Shown piece after piece: positions 1 through 64,000 of a DNA stretch of 64,000 bases. The position numbers and the translations under genes are program-made. A model generated the notes under the pieces. It did no database searches. It was not told where the DNA came from and worked only from the letters and a program-made list of their open reading frames with translations. Position 1 is the first letter of the stretch; each line of letters opens with the position of its first letter. This DNA comes from Obelidium mucronatum (taxonomy: Eukaryota; Chytridiomycota; Chytridiomycetes; Chytridiales; Chytriomycetaceae), in the NCBI GenBank assembly GCA_025765595.1, contig JAIVFH010000076.1:62001-126000 (forward strand), given 5' to 3'.

Positions 1-789
1 CGGCGTTCGAAAACACGAATGCGTCGCGGCCGGCAAGCATCCGCAGCACTGGCAGCAGCAGCAGGAGCAGCGTGGCGAGTCCGCTGCCGCTGCCGCTGCC
101 GCCAGCGACGGCGCCGTGGCTGTTCCAGCGGCCGCCGCCGCCGCCGCTCTCTCTGCGCTCGCAAAGCCTGGATCAGCAGCAGCAGCAGCAGCAGAGACGC
201 GTGTCGACACCGTCTCCATCTCCACTGCCTTCCTCATCACTATCAGCGCCATCAGTCTCACCATCGGTATCCACAGTAGAACCTCCTGCGGCACCGAATA
301 CTACCGCCACTGCCACCACCACCACCCCACACTCACAGAATCACCGTTCTCTTACTGTTCCATCTGCACCGCTGCCAAATAGTCAGTGTTCAATATATGA
401 ATCGTGGACGTGTATACAAGTTGCGGAATGGCTAAAGAGTTTGGGTGCCAAGCAAGAGACATTGGATATTGTCTTGGGTGAGCTTCCCCTTTTTTTTTAA
501 TTTATTTAGGAATAGACTGAATGATGGGGGTTATGTGTTAGAAAAAGGAACCACACTAACGAGGTTAATGAATTGTTCCGATTACGAGTTGGAGACAGAG
601 TTTCTGTTGAAAAAGCTTGGACCGCGGTTATTGGTGATTAGCCAGTTGGAGAAAATGAAGGCAGGAAGGAGATTGAGTGCGCTTGTGATGCCGGTGGATG
701 AAGTCGTGAGTAGCGGTGGCGGCGTGGTGGTTCATCAGAATTTGTATGAGGATGCACCGCCGGCGTACACAACGCGGCCACGAGGATGA
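1..789 (+). CDS. SAM-domain protein, 5' end outside window
   Basis: The frame is open from base 3 at the window edge, so the gene starts upstream and only its C-terminal part is seen. Exons are 3-477 and 542-789; the intron 478-541 (gtgagc...gttag) restores frame, while the nearer AG at 508-509 does not. The visible part opens with a low-complexity stretch rich in Ser, Pro and Gln. Next comes a sterile-alpha-motif-like domain split by the intron: the helix WTCIQVAEWLKSLGAKQE, then LMNCSDYELETEFLLKKLG and a final helix ending in QLEKMKAG. SAM domains mediate protein-protein association in fungal signalling scaffolds; the partner here is unknown. The tail ends in AYTTRPRG. The SAM call rests on the spacing of W, VAEWL, L and the last helix. 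Confidence 0.6.
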
Positions 790-876
790 ATCTTTTTTTT
801 TTGCACTTCATTTTTTTTTTAATAAACACATGTTTGAACAAACAAAAAAATTAAAGGAATCAATCCTCATTGAAAA

Positions 877-1496
877 TTAAACTGCAACCAGAAAACCCTT
901 GTGGTCTGGTTGTGCCTATGGGTTTTTTTGTGTGTGTTGAAGTGCATGAGTGGCTTGGCCAACAAATTTTTTTGAACAAGGAAACTCACTGATCCCTTCA
1001 AAGGCACTTTAGGCTTCCGTTGTTGGTTGACGAGTGGATTGTTGCTTTTGCCAACCGCAACAAATAAAACGCAACAGCACAATACAATGTTTTGGATAAA
1101 GAGCCAGGTGAGGATGACTGCCACCATCTTTTGCTCAGTTGGCTTCAACTTTCCAAACAGACCCAGACCAATGACTCCCAAAATACCGATGCAATGCAAG
1201 CCGATACTGTACTTTAACACTGTCTTCCAAAACAGCCATTCTTCATCCTGCACGATTGAATGAACAGTAACAGTGACTGTATAGTCGATACTTTCTTGGG
1301 GACTCGTTGGAGATTCTGGCGAGAAATATGTATTCTGAGACGATGGCGATGAACTGAGGGAACAGGTTGCAAACTTGACGTTGGGGGGTGGGGTTGGACT
1401 GGGAGTGTTGCTGCCAGAGCAGCTCCCAGTGGATTTACTGTCGACTTGGATGGCGATTGAGTCAGCGGCACCGTTCGCAATTGACTTTCTGCTCAT
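877..1496 (-). CDS. small two-pass membrane protein, unknown function
   Basis: Exons, read on the minus strand, are 1496-990 and 915-877, giving about 181 residues. The intron 916-989 has a strong gtgagt donor and an atag acceptor; reading through it would add an unlikely basic tail. The first 90 residues are Ser/Pro/Thr-rich and polar. Two hydrophobic helices follow, one around YSIGLHCIGILGVIGLGLFG and one around VAVILTWLFIQNIVLCCCVL, joined by a short loop GKLKPTEQK. The C-terminal tail is basic. I do not recognise a family. It shares a 150-bp intergenic region with the divergent F-box gene on its right. The ATG at 1496 was preferred to an in-frame TTG just upstream. Confidence 0.55.
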
Positions 1497-1646
1497 CAAA
1501 TGTGTTTTATTTTTTCTTTCTTTTGTGAGTTGTTTGTTCTAAATTGGGAATACACCCTGGTCACAATTTTTGTATCCACATATTCTTTTTTGTCACGCGA
1601 CGCCACCCGCACCCACTGCAAACTGCAAACAGAAAACACACTCAGC
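1497..1646. promoter_or_regulatory. divergent promoter region
   Basis: A 150-bp gap lies between the start codons of the minus-strand membrane protein and the plus-strand F-box gene, so both promoters must lie here or overlap the genes. It is T-rich at the left and CA-rich near the F-box start. I see no clear TATA box. Confidence 0.4.
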
Positions 1647-4630
1647 ATGAGCGCTTCGACAAACGCAGCTTCCGGCGCAGGCCGCAGGACGCCGCTCGGC
1701 GCGCTGGTCGCGGCGCTGCTCAGTCTGAGTCTGAGTCCGCTCGCCCCGCCGCCGCCGCCGCCGCGCAGCCCGAGTCCGCTGTCCAAGGCGCGCGCGCTGC
1801 CGCCGCTGCCGCCGCTGCTGCCCGAGCGCGAGTATTCCGCCGTCCAAGCCGCAACGCCAGCCATCGCAATCCAAACTGCAACCACTGCCTCGACAGGTGC
1901 GGGCCCACCATTCGAGTTTCTCAAATGTGTTTGATTATTATTTCGTGTTTTCAAAAAAAAAAAAAAAAAAAATTTTTAGTCGTTCTGCCGACGGAAGTCT
2001 GGATCCGCGTCGTGTGTTTTGTGCCCAACTTGCTGCCCTTCAGTCGCGCCTGCTCTGCGGCAAAGTCGTTTCTGGAGCACCCGCACGTGCGCCATTTGTG
2101 GCTGATTGCGCGGTATGGTCTTCCGTTGGCGCTGTATGGCGGCCTGGTTCATTATCCGAGACTCATGTCGGAGGAAATTTGTCAAATGCTTTTGACTGCT
2201 GGTGCAAATGTATGTGTACGAGTAAAATCTCCTTTTTGCTTCTCTCATTTAATAATAATAATAATAATAATAAAAAGGTTCCCCGATTCCTGGTCCAATT
2301 GGGCTTCGACGACTTCAACAAGGGAATCAACTCTGGCCCCTCCGTGTTTCTAGATGTACTCGTTATTTCGTATTGCAAAAAGCGGGGCTTCTCGGCATGT
2401 CGACCGGATGACGACGTTGATTCTGATACCTTGTCAAGTTTTTTTTGTTTTCCAAATGGGTTGATTACTAATATGGATCCTGAGAAGGCGAGTGTCGTTT
2501 GTTTTGGGAATGATTCCATGTAAGTCGTTCTCTGTAATTTGAATTTGCAGACCCTCAAAAAAAACCCCCTTTTTTTTTTATAGGTTTTTCGAACAACTCC
2601 TCAATCGTGGTGGATCCACAACAAATCAAGGCCCACCCCACCAACTTGATTTGGAGAATTTAATTGTCAATGAACAGTTCATTCCCATTGTCGAGTCAAA
2701 TCCAACTTCCCTGTTCCGCATCTTTCAGCTTTCTCAAATGGATATGCGGTTATTGGATATCATGATCAACAAGAACGGATTTAAAGTGTCGAAAGTGAAT
2801 GATGAAGTGTTGAGGAGGGTTGTGGCGTGTAATTCGTATCAGTTTGGTGGTACTAGTACAACAGCAGCAACAGCAGCAGCAACAGCCACAGCAACAGCCA
2901 CAACAACAGCAACAGGAAAACCAAATTGCCCACCTCTAAAAGAATACCTAACGCGCGGCTTCAAACTCTCCCAAAACCTTGTGAAATCGATACTCCTGGA
3001 CAGCGCCAACTCCAACTGCGACTTGATTGTTCAAAATTTAGCGACACATGTATCTGCGTCCTTGTTGCGGAGGAGCGCGCTTGAGATTGTGAATGAAATG
3101 TTGGGGCCGTCGGGGACGGTGGCGTTTTCTAGGACCTTGATGTCGCAGCTTTTGGGGATGGGGATATTGAATCGGAATGATGTCCAGCGAGCGCTTATTG
3201 GCGGTGGCGTTGGTGGTGGTGGCGTTGGTGGTGGTAGTGGGTTGAGACAAACAACTGCTGTTGCTACAACGATTGATGATCGAATTCCGTATACAACGAG
3301 ATGCTATGAGCAAACACAGCCGCATAAAGTGTGGCATTGGGTTCTGGAGACGTTTGGGGCGACCCATGTGTTGACGCAGTACTGTTTTGATGATTTGTTG
3401 CAGTGGTTGGGTGATTTGGGTGCCAAAGGTTGGACTGTAGGCAAATCCGGGTCACGGCATTTAGCAACCAGTTCGAGCAATGCTTTGGGTGGTGGTGGTG
3501 GGGGTGGTGGGGGTGCAGGTGGCGGGGCAGCTGGGGCGGCCTCACTTGGATTTAATCCGTTTAATAGCCATGTTGCGCCATTTGTAGAAGCGGGTGTGAA
3601 GGTGCTTCCCCGGCATTTGCAGTTTTTGGCCAAAGCGGCGAAATGCAAGGCGTCGGCACCGATGCCTGCGATTGTGATATCGTTGGCGTTTCGAAGCATT
3701 GTTCAAAGTGGAGTGGATATTAGACTTGCGATTGAAAAAGAGGAGGCGGCGGCGGTGACTTTGGCGGCGGCGGGGTTGCGGTTGAAGAAGACTGATACTG
3801 ATGCTGTGCTTGATTCCAATGAGACACTTTGTCAATCTTTGCAACAATTGGATCATCAGTATCAGCATCATCATAATAATCGTCGTAGAGGAGTCTCTCG
3901 AGATGGTTTGTTGTTGAATGGAGGAGAAGCGTTGCCCAATTCTGTATTTGGGCAGCAACAACAGCAACAACAACAACAGCAAGATGTAGCCGTCAAACCG
4001 CCTTCTCTGGGAATACTATCATCTGCATCTAAAAGCGTCTTTTGGTGGGGAGATGGGAAGTTGAATGACTCCACGCAGGCGTCAGTGCTTGCCGCAGATC
4101 TTCTTGACACAAGAGAGTCTGGAAACCACCCTTTGTCGGCATCAGAATATCCTTCTTCTTCTTCTTCTTCTCCTTCTTCATCAAGTGCAGCTACTTCACT
4201 CTTGATTTCGTATAATCAAGAAATTCTCTTGTGGATCGACGCGATTCGGTCGTTTTATCAGGATACAGCCACGATCCACTCAATCAAGCACGCAGACGCA
4301 GAATGGTTCAAGGAATATAAATCGGATTTGGAGGCGCAGGACCGGAAAGAGCTGATGACGATTGGGATTCCCATGAAAAAGAGTTGGTCAGGTGGGGGCT
4401 TGGGCAAACGGCAGAGCGAATTTGGGTCTGGGTTAAGAGATTTGTTGGTTGCGATTGGGGGAGGGGGTGGTGGAGGTATAGGTACTGGTGGCAGTGGGCG
4501 GCAGGCGGCAAGAGTGAAAGCGTTGGGAACGAGGACGGTAGGGAGACCGGGACGGTTTCTGGAGATTGTACAGGATATGCTGAATAGGCTGGAGCTGATG
4601 GCGGCAAGCAATAGAGGAGGGAGGAAGTAG
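1647..4630 (+). CDS. F-box protein with long low-complexity inserts
   Basis: Exons are 1647-1896, 1980-2209, 2278-2519 and 2584-4630, giving 922 residues; all junctions are GT-AG and phase-consistent. Residues 1-83 are a GC-rich leader heavy in Pro, Ser and Ala. An F-box-like motif begins at exon 2 (VLPTEVWIRVVCFVPNLL, then FSRACSAAKSFLEHPHVRHLW), the region that docks on Skp1 in SCF ubiquitin ligases. Behind it are repeated helical segments (for example YPRLMSEEICQMLLTAGANV and PRFLVQLGFDDFNKGI) that look like degenerate ankyrin-type repeats. The C-terminal half carries Gly runs, a Gln run near 3950-3980, a Ser run near 4150 and a Thr/Ala run near 2860-2920. A role as a substrate-recognition subunit is inference; no substrate can be named. 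Confidence 0.7.
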
Positions 4631-4732
4631 GCGTGTATTATTTGATCATTTTTATTTATTTGTTTTTACTTATTACAGTTTATTAAACATTAATAATTTG
4701 ACAAATCCCCGAAATCAACAACCGCCAGTCCA

Positions 4733-6950
4733 ATGAACACAGCAGACCACACGGGCATGTCCAAGGCAGCGCGGCCGCACCTGCGCGACAGTCTGATGAT
4801 GGTCGATGCCGAGATGCCGCAGCGGGTGCTGAACCGCAACTCTGACCATTTCATCCGCAGCATGATGGAGCCGACGTATGTGGGCGCGGGGGCGCACGCC
4901 GCCAACGCCGCCAGCGCCAGCAGCGGCGGGATGGACGTCGACGGCGAAGCAACGCCGACGGCGGCGGCGGCGGCGGCGGCACTCGGCGCGCACTCGTTCG
5001 ACAAAGGCGGCGGCGGCGGCGGCAGCGGCTTCGAGCTGTTTCCCGGGCTGCCGCCTGCGGAGGCGCTGCTGCCGCTGGCGCTGCCGCTGGAGACACAGGC
5101 GACTCTGCAAGGCCACCACCAGCTGCAACACCAACTGCAACTGCATCAACAGCTGCAACTACAACAGCACCAGCAGCTGCAATACCCTGACTTTTCGCAA
5201 CCACCGCCAGTGAGGATGGGTCCGCCGCTGCATCTGCCGCCCCCGTCGCTGTTCCATCCAAGCCAGGTTCAACCAGCCTATCTGCAGCAGGAACAACTGC
5301 ACCAACAACACCAACAACAACAACAGCAACTGCAAAATGGAATCAACTTTCAATCGGCTGCCGCGGCACTGGTCGCTTCGCTGACGCCCGAGCAACGCCT
5401 CACCCTTGCCGCTGAAGCAATGTCCCACATGAACCCTCAGCAGGTTCAACCGCCGCCGCTCCTGCTTCCACCGTTCCAAAATTCACATGCGTCCACCACT
5501 CCTCAAATATTTCAAGGGTCGGACCCCACCTTTGGATTAATGCAGACTCTGCCACCACCACCACCACCACCACCATTACTGCCACAACCGACGTTTCTGT
5601 ATCCAGACGCTATTCAAAATACCCTCTCTTTTGGAAACTCACCGCTCGCGGCCGAAAAGGTTCCAAATGTGCCTCAATTACCCCTTGCCGGAGTCGCCAA
5701 CTTTGGACTCACACCTTTGGAGATACAACCATCATCTTCGATTGAGCAACAACAGCAGCGACAACATAAAGAACAGCAACAACAACTTCAGAATGAAGCC
5801 ATTGATCGAGAGTTTAATCAATCACATGCAATGGAAGGAGCAAACGATAGTATCAATGGACCTCAGTCTGCAATTTCAGAGGATTCTGATGCAATGATTG
5901 ACGACCTGTATACTTCGGCCAAATCGGCGTACGATACATTAAAGTCGGAAATCGTAAAACAAGATGGGGACGAGCAACCACCGCGAAATCAGAATGACCA
6001 GCAAGTACTTTATCAGCAACTCCACCAACAGGAACAAGAACTGCAACTTCAACAAGCACAGCAACAAGCACAGCAACAACACCAACAAGAACAGCAGCAG
6101 CAACAAGCACAACATCAACACCAACAAGAGCCGCAACAACAACAACAACAACATCATCATCAACAACAACAACATCAGCAACACCAACAACAAAAGCTCA
6201 AGAGCCGAATATCTTTTTTGGGCTTTCCAGGGTTACAAGGACAACAACAAGGACCCTCATGGTTCAATAGGAGTAGCACCGAATCCACTTCCAACACGCC
6301 CGAAGGCGATCAGGACGAATCAGTGAAGAGAAAGTTATCGCGTCGATTGTCTCGACCCTTGAGTGCACTTTTTAGTCAGCGAGGTGGATCCTTGGATGTT
6401 GAGAACCCATCTATAACAGCATCTGAGACACATGACGATGATGACGGGGACGATGAAGGGACTTTTCAAGGAGGACCTGCGATGGTGGTTCGAGAAAAGA
6501 GTCAGTTGTCCAACTTGAAGAAACGGTTAAGTAGTATTGCCTTGACTCTTGGAAGTGGCAAGTGAGTTATTTTCTCTTTATTTTTGGTCTTTATTCTTGT
6601 TTGTTTTTGGAAGATTATTAATGTGTGCTGGTTTTTTGTTAGAGGCTTGTTATCAAAAGTCATGCAGCCAACGGCGCCATCCCCGCCGCCTCCAGCTGTA
6701 CTCTCGCCAATAACGATGACGGCATTAACAGGAACTTTGACGTCAAATGCTTCAGCTTCTATGGATTTGAAACATGTCGGTAGTGCACCAGAATCGGATG
6801 GAGAGATTTCAATGACAGATCATGAGTCTCGGTTTGGAAGCATGGGTCGACGTTCCGATGGAGATTATGGAAGCATTGGACGATCATCGGAAGTAGAGAA
6901 AGTGAATGGAATGCCATACATTTGTATGCATTGTCATCGACCGGTTTGTG

Positions 6951-6989
<39 letters not shown>

Positions 6990-7268
6990 TTTGTTTGTTT
7001 CAACGAAATATTCACTTCCATCCCATTGTACATTTTTAGTTTTTGAGGAAACACGATTTCAAACGACATGTTGCGACAACGCATAATTCTGGAGAAGTTT
7101 CATTCAAGTGCGAAACATGTCCAAAAACGTTTACAAGGTTTTTGAAGCTAACACATTTGTTCTCTGTCAACTAATAACTCCCTTGCTACTAAAACGAAAA
7201 TCAATAGAAACGATGCATTGCAGCGGCATGTCAAGAGTCGGTGTAAAGGACTTAGAGGCATGAAATGA
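4733..7268 (+). CDS. glutamine-rich C2H2 zinc-finger transcription factor
   Basis: Exons are 4733-6561, 6643-6943, 7040-7137 and 7208-7268, giving 762 residues. Two C2H2 fingers lie at the very C-terminus and are assembled from the last three exons: CMHCHRPFLRKHDFKRH followed by CETCPKTFTRNDALQRH. Both keep the Cys-x2-Cys-x12-His spacing only if the introns are removed as given, which supports the model. The rest is disordered: Ala/Gly runs near residues 75-105, a very long Gln/His stretch at about 6010-6200, Pro runs and a basic Ser-rich segment KRKLSRRLSRPLSALFSQR. This layout of a long activation-like domain plus paired terminal fingers is typical of fungal DNA-binding regulators. Targets are unknown. 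The third intron is 96 nt and holds a 37-base T run. Confidence 0.8.
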
Positions 7269-8303
7269 TGAAAAACTTGGGTCTTATTTTTTTCCGTATG
7301 ATATCTTCCCACCATGAATATAGTAATAATAAAAATGCTGTGCACACTTCTTTATAATCTATTGTGCCTTTCACCCAAAAATCCAATTTTCCGGCCGAAC
7401 AAATTGGCACTTCTTTTATCCCCCCAACTCAAACAACAGCGAACCACAGCGCGCCATGGGTCTGAAGCATGTTGGGCTTTGCAAAACTGCCTCGGCACAA
7501 GTCAAACAACAGTGCGGACTATTAATGAGGCATTGAAACGCCTGAGTTGGTCCATATTGTCGTCAGTTTGGACCCAACATTCATTGACGAAGACAAAGGG
7601 GCTAATACAAAGTGAATGAGACAAGAAAAGATATTAAATTACTTAAGAATAAACCCATTGATTTTATCTTCCACTATTTATCCATTCCACTGCACTCATG
7701 TGCTATCTTTTACTATTATCTAATATTATTATGCGAATAATAGAATCCCAATATTGCGCTGCTTAATTGTGACTTGGTTCTTATGTTTGTGGAAAATAGT
7801 AAGACGCTGCATTCAAATAGCAGCTGCCATCGCTTGCTTGCTCAAAGATTGGTCGCGATTGAAAGGATTGCTTGAGATTCGTTTGTTGGAGCAAATGGAG
7901 CAAATATCTGGGCTGCTGGAGTTGACGGAGATCTCATCAAACAACTGGTGTTGAACTGTCCCTCATAAAGTCTCATTTGGCATTGAGTTGCTGAGAGAAC
8001 TCCCAGGGGTTCAAGTTCGATTGCTGGCGCCGATAGGGTTGCTTCGACGTCCACTAGTAGTGCAAGCGGGTCAATCCTCATTCACCTGTATCCACAGAAC
8101 AATGCTGCTAGGACCATATTGAACATGAATTCGATCGTCTATACAATACTCGCGCAAATGGTGGTGGTCTGGAGGTGATTCGATGCGCAGGGCCGTTGTA
8201 GTTGAGATCGGCGGGATGAACGGTGTTTTTGAAGATGGGGTGAAATTCACCCGGAAAAATGGAGTTTTGGACGAAAGGCACAATATATTTTTTTATTTTC
8301 CAA
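7269..8303. other. gene-poor kilobase
   Basis: I see no convincing gene in these 1035 bases. Short frames exist on both strands but none has a recognisable domain. On the minus strand, pieces at 7842-8081, 8071-8283 and 8108-8300 have coding-like composition but lie in different frames with no obvious splice signals joining them. They could be a decayed gene or chance. Confidence 0.5.
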
Positions 8304-8751
8304 ATGCAACAACAAACCCACCCAACCGGGCCACCCGACCAATCTCGCCCAAAAAACCTCAAAGAGAAACTCAAGAAATTCTTTTCGTCTTTTGATCGCG
8401 ATGCGAGAAGAGCCAGAAAGAATCAAGCAGCAGCAGCAGCCGACAACTCGGAGGAAGTGGATCTTGATTCTGTTGAAGCGGAAGAGGAGGAATCTGAGCA
8501 TGGCAATCTCACCATTGTTGATGCTTCCACAGTTGAAGGTTTTTTTTTTTTTTTATTTATCTTATTCGTATTTGGATATACTGGAGTTTTTTTTTGGGTT
8601 GCACGTCAGGGGTCTGAACTCTTTCCCTCCGTATGTTTCTTTTATAGACACCATTACGCGTCTCGAAGAACGCGCAGCAAAGCGCATTCAGTTCACCACT
8701 GCATTGAATGAAATACTTGCTGAAGACACGCGCAATAATAATGTAAAGTAA
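8304..8751 (+). CDS. small charged helical protein, unknown
   Basis: Exons are 8304-8538 and 8648-8751, giving 112 residues; the intron ends in cttttatag. The N-terminus is Gln/Pro-rich, followed by a basic helix (LKEKLKKFFSSFDRDARRAR), an Ala run, an acidic segment rich in Glu and Ser, and a C-terminal helix (ITRLEERAAKRIQFTTALNE). The heptad-like spacing suggests a short coiled coil, so it may be a subunit of a larger complex; I cannot name the family. An in-frame ATG at 8259 would add 15 hydrophobic residues and is less likely. It lies 47 bp upstream of SEY1 on the same strand, so their transcription units are very close. Confidence 0.5.
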
Positions 8752-8798
8752 ATTTTGGGGATGGAAATGGTTCCCCGGATAAATAAATAAATAAAAAA

Positions 8799-11770
8799 AT
8801 GGCTGATCACGAAGTTCCTGGCGCATCACCACCTACAACCGTTCCTGACACTGATCTCAGGTTTTCGCGATTCGATCCAACCGACCACCGCTTGCAAATC
8901 ATCAATGACAGCAAGCTCTTCTCGTAAGCATTGCTTTTTTTTTAAGTGTGTGGGTGTGGGTGGGGAGGTGATGATGTGGCATGATTGGTTTAACCACTAA
9001 TACTACTGCTTACTAGCCCCATCGTCGGGGAGTACATGAAAAAGCACTGGCAGCTGGCTGATAAGGGATTCAACTACAATGTCGTGGCTGTGTTTGGGTC
9101 GCAGTCAACGGGAAAGAGTACTTTGCTGAATCGCTTGTTTGGCACTAATTTCGATGTTATGAACGAAAGCACTGGCCGTCAGCAAACTACAAAAGGTTGG
9201 GGTCTAATGCATTTGAATTATTTTTTTTTATCTCGTTTTGTTTTATTGTTTGTTGGACTGACTGGTTTGGTTGATAGGAATTTGGGTTAGCAAGGCGGAG
9301 GACACAAACACACTTGTGCTGGATGTTGAAGGTACTGATGGAGGCGAGCGGTTTGAAGATCAGGACTTTGAAAGAAAATCGGCCTTGTTTTCGCTGGCTA
9401 TTTCTGAGGTTGTAATTGTAAATATCTACGAGAACAACGTTGGGTTGTATAATGGTGCCAATCTGGGTCTCTTGAAGACTGTGCTCGACGTCAACCTGCA
9501 GTTGTTTCAACAGACTGGGTATGTTAAACTATTTTGTATCCCTGTTTTTTTGGTTCTATTCTATAGCGTTGTCCTGTGTTTTTTTTTTCGAGTTCTGTCA
9601 TCTAACCACCCACCTACCCGCCCACCAATAGGAGTCCCAAAACATGCCTCCACTTTGTGATTCGTGATTTCACATCGCAAACCCCCCTCGAAAAGCTCTC
9701 TCAAACACTCATGAAATACCTTGAAAAGATTTGGTCAGACCTTTCCAAGCCAGAGTCGAAAAAGGACTGCTCCATCCACGACTTTTTCACGTTTGCCTTT
9801 TCAGGGCTCCCGCATAAAATCTTTGCACGCCAAGATTTTGAATCTCAAGTCGCTCAATTGAGAACTAAATTCACGGATCAGACGCATGCTGAATATGTGT
9901 TCCAACCTATCCTCCATAAGCGTGTGCCTGCTGATGGGTTCAGCGCTTTTGCAAATGGTATTTGGGAACGTATCTCGTCGAGTAAAGAGTTGGATTTGCC
10001 GACTCAGACTCAATTGCTTGCTGAACACCGATGTGAAGAAATTTCCAAGGAGATCTTTGATGGACTTTTTGTTGAGGCTGTAAAGAGTCTGAAGGGTGTT
10101 GAATCTGGAAAGGTGTTGGATGATTTTGGCGAGACTGTCAATTCGGCTGTTGAGAGGAGCATGGGTATGTTGTTCTTTGTTTTCTCTCTCATTCTGGGCT
10201 TCTCTTTTTTTTTTTTTTTGACCACTCATTGATTGTTTTTTTTTTCAACACTAGTTCTCTTTGATGAAGCTGGATCTCGGTACAACACTTCCGTGTACCA
10301 ACGCAAGCGTGTTGAATTCTTTACAAAAATGTCAACCTTTTTGCAGTCCCTGTACAACCAGCAACTTGCCAACATTGCCAAAAAGTGTCTCGAGACTTTT
10401 GGAGCTTCTCTTGCTGCTGGAGTCGCGGCTGATGAAGCAGCTGGGCTTTGTAACTTTGGCAAGCACATGTCTACAGCGCTGCGAGAATCGGAGGCTGTTT
10501 TCCGCTCAGCCGCCGTTTCTGCGAAACTGAAGGATTCTGGAGATGATTGGAATCCTGACATTCAGTTTAATCACTTTATGGTGGAGATTGAGCGGGTGTC
10601 GAGTTTGAAGCGTAAAGAGGCTGTTGAGAAGATGATTACTACCGTGGAAAAACTTGTGGTTGGTGCCATGAAGGACACTGTTGTGGCCAAATTGAATGCT
10701 GGTGGTCCGCTCATGTGGAATGGGATTCTTGGATCTTTTAGAGAAGCTGTAGAGTTTGGAACTGCGTCTGTTCAAAAGAGGGGGCAAGGTTGGCACAATG
10801 TCTTTCATTTACGTCTGAAGTTGTAACTTTCTAACTTGTGTGTGAAAAAAAAAGGGTTTGAGGCCAATGAGGAGGAGTTATCGGCATGGACTTCTGCTTT
10901 GCAATGGCAAATTTGGACTGGTCTCTTGGAAGCGCTTGGCAATCAAACCACAGACGATCTCATGTTGGGGCGTATGCGAGTGAGTTGCCTCCTTCCTATT
11001 AAAAAAAAAAACTTACAAACCTTTTCTTTTCCTGTGAAGCATATTTTCGAATCTAAATTCAGATACGACGAAAATGGCGTCCCAAGAATGTGGAATTTGG
11101 AAGACCCTATTGAAGTCTATTTTGCGGCTTCCGTGGAAGAAGCTAGCAGATACCTCAATGCCTATGCAAGAATCGACAAATCACTGCAGTTGGTTGGTGA
11201 CGAAATCATTGAAGATCAGGTGAGTTATATGCTCTCGAGGAGGAAAAAAAAGGAAATCGTTCCGAATTAACCACTTCAACGGTTTTTTTTTCCTGGCAGA
11301 GGTTCGATCCATCGTGTGTCACAATCATTTCGGCCGTTAGACTTCAAACAATCCAAGAGAGATTCCGAAAAGATGCAGACATGCTGTTTGTGGAGGCGAA
11401 AAGATCGATGGTCGCAACAACTGCCAAAATCCCTCCCTGGTTTATCGCAATGACTATTGTTCTCGGGTGGAATGAGTTCATGTTGGTATTGTTCAACCCA
11501 GTGTACTTTACCCTGCTTGCCATTACATTGGGTGGCCTGTATGTGTCGTGGCAATATGGTATGATCGGACCTGCTTACAAGGTTGCCAAAGTGACTGTGC
11601 GTGAAGTGATTAGCCAGGCCGTTGAGGAGTTGGAGAAGAATGGAATTGAGGTTCCTGACTTTGTGAAGCCGGCCACAAAGCCTGCTGCAGACCGGCGGAA
11701 GAAAAAGAGCTGCAGTGAAACGGACCAGCAACCAGCCGGAGAAGACATTGAACTGAAGAAGCGTGAATGA
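8799..11770 (+). CDS. SEY1: Sey1/RHD3-type ER fusion GTPase
   Basis: Eight exons: 8799-8923, 9017-9195, 9278-9518, 9632-10164, 10255-10788, 10855-10979, 11040-11219 and 11300-11770, giving 795 residues, close to yeast Sey1. The family is a dynamin-like GTPase that drives homotypic fusion of ER tubules. The P-loop is [12 protein letters not shown], the G3 motif lies in [10 protein letters not shown], and the G4-like IRD follows at the start of exon 4. A long helical-bundle region comes next. Two membrane segments, around [19 protein letters not shown] and [19 protein letters not shown], form the ER hairpin, with a Lys-rich cytosolic tail behind. All introns are short and T-rich, and all phases close. 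The gene appears intact. Confidence 0.93.
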
Positions 11771-11981
11771 AGTGGGATTGTAGCGGGTATCGGCGCTCTA
11801 TTATCTTTCTAATCGATTTTGTTATTCTTTATCGTCATATTATTGTTTTGATTCTTCCATCTTCTGTGATTTGAATAAGAAAAAGAAAACCCCAGAACAC
11901 CCACCCCTTGTACTTAAAATGGGCTGATTTTGTGGTTCTTCAAAATGGAGAATTTCAGAGAAACTTGTAAACAAAAAAAAG

Positions 11982-13966
11982 ATGAGTGGAGGATTCGTTA
12001 GCGAAGCAGCGCGCGAGTTGTCCCAGCAGATGGTTGTTGCCGTCAACACCACCTTCTCGCTTGCATACGATGTTTACTCGAATGTGCCAGGAGCAGCTGT
12101 CGTATACAAGTACATCCGGTAAAGCCAGAGTCGAAGCACTTGCACCAAATCCCCCCTGACCCTTGCCACCCTCCCCCCTTAGCGACTCGCACCAAAACGA
12201 TCCAGTGCGCACACTTCTTGAGCTCGTTTTTGTCGTCGTGATGGCGTGGTACTTTTTCAACAACAAGCCAAAGGCAAAGGGCGAAGCTAAATTGACTGAA
12301 AAGGTTGAAGTCTCTTTCTGTCCAACGAACTGTCTCTCAAGTCCCACAAAAACCAAATCAAAAAAAATTAGGAAATTCAAGATTTGTGTGACGAGTGGCA
12401 GCCAGAGGAGCTTTGTCCTCCACTCACTGAATTCCAAAACTCGGATTTGGAAAACATGGCCATCATTGCAGGGTAATCAACCAAACACTCAATATCGTAC
12501 ATTCCCCATTGACTTTATTTTATAATTACACAGGGGTGCGGGTACCAAGGTTAAACTTGCTGACGGAAAGGAACGATTGAACTTTGCATCAAACAACTTT
12601 ATTGGTGTCATGAACTCCGAATCCATCAAGGAAAAGGCTGTCGGTGCTTTGCACAAGTACGGTGTCGGTTCCTGTGGTCCACCTGGTTTCTATGGAACGC
12701 TTGGTAATGGATGGCCCCCACCACACTATTTGTAATTGACAATTTTGAATTTCTTTTAAAGATGTTCACATGGAGCTTGAGCAGGCCATTGCACGGTTCC
12801 TCGGTGTCGAATCTTCCATTATTTATTCCCAAGGTTTCTCAACTGTCAGTTCGGTTATTCCTGCCTTCTCAAAGCGTAGTGATATTCTTGTTGTGTACGT
12901 TTCGAGTTTGTGTTAGCCCTCCGAGAATTAACATCTCGGTGTTTTTCTTTTAATTGGGCAGTGATGACGCATGTGGAATGTCTATCTTGAAGGGTGTTGA
13001 ACTCTCCCGCAGTATCATCAAGTTTTACAAGCACAATGACATGAAGGATTTGGAGAATGTTCTGAAGAAGATTAATGAGAGTACCAAGGTATTCAATTAC
13101 GTTTGCTTTGTAAATTTTTTTTTTTTACGTTCTCATACCCATGTTGTGTTTTTCTCTATAGAAAAAGCCACTGACCCGTCGATTCATCATCACTGAAGGT
13201 GTCTTTGCTGCCCACGGGGATATGTGTAACTTGCCTGTTATCATGGCCTTAAAGGAACAATACAAGTACCGTTTGATTTTGGAAGATTCTCTTGGTTTTG
13301 GTTGCGTCGGACAAACTGGTCGTGGAACTCCAGAGCACTTTGGAATCGCGGTTTGTGTTACTTCTTTTTTGCATATTGTGATTGCTCAAACTGAAATTGT
13401 ATTTACAGCCCGCTGATGTTGATATCTATGTTGCGACCATGGCAAATTCTCTCTCATCCTCCGGTGGTTTCTGTGCTGGCCGCAAGGAGATTGTGGAACA
13501 TCAGCGTCTCTCTGGTCTAGCTTACACTTTCTCTGCATCTCTTCCAGCTATTCTTGCTGTTTCTGCTTTGGAGGCTCTCAAGATTCTTGAAGCCAACCCA
13601 AATCTTTCTACTGAATGCCAACAGAATGCCATGGCAATGCGTGAAATCCTTTTGAAGGCTGGCATCACCCAGATTCGAGTTTCAGATGCCTTCCCAGCCA
13701 CACCCATCATTCACGTTCGTCTGACAAACCGCCTTTCCACTCGTGAAGATGAAGAGCGTGTTCTTCAAGACGTTGTGGATCAATGTATCCGCGATGGAGT
13801 GATTGTAACTCGTGCAAAGTATGTGGAAGGACAAGAGTTGCATTTGCCACTTTCCAGCATCAAGTTGATGGCAAGTGCTGGGCATTCTCGTAAGGAGAGT
13901 GAGAGAGCTGCTGGAGTCTTGAGGGACTCTTTCCGTAAGGTTTTGAAGGCGCATCGTTTGGCATGA
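11982..13966 (+). CDS. LCB1: serine palmitoyltransferase subunit 1
   Basis: Eight exons: 11982-12118, 12183-12303, 12372-12472, 12534-12703, 12762-12894, 12962-13088, 13162-13350 and 13409-13966, giving 511 residues. With Lcb2 it condenses serine and palmitoyl-CoA at the ER, the first step of sphingolipid synthesis. An N-terminal membrane helix ([15 protein letters not shown]) precedes the aminotransferase-fold domain. The conserved stretch [19 protein letters not shown] holds the cysteine that corresponds to the residue mutated in human SPTLC1 neuropathy. The usual PLP-lysine motif is absent from the [14 protein letters not shown] region, as expected for the non-catalytic Lcb1 subunit. The neighbouring SEY1 also acts at the ER; no operon-like link is implied. 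Confidence 0.93.
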
Positions 13967-14445
13967 GTTTGATACGTTCTTTTTTTTTTTTCCTTTTTTT
14001 TGCATTGATTGCCTGCCTTACTTTGATGGATGATTTTTTATGTAGTTCTTTTTTTTTCCTTGTTTGAGTTGTTGGGAAGCGTGAATATAAATTATACAAT
14101 TTTCAAAGTCGAATGAGAGATACTGTGGTAGCGACTGGCGAAGGAAGAAAAGGCAGAAACACGGGAAATGAGGGAGACAATCGGCTACGCGTTTGGAGCA
14201 ATAGTTGGACGAAATTCCTTTTGTCTCGTGCTAAGCCACAACCAACAGGCAGCAAAAAAGCGACCATTGCCCGACAAATACTCAAAACCTGGCCATCTGG
14301 GAGTTGTTAATGTTGAAAGGTGTTGAAAGGGGAGGAACAAAAAGACGTAGTAGCAAGGACTATATTTACACAAAACACAAACAGATAAAAACAGGATAAA
14401 AACAAAAAACTGCAAACAAAAAGGAAACGAGAATTTTTCTATTGT
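13967..14445. other. intergenic between convergent genes
   Basis: A 479-bp stretch lies between the ends of LCB1 and the minus-strand MLRQ-like copy. It starts with T runs consistent with a 3' end. I see no gene or structured element. Confidence 0.5.
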
Positions 14446-14676
14446 TCAATCCTTGATGTGCTTGTAGAAAAAGTTTCCAAAGGGAGTTCGCTCAGAAGAC
14501 GAAGCATCCCTGTTCAACCGCGTTTGCCAGTGATCTGGGTTGTATGAGCGGTCGCCGATTCGAAGGTCTTGACCCGTGCGGATTTCTTTTTGGGCAACGT
14601 AGGTTCCGAAGGTGAGGGCCGTGCCAATCATGGCAATGATTGGGTATACTTCCAAGGGGATTCTCATTGATGGCAT
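14446..14676 (-). CDS. MLRQ/B12D-like small mitochondrial protein, copy 1
   Basis: An intronless frame of 76 residues. The sequence (RIPLEVYPIIAMIGTALTFG, then YNPDHWQTRLNRD) fits the MLRQ/B12D family of small one-pass inner-membrane proteins, which includes NDUFA4-like subunits associated with respiratory complexes. One hydrophobic helix spans residues 10-27. It is nearly identical to the two plus-strand copies at 19749 and 20647; the only change from copy 3 is Ser for Thr in DRSYN. It is the inverted member of the trio. The promoter block upstream is conserved with the other copies. The family call is from motif resemblance; the exact complex is not proven. Confidence 0.8.
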   Translation of the reverse strand: MPSMRIPLEVYPIIAMIGTALTFGTYVAQKEIRTGQDLRIGDRSYNPDHWQTRLNRDASSSERTPFGNFFYKHIKD

Positions 14677-14767
14677 CTTGGCAGTACTTTTTCTTTTTTT
14701 TAAAAGCTTAATTAAGTAAACTAAGGACTTTTTTTGGTTTCTATAGAGTGATTTGGAGTGGTTTTGC

Positions 14768-14805
14768 TTTTATAGGAATTTGTGGCGTGTAGAAAAGCTG
14801 AGTCA
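14768..14805 (-). promoter_or_regulatory. TGACTCA plus TATA box of MLRQ-like copy 1
   Basis: On the minus strand a TGACTCA site (14805-14799) is followed about 25 bp later by TATAAAA (14774-14768), some 90 bp before the ATG. The same pair recurs before the two other copies. TGACTCA is the consensus of AP-1/Gcn4-type bZIP factors. Confidence 0.6.
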
Positions 14806-15378
14806 CTTTCAGATTTGTTTTTTGTTTTGAGTGGTTGTGGAGTCAGAGTGACGCATACTCAGAATCACATGTAAATACATAATAAATACGACTTTCAGAA
14901 GATTCCAAGGGAATGCAAATGAAAGAAAAAGAAGTTTGGCTTCTGTGTCTGGTATATTGTAGTAATTAACAGCTGTATTTATAATTGGAGGCTGAAACGG
15001 TGAGACCGAGCTGAAATCAAGCTGAAACCAGACTACCAGTGACCGGCCACTGGCAAAATAAACACCCTTTCAACCCAACTCAACGCTAGTTGATGCTGTC
15101 GCCGAAGGCAGACTGAAGCCATCAAATTAAGTTGACAGAGTTTCTGTTAGCCACCCATTACCATGATTGCATTGCGGTTTCTGTTGAAACACCCTCTTCC
15201 TCTTCACAAGAGTTTTATTTGAATCTCGCCATGATTAGAACCTAACCTAGACTATTTGCGGAGAGGCATTGGAAATATGCGGACTCATTTTCGGGTTCAA
15301 AAGCCAATGGCGCTGGGTGAAAACGTGGATAAAAAGCAACCAAAGCAGAAAACAAAAAACAAACCCAAAAAAAAAGGA
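14806..15378. other. intergenic between divergent genes
   Basis: About 570 bp lie between the promoter of the inverted MLRQ-like gene and the start of the arrestin/GRDP gene. Beyond a short A-rich leader just before 15379 I see no gene. It contains one GCCGAAGGC palindrome-like motif at about 15101. Confidence 0.4.
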
Positions 15379-18300
15379 ATGATCGAAGGCATCACGCTCG
15401 TCCCCCTCGGGGCGGGCTCGTTCGTGGTCGAGACGGGCGGCACGGAGAACATAGTGGTCAGCGGGGCAGTGCGCTGCCAGCTCGACACGATCGGCGGCGG
15501 CGTCGAAGTCGGCGACATCCGCGTTGAAGTCACAGTCACGGGGGCGTGCCGGCAGCGCGACGGGTCGCAGACGCCGCTGCTGCGGGTCGCCGGCGTGGCG
15601 TACGACGCGGCGCAGCAGGGCGCGCTGCGGCTGACCAAGCCGTACCTCGTGCCGTTCGCCGTCGATCTCGGCGCGCCGGCGCTGGTGCCCTCGTTTGCGG
15701 CCGGCGCCGCCCAGCCGGCGATCGAGTACACTGTGGCCGCCGTCGCCACAGTTGGCGCGCGGCGCCACGCCGCCGAGGCGCCGCTGACTGTGCTGCCGAA
15801 TGCGCCGCTGCGCGCGCTGATCCTGGCGTCGCAGGCGCCGCTGTGTCTGGCGAACGGCGACGACTCCGCGGACCCCGCCGAGGCCGAGTCCGCCGCCGCT
15901 GTCAACTACATGCTGACCGTGGCGCGCCGCACTGCGCTGCCCGGCGACTGCTTCTACGCCGAGCTGAACATGTTCTGGAACGACCCGCACAAGCCGCACA
16001 AGCTGGTCTTTACGCTGCAGTCAAAGACGGTGCTGCACACGTCCGACGGCGACCAGGCGGACTACCCCGTGCCCTGGTCTACCGTGCAGGACGCAAACTT
16101 TGCAGTCAACAAGCTAGACCACGACCAAGACCCCACCACCACTCGTCTCGTGGCCCTCAACATTCCCTCAAACATTACCCCCTCCATCGAGACTACCCTC
16201 TTTTCCTACTCGCATTCAATCAAGATGGAAATATTTGCCCAAAACAACCCCTTTCCTGTCGCTGTTTTGGAAGTTCCCGTCGTCATTGTTGCTACTGGAG
16301 AATTGGCTGATCCAACCGCTGTTCCTCGTCTCTTGAGAAATTCTTCAAAGAATTTGGACCGGGCTGTTTCTAATGAGGACATGGATGCTGGCCATGTTGG
16401 TCTTTTTACTGCCGTTCGTTCGTTTGTGAAGAATCCCTTGAGTGCCGAACTTTCGGTTTCTGTTGGTGATGAAGTTTTGGTTAAGTATGTATTCTCGTTA
16501 TTCTCATGATTTTCTGTTTTTTTTTATTCATCTCTTCTCCTCTTTGTCAAACTGATTCATTCAAAACATGCAGATACATATTCTCGGATGGTTGGGCATT
16601 CTCTAAAAACAATACTACTGGCTTGGATGGCTATGTCCAAATGCATTACCTGATTGAAAGTGAATACATTGGCCCTTCTTTCAACATCCACGGCAACAAC
16701 AATGCGCTGAGTCCAAACGCTGCTTCAAGCTCCTTGTTGAGTCCAGTACCACAGCGGGGATCGATAAGCACCTCCATTAGTCCAGTAATTAGTCCAGCAA
16801 GTCCACCTGGTAGCACTGTTGTCTCCCCAAAAGCTGCGGCTCAACTTGCACCTGCTCCACTTCCTGTTGGTCCACCCGCATACGCTCCGCTGGCACCAAC
16901 ATCACCTGTTATTGTCTCCAACACAACACCCCCACTTCCACCAACTTCGCCGTCACAGTATGCTGCTGCTCTGGCTGCACCTCATGTACCACATGCACCA
17001 CAAGCTTCAGCCACAACGTTGTATCCATCCCCCCCACGTGGCTCGAATGCATCGAGTATTTACTCAGCTTCTCCTTCGACAAACACAACTGCCACCTCAA
17101 GTTCACGCGGTGGTTTTTTTTCAAAGTTCCGCAAGCAAAATGCAGAGACTGTTGCTGTCAAACCCGTGACTCCAATTGTGATTGATGATGTGGTTTCTGT
17201 CGAATCTGCCATGGCTCATTTGGGGCTACTTCATAGATTCTGTGTATTGGAAGATAAGAGAGATCAATTCGCTGATTGGGCTTTCCTGTGTCGTGCTGAA
17301 CAGCGTTACTTGATGTGGTTGGACTTTTTGAGAGAAATTAGACCAGACCCAAGCAGTATACCTCTTCCTCCATTGGGTATGTTGTCTTTTTTTTTCTGTC
17401 TTTTTTTTTCTCGCCTTGTTAAAATTTCTTCACTTGTTTTTAACCTTTGCAAGATGTTGCAATGATGTGGCATTCCCACATGCTCAATCCCTTGCGCTAC
17501 CTTGAGGACTGTTACTTTATTTTCGGTGCTCCAAGTACATACTCGATGCCGTTTGCTCGTATGCACGCTCTTTCGGGCAACGACTATAACCCTCAAGATG
17601 GATCTCAAGAGGCGTGGACGAATTTTACGGGTGAACCTTTTACAATCTTCATTGGTGACCAAGCACCCTTCAATTTCCGATGCCCATGGTGTTTTGCGAC
17701 TGCTCCAGTCGACAGAAACACATTTGTGCAATACCGTATGAAGGATGTTGGTATTCATTGTGCTGGATGTGCTGCTGTTTGCACTGCAGATAATGTGTCT
17801 GCGAAGCGGTTCTTGACGGATGTCCAACGATACGCGACGTCGCACCGAATTTTAATGTAAACTCTTTTTTTTCCAAACACTCACTCACGAACAATCAATC
17901 ACTCACACACCACACATTTTTTTTTTCAAAAAAAAAGGGGAGCTGCACTTGATGAAAAGTCTGGTGCAATCAGTGTCGTCAAAGCCATCCAAGACTTGAG
18001 CGTCCTCTTCCCCCAAGGCCTCGACACAGACATTGGTGATTTAGCTGCCACCTGCACATGGAGTGCCGTCGAAGAAGTAATGAAGGCCCAATTTGAATCG
18101 CTGCGTTCCCAAAAACGATTACTCAATCAAGTTCGAAAGTCCACCATGCCCAAAATTTTCCGTGCCTACAAGAACATTCCGATTCCATTGAGTTTGGATC
18201 TGGTGGCCGCTGTGATTCGGCAGCGTGGATTTACGGGGAAGATGGTGGGTGGTATTGTCGATTGGGGGGAGCGAGACGCGCTTCCAAGAGCTACTGTGAG

Positions 18301-19368
18301 ATACAGGAACTTTTTGAACTTGATGAAGAAGGAGCCAAAGAGTTTCTTGGTTCCAACTTTGGGTTAGTTGTGTTTTTTTATTTTTTATATTGGCAGATTT
18401 CCATCTTGTTGCCTCGTCAACTAACCGGAAAAAAAACAACAATAGATGTGGATCTCATGTGGCACACGCACCAATGCTTCCCAACAAAGTACCAAGACTA
18501 CGGATTACGAGAAATGAAACACATTATAAACCATGATGACTCTGTTGAAGCAGGAACCCTCACAAAGTCCTTTTCAAGCACCTCAAAGCTCTGGAAACGT
18601 CACTACAAGGAAAAATACAGTGCACACATGGAAGAATCCAAATGGTTCAGACAACCTGCGGCGCTCGTTTACCCAGCCTACGCGACAAACGCTGCTGCAA
18701 GAGCCGTGACAATTACAAGACCCACATCCACCACGAATAAAGGCCATCAAGGCGGAGGTTGCGGGATCCACGATCCAACACCACCCCCGGTTCCCAATAG
18801 ACGTAGCGCCGCCTTGTACCCTGTCGGAGCTCCTTTGGGAACCGGTGTGACAACTGTTCGTGGACAGCGAGGTGCAAATGTGCGTTCAGTTGTTCTTGTT
18901 GGTGCTTGTTATGGCTGTTTCGGGGCTTGTGGTGGGTGGGGATTGTATGGACCCATGTTCCACCCGTGGGGCTACGGTCCTTACTTTTATGGACCCATGT
19001 TTTGGGGTGGATGTGGCGTTGGATGTGGATACTTTGGTATGTTGGGGGGGTTTTTTTTTTTTTCTCATTTACTTTGACAATAACTAACTCTCTTTATTTC
19101 CTTCAGGTTGTGGAGCCCATGCCGGATGTGGTGGATTGGGTGCTGGTTGTGGCGGGTGTGGTTCTGGAGGTTAGTACACTTTTTTTTTATTTGTAGAAAA
19201 CGCACGTTGCTTTTTTCTTAATCTTTTTTTTTCACCTACCTTGCAGGTTGCGGATCTGGCGGTGGCGATGGAGGAGGAGATGGAGGAGGTGGAGGTGGTT
19301 GTGGTGGTGGGGGTGGTTGCGGTGGTGGTGGTGGTTGCGGTGGTGGTTGTGGAGGTTGTGGAGGATAA
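15379..19368 (+). CDS. arrestin-like/GRDP (DUF1399) protein with Gly-Cys tail
   Basis: Seven exons: 15379-16484, 16574-17376, 17454-17856, 17938-18362, 18446-19036, 19107-19169 and 19247-19368, giving 1170 residues. The N-terminal 370 residues resemble an arrestin-type beta-sandwich (for example LPGDCFYAELNMFWNDPH and IPSNITPSIETTLFSYSHSI). After a Pro/Ser-rich linker come two repeats of the glycine-rich-domain-protein family, marked by DVAMMWHSHMLNPLRYLEDC and DVDLMWHTHQCFPTKYQDYG. The C-terminus is a Gly/Cys-rich repeat tail spread over three small exons that all break in phase 1. The first 700 bases are extremely GC-rich. Plant GRDP proteins are linked to stress and development, but the biochemical role is unknown. 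In-frame ATGs at 15277 and 15307 are possible starts; 15379 matches the domain edge. Confidence 0.82.
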
Positions 19369-19633
19369 AAAAATCAAATCCCCCAACCCCCCTGTTTTCC
19401 AAATGTTTTTTTTTCCTGAGGGGTTTCTTGTTTTGTTATTCTCTGTTATATGTTTGTCATAAATATAAAAATCTGTTAACATAACATAAAAATGTTATAA
19501 ATAAAAAAACGAAAAAAAAGATCGTAGTTCCAAGATACAAATCTATCTAAAGATGAAGAACGAGATGGAGTAATATGCGGAATCCTGTGTCATCGTGACA
19601 ATTTCTTTAGCAATAAAAAAACAAAACAAAAAA
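19369..19633. other. intergenic 3' region
   Basis: AT-rich spacer between the arrestin/GRDP stop codon and the promoter of MLRQ-like copy 2. No gene seen. Confidence 0.4.
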
Positions 19634-19675
19634 TGACTCAACCTTGCTTGGTTCGCGCCACCCATTCCTATAAAA
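19634..19675 (+). promoter_or_regulatory. TGACTCA plus TATA box of MLRQ-like copy 2
   Basis: TGACTCA lies at 19634-19640 and a TATA box at 19669-19675, with a cgcgccacc block between and a C run after. The arrangement matches copy 3 closely and copy 1 in outline. The TATA box is about 75 bp before the ATG. Confidence 0.65.
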
Positions 19676-19748
19676 AACCCCCCCCACAGTTTCCCCCAAA
19701 TCTTCCTACAAAGCCTTCTTAAAACAAAAACAAACAAAACCCAAAAAG

Positions 19749-19979
19749 ATGCCATCAATGAGAATCCCGTTGGAAGTGTACCCCATCATTGCCATGATTG
19801 GCACGGCCCTCACTTTCGGAACCTACGTTGCGCAAAAAGAAATCCGCACAGGTCAAGACCTTCGAATCGGCGACCGTACATACAACCCAGATCACTGGCA
19901 AACGCGGTTGAACAGGGATGCTGCGGCTTCTGAGCGAACTCCCTTTGGGAACTTTTTCTACAAGCACATCAAGGATTGA
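19749..19979 (+). CDS. MLRQ/B12D-like small mitochondrial protein, copy 2
   Basis: An intronless 76-residue frame, nearly identical to the copies at 14446 and 20647. It differs from copy 3 by Ala-Ala for Ser-Ser in the RDAAASERT segment. One predicted membrane helix lies near the N-terminus, and a polar C-terminal part ends in YKHIKD. It is expected to be a single-pass inner mitochondrial membrane protein of the MLRQ/B12D type. With copy 3 it forms a direct tandem pair 667 bp apart. All three copies keep intact frames and core promoters, so all are likely expressed. Confidence 0.8.
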   Translation: MPSMRIPLEVYPIIAMIGTALTFGTYVAQKEIRTGQDLRIGDRTYNPDHWQTRLNRDAAASERTPFGNFFYKHIKD

Positions 19980-20536
19980 AAGTCGCTTGAACAAAAGGAA
20001 AAATCTATCTCTACCTACTCTTTTCCCTTTCTTGGGATACTGTTTATAATAAAGCAAAAACTATAGAAACAATAAAAATAAAAAATTTTGCAATCCAAAA
20101 CTTTTGCGTGGTTGAACAGCTTTTTTTGAGTTATGGGCGCATCTTGAAATTTTATGGTTTGATTATTTCGAATTCAATTGACAAAAAGATGAAACCATGA
20201 TTCGCCGATTCTTTCGAAATCATAGCTCACAATCAACTTGGCACAGTGCAACGGAAAGATCAATATGGTAGCTATTCAAGCTTCTGCCTCAATAGAATAA
20301 ATAGAAGAAAATGAAAGGAAACCAGAGAACTGTTTGCATATACTTCACTGTTAACTTAGCGCGATCTGACCATTCGGAAATTGCTAACCCATCCTCGCAA
20401 AGATGATTGAGATCTGGAGACTCATTGTTAAGACCATCATTTCAGACTAAACTTGAAGGTGGCGTAGCATGTGTCACTCTACTTCAGGCAGTCGGTTTCT
20501 GCGTCATTATGACAATTTCCGGAGTACAAACAAAAA
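19980..20536. other. intergenic between tandem MLRQ-like copies
   Basis: AT-rich spacer of about 560 bp. The last 60-70 bases resemble the matching position before copy 2 (gtcat..tgacaatttc), so the duplicated unit includes the promoter. No gene seen. Confidence 0.45.
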
Positions 20537-20575
20537 TGACTCACCATTCCCTTTTCGCGCCACCATCGTATAAAA
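20537..20575 (+). promoter_or_regulatory. TGACTCA plus TATA box of MLRQ-like copy 3
   Basis: TGACTCA at 20537-20543 and TATAAAA at 20569-20575 flank a cgcgccacc block, as before copy 2. The TATA box is about 72 bp before the ATG. Confidence 0.65.
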
Positions 20576-20646
20576 CCCCCCCAGTTCCCCTGCAAGAAGT
20601 TCTATACCAGCTTTTTACAAGAAAACAAAAAGAAAAAAACCACAAG

Positions 20647-20877
20647 ATGCCATCAATGAGAATCCCCTTGGAAGTGTACCCCATCATTGCCATGATTGGC
20701 ACGGCCCTCACTTTTGGAACCTACGTAGCCCAAAAGGAAATCCGCACGGGTCAAGACCTTCGCATTGGCGACCGCACATACAACCCTGACCACTGGCAAA
20801 CGCGGTTGAACAGGGATGCTTCGTCTTCTGAACGAACACCGTTCGGAAACTTTTTCTACAAGCACATCAAGGATTGA
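20647..20877 (+). CDS. MLRQ/B12D-like small mitochondrial protein, copy 3
   Basis: An intronless 76-residue frame starting at the ATG at 20647; an upstream in-frame extension to 20407 covers the promoter and is not coding. The protein differs from copy 1 by one residue (Thr for Ser in DRTYN). It carries the same single helix and NPDHWQTRL motif. Near-identity at the DNA level suggests recent duplication or continuing gene conversion. It has the same likely role as the other copies in the inner mitochondrial membrane. Confidence 0.8.
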   Translation: MPSMRIPLEVYPIIAMIGTALTFGTYVAQKEIRTGQDLRIGDRTYNPDHWQTRLNRDASSSERTPFGNFFYKHIKD

Positions 20878-21175
20878 AAAGGCATATCAAACTTCCTTGT
20901 TCCATTTGGTGCTATGAAAAATGCCCTGTTATTTATTCAAATAAAGCTTCCTACATACTTAGTACTGCATTATTGTATCATACGCCTTTTCAAAGGATTG
21001 GCAGACCTTGTTCCTCTTCTCTTATAAGCCTTTTTCTGCCGCAAGTGTATTTTTTTATTTATTTAATTCTTTTTTTTTTTAAAGTTAACTTTGTCAACTT
21101 GACAATTCCAAAGAATCGCCCAACTTTTTCCTCTCAGTTCCAGCAACTCTTTTCATTCCAGTTCCCTTGCTTCAA

Positions 21176-24100
21176 ATGGTCGCCATCTCGCTTGCTCGAA
21201 ACTCTTTCATTGCTGCGTTGTTTGGGATTGCTACGATCATCCCTCATCTGAAAGCCGATACAGTGGTTTTACAAGAAACAGATAGTTGGGGCGACAATCT
21301 TTACACAGACGCGCGCTATTCTGATAGCAAAAGTTTCGGAGAAGAAAGTTAGTTTATAAGTAGAGTTTATTTTGGAAAAGTGTTAAATGAATACTTACTG
21401 TAGTTCCTTCACCCGAATGGTCACAAGCAACCTTCAGCAGCGATACAGGACCCGAAAAAGGCATCGATTTTGAATCTGGAGGCACAACTTCGCCTGCCAC
21501 AGAAACCGGTAGTAATATGCCAGAGTCTGTAGAATATCAAGAAACGTGGACTTCAACGACAAATTTAGATCAAACGTTCGAAGAGTCGCAATTGAGTTCA
21601 CTGAGCATGGATGATTTTGAATCGAGATATTTGGAGGAAACGAAAAGCTCTGAAGAACAAACAGCAGCTGTCAATAGTACCTTTGCGTCCCAAGAGAGGA
21701 AGCATGAAACCGGAAGCACCGAATCTCGGGATGTACTTGTTACAGAATCCACGGAAAGCTTCGAAAATTTCAATAGTGCGTCACAATCTGGACAAGTTTT
21801 ACCCCCAGAGTTTGCCACTGAAACCTCAAGTCCGCAAGAATCTACAGAATACTCTTGGATCACAAAGTCTTACTGGAATGGAAGTCATGAAACTCCCGAC
21901 ACGAGTTCAATGAACACCGATTCTGCTGAATCAAGTTATTTTGAGGAAACGGAAATCGAACAAACAATGGCCATCGATACCCAAACTTCCCAGCCCTGGG
22001 AAAATGAAGTCAAAAGCAGTATGGATGAAAATAATATAGAATCCTCGGAAGAATCTGAAAACTCAACCGATTATCCCAAGTACACCGCCATTCCATCGGA
22101 AAAGACCTACGATGGCCAATCAGAAACCTCAGAATTAAAAACATTGATCTTTACTTCTCAAGAGAACACTTCGATCAGCGATGACGTCGTTTATACGGAG
22201 GTTACCGAACTGGAACTGGAGACAACATCTGATTTGCCCTTTCTTACCACCCCTGTGGCCACCTTTACGGAGAATCCGACAGACTTTGAAACTGATACTG
22301 ATTATTTAGAGGTTAACGAATCAACAATTGAATATCACGTTACCAATCAAGCGTCAGTTGTCTCAACATCGACTATTATCGATTCACTCGGTGATAACTT
22401 CACTGAATCAGTTGAAGAATATACCGAGTTTGTGGAGCCTGACGATTATTTGTCAGTTACATCCGCGATTGAAACCCAGACACAAAATCAAGACAAGACC
22501 AATATCGCAGACGAAACTTTAGACCAAGAGGATTTAGAAACAGAGACAATTTTTGACGAATTAACTGAGCAGAATTCAGCAGGAGCGATACCATCAGTGG
22601 GAACTGTTGAGACAAAAGAGACGTTGACTGAGATCAATCACTTGACAGAGCCAATTGAAGAGGATAATTCGACATCTTTCACGCAATTTGATGATTCAAT
22701 AACTGAGAATCCCGATCAATCAACCGATATTCCTTCAGATTACTTTGAAGAAACAGAAGAATTTGCGAGTTTTTCAGAGACAGATCGATTGACATTGTCT
22801 GAGCAGCCAGCTGTGAATACCTCACATCTGGAGGAAGAGGAAACCGATGTAGATATGTCAGACACAGATTATGACACAGAAATAGACCAGTTATCAGAGA
22901 CTAACGCCACAACACAACAATATACGGACGTATCTTTGGCTACAGCAGATCTTTCTGACAAATCAATATCTGAGCAGCCAGCTGTGAATACCTCACATCT
23001 GGAGGACGAGGAAACCGACGTAGATATGTCAGACACAGATTATGACACAGAAATAGACCAGTTATCAGAGACTAACGCCAAAACACAACAATATACGGAC
23101 GTATCTGTGGCTACAGTAGATCTTTCTGACAAATCAATATCTGAGCAGCCAGCTGTGAATACCTCACATCTGGAGGACGAGGAAACCGATGTAGATATGT
23201 CAGACACAGATTATGAAACAGAAATAGACCAGTTATCAGAGACTAACGTCACAACACAATATACGGAAGTATCTGTGGCTACAGAAGATCTTTCTGACGA
23301 ATCAATATTTACTTCACAAGGTATCATACCATACTCATGAATTATTTCTGAAAAAACGACTCTTTAGACATCGATGAAGAATATAGCGAAGACTTGGAAA
23401 CGGAATCTGAATTAAATACAGATTATTTAACCGCCACCACTACCTCAGCGACTAAAACTTCCCTAACATCTTCCACTACAACATCTTCTACATCCAAGTC
23501 ATCAACCACAACCGAAACAACATCAACTTCAACATCATCTTCAACTACAACCCAAACAACTTCCACATCAACTTCAACATCATCTTCAACTACAACCCAA
23601 ACAACTTCCACATCAACTTCAACATCATCTTCAACTACAACCGAAACAACTTCCACATCAACATCATCAACTACAACCGAAACAACATCAACTTCGACGT
23701 CATCAACTACAACCGAAACAACATCAACTTCGACTTCATCAACTACGACTAAAACAACTTCAACCTCAACATCATCAACGACCACTGAAACTTCAACTAC
23801 CACAAGCACCACGTCTTCGACCACTAGCTCTTCATCAACATCTACAACTTCAACATCGACTTCCTCGACAACATCTACTTCAAGTACTTCGTCGACCACA
23901 ACGGAAACGAGCACTACATCAACAACAACGGAAACAAGTACCACAACTACTTCAACAACAAGCTCTTCCACAACTTCTTCAACAACGTCTTCCACTACCA
24001 CAACATCGTCCACCTCAACCACAAAAACCACAACTACATCTTCAACTACAAAAACCACCTCGACGTCTTCGACGTCTTCGACGTCGTCGACTACAAAAAC

Positions 24101-25538
24101 CACAACCACATCATCTACAACCAAAACAACCTCCAGTACAACAACGACTACTTCTTCAACAACTTCAACCACATCGTCAACAACAAAAACGACGTCAACT
24201 ACGACAACATCTTCCACTAGTTCCAGCTCCACAACAACAACATCATCTTCCACTTCAACCACAAAAACCACAACTACTTCGTCAACAACAAAAACGACGT
24301 CAACTACGACAACATCTTCCACTAGTTCCAGCTCCACAACAACAACATCATCTTCCACTTCAACCACAAAAACCACAACTACTTCGTCAACAACAAAAAC
24401 GACGTCAACTACGACAACATCTTCCACTAGTTCCAGCTCCACAACAACAACATCATCATCTACTTCAACCACAAAAACCACAACTACTTCGTCAACTACA
24501 AAAACGACGTCAACTACGACAACATCTTCCACTAGTTCCAGCTCCACAACAACTACATCATCTTCCACTTCAACCACTTCAACCACAACTACTTCGTCAA
24601 CTACAAAAACTACAACTACGTCGTCGACCACTAAAACAACATCCACAACAACAACGACTGTAACAACAACGACTGCAACAACAACTACTGCAACAACAAC
24701 TACTGCAACAACAACGACTGTAACAACAACGACTGTAACAACAACAACTACTACGACAACTTCCTCTTTTACTAGAACTACGTCTTCCACAACGAAAACC
24801 ACGTCGACTACTTCAACCACGTCTTCATCGTCTACCACAAGCTCAATGATAACGACAACGGCAAAGACCACAACAACCCCAACAACAGCAGCAACAACAA
24901 CTTCTTCCTCCACTACAACTACATCGTCGACCACGAAAACCGCGACGTCTTCAAGTACAACAACTTCGTCGTCGACGACAAAAACCATGGCAACCACATC
25001 GCCCTCGACGACAACGGCAAAGACCACAACAACCCCAACAACAGCAGCAACAACAACTTCTTCCTCCACTACAACTACATCGTCGACCACGAAAACCACG
25101 ACGTCTTCAAGTACAACAACTTCGTCGTCGACGACAAAAACCATGGCAACCACATCGCCCTCGACGACAACCACAGCCTTTGCGACGATTTCTACAACAA
25201 CTGCAATATTTTCTTCTATGAAAAGTACCACCAGCACAATATACTACTCCACTACAACAACATCGTTCTTATCATCATCCACACGAATACCTACCTCCAC
25301 GACCCAGCCAGCATCGGGAAAAACAACATTCTCGGCATCATCATCATCACTAAAGAAAATTGTGGGGGGTGCAGCAGCGTTTATTGGAATCAATAGCTCT
25401 TCTTCATCTGACAAGACACCAACAACTACTACAACGACAACATCGACATTTCAGACTAAATTAAACTCTCTTTCTGTTACGACTACTACCTTAGGAAAAA
25501 CTACGTCGCTAACAACATATCGCTACTTGCGAAGATAA
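21176..25538 (+). CDS. secreted mucin-like Ser/Thr-rich repeat protein
   Basis: Exons are 21176-21347, 21404-23320 and 23368-25538, giving 1419 residues. The N-terminus is a clear signal peptide (ISLARNSFIAALFGIATIIP) ending near residue 27. Residues 60-700 are acidic and rich in Ser, Thr and Glu, and include three 57-residue tandem repeats starting at 22798. From about 23440 to 25230 the protein is almost only Thr and Ser with scattered Lys, in nested repeats, which is ideal for O-glycosylation. The C-terminus has a short hydrophobic patch (KIVGGAAAFIGI) and no obvious GPI signal. It is likely a secreted or wall-bound glycoprotein of the cell or spore surface. Function is inferred from composition only. 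Confidence 0.75.
22798..23307 (+). repeat. three tandem 171-bp coding repeats
   Basis: Units start at 22798, 22969 and 23140 and encode 57 residues beginning SEQPAVNTSHLE and containing DVDMSDTDYDTEIDQLSETN. Units 1 and 2 are almost identical; unit 3 has lost one codon and has more substitutions. Confidence 0.9.
24250..24680 (+). repeat. 105-bp tandem repeats in mucin domain
   Basis: A 105-bp (35-codon) unit recurs with exact register: the marker caacca lies at 24256, 24361, 24466 and 24571. Units differ by a few synonymous changes, and the last one is altered after the marker. Confidence 0.85.
24861..25172 (+). repeat. 156-bp direct duplication in mucin domain
   Basis: Two copies of a 52-codon block start at 24861 and 25017 (gcaaagaccacaacaacccc). 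They differ at only a few bases, such as Ala versus Thr in TTKTATSS/TTKTTTSS. Confidence 0.85.
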
Positions 25539-25649
25539 CAAAAAAGAAGAAAAAGGGAACAAATAGGAGGAAAAAAACAAATCCGTGTTTAAAAAATAGT
25601 TATTTTTCATTTCAGTTCTTGGAATAAAACGAGTATGTTGCAAAGAAAT

Positions 25650-26878
25650 TCAAAAATCACCACCTCCTCCACCACCTCCTCCACCCATTCCACCCATTCC
25701 GCCACTACTTCCACTGAATCCCATGCTTCCACCTCCACCAAAACCACTCATATTGCTGCTGCCAAAACTGGTATTTACATTCGAGCTTCCGTTGTTTCGA
25801 CCTCCACCTCCCATGGACATGTTAGGATTCCCCATAGAAGTTATACCCAAGGAAGCATCAATTCCCATTGAGTCGAGACCACTGTTTCCATTATTCCGGC
25901 CAAACTGATTGCTGTTATTTGAAGAATTCATATTCTGATAACCCCGTCCTCCAAATCCTCCTTGGTTACTAAACCCATTTCCAACCGTCGATACGTGAGG
26001 GTTCCCCATAGAAGTGATACCCAACCCTCCGTCATCACCAGAAACAACAGGCACATTATTACCATTCCTTCCGAATCGGTTTCCCTGCATTCCCATCCCC
26101 TGGTTATTAAACCCGCCTGCAGTTGATACATGAGGATTTCCTAGTGAGGTTATTCCCAAGCCATCCTCGTTCTGAACTGCAGAGACGCCGCCGTTGGTAC
26201 CGTTCCCAAACCTTCCACCCTGCTGCATCCCCATCGTTCCCGCGTTGTTCATTCCTCGACTCGTGCCGTAGTTTGGATCCATGATCTGCTGCTGTTGGCT
26301 GTGCACGGTGTTGTTCAGCTGCTGCTGGCGCATCTGGGTGTGCACGAAGCCGGCCGTGACCTCGCGGCCCTCCAGGTACGTTGCGTTGTTGATCTGCTGC
26401 TGCTTGAGCTGCTGCAGCTGGTAGGGCGTCATGTTCTGGATCAGCGCCTGCTGCTGCTGCAGCTTCTGGCCGACGGGGCACGGCGCAACCTGCTGCACGG
26501 CCTGCTGGCGGCGCGCTGTTGGCGCCATGCCCAGCGCCTGCGCGGAGTTGGCAACGGGCGGCGTCTTGGTTGGTTGTTGCGGTTGCGGTTGTTGCTGCTC
26601 CTGCCCCTGGCCTTGGTTTCCTTGGTTTCCTTGTCCTTGCGCTTGTGCTTGTGCTTGTCCGGGCCGCACCGCCGCCGTGCTTCGGACAGGCGCCTTCTTT
26701 TCGTTCGGGTGGTTCCTGCGGCAAACAGTTCATTTCAATCAAACACCAAGGACTGCAAGTCGCACTACCACTGGGACACGCCGGTGGCAGTGTCGACGTA
26801 AAAGTATCGCTTGTATTCGTCGGACCATCGGGCCACGAACCCGTCAGGCATTGCAGGCGGCGGGGGCGCTCCTGGCAT
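25650..26878 (-). CDS. WW-domain protein with Gln/Asn-Gly prion-like tail
   Basis: Exons on the minus strand are 26878-26769 and 26715-25650, giving 391 residues; the intron is only 53 nt. Residues 11-42 form a WW domain (PDGFVARWSDEYKRYFYVDT, then GVSQWNHP), whose second Trp is created by the splice. WW domains bind Pro-rich ligands. The rest is Gln-rich, then Gly/Asn/Met-rich. Repeated blocks follow the pattern GLGITSMGNPHVST at three positions, with FGRNNGN-type spacers between. The tail ends in a Gly run. Such composition favours phase separation or aggregation. It lies 52 bp downstream of the carotenoid gene on the same strand. The partner is unknown. Confidence 0.78.
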
Positions 26879-26930
26879 GATCCAATTTAAATTGCACTTT
26901 ATTCAGCCAATAAAAATCAACATTCGCTTT

Positions 26931-28227
26931 TCAAGAATACAGTCCAGTCGCCAAAATAACAAGCTTCTCCTTCAATGACACTGTAGCGCGTCGGGGGTAT
27001 TCCTCTGACGCCACAATCACTTCTCCAATGCGCATGTACATTTTCAAAGCAGCCTTAACGGCGGATCGATGGGATTTGGGAAGAGAATTGATTCCAACAA
27101 GAGCAGACTCGCTTAAAGGTTGTGCCAGCGCGAAAAGCCTCCGAGAGTAGACTTTAAGAGCTTCTGGTCTTGAAAAGGGCGTTTCTATAAATTCGTTCCT
27201 CAAGACTTCTGCGTCAGGTGCACCAACTTCCTCGCTGGAGCGTTTCTTGACCGAGGCATGTACAGACGCCATGGCGGGTAGAGAATTCACTTTTCTATGG
27301 CGAAATTGGCGTTCGAAAGTTCCATCATCATCCTTAATACACTGTTCGTCTTGTGATTGCATATCAGAGAACCAGGAACATGGAACATACACCCTCCCCA
27401 ACTCCACGGCATCAGTAACCAAATCTCGAGCAATATTCGTCAGTTGTAAGGCCAAACCCATGTCTCTTGCGTGTTTGATAGTTTCCTGGGACGGTTTAAC
27501 ATAAACATTTGGCTCATTGACGCATTTCACCGCATCCAGTAGTTTGCTTTCGGCGTCGTGACGTAACATGAGGTATACACAAGCCTCTCCTACAGAACTA
27601 GCAACATACCCGGAATACTCCAACAAATCATCCTCATTCCGAATCTTTTTATCAACCAAATCCCACTTGTACCCTTCCAACAGCTCAAGAATACATTGTT
27701 TAGGAACACACCGCGGCACTCTCTGAGAAAAAAGCCTCAACACTGAAAGCGCAGATTCAAAATCCGCAGAATTTGGAAATTCCACCAAACACGCGGCAAG
27801 CCTGTGAATCAACGAATGCAAACATTTTCCCTCCTCCGAATCCGGTATTGCATAACATGCATTCACATACTCCTCAATCAGCCCCGTACATTTTTCTTTC
27901 CACCGCCTAGCACCGGTACCATACGAATCCAACGTATCCGCCACATCGTCACTCACACGGCAAAATCCGTACAAGGCCACCACATCCTCCCGCAAAGGAT
28001 GCGGATACAGCATTGACGCCATTGCAAAAGTCTTGCTGTGCGTACAAATCAAAGCATGCACCTTTTCGAAATCCTCAACAGTTGTTTGGTCAATCTGGGA
28101 CTCATTGATAAACGTGCATGCAATCCAAAGATTCAATTCGGCCTTCAATGTCCAAGACTTAGCAGCAGCAGCAGCAGCAGCTGCAATTGCCGTATCTTTT
28201 TGAAAGTTGCATTCTTGTTGAAGTTGA

Positions 28228-28292
<65 letters not shown>

Positions 28293-29445
28293 TTGTTGTT
28301 GTTGCTGTTGCTGTTGTTGACTGATATCCTCCACCACCACAGTAAAAGGCTTGATTCGACCACCGCGTCCACCCACCCTCGCCTCCATAACACGAAGAAT
28401 TGCAAACGTGCGGTCCATCGCAACAAGACCAAACACAATCATACAATTCACAACAAGGAAAAAGAGCGCCTCCTCAAACGGAAGATGTCGCGTCACCATC
28501 CATCCTGTCGTACCACTCCCACTGATTTCCCAGACCCCATTTTTAATCGCAGTGTGATCGACACACCATAAATAACTCGTGGATATCCCGAGTGTGATGC
28601 CTATGGGAACACGTAAACTCCAAATGAAGGGTCCTGCTACCCACTGGTAAAAATTAAAAAGGTTGGGGGTTTTTTTTTTTTTTTTTTAGTTTTGTTTACG
28701 ATGACAAAAAGGCACCAGAACCCATTTCTTACTCACCCACTGCAACGCCAACACTGGCCCCGTCCACGCCAACAAAGCCCCCAAATAAAAAGTACGTGTC
28801 TGTGGAACCGTCAAACAGAATCCCAACACGGCCAACCCACTAAACACAACCACAGGCGCATAGCGAACACTAAAAACAGCCGGCTTCAAATGCACGGTAT
28901 ACATTGCCCACGGTAAAACCAGTATCGAAATGAGGCACGTGAAGACTGTTTGGATAATAAAAAAGGCGTATTCTTCAACCTTTGTAGTTTGGGGGGGTTA
29001 GGAATCATCGAAAAACATAAAATAACCAAACGCGCACTTAACTGGAACGTATCCAATAACGCCGAGTACTTTATTGGGAGCATAAGTCCATGCACCCATA
29101 GCCTGGAAGAAGAAGAAAAAAAAAGAAAGGAAAAGGGAATCAACGAAAAACTACAAGAACTCAGGCTTTTTTAACGAACCACAATATAATTATCCCAAAA
29201 GGTTGTATACAAAAGCGCTATAGTCGAAAGTGCCGCTATTTTATAGACATCTGTTCGAGTAATAAACGGATGTAACAGGAATGACAGGATGGCAATCGGC
29301 GGTAAAGTAAAGATGCAATGGACCCCAAAGTACGTCAACCCGTTACTCGCGTCATCGTCAAGAGTCCTGTTATGTGTTTGAATATGGGTTTAGCTTGCTG
29401 AAGGGAGGTGGGGTTTCCCTGCAGTTTGGGGCGATTTTACGTCAT
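26931..29445 (-). CDS. carRP: bifunctional lycopene cyclase/phytoene synthase
   Basis: Exons on the minus strand are 29445-29441, 29366-29180, 29102-29043, 28979-28737 and 28643-26931, giving 735 residues. The N-terminal part is the membrane lycopene cyclase with its tandem motifs (VIGYVPVEEYAFFI and TRHLPFEEALFFLVVN). The C-terminal part is phytoene synthase, with Asp-rich motifs in VSDDVADTLD and LTNIARDLVTDAVELGRVYVP. Together they make phytoene from GGPP and later cyclise lycopene. This fusion is the fungal carRP/carRA type. The linker holds a Gln run of about 20 codons plus flanking Gln. The first exon is only five bases (ATG AC), placed because it alone gives an in-frame start; that exon is the least certain part. 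Confidence 0.88.
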
Positions 29446-29560
29446 TCCAAGGTTTTTTTTTAACAGGACAGCCAAGCATTAAGAAGGAAAAAAAACACAT
29501 GTCACAACTTGTTCAAATACCACATACACAAACAAAAAACATAGATAAAACATATACATA

Positions 29561-32369
29561 CTACAAGTACCACTTCTTCAATCCCTCCTGACACTCAACA
29601 ACATGACTTTGCACAGTCCCATCAGGAAGCACCGAATAAAACGCATACGTTCCAGAAAACGCAGCATCCAATCGAACCCTCACTCCACCCGCACTAACAT
29701 CCTCATACTCAATACTCTTGACAGCAGCCGCACCATAGTACTTGTCATGCAACCCAAAACAAGCAATCAACATACCACTTTTACTCTTCCACATTGGACA
29801 AACCGTCAACACATCCGCCTCCCGCTCCGCCAACTCAACCATCACCAAAGAATCCATAGAATCATCCAGAAGCATCACTTGCCCCGACTTGTACCACCGC
29901 GCTGCCAACTTGTTTGAATTCCGCCGCGTCATCCATTGGGCACTGCTTCGCACCAAATCGCGGGTGGGCGCAATCAAATCAGAAACACTTTTCTTGGTGT
30001 CGCTGCTCCGCGCACAGTTGAATACGCCCACCACCGCGCATCCACTTCCTCCACCATGTGCTTCGACAAACAAAAGCCCGTTCCCACCACCGATATCAGT
30101 CAACAGACTCTTGGGCACCGGCATGGCGGCAATCGTATCCTCTCCTCCTCCTACTGAATCAGAAACACGAATCACGCGCCCATCGTCTGCTAATAACGGC
30201 GCAACAACCTCTGCATTGTGTGTTCCCAACACATCGCTCAAGTACACTGGACCGTTTGACAAGGCGCGGCTGATTGCGTGGAACTCTGCGTAGGCATGAG
30301 AGCTTTGGAACATGTCCCAGTCCATGAGTGTTGTTGAGGGGCTCAAGTTACCCACGAGGAGGCTGTTGAAGGCGTTGCTTTGGATATGCCATGTGTGCGA
30401 GTTTGGGTCGTCGGGATAAAAGTCGTCTGATGAGCGCATGGTTTTTTTATGTGTGCTGGTCTTGGAGTAGGAGGAAGGGGCTGATGTGGATGAGGACAAA
30501 GAAGAAACACTTGAATGAAGGAGGGTTTGGTACAGAACTTGCATGTTATGAGACATGCACCATATGAGGGGTGTTGTTTTTGACTCTTGAATCAGTGTTT
30601 CTTGGTATTTTTGGAGCAACTGCCCAGGATTGTTGGCCTCCGTAAATGCTTCAAAGACACTTTGGTCATCTACTTTGAAAAAGTCGATACCAGAGTCTTT
30701 GAGAAGTTTGTGAAAGTCATTGTAGTACTGAGAATAAGATACAGAATCAACGACAAGAGTTGCTGAACTTGTTGGCTCAGTGAGTCCACGTTGGGTTATT
30801 TCTTGCAGTTTGTAATGAGCAGCAATTTCACCAGTCGGGTGAATTCCTCCCCAATAGCCCACCAGAGAATGCCATACGCCAATGTGAGACAAATTATGCT
30901 CGTGTTTCAGTTTTCGAATGAGAGAGTATCCGGATGGGAATTTTGAATTCTAAAACGACAATCAAAAAAAAAAAAACATAGGACGAGGAGTTTTAAAAAC
31001 AAAAGATTCATACCAGTCCAAACGCCTGAAACTTTAAGGCGGAATCTACAATCTGCCATCCATCATCAATCAATAGCCAATTAATTTTAATCCCGCTTTC
31101 CTTGAAATTCAACAGTCCCGCTTCGATGCCGGCTTCTGAAACGTCCCGATAAAAGGAGTTCCAGGTACACCAGCCCAACCGGTCATAGAACCTGGAAGGG
31201 GCGACAGTCATCTCATGTAGAGTTGAAGTAGAGCTGATTTCGCTAGTGCAATCATCAGTCTCGATAGAAACTGTTGCAGCAGGGGCGGGTGTTGTCTTTC
31301 GCATCAATCGCATAAGAAATTGAACAGCACTGACAGGGTCTGTGGACACAGCCAGAAATGCACGAACGGGATTCGACTTGTAATCATGGGGCCACAAATG
31401 GGCGCTCGGAGTGGCAGTGATGCTGAAATTCCCATTCTCTTTCATTTGGAAAACATGGGGTGGTGTGGGAATAAGGACGACAAAGAGAGGCTGGTTCTCT
31501 GCAGCAGAATCGAACTGAGTTTGAATGTTCCAAGACGCCAGATAAACTTCCCGCGAAAGTGAAGATTCAGGCCAGCCCGAGAAACCGTAGCCAGGTTCCA
31601 ACCAGTGCTGATTCCTGCGGTTGAGAGTGAATGACGACGTTTGAGGAGACACCCGCTGCAGAAAGACGGCGTCTAGCGACTCTGACGAGATTGAGCCAGC
31701 GAGGCGAATTCCCGCCGATGACGGCCGCTGGCCGAAGTCGAGCGGCAGATCGTGCAGGGTGACGCTGGCATCGACGTGGGCAAACAGCGCGGTGACGGAG
31801 TTGGGGGCGCGCGGCAGCACCGACACGTGCACGGCGGCGTTGCGGGCTCTGGTCAGCCACGCCTTGACGGTCTGTGCCGCAGAGTGTGTCGCAGAGTGTG
31901 TCGCAGAGTGTGGACACGCATTCACACACACGCGCGTGGTCGCAGCGCCCTCGGCGAACGCCACGAGTTCGCACCCGGCGCACGCGTCGAACGCCACGAT
32001 GCGCGCCGTGTACTCGAACGCGAACGGCGCGCGCGACGCGGGGATGCGCAGCGCTGCGGCAAACACTGCGCGGTGTTCTTCTCGGTGTTCTTCTTCGAGG
32101 TTTTGTTCTTCTCCTCGTTGTTCTCCTCGGTGTTCTTCTAGATGTCGGCGCACGCCGAGTCGCAGCGCCGCAGTCTCGCGCTGCATCGCCACGGCGCGCC
32201 ACTCGCTCTCGCCCGCCGAGTCCACATTCGTCCACAGCTCAACGCTCAGCCCGCTGCTGCTGCTGCTGCTGCTGCTGGTCCACGCTACGACTGCCCGCAC
32301 AAGCAGCTGCGACCCGCCTTGCACGCTGATGCTGGTTCCCAGCGGCGGCTCAATGGCGAACGAAAGCAT
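29561..32369 (-). CDS. GH36 raffinose-synthase/Sip1-like glycosidase
   Basis: Exons on the minus strand are 32369-31014 and 30949-29561, giving 914 residues. The family (raffinose synthase, alkaline alpha-galactosidase, Sip1) acts on alpha-galactosides. Conserved pieces include GWCTWNSFYRDVSE, INWLLIDDGWQ, GVWHSLVGYWGGIHP, the nucleophile motif FFKVDDQS and the acid/base region LMDWDMFQSSH. The N-terminal 240 residues form a beta-sandwich region and are encoded by very GC-rich DNA (about 31650-32340). No signal peptide is seen, so the enzyme is probably cytosolic. The ATG at 32369 was chosen because it directly precedes the conserved start (LSFAIEPPLG). Hydrolase versus transferase activity cannot be decided from sequence. 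Confidence 0.85.
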
Positions 32370-32535
32370 TTTTTTGGAGTGAGAGAATGTCCGGAAGTGC
32401 AGCGACGAGTAAAAGCGTTTCAACAATCAACTACCCTCATCTATCTAATCACCCCTCCAATAAAGGCGATTCGCGAAAAATGAATGAAGCATTTGTCTCT
32501 ATCGGTTTGTTGAAAATTCATAGAAATTCACAAAA
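32370..32535. promoter_or_regulatory. divergent promoter region
   Basis: A 166-bp gap lies between the GH36 gene (minus) and the F-box/LRR-like gene (plus). Both start codons face outward, so the promoters must overlap. I see no clear TATA box. Confidence 0.35.
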
Positions 32536-34507
32536 ATGTCGTTGAAACTCCAAGCAGAGTGCACCTCCTCGGCTCTTCCTCAGGTCCAAGTGACCCAACC
32601 AGAGCTTGACAAAGTCGAAACACGCGCAGAATCGCGGGCAAGACGTGTTCCAAATGGTGTCTATCATACAACCAGCACCACTACCTTAAAATCCAACAAA
32701 ACAAACCCCGCCACTCTCCTCGAGCGGCTGAAGCTTAAAACATCATCCGAGATACTGAACGGCTCAGAGTCAGACTCTGACGATACCCAAGACAGCGACT
32801 GTGACTCGCTCTTCAGCCAAGTGTCAGATGCTTCCTCGGCTGACTGGGAAGGAATTTGGATTGATTCCATCCCAAAAACGCACACTGATTCGCTCTCCAA
32901 CGACGCCCTGCCGCTGCTTCCTTTTCCCTCCCAACTCTGCAGAAAAGTCCCACCTCTCCCAAGCGAAATCTTTCTCCTCATTGACGCGTACTTAACCACG
33001 CCTCGAGACCATATGCTCCTAATGAATCTATGCCAGTTATCCCTATCTATTCTGGCTCCCCTTGCATACCACCGTCCTTTGATACGCAACGACAAAAACC
33101 TTGACCTATTCCTGCGTACTGTCAAGGAGTCAAAAGCCTTTGAATCGCGATACTACATGAACATGGTTAAAATTCTTGATTTACATCATCTCCCAATCAC
33201 AGATGATGAGTTATTTGAAGTGATTAAGCGTTGTGAGTACCTGGAATCTCTTGCCGTCCACAGTGCTCGCATCAATAGCACATCTCTTTGCCAAATCGCA
33301 ATGTCACTACCAAACCTCCACACACTGGATATCTCTTCTTGCGACAACGTGGAAATGAAAATCCTCGTGTCCCGCCTCGTTACTACTCCCCCAGCTGGAT
33401 CGTTGCTACCCGCCACAGGCGTGCTGGCGCATTTGAAGCACGTTAATCTTTCCAGAACCAGAGTAGCTGATGCCGATATTAAAAAGTTGGTCAAGCACTA
33501 CCCCAACCTCGAAACACTCAACCTTGACAAATGTCATAAAATCGACAATCACACGGCAAAGTATATTTCAATGTATAGCCACACTCTTAAAACTCTCGTG
33601 CTTTCGTCATGTCGCATCAATGATATTGGAGCCAGCATGATGGCCTGCAAGTATCAATCTCGTGTCCGAACTACACTTGAAAATTTGAATCTTTCAGTGA
33701 CTGCAATCAGTCCAACTGGGGTCCAAACCATTCTTTCAAACTGCACGCGTTTGGTTTCCTTTGTTGCCCGGGAATGTCCATTGAACCAGGATAAAAGCCT
33801 TCCCTGGCATTTGACACAGCTTTCAAAAAATACAGATGTTGATGACGACGACAATGACGACGGCTTTGCCGATTTTATTTGTTCAAGCCCATTGCAGGAG
33901 GACACCTACCTGAATAATCCTGAGCAAATCCAGTTGAAGTCCCTGTCGCTTCAGGGATGTAATATCCTTGATGCCCATCTCACGCCAAGTCTGTCTTTAG
34001 CATCAAACTTGGAATCTGTATCTTTGGATAGCTGTGGCATCACATTGGAAACAATCAGAACATTATCAACCATCGAATCGCTTGAGGAAAGTAGAGTTTT
34101 GGGGTTTCAGGAAAAAAAAAGACATGTTTTTTTTTGCTTTTGCATTGTTGACAATTAACCCCATCCAAAAAACAACCCCTCAACAGAACGTTGAGCTTCA
34201 CAATTGCTCCAAGCTTGCCTCTCACAACACGCTCCTTCTTCTCGCTGAATATAAAAAGCTCAAAACTTTGAAATTCAGAGGCACTCAAATGCCCCTGAGT
34301 GCTGTGTTCCGTCTTGCACAGAGATGTCCAACTCTTATTCAAGTTGACATGCAAAGGCTTCGTTCAATCGAAAATCGCCACCAGTGGCTTAATTCGATTG
34401 ACCAGTGGATGTTTGGGCTCAAAGATCTTGTGAAAATGAGAATGACGGATATCGTTATTGGGTTTCAAACGGACGAGGAATTGCGTGAATATCTGTTACT
34501 GGAATGA
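32536..34507 (+). CDS. F-box/leucine-rich-repeat-like protein
   Basis: Proposed exons are 32536-34125 and 34187-34507, giving 636 residues. The N-terminus is Ser/Asp-rich. A weak F-box-like helix (PPLPSEIFLLIDAYLTT) follows near residue 150. Then come about ten leucine-rich repeats of the cysteine-containing type (for example LPNLHTLDISSCDNVEMKI and YPNLETLNLDKCHKIDNH), as in Skp2/Grr1-like proteins. The last splice is doubtful. The best-looking donor, gtagag at 34091, does not keep frame with the acceptor at 34185-34186. The phase-correct donor at 34126 is weak. Expected role: substrate adaptor of an SCF ubiquitin ligase. Confidence 0.7.
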
Positions 34508-34510
34508 TGC

Positions 34511-34513
<3 letters not shown>

Positions 34514-34557
<44 letters not shown>
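34514..34557 (+). repeat. 44-base T homopolymer
   Basis: An unbroken T run begins ten bases after the LRR gene stop codon. It is probably in the 3' UTR. It may also mark the end of a reverse-transcribed insertion, but no partner sequence is seen. Confidence 0.8.
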
Positions 34558-34558
<1 letters not shown>

Positions 34559-34724
34559 GAACGAGCCCATGTTTTTCGGAGGGATACTCGTCTTTTGGAA
34601 TGAATCAAGTGATTGACGGTGTTTGAGGCTGTACAGATGTGTTGATACTAAAATAATATTTTGTGGTTTGAAGTAAAATTGCTCATTTGATTGCATTTTG
34701 TTTTATACTACATTTATTAAATAT

Positions 34725-37700
34725 CTACACCAAGCGCAAATCGTCAATCATCTTTTTCACTGGATCATAATCCATTGCGGTTCCCATTCCAATTTTCCCC
34801 ACAGCTTCAACCTTCCAAAGCCCACCCTCCGATGGCCTCGACAAGGTACACATGACCACACAAGTATTCTGCCCCGCCGTCGCACAATCATCAAACCCAT
34901 ATTGACACAACTCAGTCATACTGCCTCCATCAAACAACCGCACCTCTGGATCCATCATATCACACAACCGTCCCGTCCAAGACGTCATTGTAAACACAAG
35001 CGTCTTGACATTTTTGGGAAGCCGATTCGCATCAATCGAAATCTTGTGCGATCCACGGTCTCCAGTCATGACATCCCCACTATGCCGCACCGACCCAGCT
35101 TGAATGAGTCTGCTCCGGAAATCAGCCAGCTCCAAAAACTTGCCATCAAAGTCGTATACAAAGACAGTAGCGTCAAGATACCTACTGGCACCACCGACTC
35201 CCCATGATTCCTCCATCACAATGGACTTGATGGACGGCGCGCAACGGTATGACTGCCCTTTCCGGAGAATTTTCGACACCCCACTTGCATGGATCTTTGA
35301 AAAGTTGGTGGTTTTGCTGTGGTACCCCTTCTTGAGGGATTGGCGGACACATTCGCGGAGCGCGTCAGTGAGTTTGGAGGGTGAGAAGCTGGGCTTCATG
35401 AAGGGCAGTTGTGGCAGGTGGTAGAAGGGGAAAATCGACTCAAAACTTTCACATTCGAGAATGGCTGTGACTTTTGATTTGAGTCCTGCAAGGAATTTGG
35501 TGGTGGGTCGGCCGTAAAAGAGGTCATTGGTTTTGGCAAGTTTGGCTGATGATCCACTGGCACTGATTGCCTCGAAGATACTGGCATGAGTGGCCCAGAG
35601 TTTCATTGAAGCAGCAGACCTAGAATCATAATGTCAATATAGGGAATAACACTATGCCAAAAAAAAAGTGAGGAGAGCATACCCATCAAATGTGTCCTTG
35701 ATTCTCTCTGGTTCCACATCCCCGTGCTGGATTGGCTTAAGGGTAGCCAAGTGAGGCGCATGCCTGCATGCCCAAAGCACACTACGTTCCATAGATTCTT
35801 TCAACAAAAGTGGCCCGACATTCTTCCACGCCTTCAGTGGATTCGGCAAAACCGCCATAAGCGGAATCAGATCTCCCAACGATGGAACAACAGTCTTGAC
35901 TCTCGCACTGGGAGACTTTGCAAAATCTGACAACCTCTTCAAAATTAACTGCTTGAGTTGAGGAAACTCATACACCAAAGCCAGGAAAAGCCGGTGTATT
36001 TGAAAGTAGTTTGTGAGGAATGCGTCAGAGTTGTGCAGACCCTTGTCACAAAGCAATACAATCTGCGTGTTCATCAACTTTGGGAGGACTTCCAGGACCA
36101 TAACAGGGTCGAATCCTTGACATCTGATGTGCGGGGTCAGACGAGCAAAAGACTTTTTCAGTAATGGAAGCCCACGAAGGAAATGATCATAGGAAATGTA
36201 GAGCGGAAGCCATTCGCTGAACGTTTCAGACCACACGGTTTTTCTGACTTGATCTTCTCGGAAGGCTGAATGGGATAGAAGGTCCATTGTTGAGTGCATG
36301 TAGTCAATGGTTTTCTTCACAGGATTTACAGTGAATTCAATGGGGACACCGAGAATGTCCTCCTTGAATGACGTCTTGCGGTGGAAGCAACGGAGGTCTT
36401 CAACAACACCCATCATTTGGACGCGATATACGTGCTTCCAATCTCCAAGCGACGCCCCCTTCAATTCCAATTTGGTATCTAGCGAATGGTACAAATGCTT
36501 CCACAAGAATCCATCCTCAGTGGCGGTGTTGAAGAACTGGCATGTTTGGGATAGTGTCAGAACTGAAGCAACAGGAAGCCAGCCCAGAATTTCCAAAACA
36601 ATGTCGTACGGAAGCAGGGAAAATGGACCAATCGTCGTTTTGCTTGTTGGAACAAGATCGGCAACGTCATTCACAGCAACTTCTTCGACAACAACCGTGT
36701 TGGCAGCAACAAAAGCTTCAAGTTCCGAATCTGGAGCAACAGTTTCACCAAATAGAGCTTTGCGTTGAGCCAATCGCTTTTGGTTTCGCCTTTTGTTTTT
36801 CAAAGCAGTTTTGGAGAGGCTAGCGGTTGGAGATTTGGGAGGAGCATCCACCTTGAACGTGAAAGAAGCATGCGAAGGGGCAACTTTTTCGTCAATCTTT
36901 GGCACCTTGATTTCAGCAACTGGCTCGGCACTTGGGGCAACTTTTTCCAGCACAGCATTGCTCCCAACTTCCTCTACAAACAACCCGTCAAAAATCAAAC
37001 CGTCAAACAAAAAACATGAATTGAAAACAAACCTTCTGAAAGAAGCGAAAAAACAGAGACTTCTGCCCCCGCAATTGATTTTGAAACAGCACCACCAGTG
37101 GTTCCCACAGCAAGAGTCGGAACTTTAGCCCCCTTCTTTGCCATGGCCCAACCATCAACATCAACTTCAAATTCTTTTGCCTTCGCCTCCGCCATAAGAG
37201 CCTTGTCAGCTAAAAATTTCTTTGCAGCAGCGATTTCCAAGAGATCTTTGACAAATGGGCGTTCCACGTGGATTGGAATACGCTTCTCCTCACAGTCCTC
37301 AGCCAATGGCCAAGGATTCCCAGGTTTGTGGCTGCATGTTTGACACACAAAGTCCAAAGCCAAACGCTTCGACTGCATAACGAGTCCACTGCCACTTTGG
37401 ATTGCTTCATCAAGCTTTTTGTCTAGAAGAAAGCCTTTGTTTTTTTTTTTGGATGAATATCACAATAACCAAACATAAACAAAATAAATTTAACATACTT
37501 TGCAACTGCAACATCACAGATTTGACGGTATAAGCCGAAGACCATCCCGAATAAGGAAAAGTCCCACTCGCAGCATGTCCCGGATCCGCATAGACCCCAG
37601 TCTCCAACATATCCAAACAAATCTTGAAACCACTCACAGTGCGCTGAACGTTTGAATGCGGGAGTGGAGAAAACAGTTTCACAGAAGGCGGAGTGGAAGG

Positions 37701-37889
37701 GTAATTTTCGGTAAACACGAGTTCAAAGTGCAACGACGCGTCGTGGAAGGGATGGCCCTTTTTAGGCGAGACAAAGTTTCCATGCCATAGCAGGAGGTTG
37801 TCTTCTGTGACAGGACGCGCGTTTGCAAAAGCCACGGGAGACTCTTTGAGTTCACGAAGGTCATGCATCAAGCGGCGCACAGCAGTCAT
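34725..37889 (-). CDS. E2 ubiquitin-conjugating/F-box/TerD fusion protein
   Basis: Exons on the minus strand are 37889-37499, 37422-37033, 36973-35683 and 35619-34725, giving 988 residues with all phases closed. Residues 1-130 form a UBC fold: YPSTPPSVKLFSP, an HSN in place of HPN, and the active-site Cys91 in GFKICLDMLE. A CQTCSHKPG motif follows. Residues 378-420 are an F-box (FSLLPYDIVLEILGWLP). Residues 808-980 match TerD, with YLDATVFVYDFDGK, GSVRHSGDVMTGDRG and VKTLVFTMTSW. TerD proteins bind calcium in bacterial stress responses. One polypeptide could thus bind Skp1, carry ubiquitin and sense a signal; that linkage is inference. It is divergent from PEP carboxykinase. Confidence 0.85.
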
Positions 37890-38039
37890 TTTTTTTTCTT
37901 CGGATTAGGCTAGATCTGGTTGGGATGAAGTTTCCCTATCGAGGACCATCTTGGCTTTATAAGAGCTGTTTTTTTTTTTACTGCGGAGTGGGGAAGCAGT
38001 CCCCTTCGCTTGGCCACTTGCCACTTATTATTTATTGAA
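37890..38039. promoter_or_regulatory. divergent promoter of E2-F-box-TerD and PEPCK genes
   Basis: The gap is 150 bp. A tttataag motif at 37956-37963 could serve as the PEPCK TATA box, about 80 bp before its ATG. A poly-T tract follows it. Confidence 0.4.
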
Positions 38040-39591
38040 ATGAAACAAATAAAGGTCTTCGCGGTGCCACTTGTGCGTATATGCCGGCGCGCAGTATCCA
38101 ACGCGGCACCCGCAGCGCTTGTCGCAAGCGCCGTGCGATACGAAGCGGGGACCGCGCTGGCGAACAGCGGCGCGCTGGTAGCGTTTTCGGGCGCCAAGAC
38201 GGGCCGGTCGCCCGACGACAAGCGGCTGGTGCGCGCCGACCCGTCGCAGCGCCACGTTTGGTGGGGAAAAGTCAACCGGCCGCTGTCGCAGGCGGTGTTT
38301 GAACAGGCGCGCGCCCGAGCCGTGGGCTTCCTGGCAACACAGCAGCAGCGATACTCGGTGCTTGGCTTTGCCGGCGCGGATCCAAAGTACAGAATCAAGA
38401 TCCGCGTTGAATGCACACGCGCCTACCATGCCCTGTTTATGCAGAATATGTTGATTGCACCAACGGAGGAGGAGCTGGCCAATTTTGGTGATCCCGATTT
38501 CACAATCTACAATGCTGGGCAATGCGAGGCAGACGATTCACTGGATGGAGTGGATTCAAAGACTTTGGTTGCCATCTCGTTTGAAAACAAGGAAATCGTG
38601 ATTCTGGGCACGGAATAGTATGTCATCATGACTCCGCTGTATTCCCCCCCCTTAACGCGTCATCTTTTTTCTTTTCTAAACATATGCAGTGCCGGAGAAA
38701 TGAAAAAGGCAGTCTTTACAATCATGCATTATCTTATGCCCCTGAAAGGAGTTTTATCGCTACATTCATCAGCAAACGAAGGAATTGCAGAAAAGGATGT
38801 CTCACTCTTTTTTGGGTTAAGCGGCACTGGAAAAACAACCCTCAGCGCAGATCCCAACAGAAAATTAATTGGAGACGATGAGCACTGTTGGTCTGACCAA
38901 GGAATTTTTAATATTGAAGGGGTAAATTTTCAAATCATTTCAAAGAACAGCCAGATCAAACTAATCTTCCAAACTACTAATCTTCATAAAAAAAAAGGGA
39001 TGCTACGCAAAAGCCATCGACCTCTCTCCCGAAAAAGAACCCGAAATATTCAATGCAATCCGTTTCGGCGCGATCCTCGAAAACGTTGCCCTCAACCCCA
39101 AGACACACACTGTCGACTTTTCATCTCGCGCAATTACCGAAAACACACGAGTCTGCTACCCCATCGAATTCATACCCAACGCCAAAATCCCAGGCCTTGG
39201 AAAACACCCGAAAAACATTATTTTCCTCACTTGCGATGCGTATGGCGTCTTGCCGCCTGTTTCATTGCTCTCTGTTGAACAAGCAATGTATTATTTTGTT
39301 AGTGGGTATACTTCCAAAGTTGCTGGAACCGAACAAGGGGTGTTGGAACCAACAGCAACTTTCAGTTCTTGTTTTGGGGCCCCGTTTCTGGTGCATCCGC
39401 CGGCTCTCTATGCAAACATGTTGGCTGAAAAACTTCAGAAACACAGTGATGTTAAAGTTTGGTTGCTCAACACTGGTTGGTGTGGTGGCGCGCCTGGTGG
39501 GAAAGGTGGAGGCCAGAGAATTCCATTGAAATATTCACGAGCGATTGTTGATTCAGTTTAGTATTATTTTCTTTTCTTTTCTTTTCTTTTA

Positions 39592-39627
<36 letters not shown>

Positions 39628-39929
39628 TTTTTGTTGGACCATCAGTTGAAGGAGAATGATTTTTAGTTTTTGTTAACCATTCTCACTTTCAAACCCTTTC
39701 ATAGATTCATTCTGGAGAACTCTCCAAGAGCATTAAAGAATCTTCAGCCAAGCTTCCTCTATTTGACTTGACGATTCCTGGCAAATCTATCGCAGGAGTA
39801 CCAGCATCTATTTTTAATCCACTGAATGCTTGGAAAGAAGTGGGGAAATCCGAGCAAGAGTTTTTGACAGCGTTGAAAAAACTCAAGACTCTGTTTGATG
39901 AAGTGATGGCGGCGACAATCAAGGAATGA
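38040..39929 (+). CDS. PCK1: phosphoenolpyruvate carboxykinase (ATP)
   Basis: Exons are 38040-38617, 38690-38921, 38998-39555 and 39705-39929, giving 530 residues. The enzyme converts oxaloacetate and ATP to phosphoenolpyruvate and starts gluconeogenesis. Signatures include [19 protein letters not shown], the kinase P-loop [25 protein letters not shown] and LNTGWCGG. The N-terminus before SGALVAF is shorter than in yeast and is basic ([15 protein letters not shown]). It could be a mitochondrial presequence or a sign that an upstream exon is missed. The first 300 coding bases are strongly GC-rich, then composition drops. The last intron carries a T run of more than 30 bases. Confidence 0.92.
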
Positions 39930-40195
39930 TAATAAAAAAAAAAAAAGTAACGAATATAATAATTAAAACAAAACAAAGTAATTTTCATTCACCAAACAAA
40001 CAAATAATACGGGAGGGAGCAATACATTAAAAATAAAAACGAAACAAACGAAAACAAAAGACCAGCTCTTGCAAAAAATATATATCCCCACTATCCCTTG
40101 CTCCCCCACCTCTTTCACCTCTATACGTCTAACAAAAAGAAAAGGAATATAATAAAACGGGAAATCACGTTTCAACAATACCAACTTCAACCCTT

Positions 40196-42500
40196 TCAAA
40201 GATACAACTTCAAACTTGTCCTTCTCAAACTCACTCGCTTTCCAGCAGCACCACCTTCATCGCCGCTGCCACCACCATCACCACCACCACCAGCAGCAGC
40301 AGCAGGGTCCCTACTGAACCCCTTCAACCCCGCAAACATGCCAGCATCCTGTTCCCCAACCTGCAATTTGCGCACACAAGCCAACGGAAACGCACCAAAC
40401 CTAAACCCAGCCCCAGAACCAGCCGCAACCGCTCCATGACACCATCCATCATCATAAATCACATGAATCTTGACCAACTCGCCAATACGCAAATCGAGTT
40501 CATCTCGAAGTAGAGTTCTGTATTCGTGGATCACAACTCCTACTTCATTTGGACCTGGTGGGAGTTGTGGAGATGATATCGTTTGCGGTTGTGATGGAGA
40601 GGTGGCTGGTGCAGATGCAGCAGCAGCGGCAGCACCTGATTGAAGAATTGAAAGACGTCCTCCTGGTGGTGATGTCACAATTAGTGGTGGTGGTGGTGGT
40701 GATAGCGGTCCTGTTTGAGATCCAGCAATTGCTATTGTGGATGGCGTTGTATTGAATCGAACTGTTTTCGCAGGTTGCTGTTGTTGTTGCTGCTGTTGTT
40801 GTCCTGGAAGCTGAAGAATCGGCGGGGGTGTTTTTTGAAACGAGTACAGTGAGCTTTGCGGAGTGAGTGGCGATGACGTTGAATTATTGTTGTTGTAACT
40901 ATCTCTAGATCGAGGTGGAGGGGCTGGACTTGCTGGGGATGGGGTTAGAGGCGAAAGGACTGATGGTAGCAATGGCTGAGCTCGATAGCTATTGGCGGAT
41001 ACTGTAGGTGAAGGGGATGTGGATGGGGGAGGTGGGATATATATCCGCGATGGAGGTGAAGCTATGGTTGATGAAGAATAAAGAGTTGGGGGCGGGATTT
41101 GCGGCGGTGGAGATGTGGGTGGTGGTGGAGGTAAACTGAGGTTTGGGGGAGGTGGGATGGCGGCAAAGATGCGTTCGTTGGGTACAGTTACAGCTACAGG
41201 GGGAGGAGCTAGTTCTTGGTCGGATTGCCAGTAACGTTGGGGAACCATGTGTCCACCACTTCTTGAAGAAGGTCTTCCTTGGGAATATGGGCTAAACATG
41301 TCTTCTCGAGAAAGAACAGGCGAATGAGATGAAGACGAGTCGCTGTATCCACTGTAGTCCTTTTCGTTGTTGAATGAAATTCTGAAATTGTTGTTGCTGT
41401 TGTTGTTCAAGTTGCTTGGCATTGGAAGGAGCGGTGGTTCTGGCGTCATTGCGATTCGGGCAGCAGCAACGTCCATCTGTTCAGCTCTCCCGAGTCTGCT
41501 TATGCGAGGATTATTCTGCGGTTGGTTCAATTTTTCCCTTGGTCGCTGGGTTTTCTTCTGCGATCGCCGCTTGCGCACGTAGACGATAATGAAGGCGACA
41601 AAGGCAATAAAGATGACGGCGACGGCAACGATGGACGCCACTGCGGCAGTTGAAAAGCTGCTGCTGTTGTTGTTATTGTTGTTGCTGTTTTGTTTGTCCG
41701 GCGCCGCAAGAGTCGGCGCAGCCTGCGGCGACCAGCAGCACGGGTCGCGTGCGCGCGCGCCCACGTCGGCGGCGCAGTAGGCGACAAAGTCCTGGCGCAG
41801 CGGAAAGCCGCACTGCTGCGCCTCGGCGCGCACGGCGGCGATGCAGTTCGACGCGGGCAGCGCCGCGCAGTACGCGCGGTACTGCGCCAGCGTGGCGGTG
41901 CGCGCGCCCGCCGCTGCGTCGCCCGGCGCGCCGCAGTCCGCAAAGATGGCCGCCAGCGCCGCCATCGCCGCGAAGCACGACGCCTGGCACACCATGCGGT
42001 TCTCGCCGGGCGCCGCTGGCGGCGGACACCCGTCCTGCGTCTGCGCCGCGAGCACGAGCACGCCCTGGAAGAACGTCTGGTGGAACCGCTGCCGCGTGCC
42101 GTTCCACGCGGGGCAGCCGAAGCTCTGTCTGATGTGCAATTTGTCAGCACGTCCATCGACAAACAATCATTTATTAATACACTTACCGAAACGCTGTCAC
42201 GTACGCCGCATTCGAGTCCATGTTGCTCAGCATAAACGCATCCAGGGTGCGCGTGTTGTTGAATGTCGTGTGGCGGTGGATCGAATACCCCACAAAGTCT
42301 GGCATCGATGTCGTGTTTGGCGAGATGGAAAAGCAATCCATGATGAGTGAATGAGGATGAGTTGCGGCACACTGCAAAGACCCAGCAACAAAACAGTGAG
42401 ATGCTTCTTTTTTTTTTTTTTTGTTTTGCCTGAGATAATTACAGATTTGGAAAGACAAAACTTGTAATGAATATTCAGATTCAAGTTGTGTCGCCGTCAT
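40196..42500 (-). CDS. single-pass membrane protein with C-terminal SH3 domain
   Basis: Likely exons on the minus strand are 42500-42462, 42371-42187 and 42128-40196, giving about 718 residues. The last two exons are solid; the first is uncertain because no signal peptide is visible. If it is wrong, translation may begin at Met 42341. The N-terminal part is Cys-rich (for example RMVCQASCFAAMAALAAIF). One membrane helix (ASIVAVAVIFIAFVAFIIVY) is followed by RKRRSQKK. The cytosolic part is Pro-, Ser- and Gln-rich. It ends in an SH3 domain (VIHEYRTLLRDELDLRIGEL, then DDGWCHGAV). This layout resembles fungal cell-surface sensors that recruit signalling proteins, but the ligand is unknown. Confidence 0.72.
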
Positions 42501-42628
42501 GAAATTTAATCCCCTTGTTATTGACTTGTACCACTGACATCTGAAATCGTAGCCGTTTTTTCTTTCTTTTCTTATATCCACTTCTTTACGATTGTAAAAC
42601 CCATAGATTTATTGCAAACAAACTGAAC

Positions 42629-43767
42629 TCAACATGTCGTGTTTACTGGGTTACATTGCCAGACCAATGCATTACCGGCGCCGTAGCTGCAAATACAGGC
42701 ATTGTTACAAGCCCTGGCTCCATTTGTTGAGCAGGCAACTCCGTTAGCGGTACCTCCAGCTTTGGTAGTGGTTGCCGCTTTGGTAGTTGTTGCAGCTTTG
42801 GTAGTTGTTGCAGGAGCATTGGTAGTGGTTGTGCTCGCAGCTTTAGTCGTGGACACAGCTTTAGTTGTAGTTGTAGTTGTAGTCGTTGTAGCAGTGGTAG
42901 TTGGCAACGGCCCACTGCCAAGACAAGCATCCACACCATTAGCAGCCTTCTTGCAAGTAGTACCATTAGGACACTGATACTCATACCAAGAAGAGCCTCC
43001 AACCCATCCCCCAGATGGACCCAACGAGATGCACTGATTAATAAAAGCACTGTTGTCACTACACAACAACGCTCCAGCCGTACAAGAATTATCATAATAC
43101 TGGTACGGAGTTTTGGGAAGCTGGGCGTCAGCAGAATTCGGGTTCGTTGGAAGAATATCCCAGAACGTGTGCGTGTTACTGCCCCCCGTGCTTGAAACGC
43201 GGACATCTGAACATGAGCCAAAGGCTTCGTTTTCCGGTTGTCCACCATTGTCGGCAATGTAACTCCAACGAATGACTGCACTGTAGTCTCCGGCAGGGAT
43301 CGTGACGTTAATGTGGCCACTCTTCTTGGTGGTGGTTGTACCCGTTGTTACACCACATACTGGATCGCTTCCAATCAAGGTCCATGTGGCTTGGTTGTCC
43401 TTGGAAATGTACACGTTACAGCCTCCGTTGTGGAATGCAGTAATGGACCAATCAACTACGGCTGGTCCTGGGGCAAGAGTCTGGGTAAAGACGGGTCCGC
43501 TTGGTAGGTAGTTGCATAGCTTGTCGCCAGTGGGACGTGGTCCAAGGTTCACATTGATGGCTCCCTTTGCGAACGTGTACCCGTTTTGTTGATCGTGTGG
43601 CCTATTGGTTGTAAAAAAGAGCAGTACCACGTTTGAGCCATGAATCTCGCTTGAAGTTGCTAACAGGTATTTGATAGTACTCACAATGCTCTGGCAATTG
43701 GCCAAATCATGACTCCATGCGCCGCGGCGAAAGAAACGAAAGTAGAGAGAACAGCAATGGCAAGCAT
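42629..43767 (-). CDS. secreted LPMO-like (chitin-binding type 4) protein
   Basis: Exons on the minus strand are 43767-43685 and 43601-42629, giving 351 residues. A signal peptide (MLAIAVLSTFVSFAAA) is followed by His17, then GVMIWPIARAL. An N-terminal histidine after cleavage is the hallmark of copper lytic polysaccharide monooxygenases. A second conserved block ends in GSCSDV. LPMOs oxidatively cut chitin or cellulose. After the catalytic-like domain come a Cys-rich segment (QCPNGTTCKKAANGVDACLG), a Thr/Ala-rich linker and a second Cys-rich module (ACNNACICSYGAGNA) that may bind substrate or wall. I could not assign the AA family or confirm the second copper histidine. Confidence 0.75.
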
Positions 43768-44190
43768 AATTCTTTAGAATCCAATGTTAACTGCCACCTG
43801 TCCACCTTCATGCACATCCAGTCTTTATAAAGACATGGGTGGCCCGGTCAGCAGATCAAGTGTAGAAGCAATCACGTGGAACAATGCGTGACCCTATTTT
43901 TCGGGACCAATTTTCGGGTGGAAAAATTTGGTCATTGTTCCCGACAATCCTTAACTGTCCATCATATGAAAACATTAAGCTCTGGCCAAGTGGTAGGGCC
44001 GTCAGAGCTCGACGCAAACGCCTATCTGGAATGCCACCAGTTTCTCTGCTCATTCTAAAAAAAAAAAAAAATCGTATTAGAGGAGTGGTGATTCAGATTG
44101 AAAGAGTCTCACGAATCAAAGGACCTCAAGCGGCTGCTTTACTTCATATTTTATTACACGAAACACAAAAGAGCACCAAAACTGGCACAA
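43768..44190. other. intergenic between LPMO-like and RdRP-helicase genes
   Basis: A 423-bp stretch holding the LPMO-like promoter on the minus strand and the 3' end of the RdRP-helicase gene. A tRNA-like A-box motif near 43983 lacks a matching B box. No gene seen. Confidence 0.4.
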
Positions 44191-47100
44191 TCAAGATATT
44201 GTGCATCCAACTGATTGATTCTCTTTATCCTGCTTTCCACTCGTTTTTTTGATAACCTTTGGAGCATTCACCAATCGAAACTCACTTTCAGGAAGAGCTT
44301 CTTTGCATTGAAAAAGATCGTGACCAACACACCATTTCTCGCAGTTACCTAAAGCAAAGCTCTCGCGGAACTCAGTATGCAGAATCTGATGAGCACGCTT
44401 CAAATGCTCATTCGATATTGGATCCAAATGACTCACGTAATAGCGATCTTTGTGAAAGACGCAATTAATCAAAACCCAACCAACCGCTTCCTTGTTATGC
44501 CCAAACTGAGCAAATTCGTCCCGTCCAACCACACCAGCCATTTCCTTGTCACCAATCCAAAAAACAATACCCCCACCCTCCGACGACACTCTTCCAATGT
44601 ACTGAAAACGAGCTGCAATCAAATTTTCCAACACAGCATCATCCATGCTGCCACTCTTTAATCCAAAATGGTTCCAATCACTCCCGTTCTGATTGAAGTG
44701 GTTTGGAATAAAAGATTTTTGTTTCTTCAAGATTCTTGAATGAAGTTCATGTAGCTCCTTCATGACGGAATTGTCAACAAAATGTTCCTTGCACCACTTG
44801 GCACGTTTTGACTTTGATGGCAACGATAGCCATTTATCATACACAAGCAGTTTACAATACGTGCTTCCTCCTCCTCCTCCTCCAGCAGCAGCAGCAGTCG
44901 TCGTTGTTGGTTTCGAGTCCCCAAAAAGAATTGACACCTTGAATCCCTTTTGAAACATTCGATTGCCGCAATCCAACGAAAGAAGAGCACCAACAACAGC
45001 CGCCTGATTCATTGCCGCGCTTTCAAGATTTGGAGTCCTTCTCGTCCAAATGTTTAGGAGAAATCGTGTTGCAGTGACACTGAGTCCCATTCTGCAAAAC
45101 TCCAATGCACAATGTCCAGCTTGACAGAGCCGGTAATTATCATCCTCGACAAGTGAAATCATTCTCTGTCCCCGAAGACTCCGAAGAACGTATTCAAATT
45201 CTTCCTTGGTGGGGGGAACAAACCATTCAAAGCCACCAGATGTCAAGTCTCCCCCCACCAGAGAAATGATTCGAAGAATCATCATGTCCATTGCATCAGA
45301 ACCGGAAAATGTTTGGTCGACAAAGTTTTCCTCGTCTGCTGGGGAATACAGTCGAACACAATGGCCAGGGGCAAGCCGGCCAGCCCTTCCTTTACGCTGT
45401 ACAGCAGAAACCGTGGTCTAAGAAGAAAAAACTACCATCAACATAATATTTTTCGCACTCATATAATTGGAAACAAACCGTTGGTTTCAATTCAAGTTTT
45501 TGTGTGTTCAGAATTGGATTCCGTGAGATTGTTAATTGAAGGCCAGCGTCAACGACATATCCAACCTTTTGAAAAGTCAACGACGTTTCTGCAATATTGG
45601 TACAGAAAATGACTCGGCGCTCCTTGACAACGTGGTCCTCTGCAACATTCAATTCGTCGTCATTCCCTTCGTCCAAATCCGCATTCTCATCCTCTTCGTC
45701 ATCATCCTCATCATAGTCCTCTTCATCATCGTCTTCATTGTATCCGAATAAGCCATCAAGCTCATCTCCTTCCTCAGAGTTAATCACGTCTTCTGCAGCC
45801 GTATCGTCAAGAACTCGGCTTGCCATAGGAAGCCGCTTAATAATAAATTGCTTCTCCGCTTCATCAACATTCGAATGCAACTGAAATGAATGAAGCGGCA
45901 ACGCACAATCCAACAAAGAGCCACCATTTTGAATCTCGTCTGCCATCTTTTGTCGCAATTGAGAACACGCTGAAACGATATCATTCACTCGAGGAAGAAA
46001 CACCAAAATATCAGGGTTTCCGTGATTATCAGAACGTTTATGGATGTTCATTACAGCCTCAATAGCGCCGGGAATAAACCTGGCTGCATCTGTCGATAAG
46101 GATCCCACGTGTTGCTCGGAAACTGGGAAACTCTGTCCAGCCACTTCAATCACTGGACACTGGCCAAAAAAATCTGTAAACTTGGCAGCGTTTACTTGTG
46201 CCGACATGAGCAACACTTTGAGCGTCGGATTATGTTTTTGTGCATGTTTGATGAGTCCAATGCAGAAATGAAGTTCACAGGAATCTTCGTGAACTTCATC
46301 AAGGACAATAATGCTGTAGTTGCGGAAATGGGGATCGTTCTGGGCATAGGATAACAAGATTCCATAAGTCACACAATGGATCATGGTTTGATGCTTGGAT
46401 ATTTTAGATTTTGACTTTCCAATATGGCTCCCGATTTCTGTTCCAATAGCAGTGCCCAAAGTGCCAGCCAGTCTCGTTGCTAACGATGTAGTTGCATTGC
46501 GCCTTGGTTGCGCAACCAGGATCTTCTTTGTTGTAGACTCCTCACCAACAAACAAACGATCATGTGCCAAAAAGTGTGGAATACAAGTCGATTTCCCTGA
46601 TCCTGTTGATGAGAGCACAAGACACGCCTTTGTGTCATCCTGCGCAAACCTGGATAGGCTTTTTCTCTTTGAATAAATGGGTAGTCCACTATTTCCATAA
46701 ATTTTTTTAATTAATTGCAGTGTTTTTTTTTTTTGGAAAGGAAAAACGTAACAAACCTTGTCAGAATTCCAACTTCAACTCGCAGCAAACGATCCAAGTC
46801 CATCAAATCTTGCGATTCCAAATCTTTCCTAGTTAATGCTGTCGCAAGGCTCTCCAACACAAAGGCGAAACCCTCACTGCGATTAATCACATCAGACAAG
46901 ACCAAATTTTGATCCAAATGCTTTGAAATTTCTCTGATATACTCTGTAATTGGTAATTCATCAGAGGTTGCGGCTGATATCTTCTCCTTAAGTGCAACAA
47001 GGTGTTCCCTCTCAGGTTCCGCAGCTCGGATGGATTCTTCCAATCGAGAAACTGCATCCACACAAATAGACGCTGTTTCAGCACTTAAAAACTTTTTGAT

Positions 47101-49325
47101 CAAATCCAAAGTATCGCTTGAAATCAGACTCGTCATGCAGATTGGTGCTTGTCCAGCAAAAGAATCAAGGAGCCGCAAGGCCTTTGTTGTCAAATCAATG
47201 TTTTCCCTGACCATCGGCGGTACAAATGTGTCAGACAGCTTATTTGAGTGCCAAAAGTCGTCTTCAGATGAGGAACTCTCGAAAAAGGTGAAGCAAAACT
47301 CTTCTTGATCAATCAGGCTAATAAATTTGGAGCAAGAGTCTGAAGATTTCTTGATTTGCTCGAGAACCTTGTATAGACTCGATACTTCTGGTGTTTGACA
47401 GGAGTAGATTTCCCGTTGAATAGCATTCACGAGTTGGGAAATGTCTAAATCCATTGAATCGACTCCAACAGAGAACATTGCAGTTAATAGGTCACGAATT
47501 CGGCGAGGGGAAAATTTGGTTTGGTTGTCTGACTTCATCGAGAACTTTTGGCTGGCCAATAGAAGGGAATCGATGAGCCCAACTTTCGATGTGGATTGAG
47601 CAGGGTCGGTCAGCATATTAATAAGGGTTTGTTTGAGATTTGATGAGTTTTTAGAAGAGATTGGTTGTGAAAGGCCCAGATTTTCAACCTCCAAGGTGAT
47701 AACATTTTGAATATGGTTGGGTCGATAATCAAATGGGGGAAAAGGCTTAATGTGAGAAACAAGGTCTTGATCCCAAATAACCAGAAATTGATCACCGTCC
47801 AAGTCACCACCACTAAATATCAAACAGTCAACCTTTTTTCTTTAGTACTGAAACCCACCTTGACATATCGGCGTGAGGCCGATCCCCTTGAACGGAAAAC
47901 ACAATCACATCATTTAAATGGTTGAGTGATTCATGTTCCACTGCGTTGAGGAGCAAAACATCCCCTTCATGATAGCATGGATTTCGAACCACCAACACAC
48001 GACCCGTAATAGTTCGTTTCTTTGATTTATCAGAAACTTGAACAAAGCAAGAGTGTTGGTCCAAAACACCCGCTGTGTCGGAAATTCCATACAACCGGCG
48101 GGATTCTTTCAAGGGAAGAAACACGCGTCGCAATGGTTCCAACTTATCAACGCCTGCATTGGCAAGGGGACTCTTTGTCCATTTCGACAATTCCGATTGC
48201 TGAACACTTTTTAATTGATTCCAGCACTTCTTAATGTCACGCGAGCTTCTTCTCATTAACGCTTCGTGTAATTTGGCAAACAAGCCTCCATGACCTAACA
48301 ACCATAGCAAATCGAATGCAGCACGTATATCAATCGTTGAAAACTTGACGGCATTTCGATACTGTCGGTCTTTACTCACGAGTACCTGAAAGTATCTTTG
48401 TTAGCGAAAATATCTAAAGTCCCCAATCATCTCACGAACATGCTCAGGTATTCCTCGCTCCAAAAGTAAAACAAGGACTTGCGCGTTCAAAGCACCGCTC
48501 GAACTCGGCTTGGAAAACCCAATAACGGCAAGGGGGAACCGGGAAAGGCTTAACGCAGGAACAAGTTCGCCTCCTTGATTAGGGACGCAAACATTTAACT
48601 TTTTCATGGATGGTCTCAAAATAACGGTTCTTTGGGGCAATTTTGGAGAAGCTGAAAGTACGCCTTTGACACCTGGAAGCCTTATTTGCAGGCACGATGA
48701 GCCATTGCCCCATTCGAGTGCCAAGTCTTGTGACATGACTCCACACCCATCTGTAAAGTTGTATCCATTTCGAACCACATCCTCTTCCCATTGAATGGTC
48801 ACCTCGTTGACCATCCGAACTGGGGACGAGAGGTTATTGAAAAGTAGGCCGGAATACTTGATGAACTTTGCTGGATTCTGTACTTGCCATTCGGATTTAA
48901 AGATGTCAGGACACAGAGAGACAATTTAGTGGGAAACGAACCAGAATAGCATCCAAACCCAGACACGACTGCACGCGTTTTAATTCCGTCTTCTTGCAAA
49001 GAACGCACGCGCGATTGGACTGCATCCCTCGCGAGAAAGTGAGGAATGTCCATTGGTTGAAGCCGCTGCTGAGGTCTTTACCGAATTCCGCCAAGTCTTT
49101 TTCATTTTCATTTCCCGCAAAGTCAACAATGAGAAACTGGATGTCGCCGTAGGGGAAGATTGCTTGTGCAAGGTTGTTCATACTCCTCGCAGCAATCGTA
49201 TCAAAGCCGGAGAGAATTCCTTTTGTATAATGCTTGACAGAGAAAGTGAATTTACGTTTGGGTGGTGCTGGTGCCTTCCGCTGCGTTGCTGTATTGGGAA
49301 ATGGCGCTATCATCTTGGTTGTCAT
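44191..49325 (-). CDS. RNA-dependent RNA polymerase fused to DEAH-box helicase
   Basis: Exons on the minus strand are 49325-48942, 48877-48440, 48385-47859, 47812-46757, 46688-45479 and 45417-44191, giving 1613 residues. The first part is a cellular RdRP of the RNA-silencing type: RNGYNFTDGCGVMS, LPQRTVILRPSMKK, VVRNPCYHEGDV and the catalytic GGDLDGDQFLVIWD at about residues 451-464. The second part, from residue 804, is a DEAH helicase: LPIYSKRKSL, P-loop STGSGKS, DEVH at 932, an acidic insert and QRKGRAGR. Motif III reads SAQ instead of SAT. The RdRP and helicase frames join through a phase-2 intron (46689-46756) without a stop. A role in siRNA production is inference. Confidence 0.82.
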
Positions 49326-49444
49326 GTCAATTAAAAATTATTAAATAATTATTTAATATTCATAATACTGGCATACACGGTTTCTTTTTTTAAAAAGCGC
49401 TTCAAAAGGTGCAGGAACTATAAAAAAACCAACTGCTTTTAATG

Positions 49445-50591
49445 TCACTTTAACCTCTTGATATACTCGCTTGGTAAATGCTCCCACGGAAACGGCCACC
49501 CACTTTGAAGAATCCCCACAAGCGACACATTCCCTGTAATAAATCCAACAAGAGACGCCGGGAACCGTGTCCCCAAAAACCACAACCCATTCTTTACAAT
49601 GCATTCCAAGTCGCGCGCGGTTCCCACCGTATATAAAGGAAAGTCATAATTCAAGACAACAGGAACACCAACATGTTTATAATCCGTTTCACGGTTTCGA
49701 CGTAACGTGGAAGAAGAATCAGAGTCTGCTGATAAGCAGGATGTTCCAATTGGAAAGGAAGGCACAATGTCGTTTGCATTCACGATCCTGTACATAACAA
49801 CTAATAAAATTGAAGGAAAAAAAAATGAGTTAACTGAAGGGAACTTTAGACGAGAGACCACCCAAACCTTGACTCGCAGTACAACACTTTGAAACCTCCG
49901 TCGCAAACTCTGTATCTCCACACTTTGGAGACCCAAAAGTATAACACCCCTTCAAAAAAGGAACAAGAGAATGTCTTGTATGAACCAAGTGAGCCAATAC
50001 AACCGTAGCCAAGGCAGCACCCAAGGAATGCCCAGTAACCCAGATGAATGGAAATCCTTTCGAAACGAGCTCATGTTGGTGGTGCGCAGTTGATGAATTT
50101 GTTGTCGTTTTCCTTTCGTCAAATTGGGGAAGAACTTTGGCTTCTAAAACGTGCAACAACTCTGATATTCTAAGTGGACAAGTATTGTCGGTGCCAGAAG
50201 AAAAGGTTGCCTTATCAGAGAGTTTTGTATCAAGTGGCGAAAAATCCAGAGCGTTCCAAAACGTCTTGTTGAACAAAACAATTAGCATGACTCGAACAAC
50301 AACAAGCAATAACAAAAAAAAAACGTCTTTTACTTCATGAATCTGTCCCGGAAGAACATCCTTCCCCGGTTTCTGTTTCTGTATCGTCGCACTTGTCAAG
50401 AGCTCTGAAATATCAAGAGGACTTGGTCCCGAAAAAACCAACACTACAAAATTGCATTCCACAGAGTAGAAAACAGTAGCCGCAGCTCTCGCATTGACGC
50501 CATCATCACCACTGCATCCAGAAGAAGAGACAGTTTCGACCTTGAGGCCATATAATCCAGCATAATGCTCTAAGCATATTTGTGCTTAGAA

Positions 50592-50633
<42 letters not shown>

Positions 50634-51324
50634 GGTCCTTGATATACCTACTACATCAACATGCTCATACGCAAGCGCCGATAAATGCAAAAACAACTGC
50701 GCCATCGCAGTATTAAACGGCGGCCGCGCTTTCGCCTCCACCGAATTCGGAACGCGACAAATCCCTTCCACAACAGCTTGCTCAACAAACCGCCCGTCCC
50801 TTTTAATCCTCTCTGCGAATTTTTGAAACAGAGTCGGTGTAGATGCAGAAACGAGACTGGTTGGTGGAATCATTGTTGTGGATCCGTTCGGCTGGATCCA
50901 AGATGATATCAGTGAACTAATGTTTTGCTGCTGTTTTTGATCCTTTTTTGCAGGTACTTTGAATGGTTTCACGATCCTGCATGCCGCAAATATTTTTTTT
51001 TGTTGAGTGTTGGTTGGTATATTTTTTTTTCCTTCGATCAAACTGTCACATACCGAGGTAGAATCCACGCTGACATTGGATCAATAACGATATATCCAAT
51101 CACACCAGATATCGCTGCCAATCCTAGAATAAAGCCATTGACGATAACGACAAATACACTGTTGTGTATGTATTTTTTTTTGACTTAGTATTCTATCTGC
51201 ATGGCCAGCCAAAACAAAGTCAAATGCACCTGTCTAGCCACTGCGCGAAATGGGCCCATAATAACTGTGTCCATCGCGACCAGTCAGTCATGTCGAACGC
51301 GTCAGGTTCAGACACGCCATTCAT
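49445..51324 (-). CDS. class 3 (triacylglycerol) lipase, membrane anchored
   Basis: Exons on the minus strand are 51324-51230, 51158-51054, 50976-50652, 50570-50334, 50264-49868 and 49800-49445, giving 504 residues. An N-terminal membrane helix (VFVVIVNGFILGLAAISGVI) is followed by an alpha/beta-hydrolase lipase_3 domain. The nucleophile Ser334 sits in VTGHSLGAALA, the likely Asp397 in YRIVNANDIVP, and the likely His429 in YKHVGVP, in the right order and spacing. Other markers are LPGQIHETFWNAL and YTFGSPKCGD. It probably hydrolyses acylglycerols at a membrane or lipid droplet. One intron holds an unbroken run of 39 A. Some short introns could be read through, but conserved motifs favour this model. 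Confidence 0.85.
50594..50632 (-). repeat. 39-base A homopolymer in lipase intron
   Basis: An unbroken A run on the plus strand (T on the gene strand) inside the intron 50571-50651, a very long pyrimidine tract for an 81-nt intron. Confidence 0.85.
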
Positions 51325-51465
51325 TTTTTTCTTTTTTCAGTTATTTAAAAATGAGATAAATCCAAATGTTGTTATAAAACGAAGACAAAAAAAGGGGAGA
51401 AAGAGATCGCACAGAAAATGATAACAAAAAAAAAATCAGACAAGAAGAAAGGAAAGAACGTAGAC

Positions 51466-51558
51466 ACAAACACACACACACACCCACACACACGCGCAAG
51501 CACACACCCACACACACGCAAGCACACACAGACACACACGCAAGCACACACAGACACA
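51466..51558. repeat. imperfect CA microsatellite
   Basis: About 90 bases of CA repeats interrupted by ccc, gcg and gac variants. It begins 27 bp past the stop codon of the first chitin synthase, so it is probably in that gene's 3' UTR. Confidence 0.8.
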
Positions 51559-51585
51559 CACACAGCCCCAACAACAACAACAACT

Positions 51586-54500
51586 CTATCCGCAAATTCC
51601 CTGCGTAAACAGGTAAAACACGCTTCCCAAGAAACGAACCGTCGCCAAAGCCAAATTGGCATAAAAGATGAATTTCAAGTACGGATTAATGTTGGAGTTT
51701 GGTGACATTCCAAGTTCAGGCTTCAAACTCATGGCCGCATACAAATAGTTTTTGATCCATGGCGTCGTCAAGGCACCAATCAAAACTCCGTTTGATAATA
51801 GCCATGAAATGATGACACTGGTACGGAAGTTCTTGAAGTAATCTTCTTGCTTGGTTTTCGCGTCTCGCTTCTTCTTTTCGTTTTCTCTTGGGGTTTTCAA
51901 CGCTGCAATGTGCTTGTCGTAGCCAGAGTTGATGTCGTTGCGGTCAGATGGAACTTCAACTTCGGCTACTGCCTTGCCTCCGTCTTTGGAGGTTTTGGCA
52001 ACACCGAGATCTCCTCCTTGGACATTGTCTCCCTTGGTTCCCCAAGAAACATCGTGCAAGTTACAGACTAAGTGGGATCCTTGGTCAACTTCGATGCAAA
52101 ACATAAGAAAGAATAATTATTTAACTTACAAGCATACACGTTCAGAATATTGACATATGAGGGAAGCAAAAGCAAGTACTGGATAAGCGACGTAAACATG
52201 TGCCACGGCTCCAAATACAAGAAACTAGTGAGGAAGTAAATTCCGTAGGTCGAAGCCAACGACAAGACAATATCACGGAAGAGACCAATCGAAAACAAGA
52301 ATTGGAAGGCATTCTTTCTCTCTGGGTTGTTTCCAGACAGTTGGGCTTGCGCGTAAACAACGACAGCATACACAGAGAAACCACCGAGATACAACAACAC
52401 CAGCATGATTAATGCAAACAGAGCCATGATGATGAAGTATGTAATCTTGGAACCCTGGGGTCTGTTACCAAGAGCAATGACAAACAGCAGAACCATGGAA
52501 ACAACGTAACCCTTTTTCCAGTAATAGTTAGCCAATAGTCTCACCAAAAAAATTATACTGCTTACATCAGTCAAAATAGTGGTCAACAACTGGTTAATGT
52601 TGAACGAAGGCGTGCATCCAGGAGTGTTACACGATCCGTTTGGTCCAAGGGCATAGAAGACTGGGGTGTTTGGAACAATTCCTCCGGTATCAGGGTCGTA
52701 TTGTTGCAACACGACAGGGTTTGTAGGATCCATCAAAAAGTAGAATGCCAGGAAAAAGTTGGCCTAACAAGAAGCGATAAGTAAGAATATGAGAGAGAAA
52801 AACAAGAACACTCACAATTCCAAACCAGTTGAAAGCCAAATTGATAAAGTTATAAACAAATTCCAAACAGAAAGCAATCTTTCTAAAAATACTGTGATCA
52901 CTTCTGAAAATCAAAGACCAATTGATCAAAGCGTGGAGGGTAGCAAAGAAGGAACCGTTCAACCAACGACGACGCTGGGAAATGAATTCGGCAATTGTGT
53001 CAGGCACATCGGTTTCGGCCTTGGCGGCGCGGACGTAACGAAGAATCCATCTAGCCTTTGCCTTTGTGACCAGCTCAAAACAAAGAATACGATCTTCTGC
53101 CAAGTACATATTGGCTTGGAAAATGTTGTTTCCTCCGTGCATTGTCTCGCCCTTAAAGTATTGCTGCAGTGGGACTCCTTGCAAAGCAGCGTATCTGTAT
53201 GCAGAAAAGGCACCAGGCAAAACCGAAATAAAACCGAACGCGGACTCGAGGGGCTTGTCCAGAATGTTGGACATTTTGTACTCAAAGTTCTGGGAAGCGA
53301 CCAATGGATTGAGAAGCTTGGACCATGCGTATCCAAGTTCAGCGTAAATTTCTCCACAGGCACCACCAATTTGGGGATTCTTGTCGAATGCTTTCCACAA
53401 GTGATAAAGCGAGGTTTCAGTTGGCTTGGTACCAACATCAATCAGAACACAGACATGTGGACGCAGAAGGGCACCAAATGCATTGAAGAACCAACGGTGA
53501 GAGTTGATTTTCTTTGCATTCTTTTCCTTTAAGCAAAAGAGAATTTGACATGGAACGACTCTGTTGGTTTTTTTTTGTATTTTAGTGGAAATGAATGGAT
53601 GAAGGAATACTACAACGGCAATGAAAAAAAAAGAACATAGGCGACACACAACATTACAAACATCGCCTTCGGCGATAAGATACCGCCTTCGGCGTTGAAA
53701 CCACATACCCTTGTTGAGCACCGGAAATGTTCATGTCAGGATCAACACCCAATTGAGTAGTATATTCAAACAAGTGAGCAGTAACATCCTTGTCGGCAAC
53801 CTTGTTCTTCATGATACCGTCTTGATAAACACCCATTAAACCAAGAACATTGAGAACTCTTGGATGAATTTTGGTACGACCGTCTGAAACAATACAAATC
53901 ACCACCTTTTGCCAACCATGTTCACCCCAAGTACTTGATCGAGAACGCTTGCAAAGATAGGAAATGTTTTTCATGAGCGCAAGCATTGTCTTGCAAAACA
54001 AATCATCGCCTTCGTTGTACCTGTCAAGAGCACTCAGAAATCAATCACATTTGAAGGAAAAAAATTTCAAGATTGAGAGGGGTTGGGCTTGTTCACTCAC
54101 ATTGTAACAACGATAAAGATCTCAGTTGGTCTCTTTGACTCCTGCTGTCTTAAAACGTAACCGTCTTGAGCAAAGTCGTCTGGATCACTAGTGACGGCGG
54201 TGTAGCGCATCTGCGTGAATTCATCGCCCTCCTTGAACTGGCCCAGCTGCAAGACTCTGTCTGGCACGGGAATGTCCAGCACCAAGTTACCCTCCTTGGT
54301 CAGCTCGACCTTCTTGACGACACGCTTCTGCACGGTGGTCAGGGCGCTCTGGTTGATTGAGATGTTGTTGATGGAGGCGCCCATGCGCGGGTCGATCAGC
54401 ATGCCTGGCGGCGGCATACCCGCCGGCACCATGATCGGGCCGTACAGCGGCTGGCCGTAGCCCGAGCCGCCGGGCGGGTAGGCGTACTGCTGCTGCTGCT

Positions 54501-54941
54501 GGGGCGGCGCCTGGCCCATCGGCTGGCCGTACTGCATCAGGCCGTCGCGGTCCGACTGCTTCGGGGGCGTTAAGCTTAGCGGCACGCAACTGCGCACGGA
54601 CTACTTACATACGGCAGACCCATCGGCGGCGGCGGCGGCGTGCCGAAGCTGGCGCTGGCGGCAAACTGCTGCTGTTGTTGCTGTTGCTGTTGCGGCGGCG
54701 GCGGGCCCGCAAACACCGGCTGGCCCATGCCCGCTCCCATCCCGGGCGGCGGCGCTCCCGGCGGCCCGCGCAGCCGCTGCTGCTGCTGCGGTGGCGGCGG
54801 CGGGCCCTGCTGGTACGGCCCCTGGCTGAAGGCACCGTAGCCGCTCTGCCCGCTCTGCCCGGATGCTATCGATTGCGCGTACGAATCCTGGCGCCGCGGT
54901 GCTGCATTGGCGTTGTTGCCCCGTGGCCGTTGTTGGTCCAT
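51586..54941 (-). CDS. CHS: chitin synthase, division 1 (upstream gene of pair)
   Basis: Exons on the minus strand are 54941-54609, 54555-54101, 54020-53709, 53560-52816, 52763-52566, 52511-52130 and 52067-51586, giving 968 residues. The enzyme polymerises UDP-GlcNAc into chitin at the plasma membrane. Catalytic motifs include [36 protein letters not shown] and [13 protein letters not shown]. Several C-terminal membrane helices follow, with the conserved [20 protein letters not shown] joined by splicing. The first 200 residues are Pro/Gln-rich and GC-rich. Five internal introns match positions in the neighbouring paralogue. Intron 53561-53708 is unusually long and contains two copies of an 11-bp palindrome. 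Division-1 membership is inferred from motifs and length. Confidence 0.92.
53664..53694. repeat. paired palindromes in chitin synthase intron
   Basis: Two copies of cgccttcggcg, at 53664-53674 and 53684-53694, are separated by ataagatac. Each can fold as a hairpin with a short loop. Confidence 0.75.
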
Positions 54942-55212
54942 TTTTGATCAAATATTTATTTGGCACTCATCTCTGTCCATTTGCTATATTTGGTAAATGG
55001 GTACGAACCCTGCTTGCCAATTTCAGTGTCAGGAAAGAGCAGCGTCAAACACTCTGACACTAAATGTGTTATCTTGAATCATCTAGAGCTGAAATCTACC
55101 GGATCTCGATAGGTCTTGGTGTCAAAGCTCGGTTGTAAATTGGGCTAAAATGAAGTCATTATGACCATCTTTTCATTTTCAAAAACTGCTGACACACTAC
55201 AACTACAGAAAC
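54942..55212. other. spacer between tandem chitin synthases
   Basis: A 271-bp spacer holds the 3' end of the second chitin synthase and the promoter of the first, both on the minus strand. No clear TATA box or gene is seen. Confidence 0.4.
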
Positions 55213-58200
55213 TTAAAAGAACTTGTGGTATACGTTTAAAAACAAGTACACCAAGCAGCCGAGGAAACGTACAGATGCCAAACCAAGATTGGCATAAAAG
55301 ATAAACTAATAAACATACAGTTTAGAAAAAAAAATTCTACAAATTATTTTCCTCCTACTCACTTGAAGGTATGGATTTGTATTACTCGCTGTGCCAATCT
55401 TCCCGTTTGAACTTTGTCGAATTGCATCAAATATGACGTCTTGCAACCATTGCGTTGTCAGCAAACCAACCAAGATTCCATTGGTCGTCAACCACGCCAG
55501 AATAACATTTGTTCTAAACTTTTTGAAGTAGTCCTGAATTTTTGGTTTGTTTGGGTCAATCAAATTAAAGTATTAAAAAAAACAAAAAAACAGATTTCTA
55601 ATAAAATACCTCTTGTTTTGTTTTTGCATCACGTTTACGATTCTCTTTCGGTCTGTCCTCCTTCAAGTGAGAAATATATTGACCATACGCTGCATTCACA
55701 TCACTTTGTTCCACAACATCGACTTCCACCACTTCCTTTCCATCCTTATTCTGAACAAGTTTCACAAGTCCCAAATCATTGTTGGTCGTATTATCTCCTT
55801 TCGTTCCCCATGAAACGTCGTGTAGATTGCAAACTGAATGGGAACACATTAAGCAAGACTCACGAAAAAGAAAAAAAAATACAACTTACAGGCATACACA
55901 TTCAAAATATTAACATACGAAGGAAGCAGCAACAAATATTGCAAGAAGGACGTAAACATATGCCAAGGCTCCATATACAAAACACTAGACACAAAATACA
56001 TGCCATATGTTGCACCCAACGAACAAACAGTATCTCTAAACATTGGGAAATACTGCAACAAAATGAGGACAATATTTTTTCCACGGAATTTCGGGTTGGC
56101 CGCCATGAATTCTGGATCCGTGATTTGACTGATGGTTTGGGTAACAATGGCATATACTTGGAAGATTCCAAGGTATAGCATTACAGTCATTATAATTGCG
56201 AATACCATCATGGCGCCAGTATACATCCACTGAAAATTAAGTTTTAGTTTTGGTTTTGGTTTTTTTTTTCCCGATAAATGAGTTGATTTTTGTTTGTTTC
56301 ATTGGAAGTTTTGTTGCTCACCTTGGATCCTTGCGGTCGGTTACCAAGAGAACAAATGAAAATGATAACCATCGAAACCATGTACCCCTATTTAAATAAA
56401 CAGAGAGGAGGAATAAATTAAAAATACCTCTCACTGGCTGGTTCAGTTTCACTTACATAACGCAGAATCGTGGAATACACGAGGAACATGTTGGTAATTC
56501 CAGTGTCCGAGTTATCAGGACTTGCGCCCAATGCACTGATCACTTTTCCATTTATAGTAACAGTGACAGGAGTTTGCATCAAAAAGAAGAAGGTCAAGTA
56601 AAAGTTTCCCTGAAAACAAAAAAAAACCACGTTTAAAAAAAATATAAATATATAAGAAAGAGAAAGTGGGGATGGGATCTCAACTATTCCAGTCCAGTTA
56701 AACAACAAACTGACGCCATTATAAACAAACTCGAGACAAAACAGAAACTTTTGGATAAAGTTGTGACCGCTTCGGAAAATCAGGTACCAATGAGTCAATG
56801 CGTGAATCGTTGCGAAAAAAGATCCATTGAGCCATCGGCGGCGCTGGGAAATGAATTCTGGGACGGTATCGGGAACATCTGTTTCGGCACGCGCGGCTTT
56901 GATGTATCGAAGAACCCAGGCTTCTTTGGCTTTCGTTACGAGTTCGAAACATAGGATTCTGTCTTCGGCCTGTTTGTTTTTTGGGGGGAGTTAACAACAA
57001 ATCAATAAAATCGATAGAAATACAAAATTAACCAACCAGATACATATTGGCAGCAAAGATATTTTCTCCTCCGTGCATAGTTTCTCCTTTAAAATATTGC
57101 GACAACGGCATACCCTGCAACGCCGCATACCGATACGCCGAAAAGGCGCCCGGCAACACTGAAATATATCCAAACGAAGATTCAAGCGGCTTATCCAGAA
57201 TATTCGACATTTTATACTCAAAGTTTTGCGAAGCCACCAAAGGGTTGATCAACTTGATGCACCCCGTTCCAACTTCAGCATAGATTTCTCCACACGCTCC
57301 ACCCACGTGTTTGTCGACATCGAAAGCTTTCCATAAGTGGTATAAGGAGGTGTCGGATGGCTTTGTTCCAACGTCAATTAGGATGCACACGTTTGGGTTG
57401 ATGAGAGGGCCGAATGCGTTGAAGAACCAGCGGTGGGAGTTGATTTTTTTGGCGTTTTTCTCCTTTAAGCAAAAGAGAATTTGGCATGGTACAATACTAG
57501 GGAGGGGGGAGGGGGGGATCGAGTTTAGCCAAAGATATACAGAGATAACGCCGAAAAAAAACCAAGCACTACTTACTCTTGTTTGGGACCATTAATCTCC
57601 ATACTCTCCCCATCGATCGCAATCTGAGCAGTATACTCAAACAAATGGGCCGTAACCGGTTTATCGCCCACAACATTCTTCATGATATTATCTTGGTACA
57701 CTCCCATAAGCCCAAGAACACTAAGCACACGAGGATTGATTTTTGTGCGTCCATCTGAAACAATACAAATGACTGCTTTTTGCCAACCATTGTCTCCCCA
57801 GGTTTGGGATTTCTTTCTTGAGCACAGGTACGATATGTTTTTCATCAATGCAACCATGGTTTTGCAAAATAAGTCGTCGCCTTCGTTATACCTTTTTTTT
57901 TTTTTTGAAAGAATGAAGGGAAAAAAATTATTTTTATGCATTAAAATTTTTCATTGGCCATCGGAAAAAAAAAATCGCTTACATTGTAACCACGATAAAC
58001 AACTCAGTTTGCCGTCCCAACTCTTGCTGTCTCAGTTTATACCCATTCGACGCGAAATCATCAGCAGAGCAGGTAACAGCGGTATATCTTGTATGTGTGA
58101 ACTCCTGGCCTTCCGTCAAGGCACCTAGTTTCAAAAGCGACTGGGGGACTGGCAAATCTACAACCAAATGACCTTGATTTAGTTCAATGTTTCTTCTGGT

Positions 58201-58662
58201 TGTTTTCAAGTTCCGGTTATAGGTTCCGACTCGCGATGTTGTGACAAAGTCGCCTTCAAACTTGATTGCGCTTGAGTGTTGAAGGGGGAGGAGGTGGTGG
58301 GGGTCAAGTGCTGGGTGGCTGTTGTAGTGCAGATGCTGTCCATGTGGTGGTGGTGGTGGTGGCATGAAGTATGGTTGTGGGGGCGGTCCTTGTGATTGCA
58401 ACGAGGATGCCGAGCCTGGTCTGTTGTAAAATTGTTGTGGAGGGGTGGGCATTGGTCCGGGGGCTGGAGGAGGTGGGCCATTGTAGTAACCAGGAGGAGA
58501 CATCATTCTGTATTGTTGTTGCTGCTGCTGCGGTTGTTGTGGATGTTGCTGTTGATGTTGTTGTTGTGGGGGCGGGACTGCATGAAACTGCGAGTTCGCC
58601 GATAATGCAGGTCTCTGCACGCTTTCATTGTTATCAGTGCTATTACTGTTGTTGGAATCCAT
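55213..58662 (-). CDS. CHS: chitin synthase, division 1 (second gene of pair)
   Basis: Ten exons on the minus strand: 58662-57983, 57891-57577, 57496-57037, 56969-56685, 56609-56457, 56387-56322, 56229-55890, 55833-55610, 55533-55363 and 55305-55213, giving 928 residues. Motifs match the paralogue: [17 protein letters not shown] and [13 protein letters not shown]. The last exon ([20 protein letters not shown]) was found by homology to the first gene. The N-terminal 200 residues are Gln/Pro/His-rich and differ from the paralogue. Several introns are unique to this copy, for example before AEDR, before WMYT, before DYFKK and before FIFY. It shares a 103-bp promoter region with the divergent DNA polymerase gene. 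Confidence 0.92.
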
Positions 58663-58765
58663 AGTTAACGAAGTTTTTAAATAAGTTCCAGGCTTCCTCC
58701 TTCTTTTATTTTCTTTTGTTTTGTGATTGGACAAAACGGTTTTTGAACCAATCAAATCACTTCAG
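58663..58765. promoter_or_regulatory. 103-bp bidirectional promoter with CCAAT boxes
   Basis: The interval separates the start codons of a chitin synthase (minus) and the DNA polymerase gene (plus). It contains ATTGG at 58726-58730 and CCAAT at 58748-58752, two CCAAT boxes in opposite orientations about 18 bp apart. These suit a bidirectional promoter bound by a HAP/NF-Y-type factor. Confidence 0.5.
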
Positions 58766-61700
58766 ATGAACCATTGCACAACAGCGGACGAAGAGAATCT
58801 CACAAACGACCCTGCAGTTGAAGAGGCTCTTGCCATGGCCCAAGAGGACTCGGCTGCGTCTGTCTCTGTGGCGGCAGGTGCATTGGCCCCAGCGGCGGAT
58901 TCACCATCCAAACAGAATTCATCCGCTGGCTCTATTCTTTCGGACTCTCTCATTCAAAATCCAAACAAGGCCGGAACAGGTGTGACTTCGTTGTGACTCT
59001 TGTTCCAGAGTCCATGCCTACTTATCCACAATCCCTTTCAACAAAGGCGGTCGAAGCAAAGACGAAATCAACAAGATAATCATGGAAGCATCAAAGGTCT
59101 TATTCTATAATATGAAAATCAAGGGGGTTGTTTGCCTTATCAAAAAAAAAAAACAACAACATGAATTTGCTTGCAGAACTCGGCATACTTTAAGCAACAG
59201 TTGGAAAAGTCCGAGAAACTGAACGCGGATATTCAAAAGTCGAAAGATAAGGCTGCCAAAATTCCAGCTGCGGATTTAGAATCGAGTGCTCGGATTATCA
59301 AGACGTTGTTGGCAGAACGCGCTGCGAAAAGAGATTTAAGCCGCGTGATTGTGCATGTGGACATGGTTCTGACACTGCTATCGCAGTTCTTTTGAGATTC
59401 TTATACTTCCTATTTGAATATAGGACGCTTTTTATGCATCTGTTGAAGAACTGGATAGACCCGATTTGAAAGGAACGCCTATGGCCGTTGGGGGACCGGT
59501 TTGTACTTGTTTCCACACTAACTGTATAATGAATGGTATTCTGATTGGTGAGTAGAAATCCGGTGGCACTCTTTGCACTGCAAACTATGAAGCACGGAAG
59601 TTTGGAGTACGCTCTGCAATGGCCAGTGAGTCAATTTAATGAAGAATTTGCGATATCACTCCCTCATATTCCCAAAAAAGCCCATATTGCGAAGAAATTG
59701 TGCCCAGAGCTGGTTATATTGGTTCCGGACTTTCGTAAATATGAAGCCGCCTCAAATCTTATACGTGCTGTATTTGCAAAATACCATGAAAAGTACACAC
59801 CGGCTTCACTGGATGAAGCCTACTTGGACATTACCGAATACTTGCAACAGCATCCAGAGCTCACACCTGAAACGTTAGTTGAACAAATGAGGAAAGAAAT
59901 CTTTGAAGCTTCAAGACTGACTGCAAGTGCTGGTATTGCATGTAACCGAATGATCGCTAAGGTTTCCGCAACTTTGACGATATGTTTTTTTTTTGTTAAA
60001 TTAAATGGCATGCAACCTCTAGGTCTGTTCCGATTTCAACAAACCAAATGGCCAATACCGTGTAGCCAGCAATCCCGAAGCAATTTTAGAATTCCTGAAA
60101 GGACTTCCCATTCGTAAAATTCCAGGAATTGGAAATGTAGCTGAGCAGAATTTAAAAGCATTTGGTGTGGAGAAATGTGGAGATTTGGTTAGTTCAAAAT
60201 CGATTTGGTATTTTTGATTCAGTTTTGTTAAGACGATTATCAAAGGAATCTCGACTTCCACTGCTTCGATTTGTTCTCAGTCCTTCATTGTTTGATCATT
60301 GTATTGATATTAGTTTGGGAATTGGTTCTGTTGATGTAAGCAGAGATGATGACGCCATTCAGAAAGGCATAGGTCGAGAGCAGTTGAGTTTTGTCATTCT
60401 CATGTTTCCGAATCTAAAAAAAACAAGGAAATCTTGTACAGAACTGCAAGTATGAGAACACCACAATCAATGTTTGATGAACTAGAAAAGCTCGCCAAAG
60501 AGCTTGAAGAAGACATGGCTGAACGAGGTCTTGCTGTGAGGGCACTTTTTCTTGTCGCGTAATTTTTAGTATAATCTCTCCTCTGAAAACTCTGCGGACT
60601 TAGGGACGATGTGTGAACTTGAAACTCAAAAATAACGAATTTAAACTTACAACACGCGCAAAAACCATGTCCACATTCATTTGGAGTGCCGACGATATGT
60701 TTAACATTGCCCAAGAGCTGCTGGTGAAAGAGCTTCAAGCCATTCCTACACTTAGTTTGAGATTGATTGGATTACGAATTTCGACCATTGTAAAAAAGTC
60801 AGACTTGGATCAAAGAAAATCTGTGGTGTGTATTTTAGGTTATTGATCATAACTCGAATATGCTTTTGATGTTTGTTGGTTAGTTTACTGCTGAGGATGC
60901 CAATAAGGACAGCAATGACCCAAGTATTGCAGCACCAACAGGACCAAAGACAGAGAATTGCATCATATGCTTTGAAAATGTGGAAGTTCAGTTATATACT
61001 ACTCACGTAATTTCCTGTTTGCAGAAGCAGGAACGACAAAATTCCCAAGCGGCAAAGAAACCCATTGCATCATCATCATCTACCTCGAACACTTTATCAT
61101 CTTCTTCCTTCTCCAAAAACAAACCATCTAATCGATCGTCATTGCCTGCAAAGCACTCTTTCTTTCAGCATTCAGCTGTAATTCCTCCTAAACCACTCCC
61201 TGTGACCAGTGCAGCCCCTTGTCCCATATGCGGAATATTGCTTGGTGATCTCGCAATAGCTGATAAACATATTGGAATTTGCTTCATCAAAAAGAACCAT
61301 CCTGATCGTTTGGAAGAATGGAAAGAGTATTCGAAAAGCCATCCGTTGGATGAAACAGCAAACTCGAGCAAGAGTTTGGATTTTGATACCCCATCAACAG
61401 CTGCAGCTCCAAGTTCGAGATGTAAAACGTGTAACTGTGACCTACGAAGCCTGAGTCACGATGACGCAACGGCCCACATTACGACGTGCAGGCTCAAGAA
61501 ATCTACATCTCCTTTGAAAAAATCCTCACAGAATACTGGTATGAACGTAGCAGACACTGCTTCGTCAAAGAGACGCCGAATGGGTTCATCATCGGGCCCA
61601 GGAATCGAACAGTATTTGATTCGACAAGAACAGGGGCATACGGAAAAGCGAAAGCGTGAAGCATTCGAGAACGTGGTAGTTGATGAGTTTGGAAGGGAGG

Positions 61701-61822
61701 ACGATCCATATACTTCCTCTCAAGGAAAAAGATACGAGGGCGTGTATGAAATTTGTTGTATTTGCGAAAAGGAAATACCTGCAGCATTCCTTCCTGAACA
61801 TGTGAATGACCATTTGAAATAG
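58766..61822 (+). CDS. POLK: Y-family DNA polymerase kappa (DinB) with zinc fingers
   Basis: Eleven proposed exons: 58766-58979, 59011-59096, 59177-59365, 59424-59498, 59556-59625, 59681-59961, 60023-60187, 60246-60382, 60442-60535, 60604-60825 and 60884-61822, giving 823 residues. It performs translesion DNA synthesis. Markers include DEINKIIMEASKNSAYF, VHVDMDAFYASVEELDRPDL, ANYEARKFGVRSAM, ASLDEAYLDITEYL, SAGIACNRMIAKVCSDFNKP and SLGIGSVDVSRDD. The C-terminus has three UBZ-like C2HC fingers, each CxxC then HxxxC (for example CPICGILLGDLAIADKHIGIC), and a fourth ending in HVNDH. Human POLK has two. The first intron would be only 31 nt, which is suspicious; other junctions are normal. Confidence 0.88.
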
Positions 61823-62328
61823 ATGGCTGGAAACGAAGGAGGAATGTATAATGCTGTATTCATTTTTTTGACATTACTTTCCCATATCCGCTCACTAGAA
61901 TAAAAGCTGAATTCAATACAAGCGCGATATTTATTGTAAGGGTATTGAAGGGAACGAGCACACTAATAAGAGCTAATAAGCATTGAGGGATTTAAATAGC
62001 AACGTTTGGTTCCCTTTGTGCATTTACAAATTTCGAAGACCAATCACAAGAGGCCAACCGACCCCACTTGCGACATCGAATACTCCAATTCCGCATCGTC
62101 TCTTGATATATAGGTGCGTAAGTGTATTCTTATCTATTCTGAGGACTGGGTTGTTTGTTGGGATCATCAAGTTGCTCAGGGCCGTCTTCAGTGTAGATCT
62201 TGAAACCGACATCCAACCCTGATTCACGTCTATTTTTCTCATTTTTAACCACATCTATTTATTATTGCCATTGTAGCTATAGCCTCTGCCAGCCTTTGTC
62301 TTTCCGAGGCGTAATTTTATTTCTCCAA
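61823..62328. other. intergenic, AT-rich
   Basis: A 506-bp spacer with the POLK 3' end and probable SGF11 promoter. Short minus-strand frames (for example 62024-62254) show no recognisable domain. Confidence 0.4.
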
Positions 62329-63748
62329 ATGGACCAATCTCAACTTGCTGTCGTGGTAAGCTAACCCTTCTTGCGGAACCTGGGCACACGAATGAAGAAA
62401 ACATCGCAATTTGGCAATGCCTTTTCAACTTTGGAATACTGCTGTTACCGCTTCGGTACAATGGAAGAGATCAATTCGTTAGATGAATCTTGGTTTTCAA
62501 GAGAAAGTCGCTTTACCGGAAACAGCGGAAATACGAATGATGCAACTGGATGATATTTGAAAGGGGGTACGCAGTACAGAGACGCTTTTCCGCCAAAATG
62601 GCTGATTCTCCTTGTATGACTTTGTGGAACCACGCTGACACTTTCCTTCCCCAATAAGAGCGATGCCGTTTTCGAAAGTTTATTGGAGCAATGCTTATAC
62701 GAAATTGCGTATGAAATGCATCGAGAGGATACTTTGTCAAAAGCATCTTGCCAAATATGTCAAAAGAAGTAAGTGCTCAAATAGTAACACATTTTTTTAT
62801 CAATACATTCTCTTATCGATCGCTTGATTTAGTTGTCGTTGTTATGGTATTCCTTGCCGATTTCCTCGTTTCTACTTCTTTACCAACATTCTTCCCTATT
62901 TCTAGTAGTTAAACCAAGTGCAGATATTTTTGGCAATACCCCCACGCCAGCAACATTAGAAAAACTTAAGTGCATAAAGTGTGCCCACACATTTGCCACA
63001 AATCGATACGCGCAGCATCTGGAAAAGTGTTTAGGTTTAGGTGGTAGACGAGCGGCTTCTCGAACTGTAAACAAAAGGTATTCTTTCTCTTTCATTCTTG
63101 TTGTTCATTTAAAGATGCTGAGGGACACGCCCTTAATGGTTTGTTTAGTCGTGTCCTCCCAAATCAATCATCACCCACCTTGAATGACTCAGACCAAGAT
63201 GACTACGGATCTCAGCCTCAAAAGAGTATGTATCAATTGTTATCATTGTCATCGTCATTATCTTTGGAAATTAATCTATCAATCAACCCTCTCCATTGAC
63301 ATGTAGAAAAACGATCGGTAACATAAGCGTGACTTAACTTTTCCTTTTTACCACTGAGCTCTATACGTTTTGGCAGAACTCACCACTTCCAGCACCACCA
63401 ACTCGAGAAACAACACCAACAGTTTCTTCGGCCACAGTTTCACGACCTGGATCAACTAGTTTGGCAGTACCACCGCCTCCAAAAATCCATCCAATGTTTG
63501 CGGGAAAAACAAAACCAGGAGCACCCCTTACAGCCAAGAATTTGTCGATCCAAACATCTGGAAAAATGCCGGTTAATGGGTATGGGAAAGTTCCGCGAGT
63601 GCTGACACCAACTGGTGCTGCATTATTGGCTGTTGGGGGAAGTGATGGTCGAGTGCATGATGCTGGGTGAGTGGCGCTCGAATTCTTACTTTTTGCATTA
63701 ACGATAAAGAATAGTGAGGACGACTATGAGTCCGACGACAGTTTTTGA
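62329..63748 (+). CDS. SGF11: SAGA deubiquitinase-module subunit Sgf11
   Basis: Eight exons: 62329-62355, 62659-62768, 62833-62846, 62906-63077, 63149-63225, 63307-63317, 63377-63666 and 63715-63748, giving 244 residues. Sgf11 activates the Ubp8 histone H2B deubiquitinase within SAGA. An N-terminal helix (SDAVFESLLEQCLYEIAYEM) is followed by CQICQKKNCRCYG. The Sgf11 zinc finger is LKCIKCAHTFATNRYAQHLE with the last Cys in EKCLGLGGRR. The tail is Pro-rich and ends in an acidic stretch, GEDDYESDDSF. Two exons are only 14 and 11 bases long and are required for frame. The first exon and its 302-nt intron are the weakest part; a different upstream start is possible. Confidence 0.75.
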
Positions 63749-63890
63749 AATGATTTGGCAACGTGTAAAAATAAAACATAAAATACTATAATGATATCTC
63801 TGATTCTTGGAAGTATTTTTGGGCTAACTTGTATATTCATTGAACTTGGATCTCACCCAAACCTCCTTGCATCCCATGTTTTTTTTTGGT

Positions 63891-63998
63891 TCAGTTTCTG
63901 ATGAACGAGTTGAATCCAATCACGTTTCCAGACGCAGCATCTGCCACAACGCAGCATTGATGGGTATTAATCAGCCACGCTTTTGTCAACTTGTCCTT
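63891..63998 (-). CDS. possible partial gene at window edge
   Basis: On the minus strand a frame is open from the window edge for 35 codons, then stops at 63891. It reads KDKLTKAWLINTHQCC, then VVADAASGNVIGFNSFIRN. The second half resembles the beta4 region of GNAT acetyltransferases (VADAASGNVIGF), but the fragment is too short for a firm call. The gene's main part would lie beyond the window. Confidence 0.3.
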   Translation of the reverse strand, partial: KDKLTKAWLINTHQCCVVADAASGNVIGFNSFIRN

Positions 63999-64000
63999 GT

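Follow-up and report, generated by a model that had tools for sequence, protein, structure and literature searches.

A predicted RNA-silencing polymerase joined to a DEAH/RHA-type RNA helicase in one polypeptide of the chytrid Obelidium mucronatum

Introduction

A minus-strand locus in the 64,000-nucleotide stretch of O. mucronatum DNA analyzed here (the window) raises the question of whether an RNA-dependent RNA polymerase (RdRP) of the silencing type and a DEAH helicase are made as one polypeptide, and what such a protein would do. An initial annotation of the locus proposed a single protein with the RdRP at the N-terminus and the helicase at the C-terminus, the opposite of the order in Dictyostelium, and suggested that the architecture may be undescribed. 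We examined the gene structure, the fold and motifs of each half, and the distribution of the fusion among database proteins.

Results

One predicted gene encodes both halves

Splicing of six minus-strand exons (Table 1) leaves 1613 codons open, and the five introns (64, 54, 46, 68 and 61 nt) are all GT-AG. An additional intron in exon 1 (49081-49020), present in a 1594-aa draft, was rejected because homologues show the frame continuing. The spliced model confirmed the landmarks of the initial annotation, namely DLDGD at residues 453-457, DEVH at 932 and SGLPIYSKRK at 802, as well as phase 2 for the junction intron. An Rfam search of the window gave 0 matches.

Table 1. Features of the RdRP-helicase gene in window coordinates
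Feature	Position	Strand	Description
Whole gene	44191..49325	-	ATG 49325-49323, stop 44193-44191; 6 exons, 1613 aa; from model and homologues
Exon 1	48942..49325	-	Residues 1-128, start of RdRP; 3' boundary placed by aligned homologues
Exon 2	48440..48877	-	Residues 129-274, RdRP
Exon 3	47859..48385	-	Residues 275-450, RdRP
Exon 4	46757..47812	-	Residues 450-802, RdRP catalytic loop, rest of RdRP and linker; single open exon
DLDGD catalytic aspartates	47791..47805	-	Residues 453-457; kept in 22/22 family rows
Linker	46757..47091	-	About residues 691-802; predicted long helical hairpin and two helices into RecA1, from the P0001 structure model
Junction intron	46689..46756	-	68 nt, phase 2, GTTTGT...ATAG; same position and phase in paralogue
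Exon 5	45479..46688	-	Residues 802-1205, RecA1 and most of RecA2, with acidic low-confidence insert
Motif I GSGKST	46586..46603	-	Residues 831-836; motif I present in 22/22 rows
Motif II DEVH	46289..46300	-	Residues 932-935; 21/22 rows (EEVH in P0131)
Exon 6	44191..45417	-	Residues 1206-1613, last part of RecA2 followed by winged helix, ratchet and OB fold, then a disordered tail
Motif VI QRKGRAGR	45376..45399	-	Residues 1212-1219; 18/22 rows
Winged-helix/ratchet/OB region	44353..45210	-	About residues 1275-1560; fold matches to Prp2, Prp43 and Prp22

At NCBI the locus is represented by P0001, a 938-aa record that starts at Met676 and lacks the RdRP, and the RdRP frame, if unspliced, reaches a TAA 46 nt inside the junction intron. 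Both would fit two adjacent genes joined by prediction alone, with 46689-46756 as intergenic DNA. However, P0001 starts within the RdRP exon and includes the spliced junction ILTSGLPIYSKRK, while the helicase frame, open from 46774, has no ATG upstream of LPIY and none before motif I in its own exon. The first Met of exon 5 is residue 904, downstream of motif I, so a helicase-only gene beginning in that exon would be without this motif. Further against two genes are a paralogue whose junction intron is identical in position and phase, 20 fused relatives, and congruent trees of the two halves, and we find this explanation hardly credible. Because of the paralogue intron, the fused relatives and the tree congruence, the fusion as read from sequence is not dependent on one predicted splice. 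The proposal of a single polypeptide thus stands on the 1613-codon frame, the junction in P0001, the paralogue and the 20 relatives.

A paralogue and a family of fused proteins

The paralogue, encoded in the same genome, is 36% identical and has the same RdRP-then-helicase order, with its junction intron at the identical site in phase 2. Both of its halves are under purifying selection; its linker has 7 nonsynonymous changes and 1 synonymous change. The C134 copy of the paralogue differs from the C12 copy by three single-base indels in the 3' part. These indels, together with the fact that function is here a prediction, would be compatible with a fused protein that is degenerate or unrelated to RNAi, such as a structural scaffold. 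We consider this very unlikely, as the RdRP loop and motif I are kept in 22/22 family rows and DEVH in 21, and purifying selection acts on both halves of the paralogue.

The same order was found in at least 20 database proteins, from at least 10 other chytrids and including three JGI records, and the RdRP is N-terminal to the helicase in 22/22 family rows, as the initial annotation had it for this locus. These distribution counts are lower bounds, as each protein search scored about 8000 candidates and excluded proteins shorter than about 880 aa. The relatives are gene models, and the junction intron was compared between the window gene and its paralogue. Of the 8 proteins that a search with the RdRP half retrieved at E 0.001, five belong to the family (P0001, P0002, P0003, P0007 and P0121). 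No relatives were found in viral contigs (queries A1 and P0133) or in genome contigs (query P0130). Motif VI was not found in 4/22 rows (P0005, P0009, P0121 and P0131) and motif V was not found in two (P0121 and P0131). P0005, P0009 and P0131 are labelled partial, and P0125 is labelled UNVERIFIED_CONTAM. P0126 has an extra 5'-nucleotidase domain in front.

The family forms one clade in the RdRP tree and one in the helicase tree, and the two trees have 12 of 18 splits in common, where the permutation maximum was 3. Support for one of the 12 common splits is low in each tree (19/0 and 43/10). This congruence test used careful trees of 21 of the 22 rows, P0010 having been left out by a fill filter. 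The helicase tree was made without P0131 and without eight fragmentary or near-duplicate own-genome rows, and the RdRP tree without P0208 and P0226; the helicase clade tree and the deep RdRP tree were quick trees with alignments from a family-derived profile. As judged from these sequence trees, the halves are co-inherited.

The N-terminal half is a predicted cellular RdRP

The 1594-aa draft matched PF05183 with an E-value of 1.7e-66 (225.6 bits against a cut-off of 23.8) over profile positions 84-466 of 582, and fold comparison, using published domain limits (available text of PMC1750930), identified the QDE-1/RDR2 fold. The shared core comprises most of the region from slab to neck. The post-neck head and long N-terminal parts of QDE-1 and RDR2 have no aligned counterpart in the chytrid protein, where the helicase sits in place of the later part of the QDE-1 head domain. 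The N-terminal half is thus modelled as a cellular RdRP core, and polymerase activity is predicted.

The C-terminal half is a predicted DEAH/RHA helicase

The helicase follows the RdRP 'neck' by way of a helical linker, which is predicted in the structure model of P0001 (gene residue = P0001 residue + 675). The window protein has all of the SF2 motifs I, Ia, II, III, V and VI with a DExH box, and the 1594-aa draft matched PF00270 (E 4.2e-9) and PF00271 (E 5.7e-7) instead of the AAA_11/AAA_12 helicase families. Downstream of RecA2, winged-helix, ratchet and OB domains were identified by fold. The initial annotation expected a PF04408 match, which did not materialize: neither PF04408 nor PF21010 nor PF07717 was among the three Pfam families matched by the draft at E 0.001, and all three are absent from the precomputed domain lists of 20 relatives. 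The C-terminal part of the helicase is divergent in the model and recognized by fold, without HA2/OB profiles. Overall, the C-terminal half is modelled as a complete DEAH/RHA RNA helicase with predicted activity.

The initial annotation assigned this half to a DEAH/HrpA type. Motifs and fold support DEAH, but the HrpA part did not hold. Bacterial HrpA filled most of the first match list, but in the helicase tree 21 fusion rows and 12 bacterial HrpA rows form separate groups, each with SH-aLRT 100, and the closest solved relative by sequence is Prp43. The chytrid helicase has the complete DEAH/RHA fold and motifs in common with Prp43/DHX15, Prp2, Prp22 and bacterial HrpA, but differs in its own clade, its acidic RecA2 insert and its fusion to an RdRP.

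By sequence and fold (Prp43/Prp2/Prp22), most of the closest solved relatives are DEAH enzymes of the spliceosome, which would suit a role in recruitment, where the DEAH half mainly remodels RNPs, taking transcripts out of complexes such as stalled spliceosomes and passing them to the RdRP. According to the available text of one study (PMC5322907), Cid12, a subunit of the fission-yeast RdRP complex, is bound by Prp16, a splicing factor of the DEAH type, and stalled spliceosomes in Cryptococcus trigger siRNA synthesis via SCANR. However, DEAH structures come in large part from spliceosomal enzymes, which therefore head such lists, and the fusion clade lies apart from DHX8, mog-5 and the own-genome DEAH rows. 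We regard recruitment as an unlikely main function.

Comparison with other RdRP-helicase systems

Fusions of an RDR to a DEAD-box helicase of the Dicer-like kind are described from Dictyostelium, Peronosporomycetidae, Hydra and Nematostella (available text of PMC4791657). These likewise place an RNA helicase and a silencing RdRP in one polypeptide, but in the Dictyostelium type the helicase is N-terminal, DEAD-box and Dicer-like, whereas in the chytrid fusion it is C-terminal and DEAH/RHA, with ratchet and OB domains, and its best solved relatives are DEAH enzymes. A C-terminal SF1 helicase (AAA_11/AAA_12) follows the RdRP in proteins from basidiomycetes (P0172 and P0177) and a diatom (P0124), and in P0171. 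The order and the single chain are the same as in the chytrid fusion, but the helicase belongs to another superfamily, and the RdRPs fall in other clades, with a weak deep branch (63) to the DEAH fusions.

In fission yeast the RdRP also works with a helicase, but as separate subunits, the RDRC consisting of Rdp1, the helicase Hrr1 and Cid12; to our knowledge Hrr1 is not a DEAH enzyme. We found no description of a DEAH-type RdRP fusion among the literature matches listed, which comprised titles and starts of abstracts and covered few subscription journals. The suggestion of an undescribed architecture therefore survives at most for the DEAH form as a new variant, since RdRP-helicase fusions in general are already described (PMC4791657, available text) and SF1 C-terminal forms are in the databases.

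RNAi genes in the genome

Piwi and Dicer genes are present in the O. mucronatum genome, making a role for the fusion in siRNA amplification plausible on sequence grounds. RNase III matched twice at the Dicer locus on C18, and Dicer_dimer matched there in part. Reading the ORFs by eye showed a DEAD-type helicase ORF at this locus and Dicer-type helicase motifs retained at the C18, C10 and C21 loci. Transfer of the helicase from Dicer was rejected as unlikely, as these loci keep their helicase motifs and the fused helicase is DEAH.

Discussion

We propose one bifunctional RdRP-DEAH enzyme whose helicase acts on the template ahead of the polymerase, and give this reading about an even chance of being correct. 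The RdRP would turn single-stranded RNA into dsRNA substrates for Dicer, and the DEAH motor would load onto the single-stranded template and travel 3'-5', a polarity taken from its relatives. RdRPs read their templates in this direction too, so the helicase would clear structure and bound proteins before the polymerase or feed the template into it. The outcome would be processive dsRNA synthesis on folded or protein-bound RNA, a task that in other organisms would fall to a separate helicase. We counted against this reading the omission of the RdRP from P0001, the 7:1 ratio of nonsynonymous to synonymous changes in the paralogue linker, the gene-model status of the relatives with the partial, UNVERIFIED_CONTAM and 5'-nucleotidase cases among them, the rows in which motif V or VI was not found, and the weak common split.

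The same anatomy would fit a helicase acting on the product side, which was part of the initial annotation's suggestion. Here the helicase would split the new duplex or free the template, allowing reuse by the RdRP or yielding single-stranded small RNAs, and DEAH enzymes do unwind duplexes with a 3' overhang (available text of PMC6486627). However, unwinding dsRNA would counter Dicer, and Dicer genes are present; we think this alternative improbable.

A broader and similarly doubtful speculation is that the chytrid silencing RdRP combines a spliceosome-type DEAH motor with a polymerase, pulls transcripts out of RNPs that are stalled or aberrant (spliceosomes, perhaps also RNA bound by Argonaute) to feed them directly to the polymerase, and serves as the principal source of dsRNA in these fungi. 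If true, it would be a one-protein version of the link between splicing and RNAi that separate proteins make in other fungi.

A funRNA survey gives 0.33 RdRP per chytrid genome (available text of PMC4290597). Several family records are named 'dhx15', 'dhr2' or 5'-nucleotidase and the record for the window gene lacks the RdRP, which points to undercounting or misnaming of RdRPs in chytrids. Counting the chytrid family, at least three kinds of RdRP-helicase fusion now exist, which differ in helicase class and in whether the helicase precedes or follows the RdRP, and such repeated fusion suggests that RdRPs often need a motor. Because the known polarity of its helicase class matches the template direction, the chytrid form offers a testable model of template RNA clearance during siRNA amplification, and it could reveal how dsRNA is made in cells from templates that are structured or bound by proteins.

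Structure of the fused gene

The assembly holding the window comprises 48.3 Mb on 694 contigs. Splicing of the six predicted exons of the window gene yielded 1613 codons without a stop, a model that agrees with the residue numbering of the initial annotation. Exons 4 and 5 are separated by a 68-nt GT-AG junction intron in phase 2. With the intron retained, a TAA 46 nt inside it closes the RdRP frame, and the first Met of the unspliced helicase frame is residue 904, past motif I. A 938-aa database protein from Obelidium mucronatum (Chytridiales, Chytriomycetaceae) matches the last 938 residues of the product at 100% identity. An ordinary neighbour gene, lipase-like by eye (GHSLGAALATV), lies ~120 bases upstream of the ATG.

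Coordinates of the window gene and of features at related loci
Feature	Sequence	Positions	Strand
Window gene exon 1	window	49325-48942	minus
Window gene exon 2	window	48877-48440	minus
Window gene exon 3	window	48385-47859	minus
Window gene exon 4 (DLDGD; open up to 46757)	window	47812-46757	minus
Window gene exon 5 (helicase exon; begins 46688)	window	46688-45479	minus
Window gene exon 6	window	45417-44191	minus
Neighbour gene	window	49445-51080	minus
Paralogue (L009)	C12	214000-223999	
Paralogue junction intron, C12 copy (144 nt)	L009	7081-7224	
Paralogue junction intron, C134 copy (68 nt)	L010	6989-7056	
Non-fused RdRP (L011)	C490	63-7777	
Copia-like ORF	C490	2119-7197	opposite to RdRP
Retroelement-like ORF, C21 Dicer locus	L035	5886-7256	

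Conservation of the fusion

The genome also contains a paralogue on C12 and, on C134, a second copy of it at 98% identity. Despite only 36% protein identity to the window gene product (1436 aligned residues), three of the five window-gene introns recur in the paralogue at identical position and phase, including the junction intron (codon 801 in the window gene and 768 in the paralogue, both phase 2). A GT microsatellite within the paralogue junction intron differs in length between the two copies. Relative to the C12 copy, the C134 copy has three single-base indels in its 3' exons and its frame stops early, reflecting either assembly error or decay. Comparison of these two copies (the window gene itself was found once in the assembly) counted 18 synonymous and 14 nonsynonymous changes in the RdRP part, a pN/pS of 0.23. 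For the helicase, the ratio was 0.04 (14 and 2 changes), for the C-terminal part 0.19 (16 and 12) and for the linker 1.78 (1 and 7).

Database protein searches recovered at least 20 further family members, from Chytriomyces hyalinus (two), C. cf. hyalinus JEL632, Phlyctochytrium planicorne, P. bullatum (four), Blyttiomyces sp. (two), Irineochytrium annulatum (two), Siphonaria sp., Physocladia obscura, Entophlyctis luteolus (two), Cladochytrium replicatum and three further JGI records. Fused relatives, for which the initial annotation suggested looking in other chytrids, were found: the DLDGD loop is N-terminal to helicase motif I in all 22 rows (the two Obelidium proteins and 20 relatives, which are others' gene models, several partial, one marked UNVERIFIED_CONTAM and one preceded by a 5'-nucleotidase domain). 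Phylogenies built separately for the RdRP and the helicase (21 rows) had 12 of 18 splits in common, one of them weakly supported, against a maximum of 3 in 2000 label permutations, so the two halves travelled together. Obelidium and Chytriomyces share both paralogue lines, so the duplication appears to predate the divergence of these genera.

The paralogue intron, the fused relatives and the congruent trees support a single polypeptide running from RdRP into DEAH helicase, as first proposed, independently of the window splice prediction. The fusion is real and conserved, and its function is one that we infer.

Comparison with other RdRP-helicase fusions

In Dictyostelium, Peronosporomycetidae, Hydra and Nematostella, a Dicer-like DEAD helicase is fused N-terminally to RdRP (PMC4791657), whereas the chytrid helicase is C-terminal and DEAH. 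No description of the chytrid form was found among the literature matches listed, which cover few subscription journals. The suggestion of an undescribed architecture holds at most for the C-terminal DEAH form, a new variant, but not for helicase-RdRP fusion in general, already known from PMC4791657.

P0172 and P0177 (basidiomycetes), P0124 (the diatom Seminavis robusta) and P0171 each join an RdRP to a C-terminal SF1 helicase (AAA_11/AAA_12) in a single chain, another class of fusion. P0134 (2625 aa, 'lgn' source) carries RdRP and then a DEAH helicase, with a KH match below cut-off. Because it lies outside the chytrid fusion group in both trees, on a long branch of unsure placement, the pairing may have arisen twice. 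P0209 (2634 aa, ENA source) combines an N-terminal DEAD helicase, RdRP and a poly(A)-polymerase-like nucleotidyltransferase (the last below cut-off, E 3.4e-4), a combination that resembles the three activities of RDRC brought together in a single chain.

Possible role and RNAi setting

RdRPs read their template 3' to 5'. DEAH-box enzymes, too, generally work 3' to 5', unwinding duplexes that carry a 3' overhang, and may act as winches on ssRNA (PMC6486627); QDE-1 can initiate at a 3' end (PMC1750930). Given these shared polarities, a DEAH motor on the template strand would travel in the polymerase's direction, and the helicase half would most likely clear the template for the RdRP or feed it in. 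Alternatively, though we think it unlikely, the DEAH half may take transcripts from stalled spliceosomes or other RNPs and hand them to the attached RdRP; this reading draws on SCANR in Cryptococcus and on fission yeast, where the DEAH factor Prp16 associates independently of RNA with Cid12, a subunit of the RdRP complex (PMC5322907).

Genome profile searches returned 20 Piwi matches on nine contigs; the RNase III profile matched 13 times, on eight contigs, and Dicer_dimer 6 times, on six. Several of these contigs look like near-copies. In Dictyostelium and oomycetes, an RdRP helicase accompanies helicase loss from all or some Dicers, the significance being unclear according to the authors (PMC4791657); in contrast, the Obelidium Dicer loci on C18, C10 and C21 retain Dicer-type helicase motifs by eye. 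An ORF that is retroelement-like by eye adjoins the helicase part of the C21 locus.

The sole non-fused RdRP gene found in the assembly, on C490, groups with other fungal RdRPs and gave no helicase match. PF05183 matches flank a 1692-aa ORF, copia-like by eye, that splits the gene. If this gene has no intact allele, the fused proteins would be the only working RdRPs of this genome.
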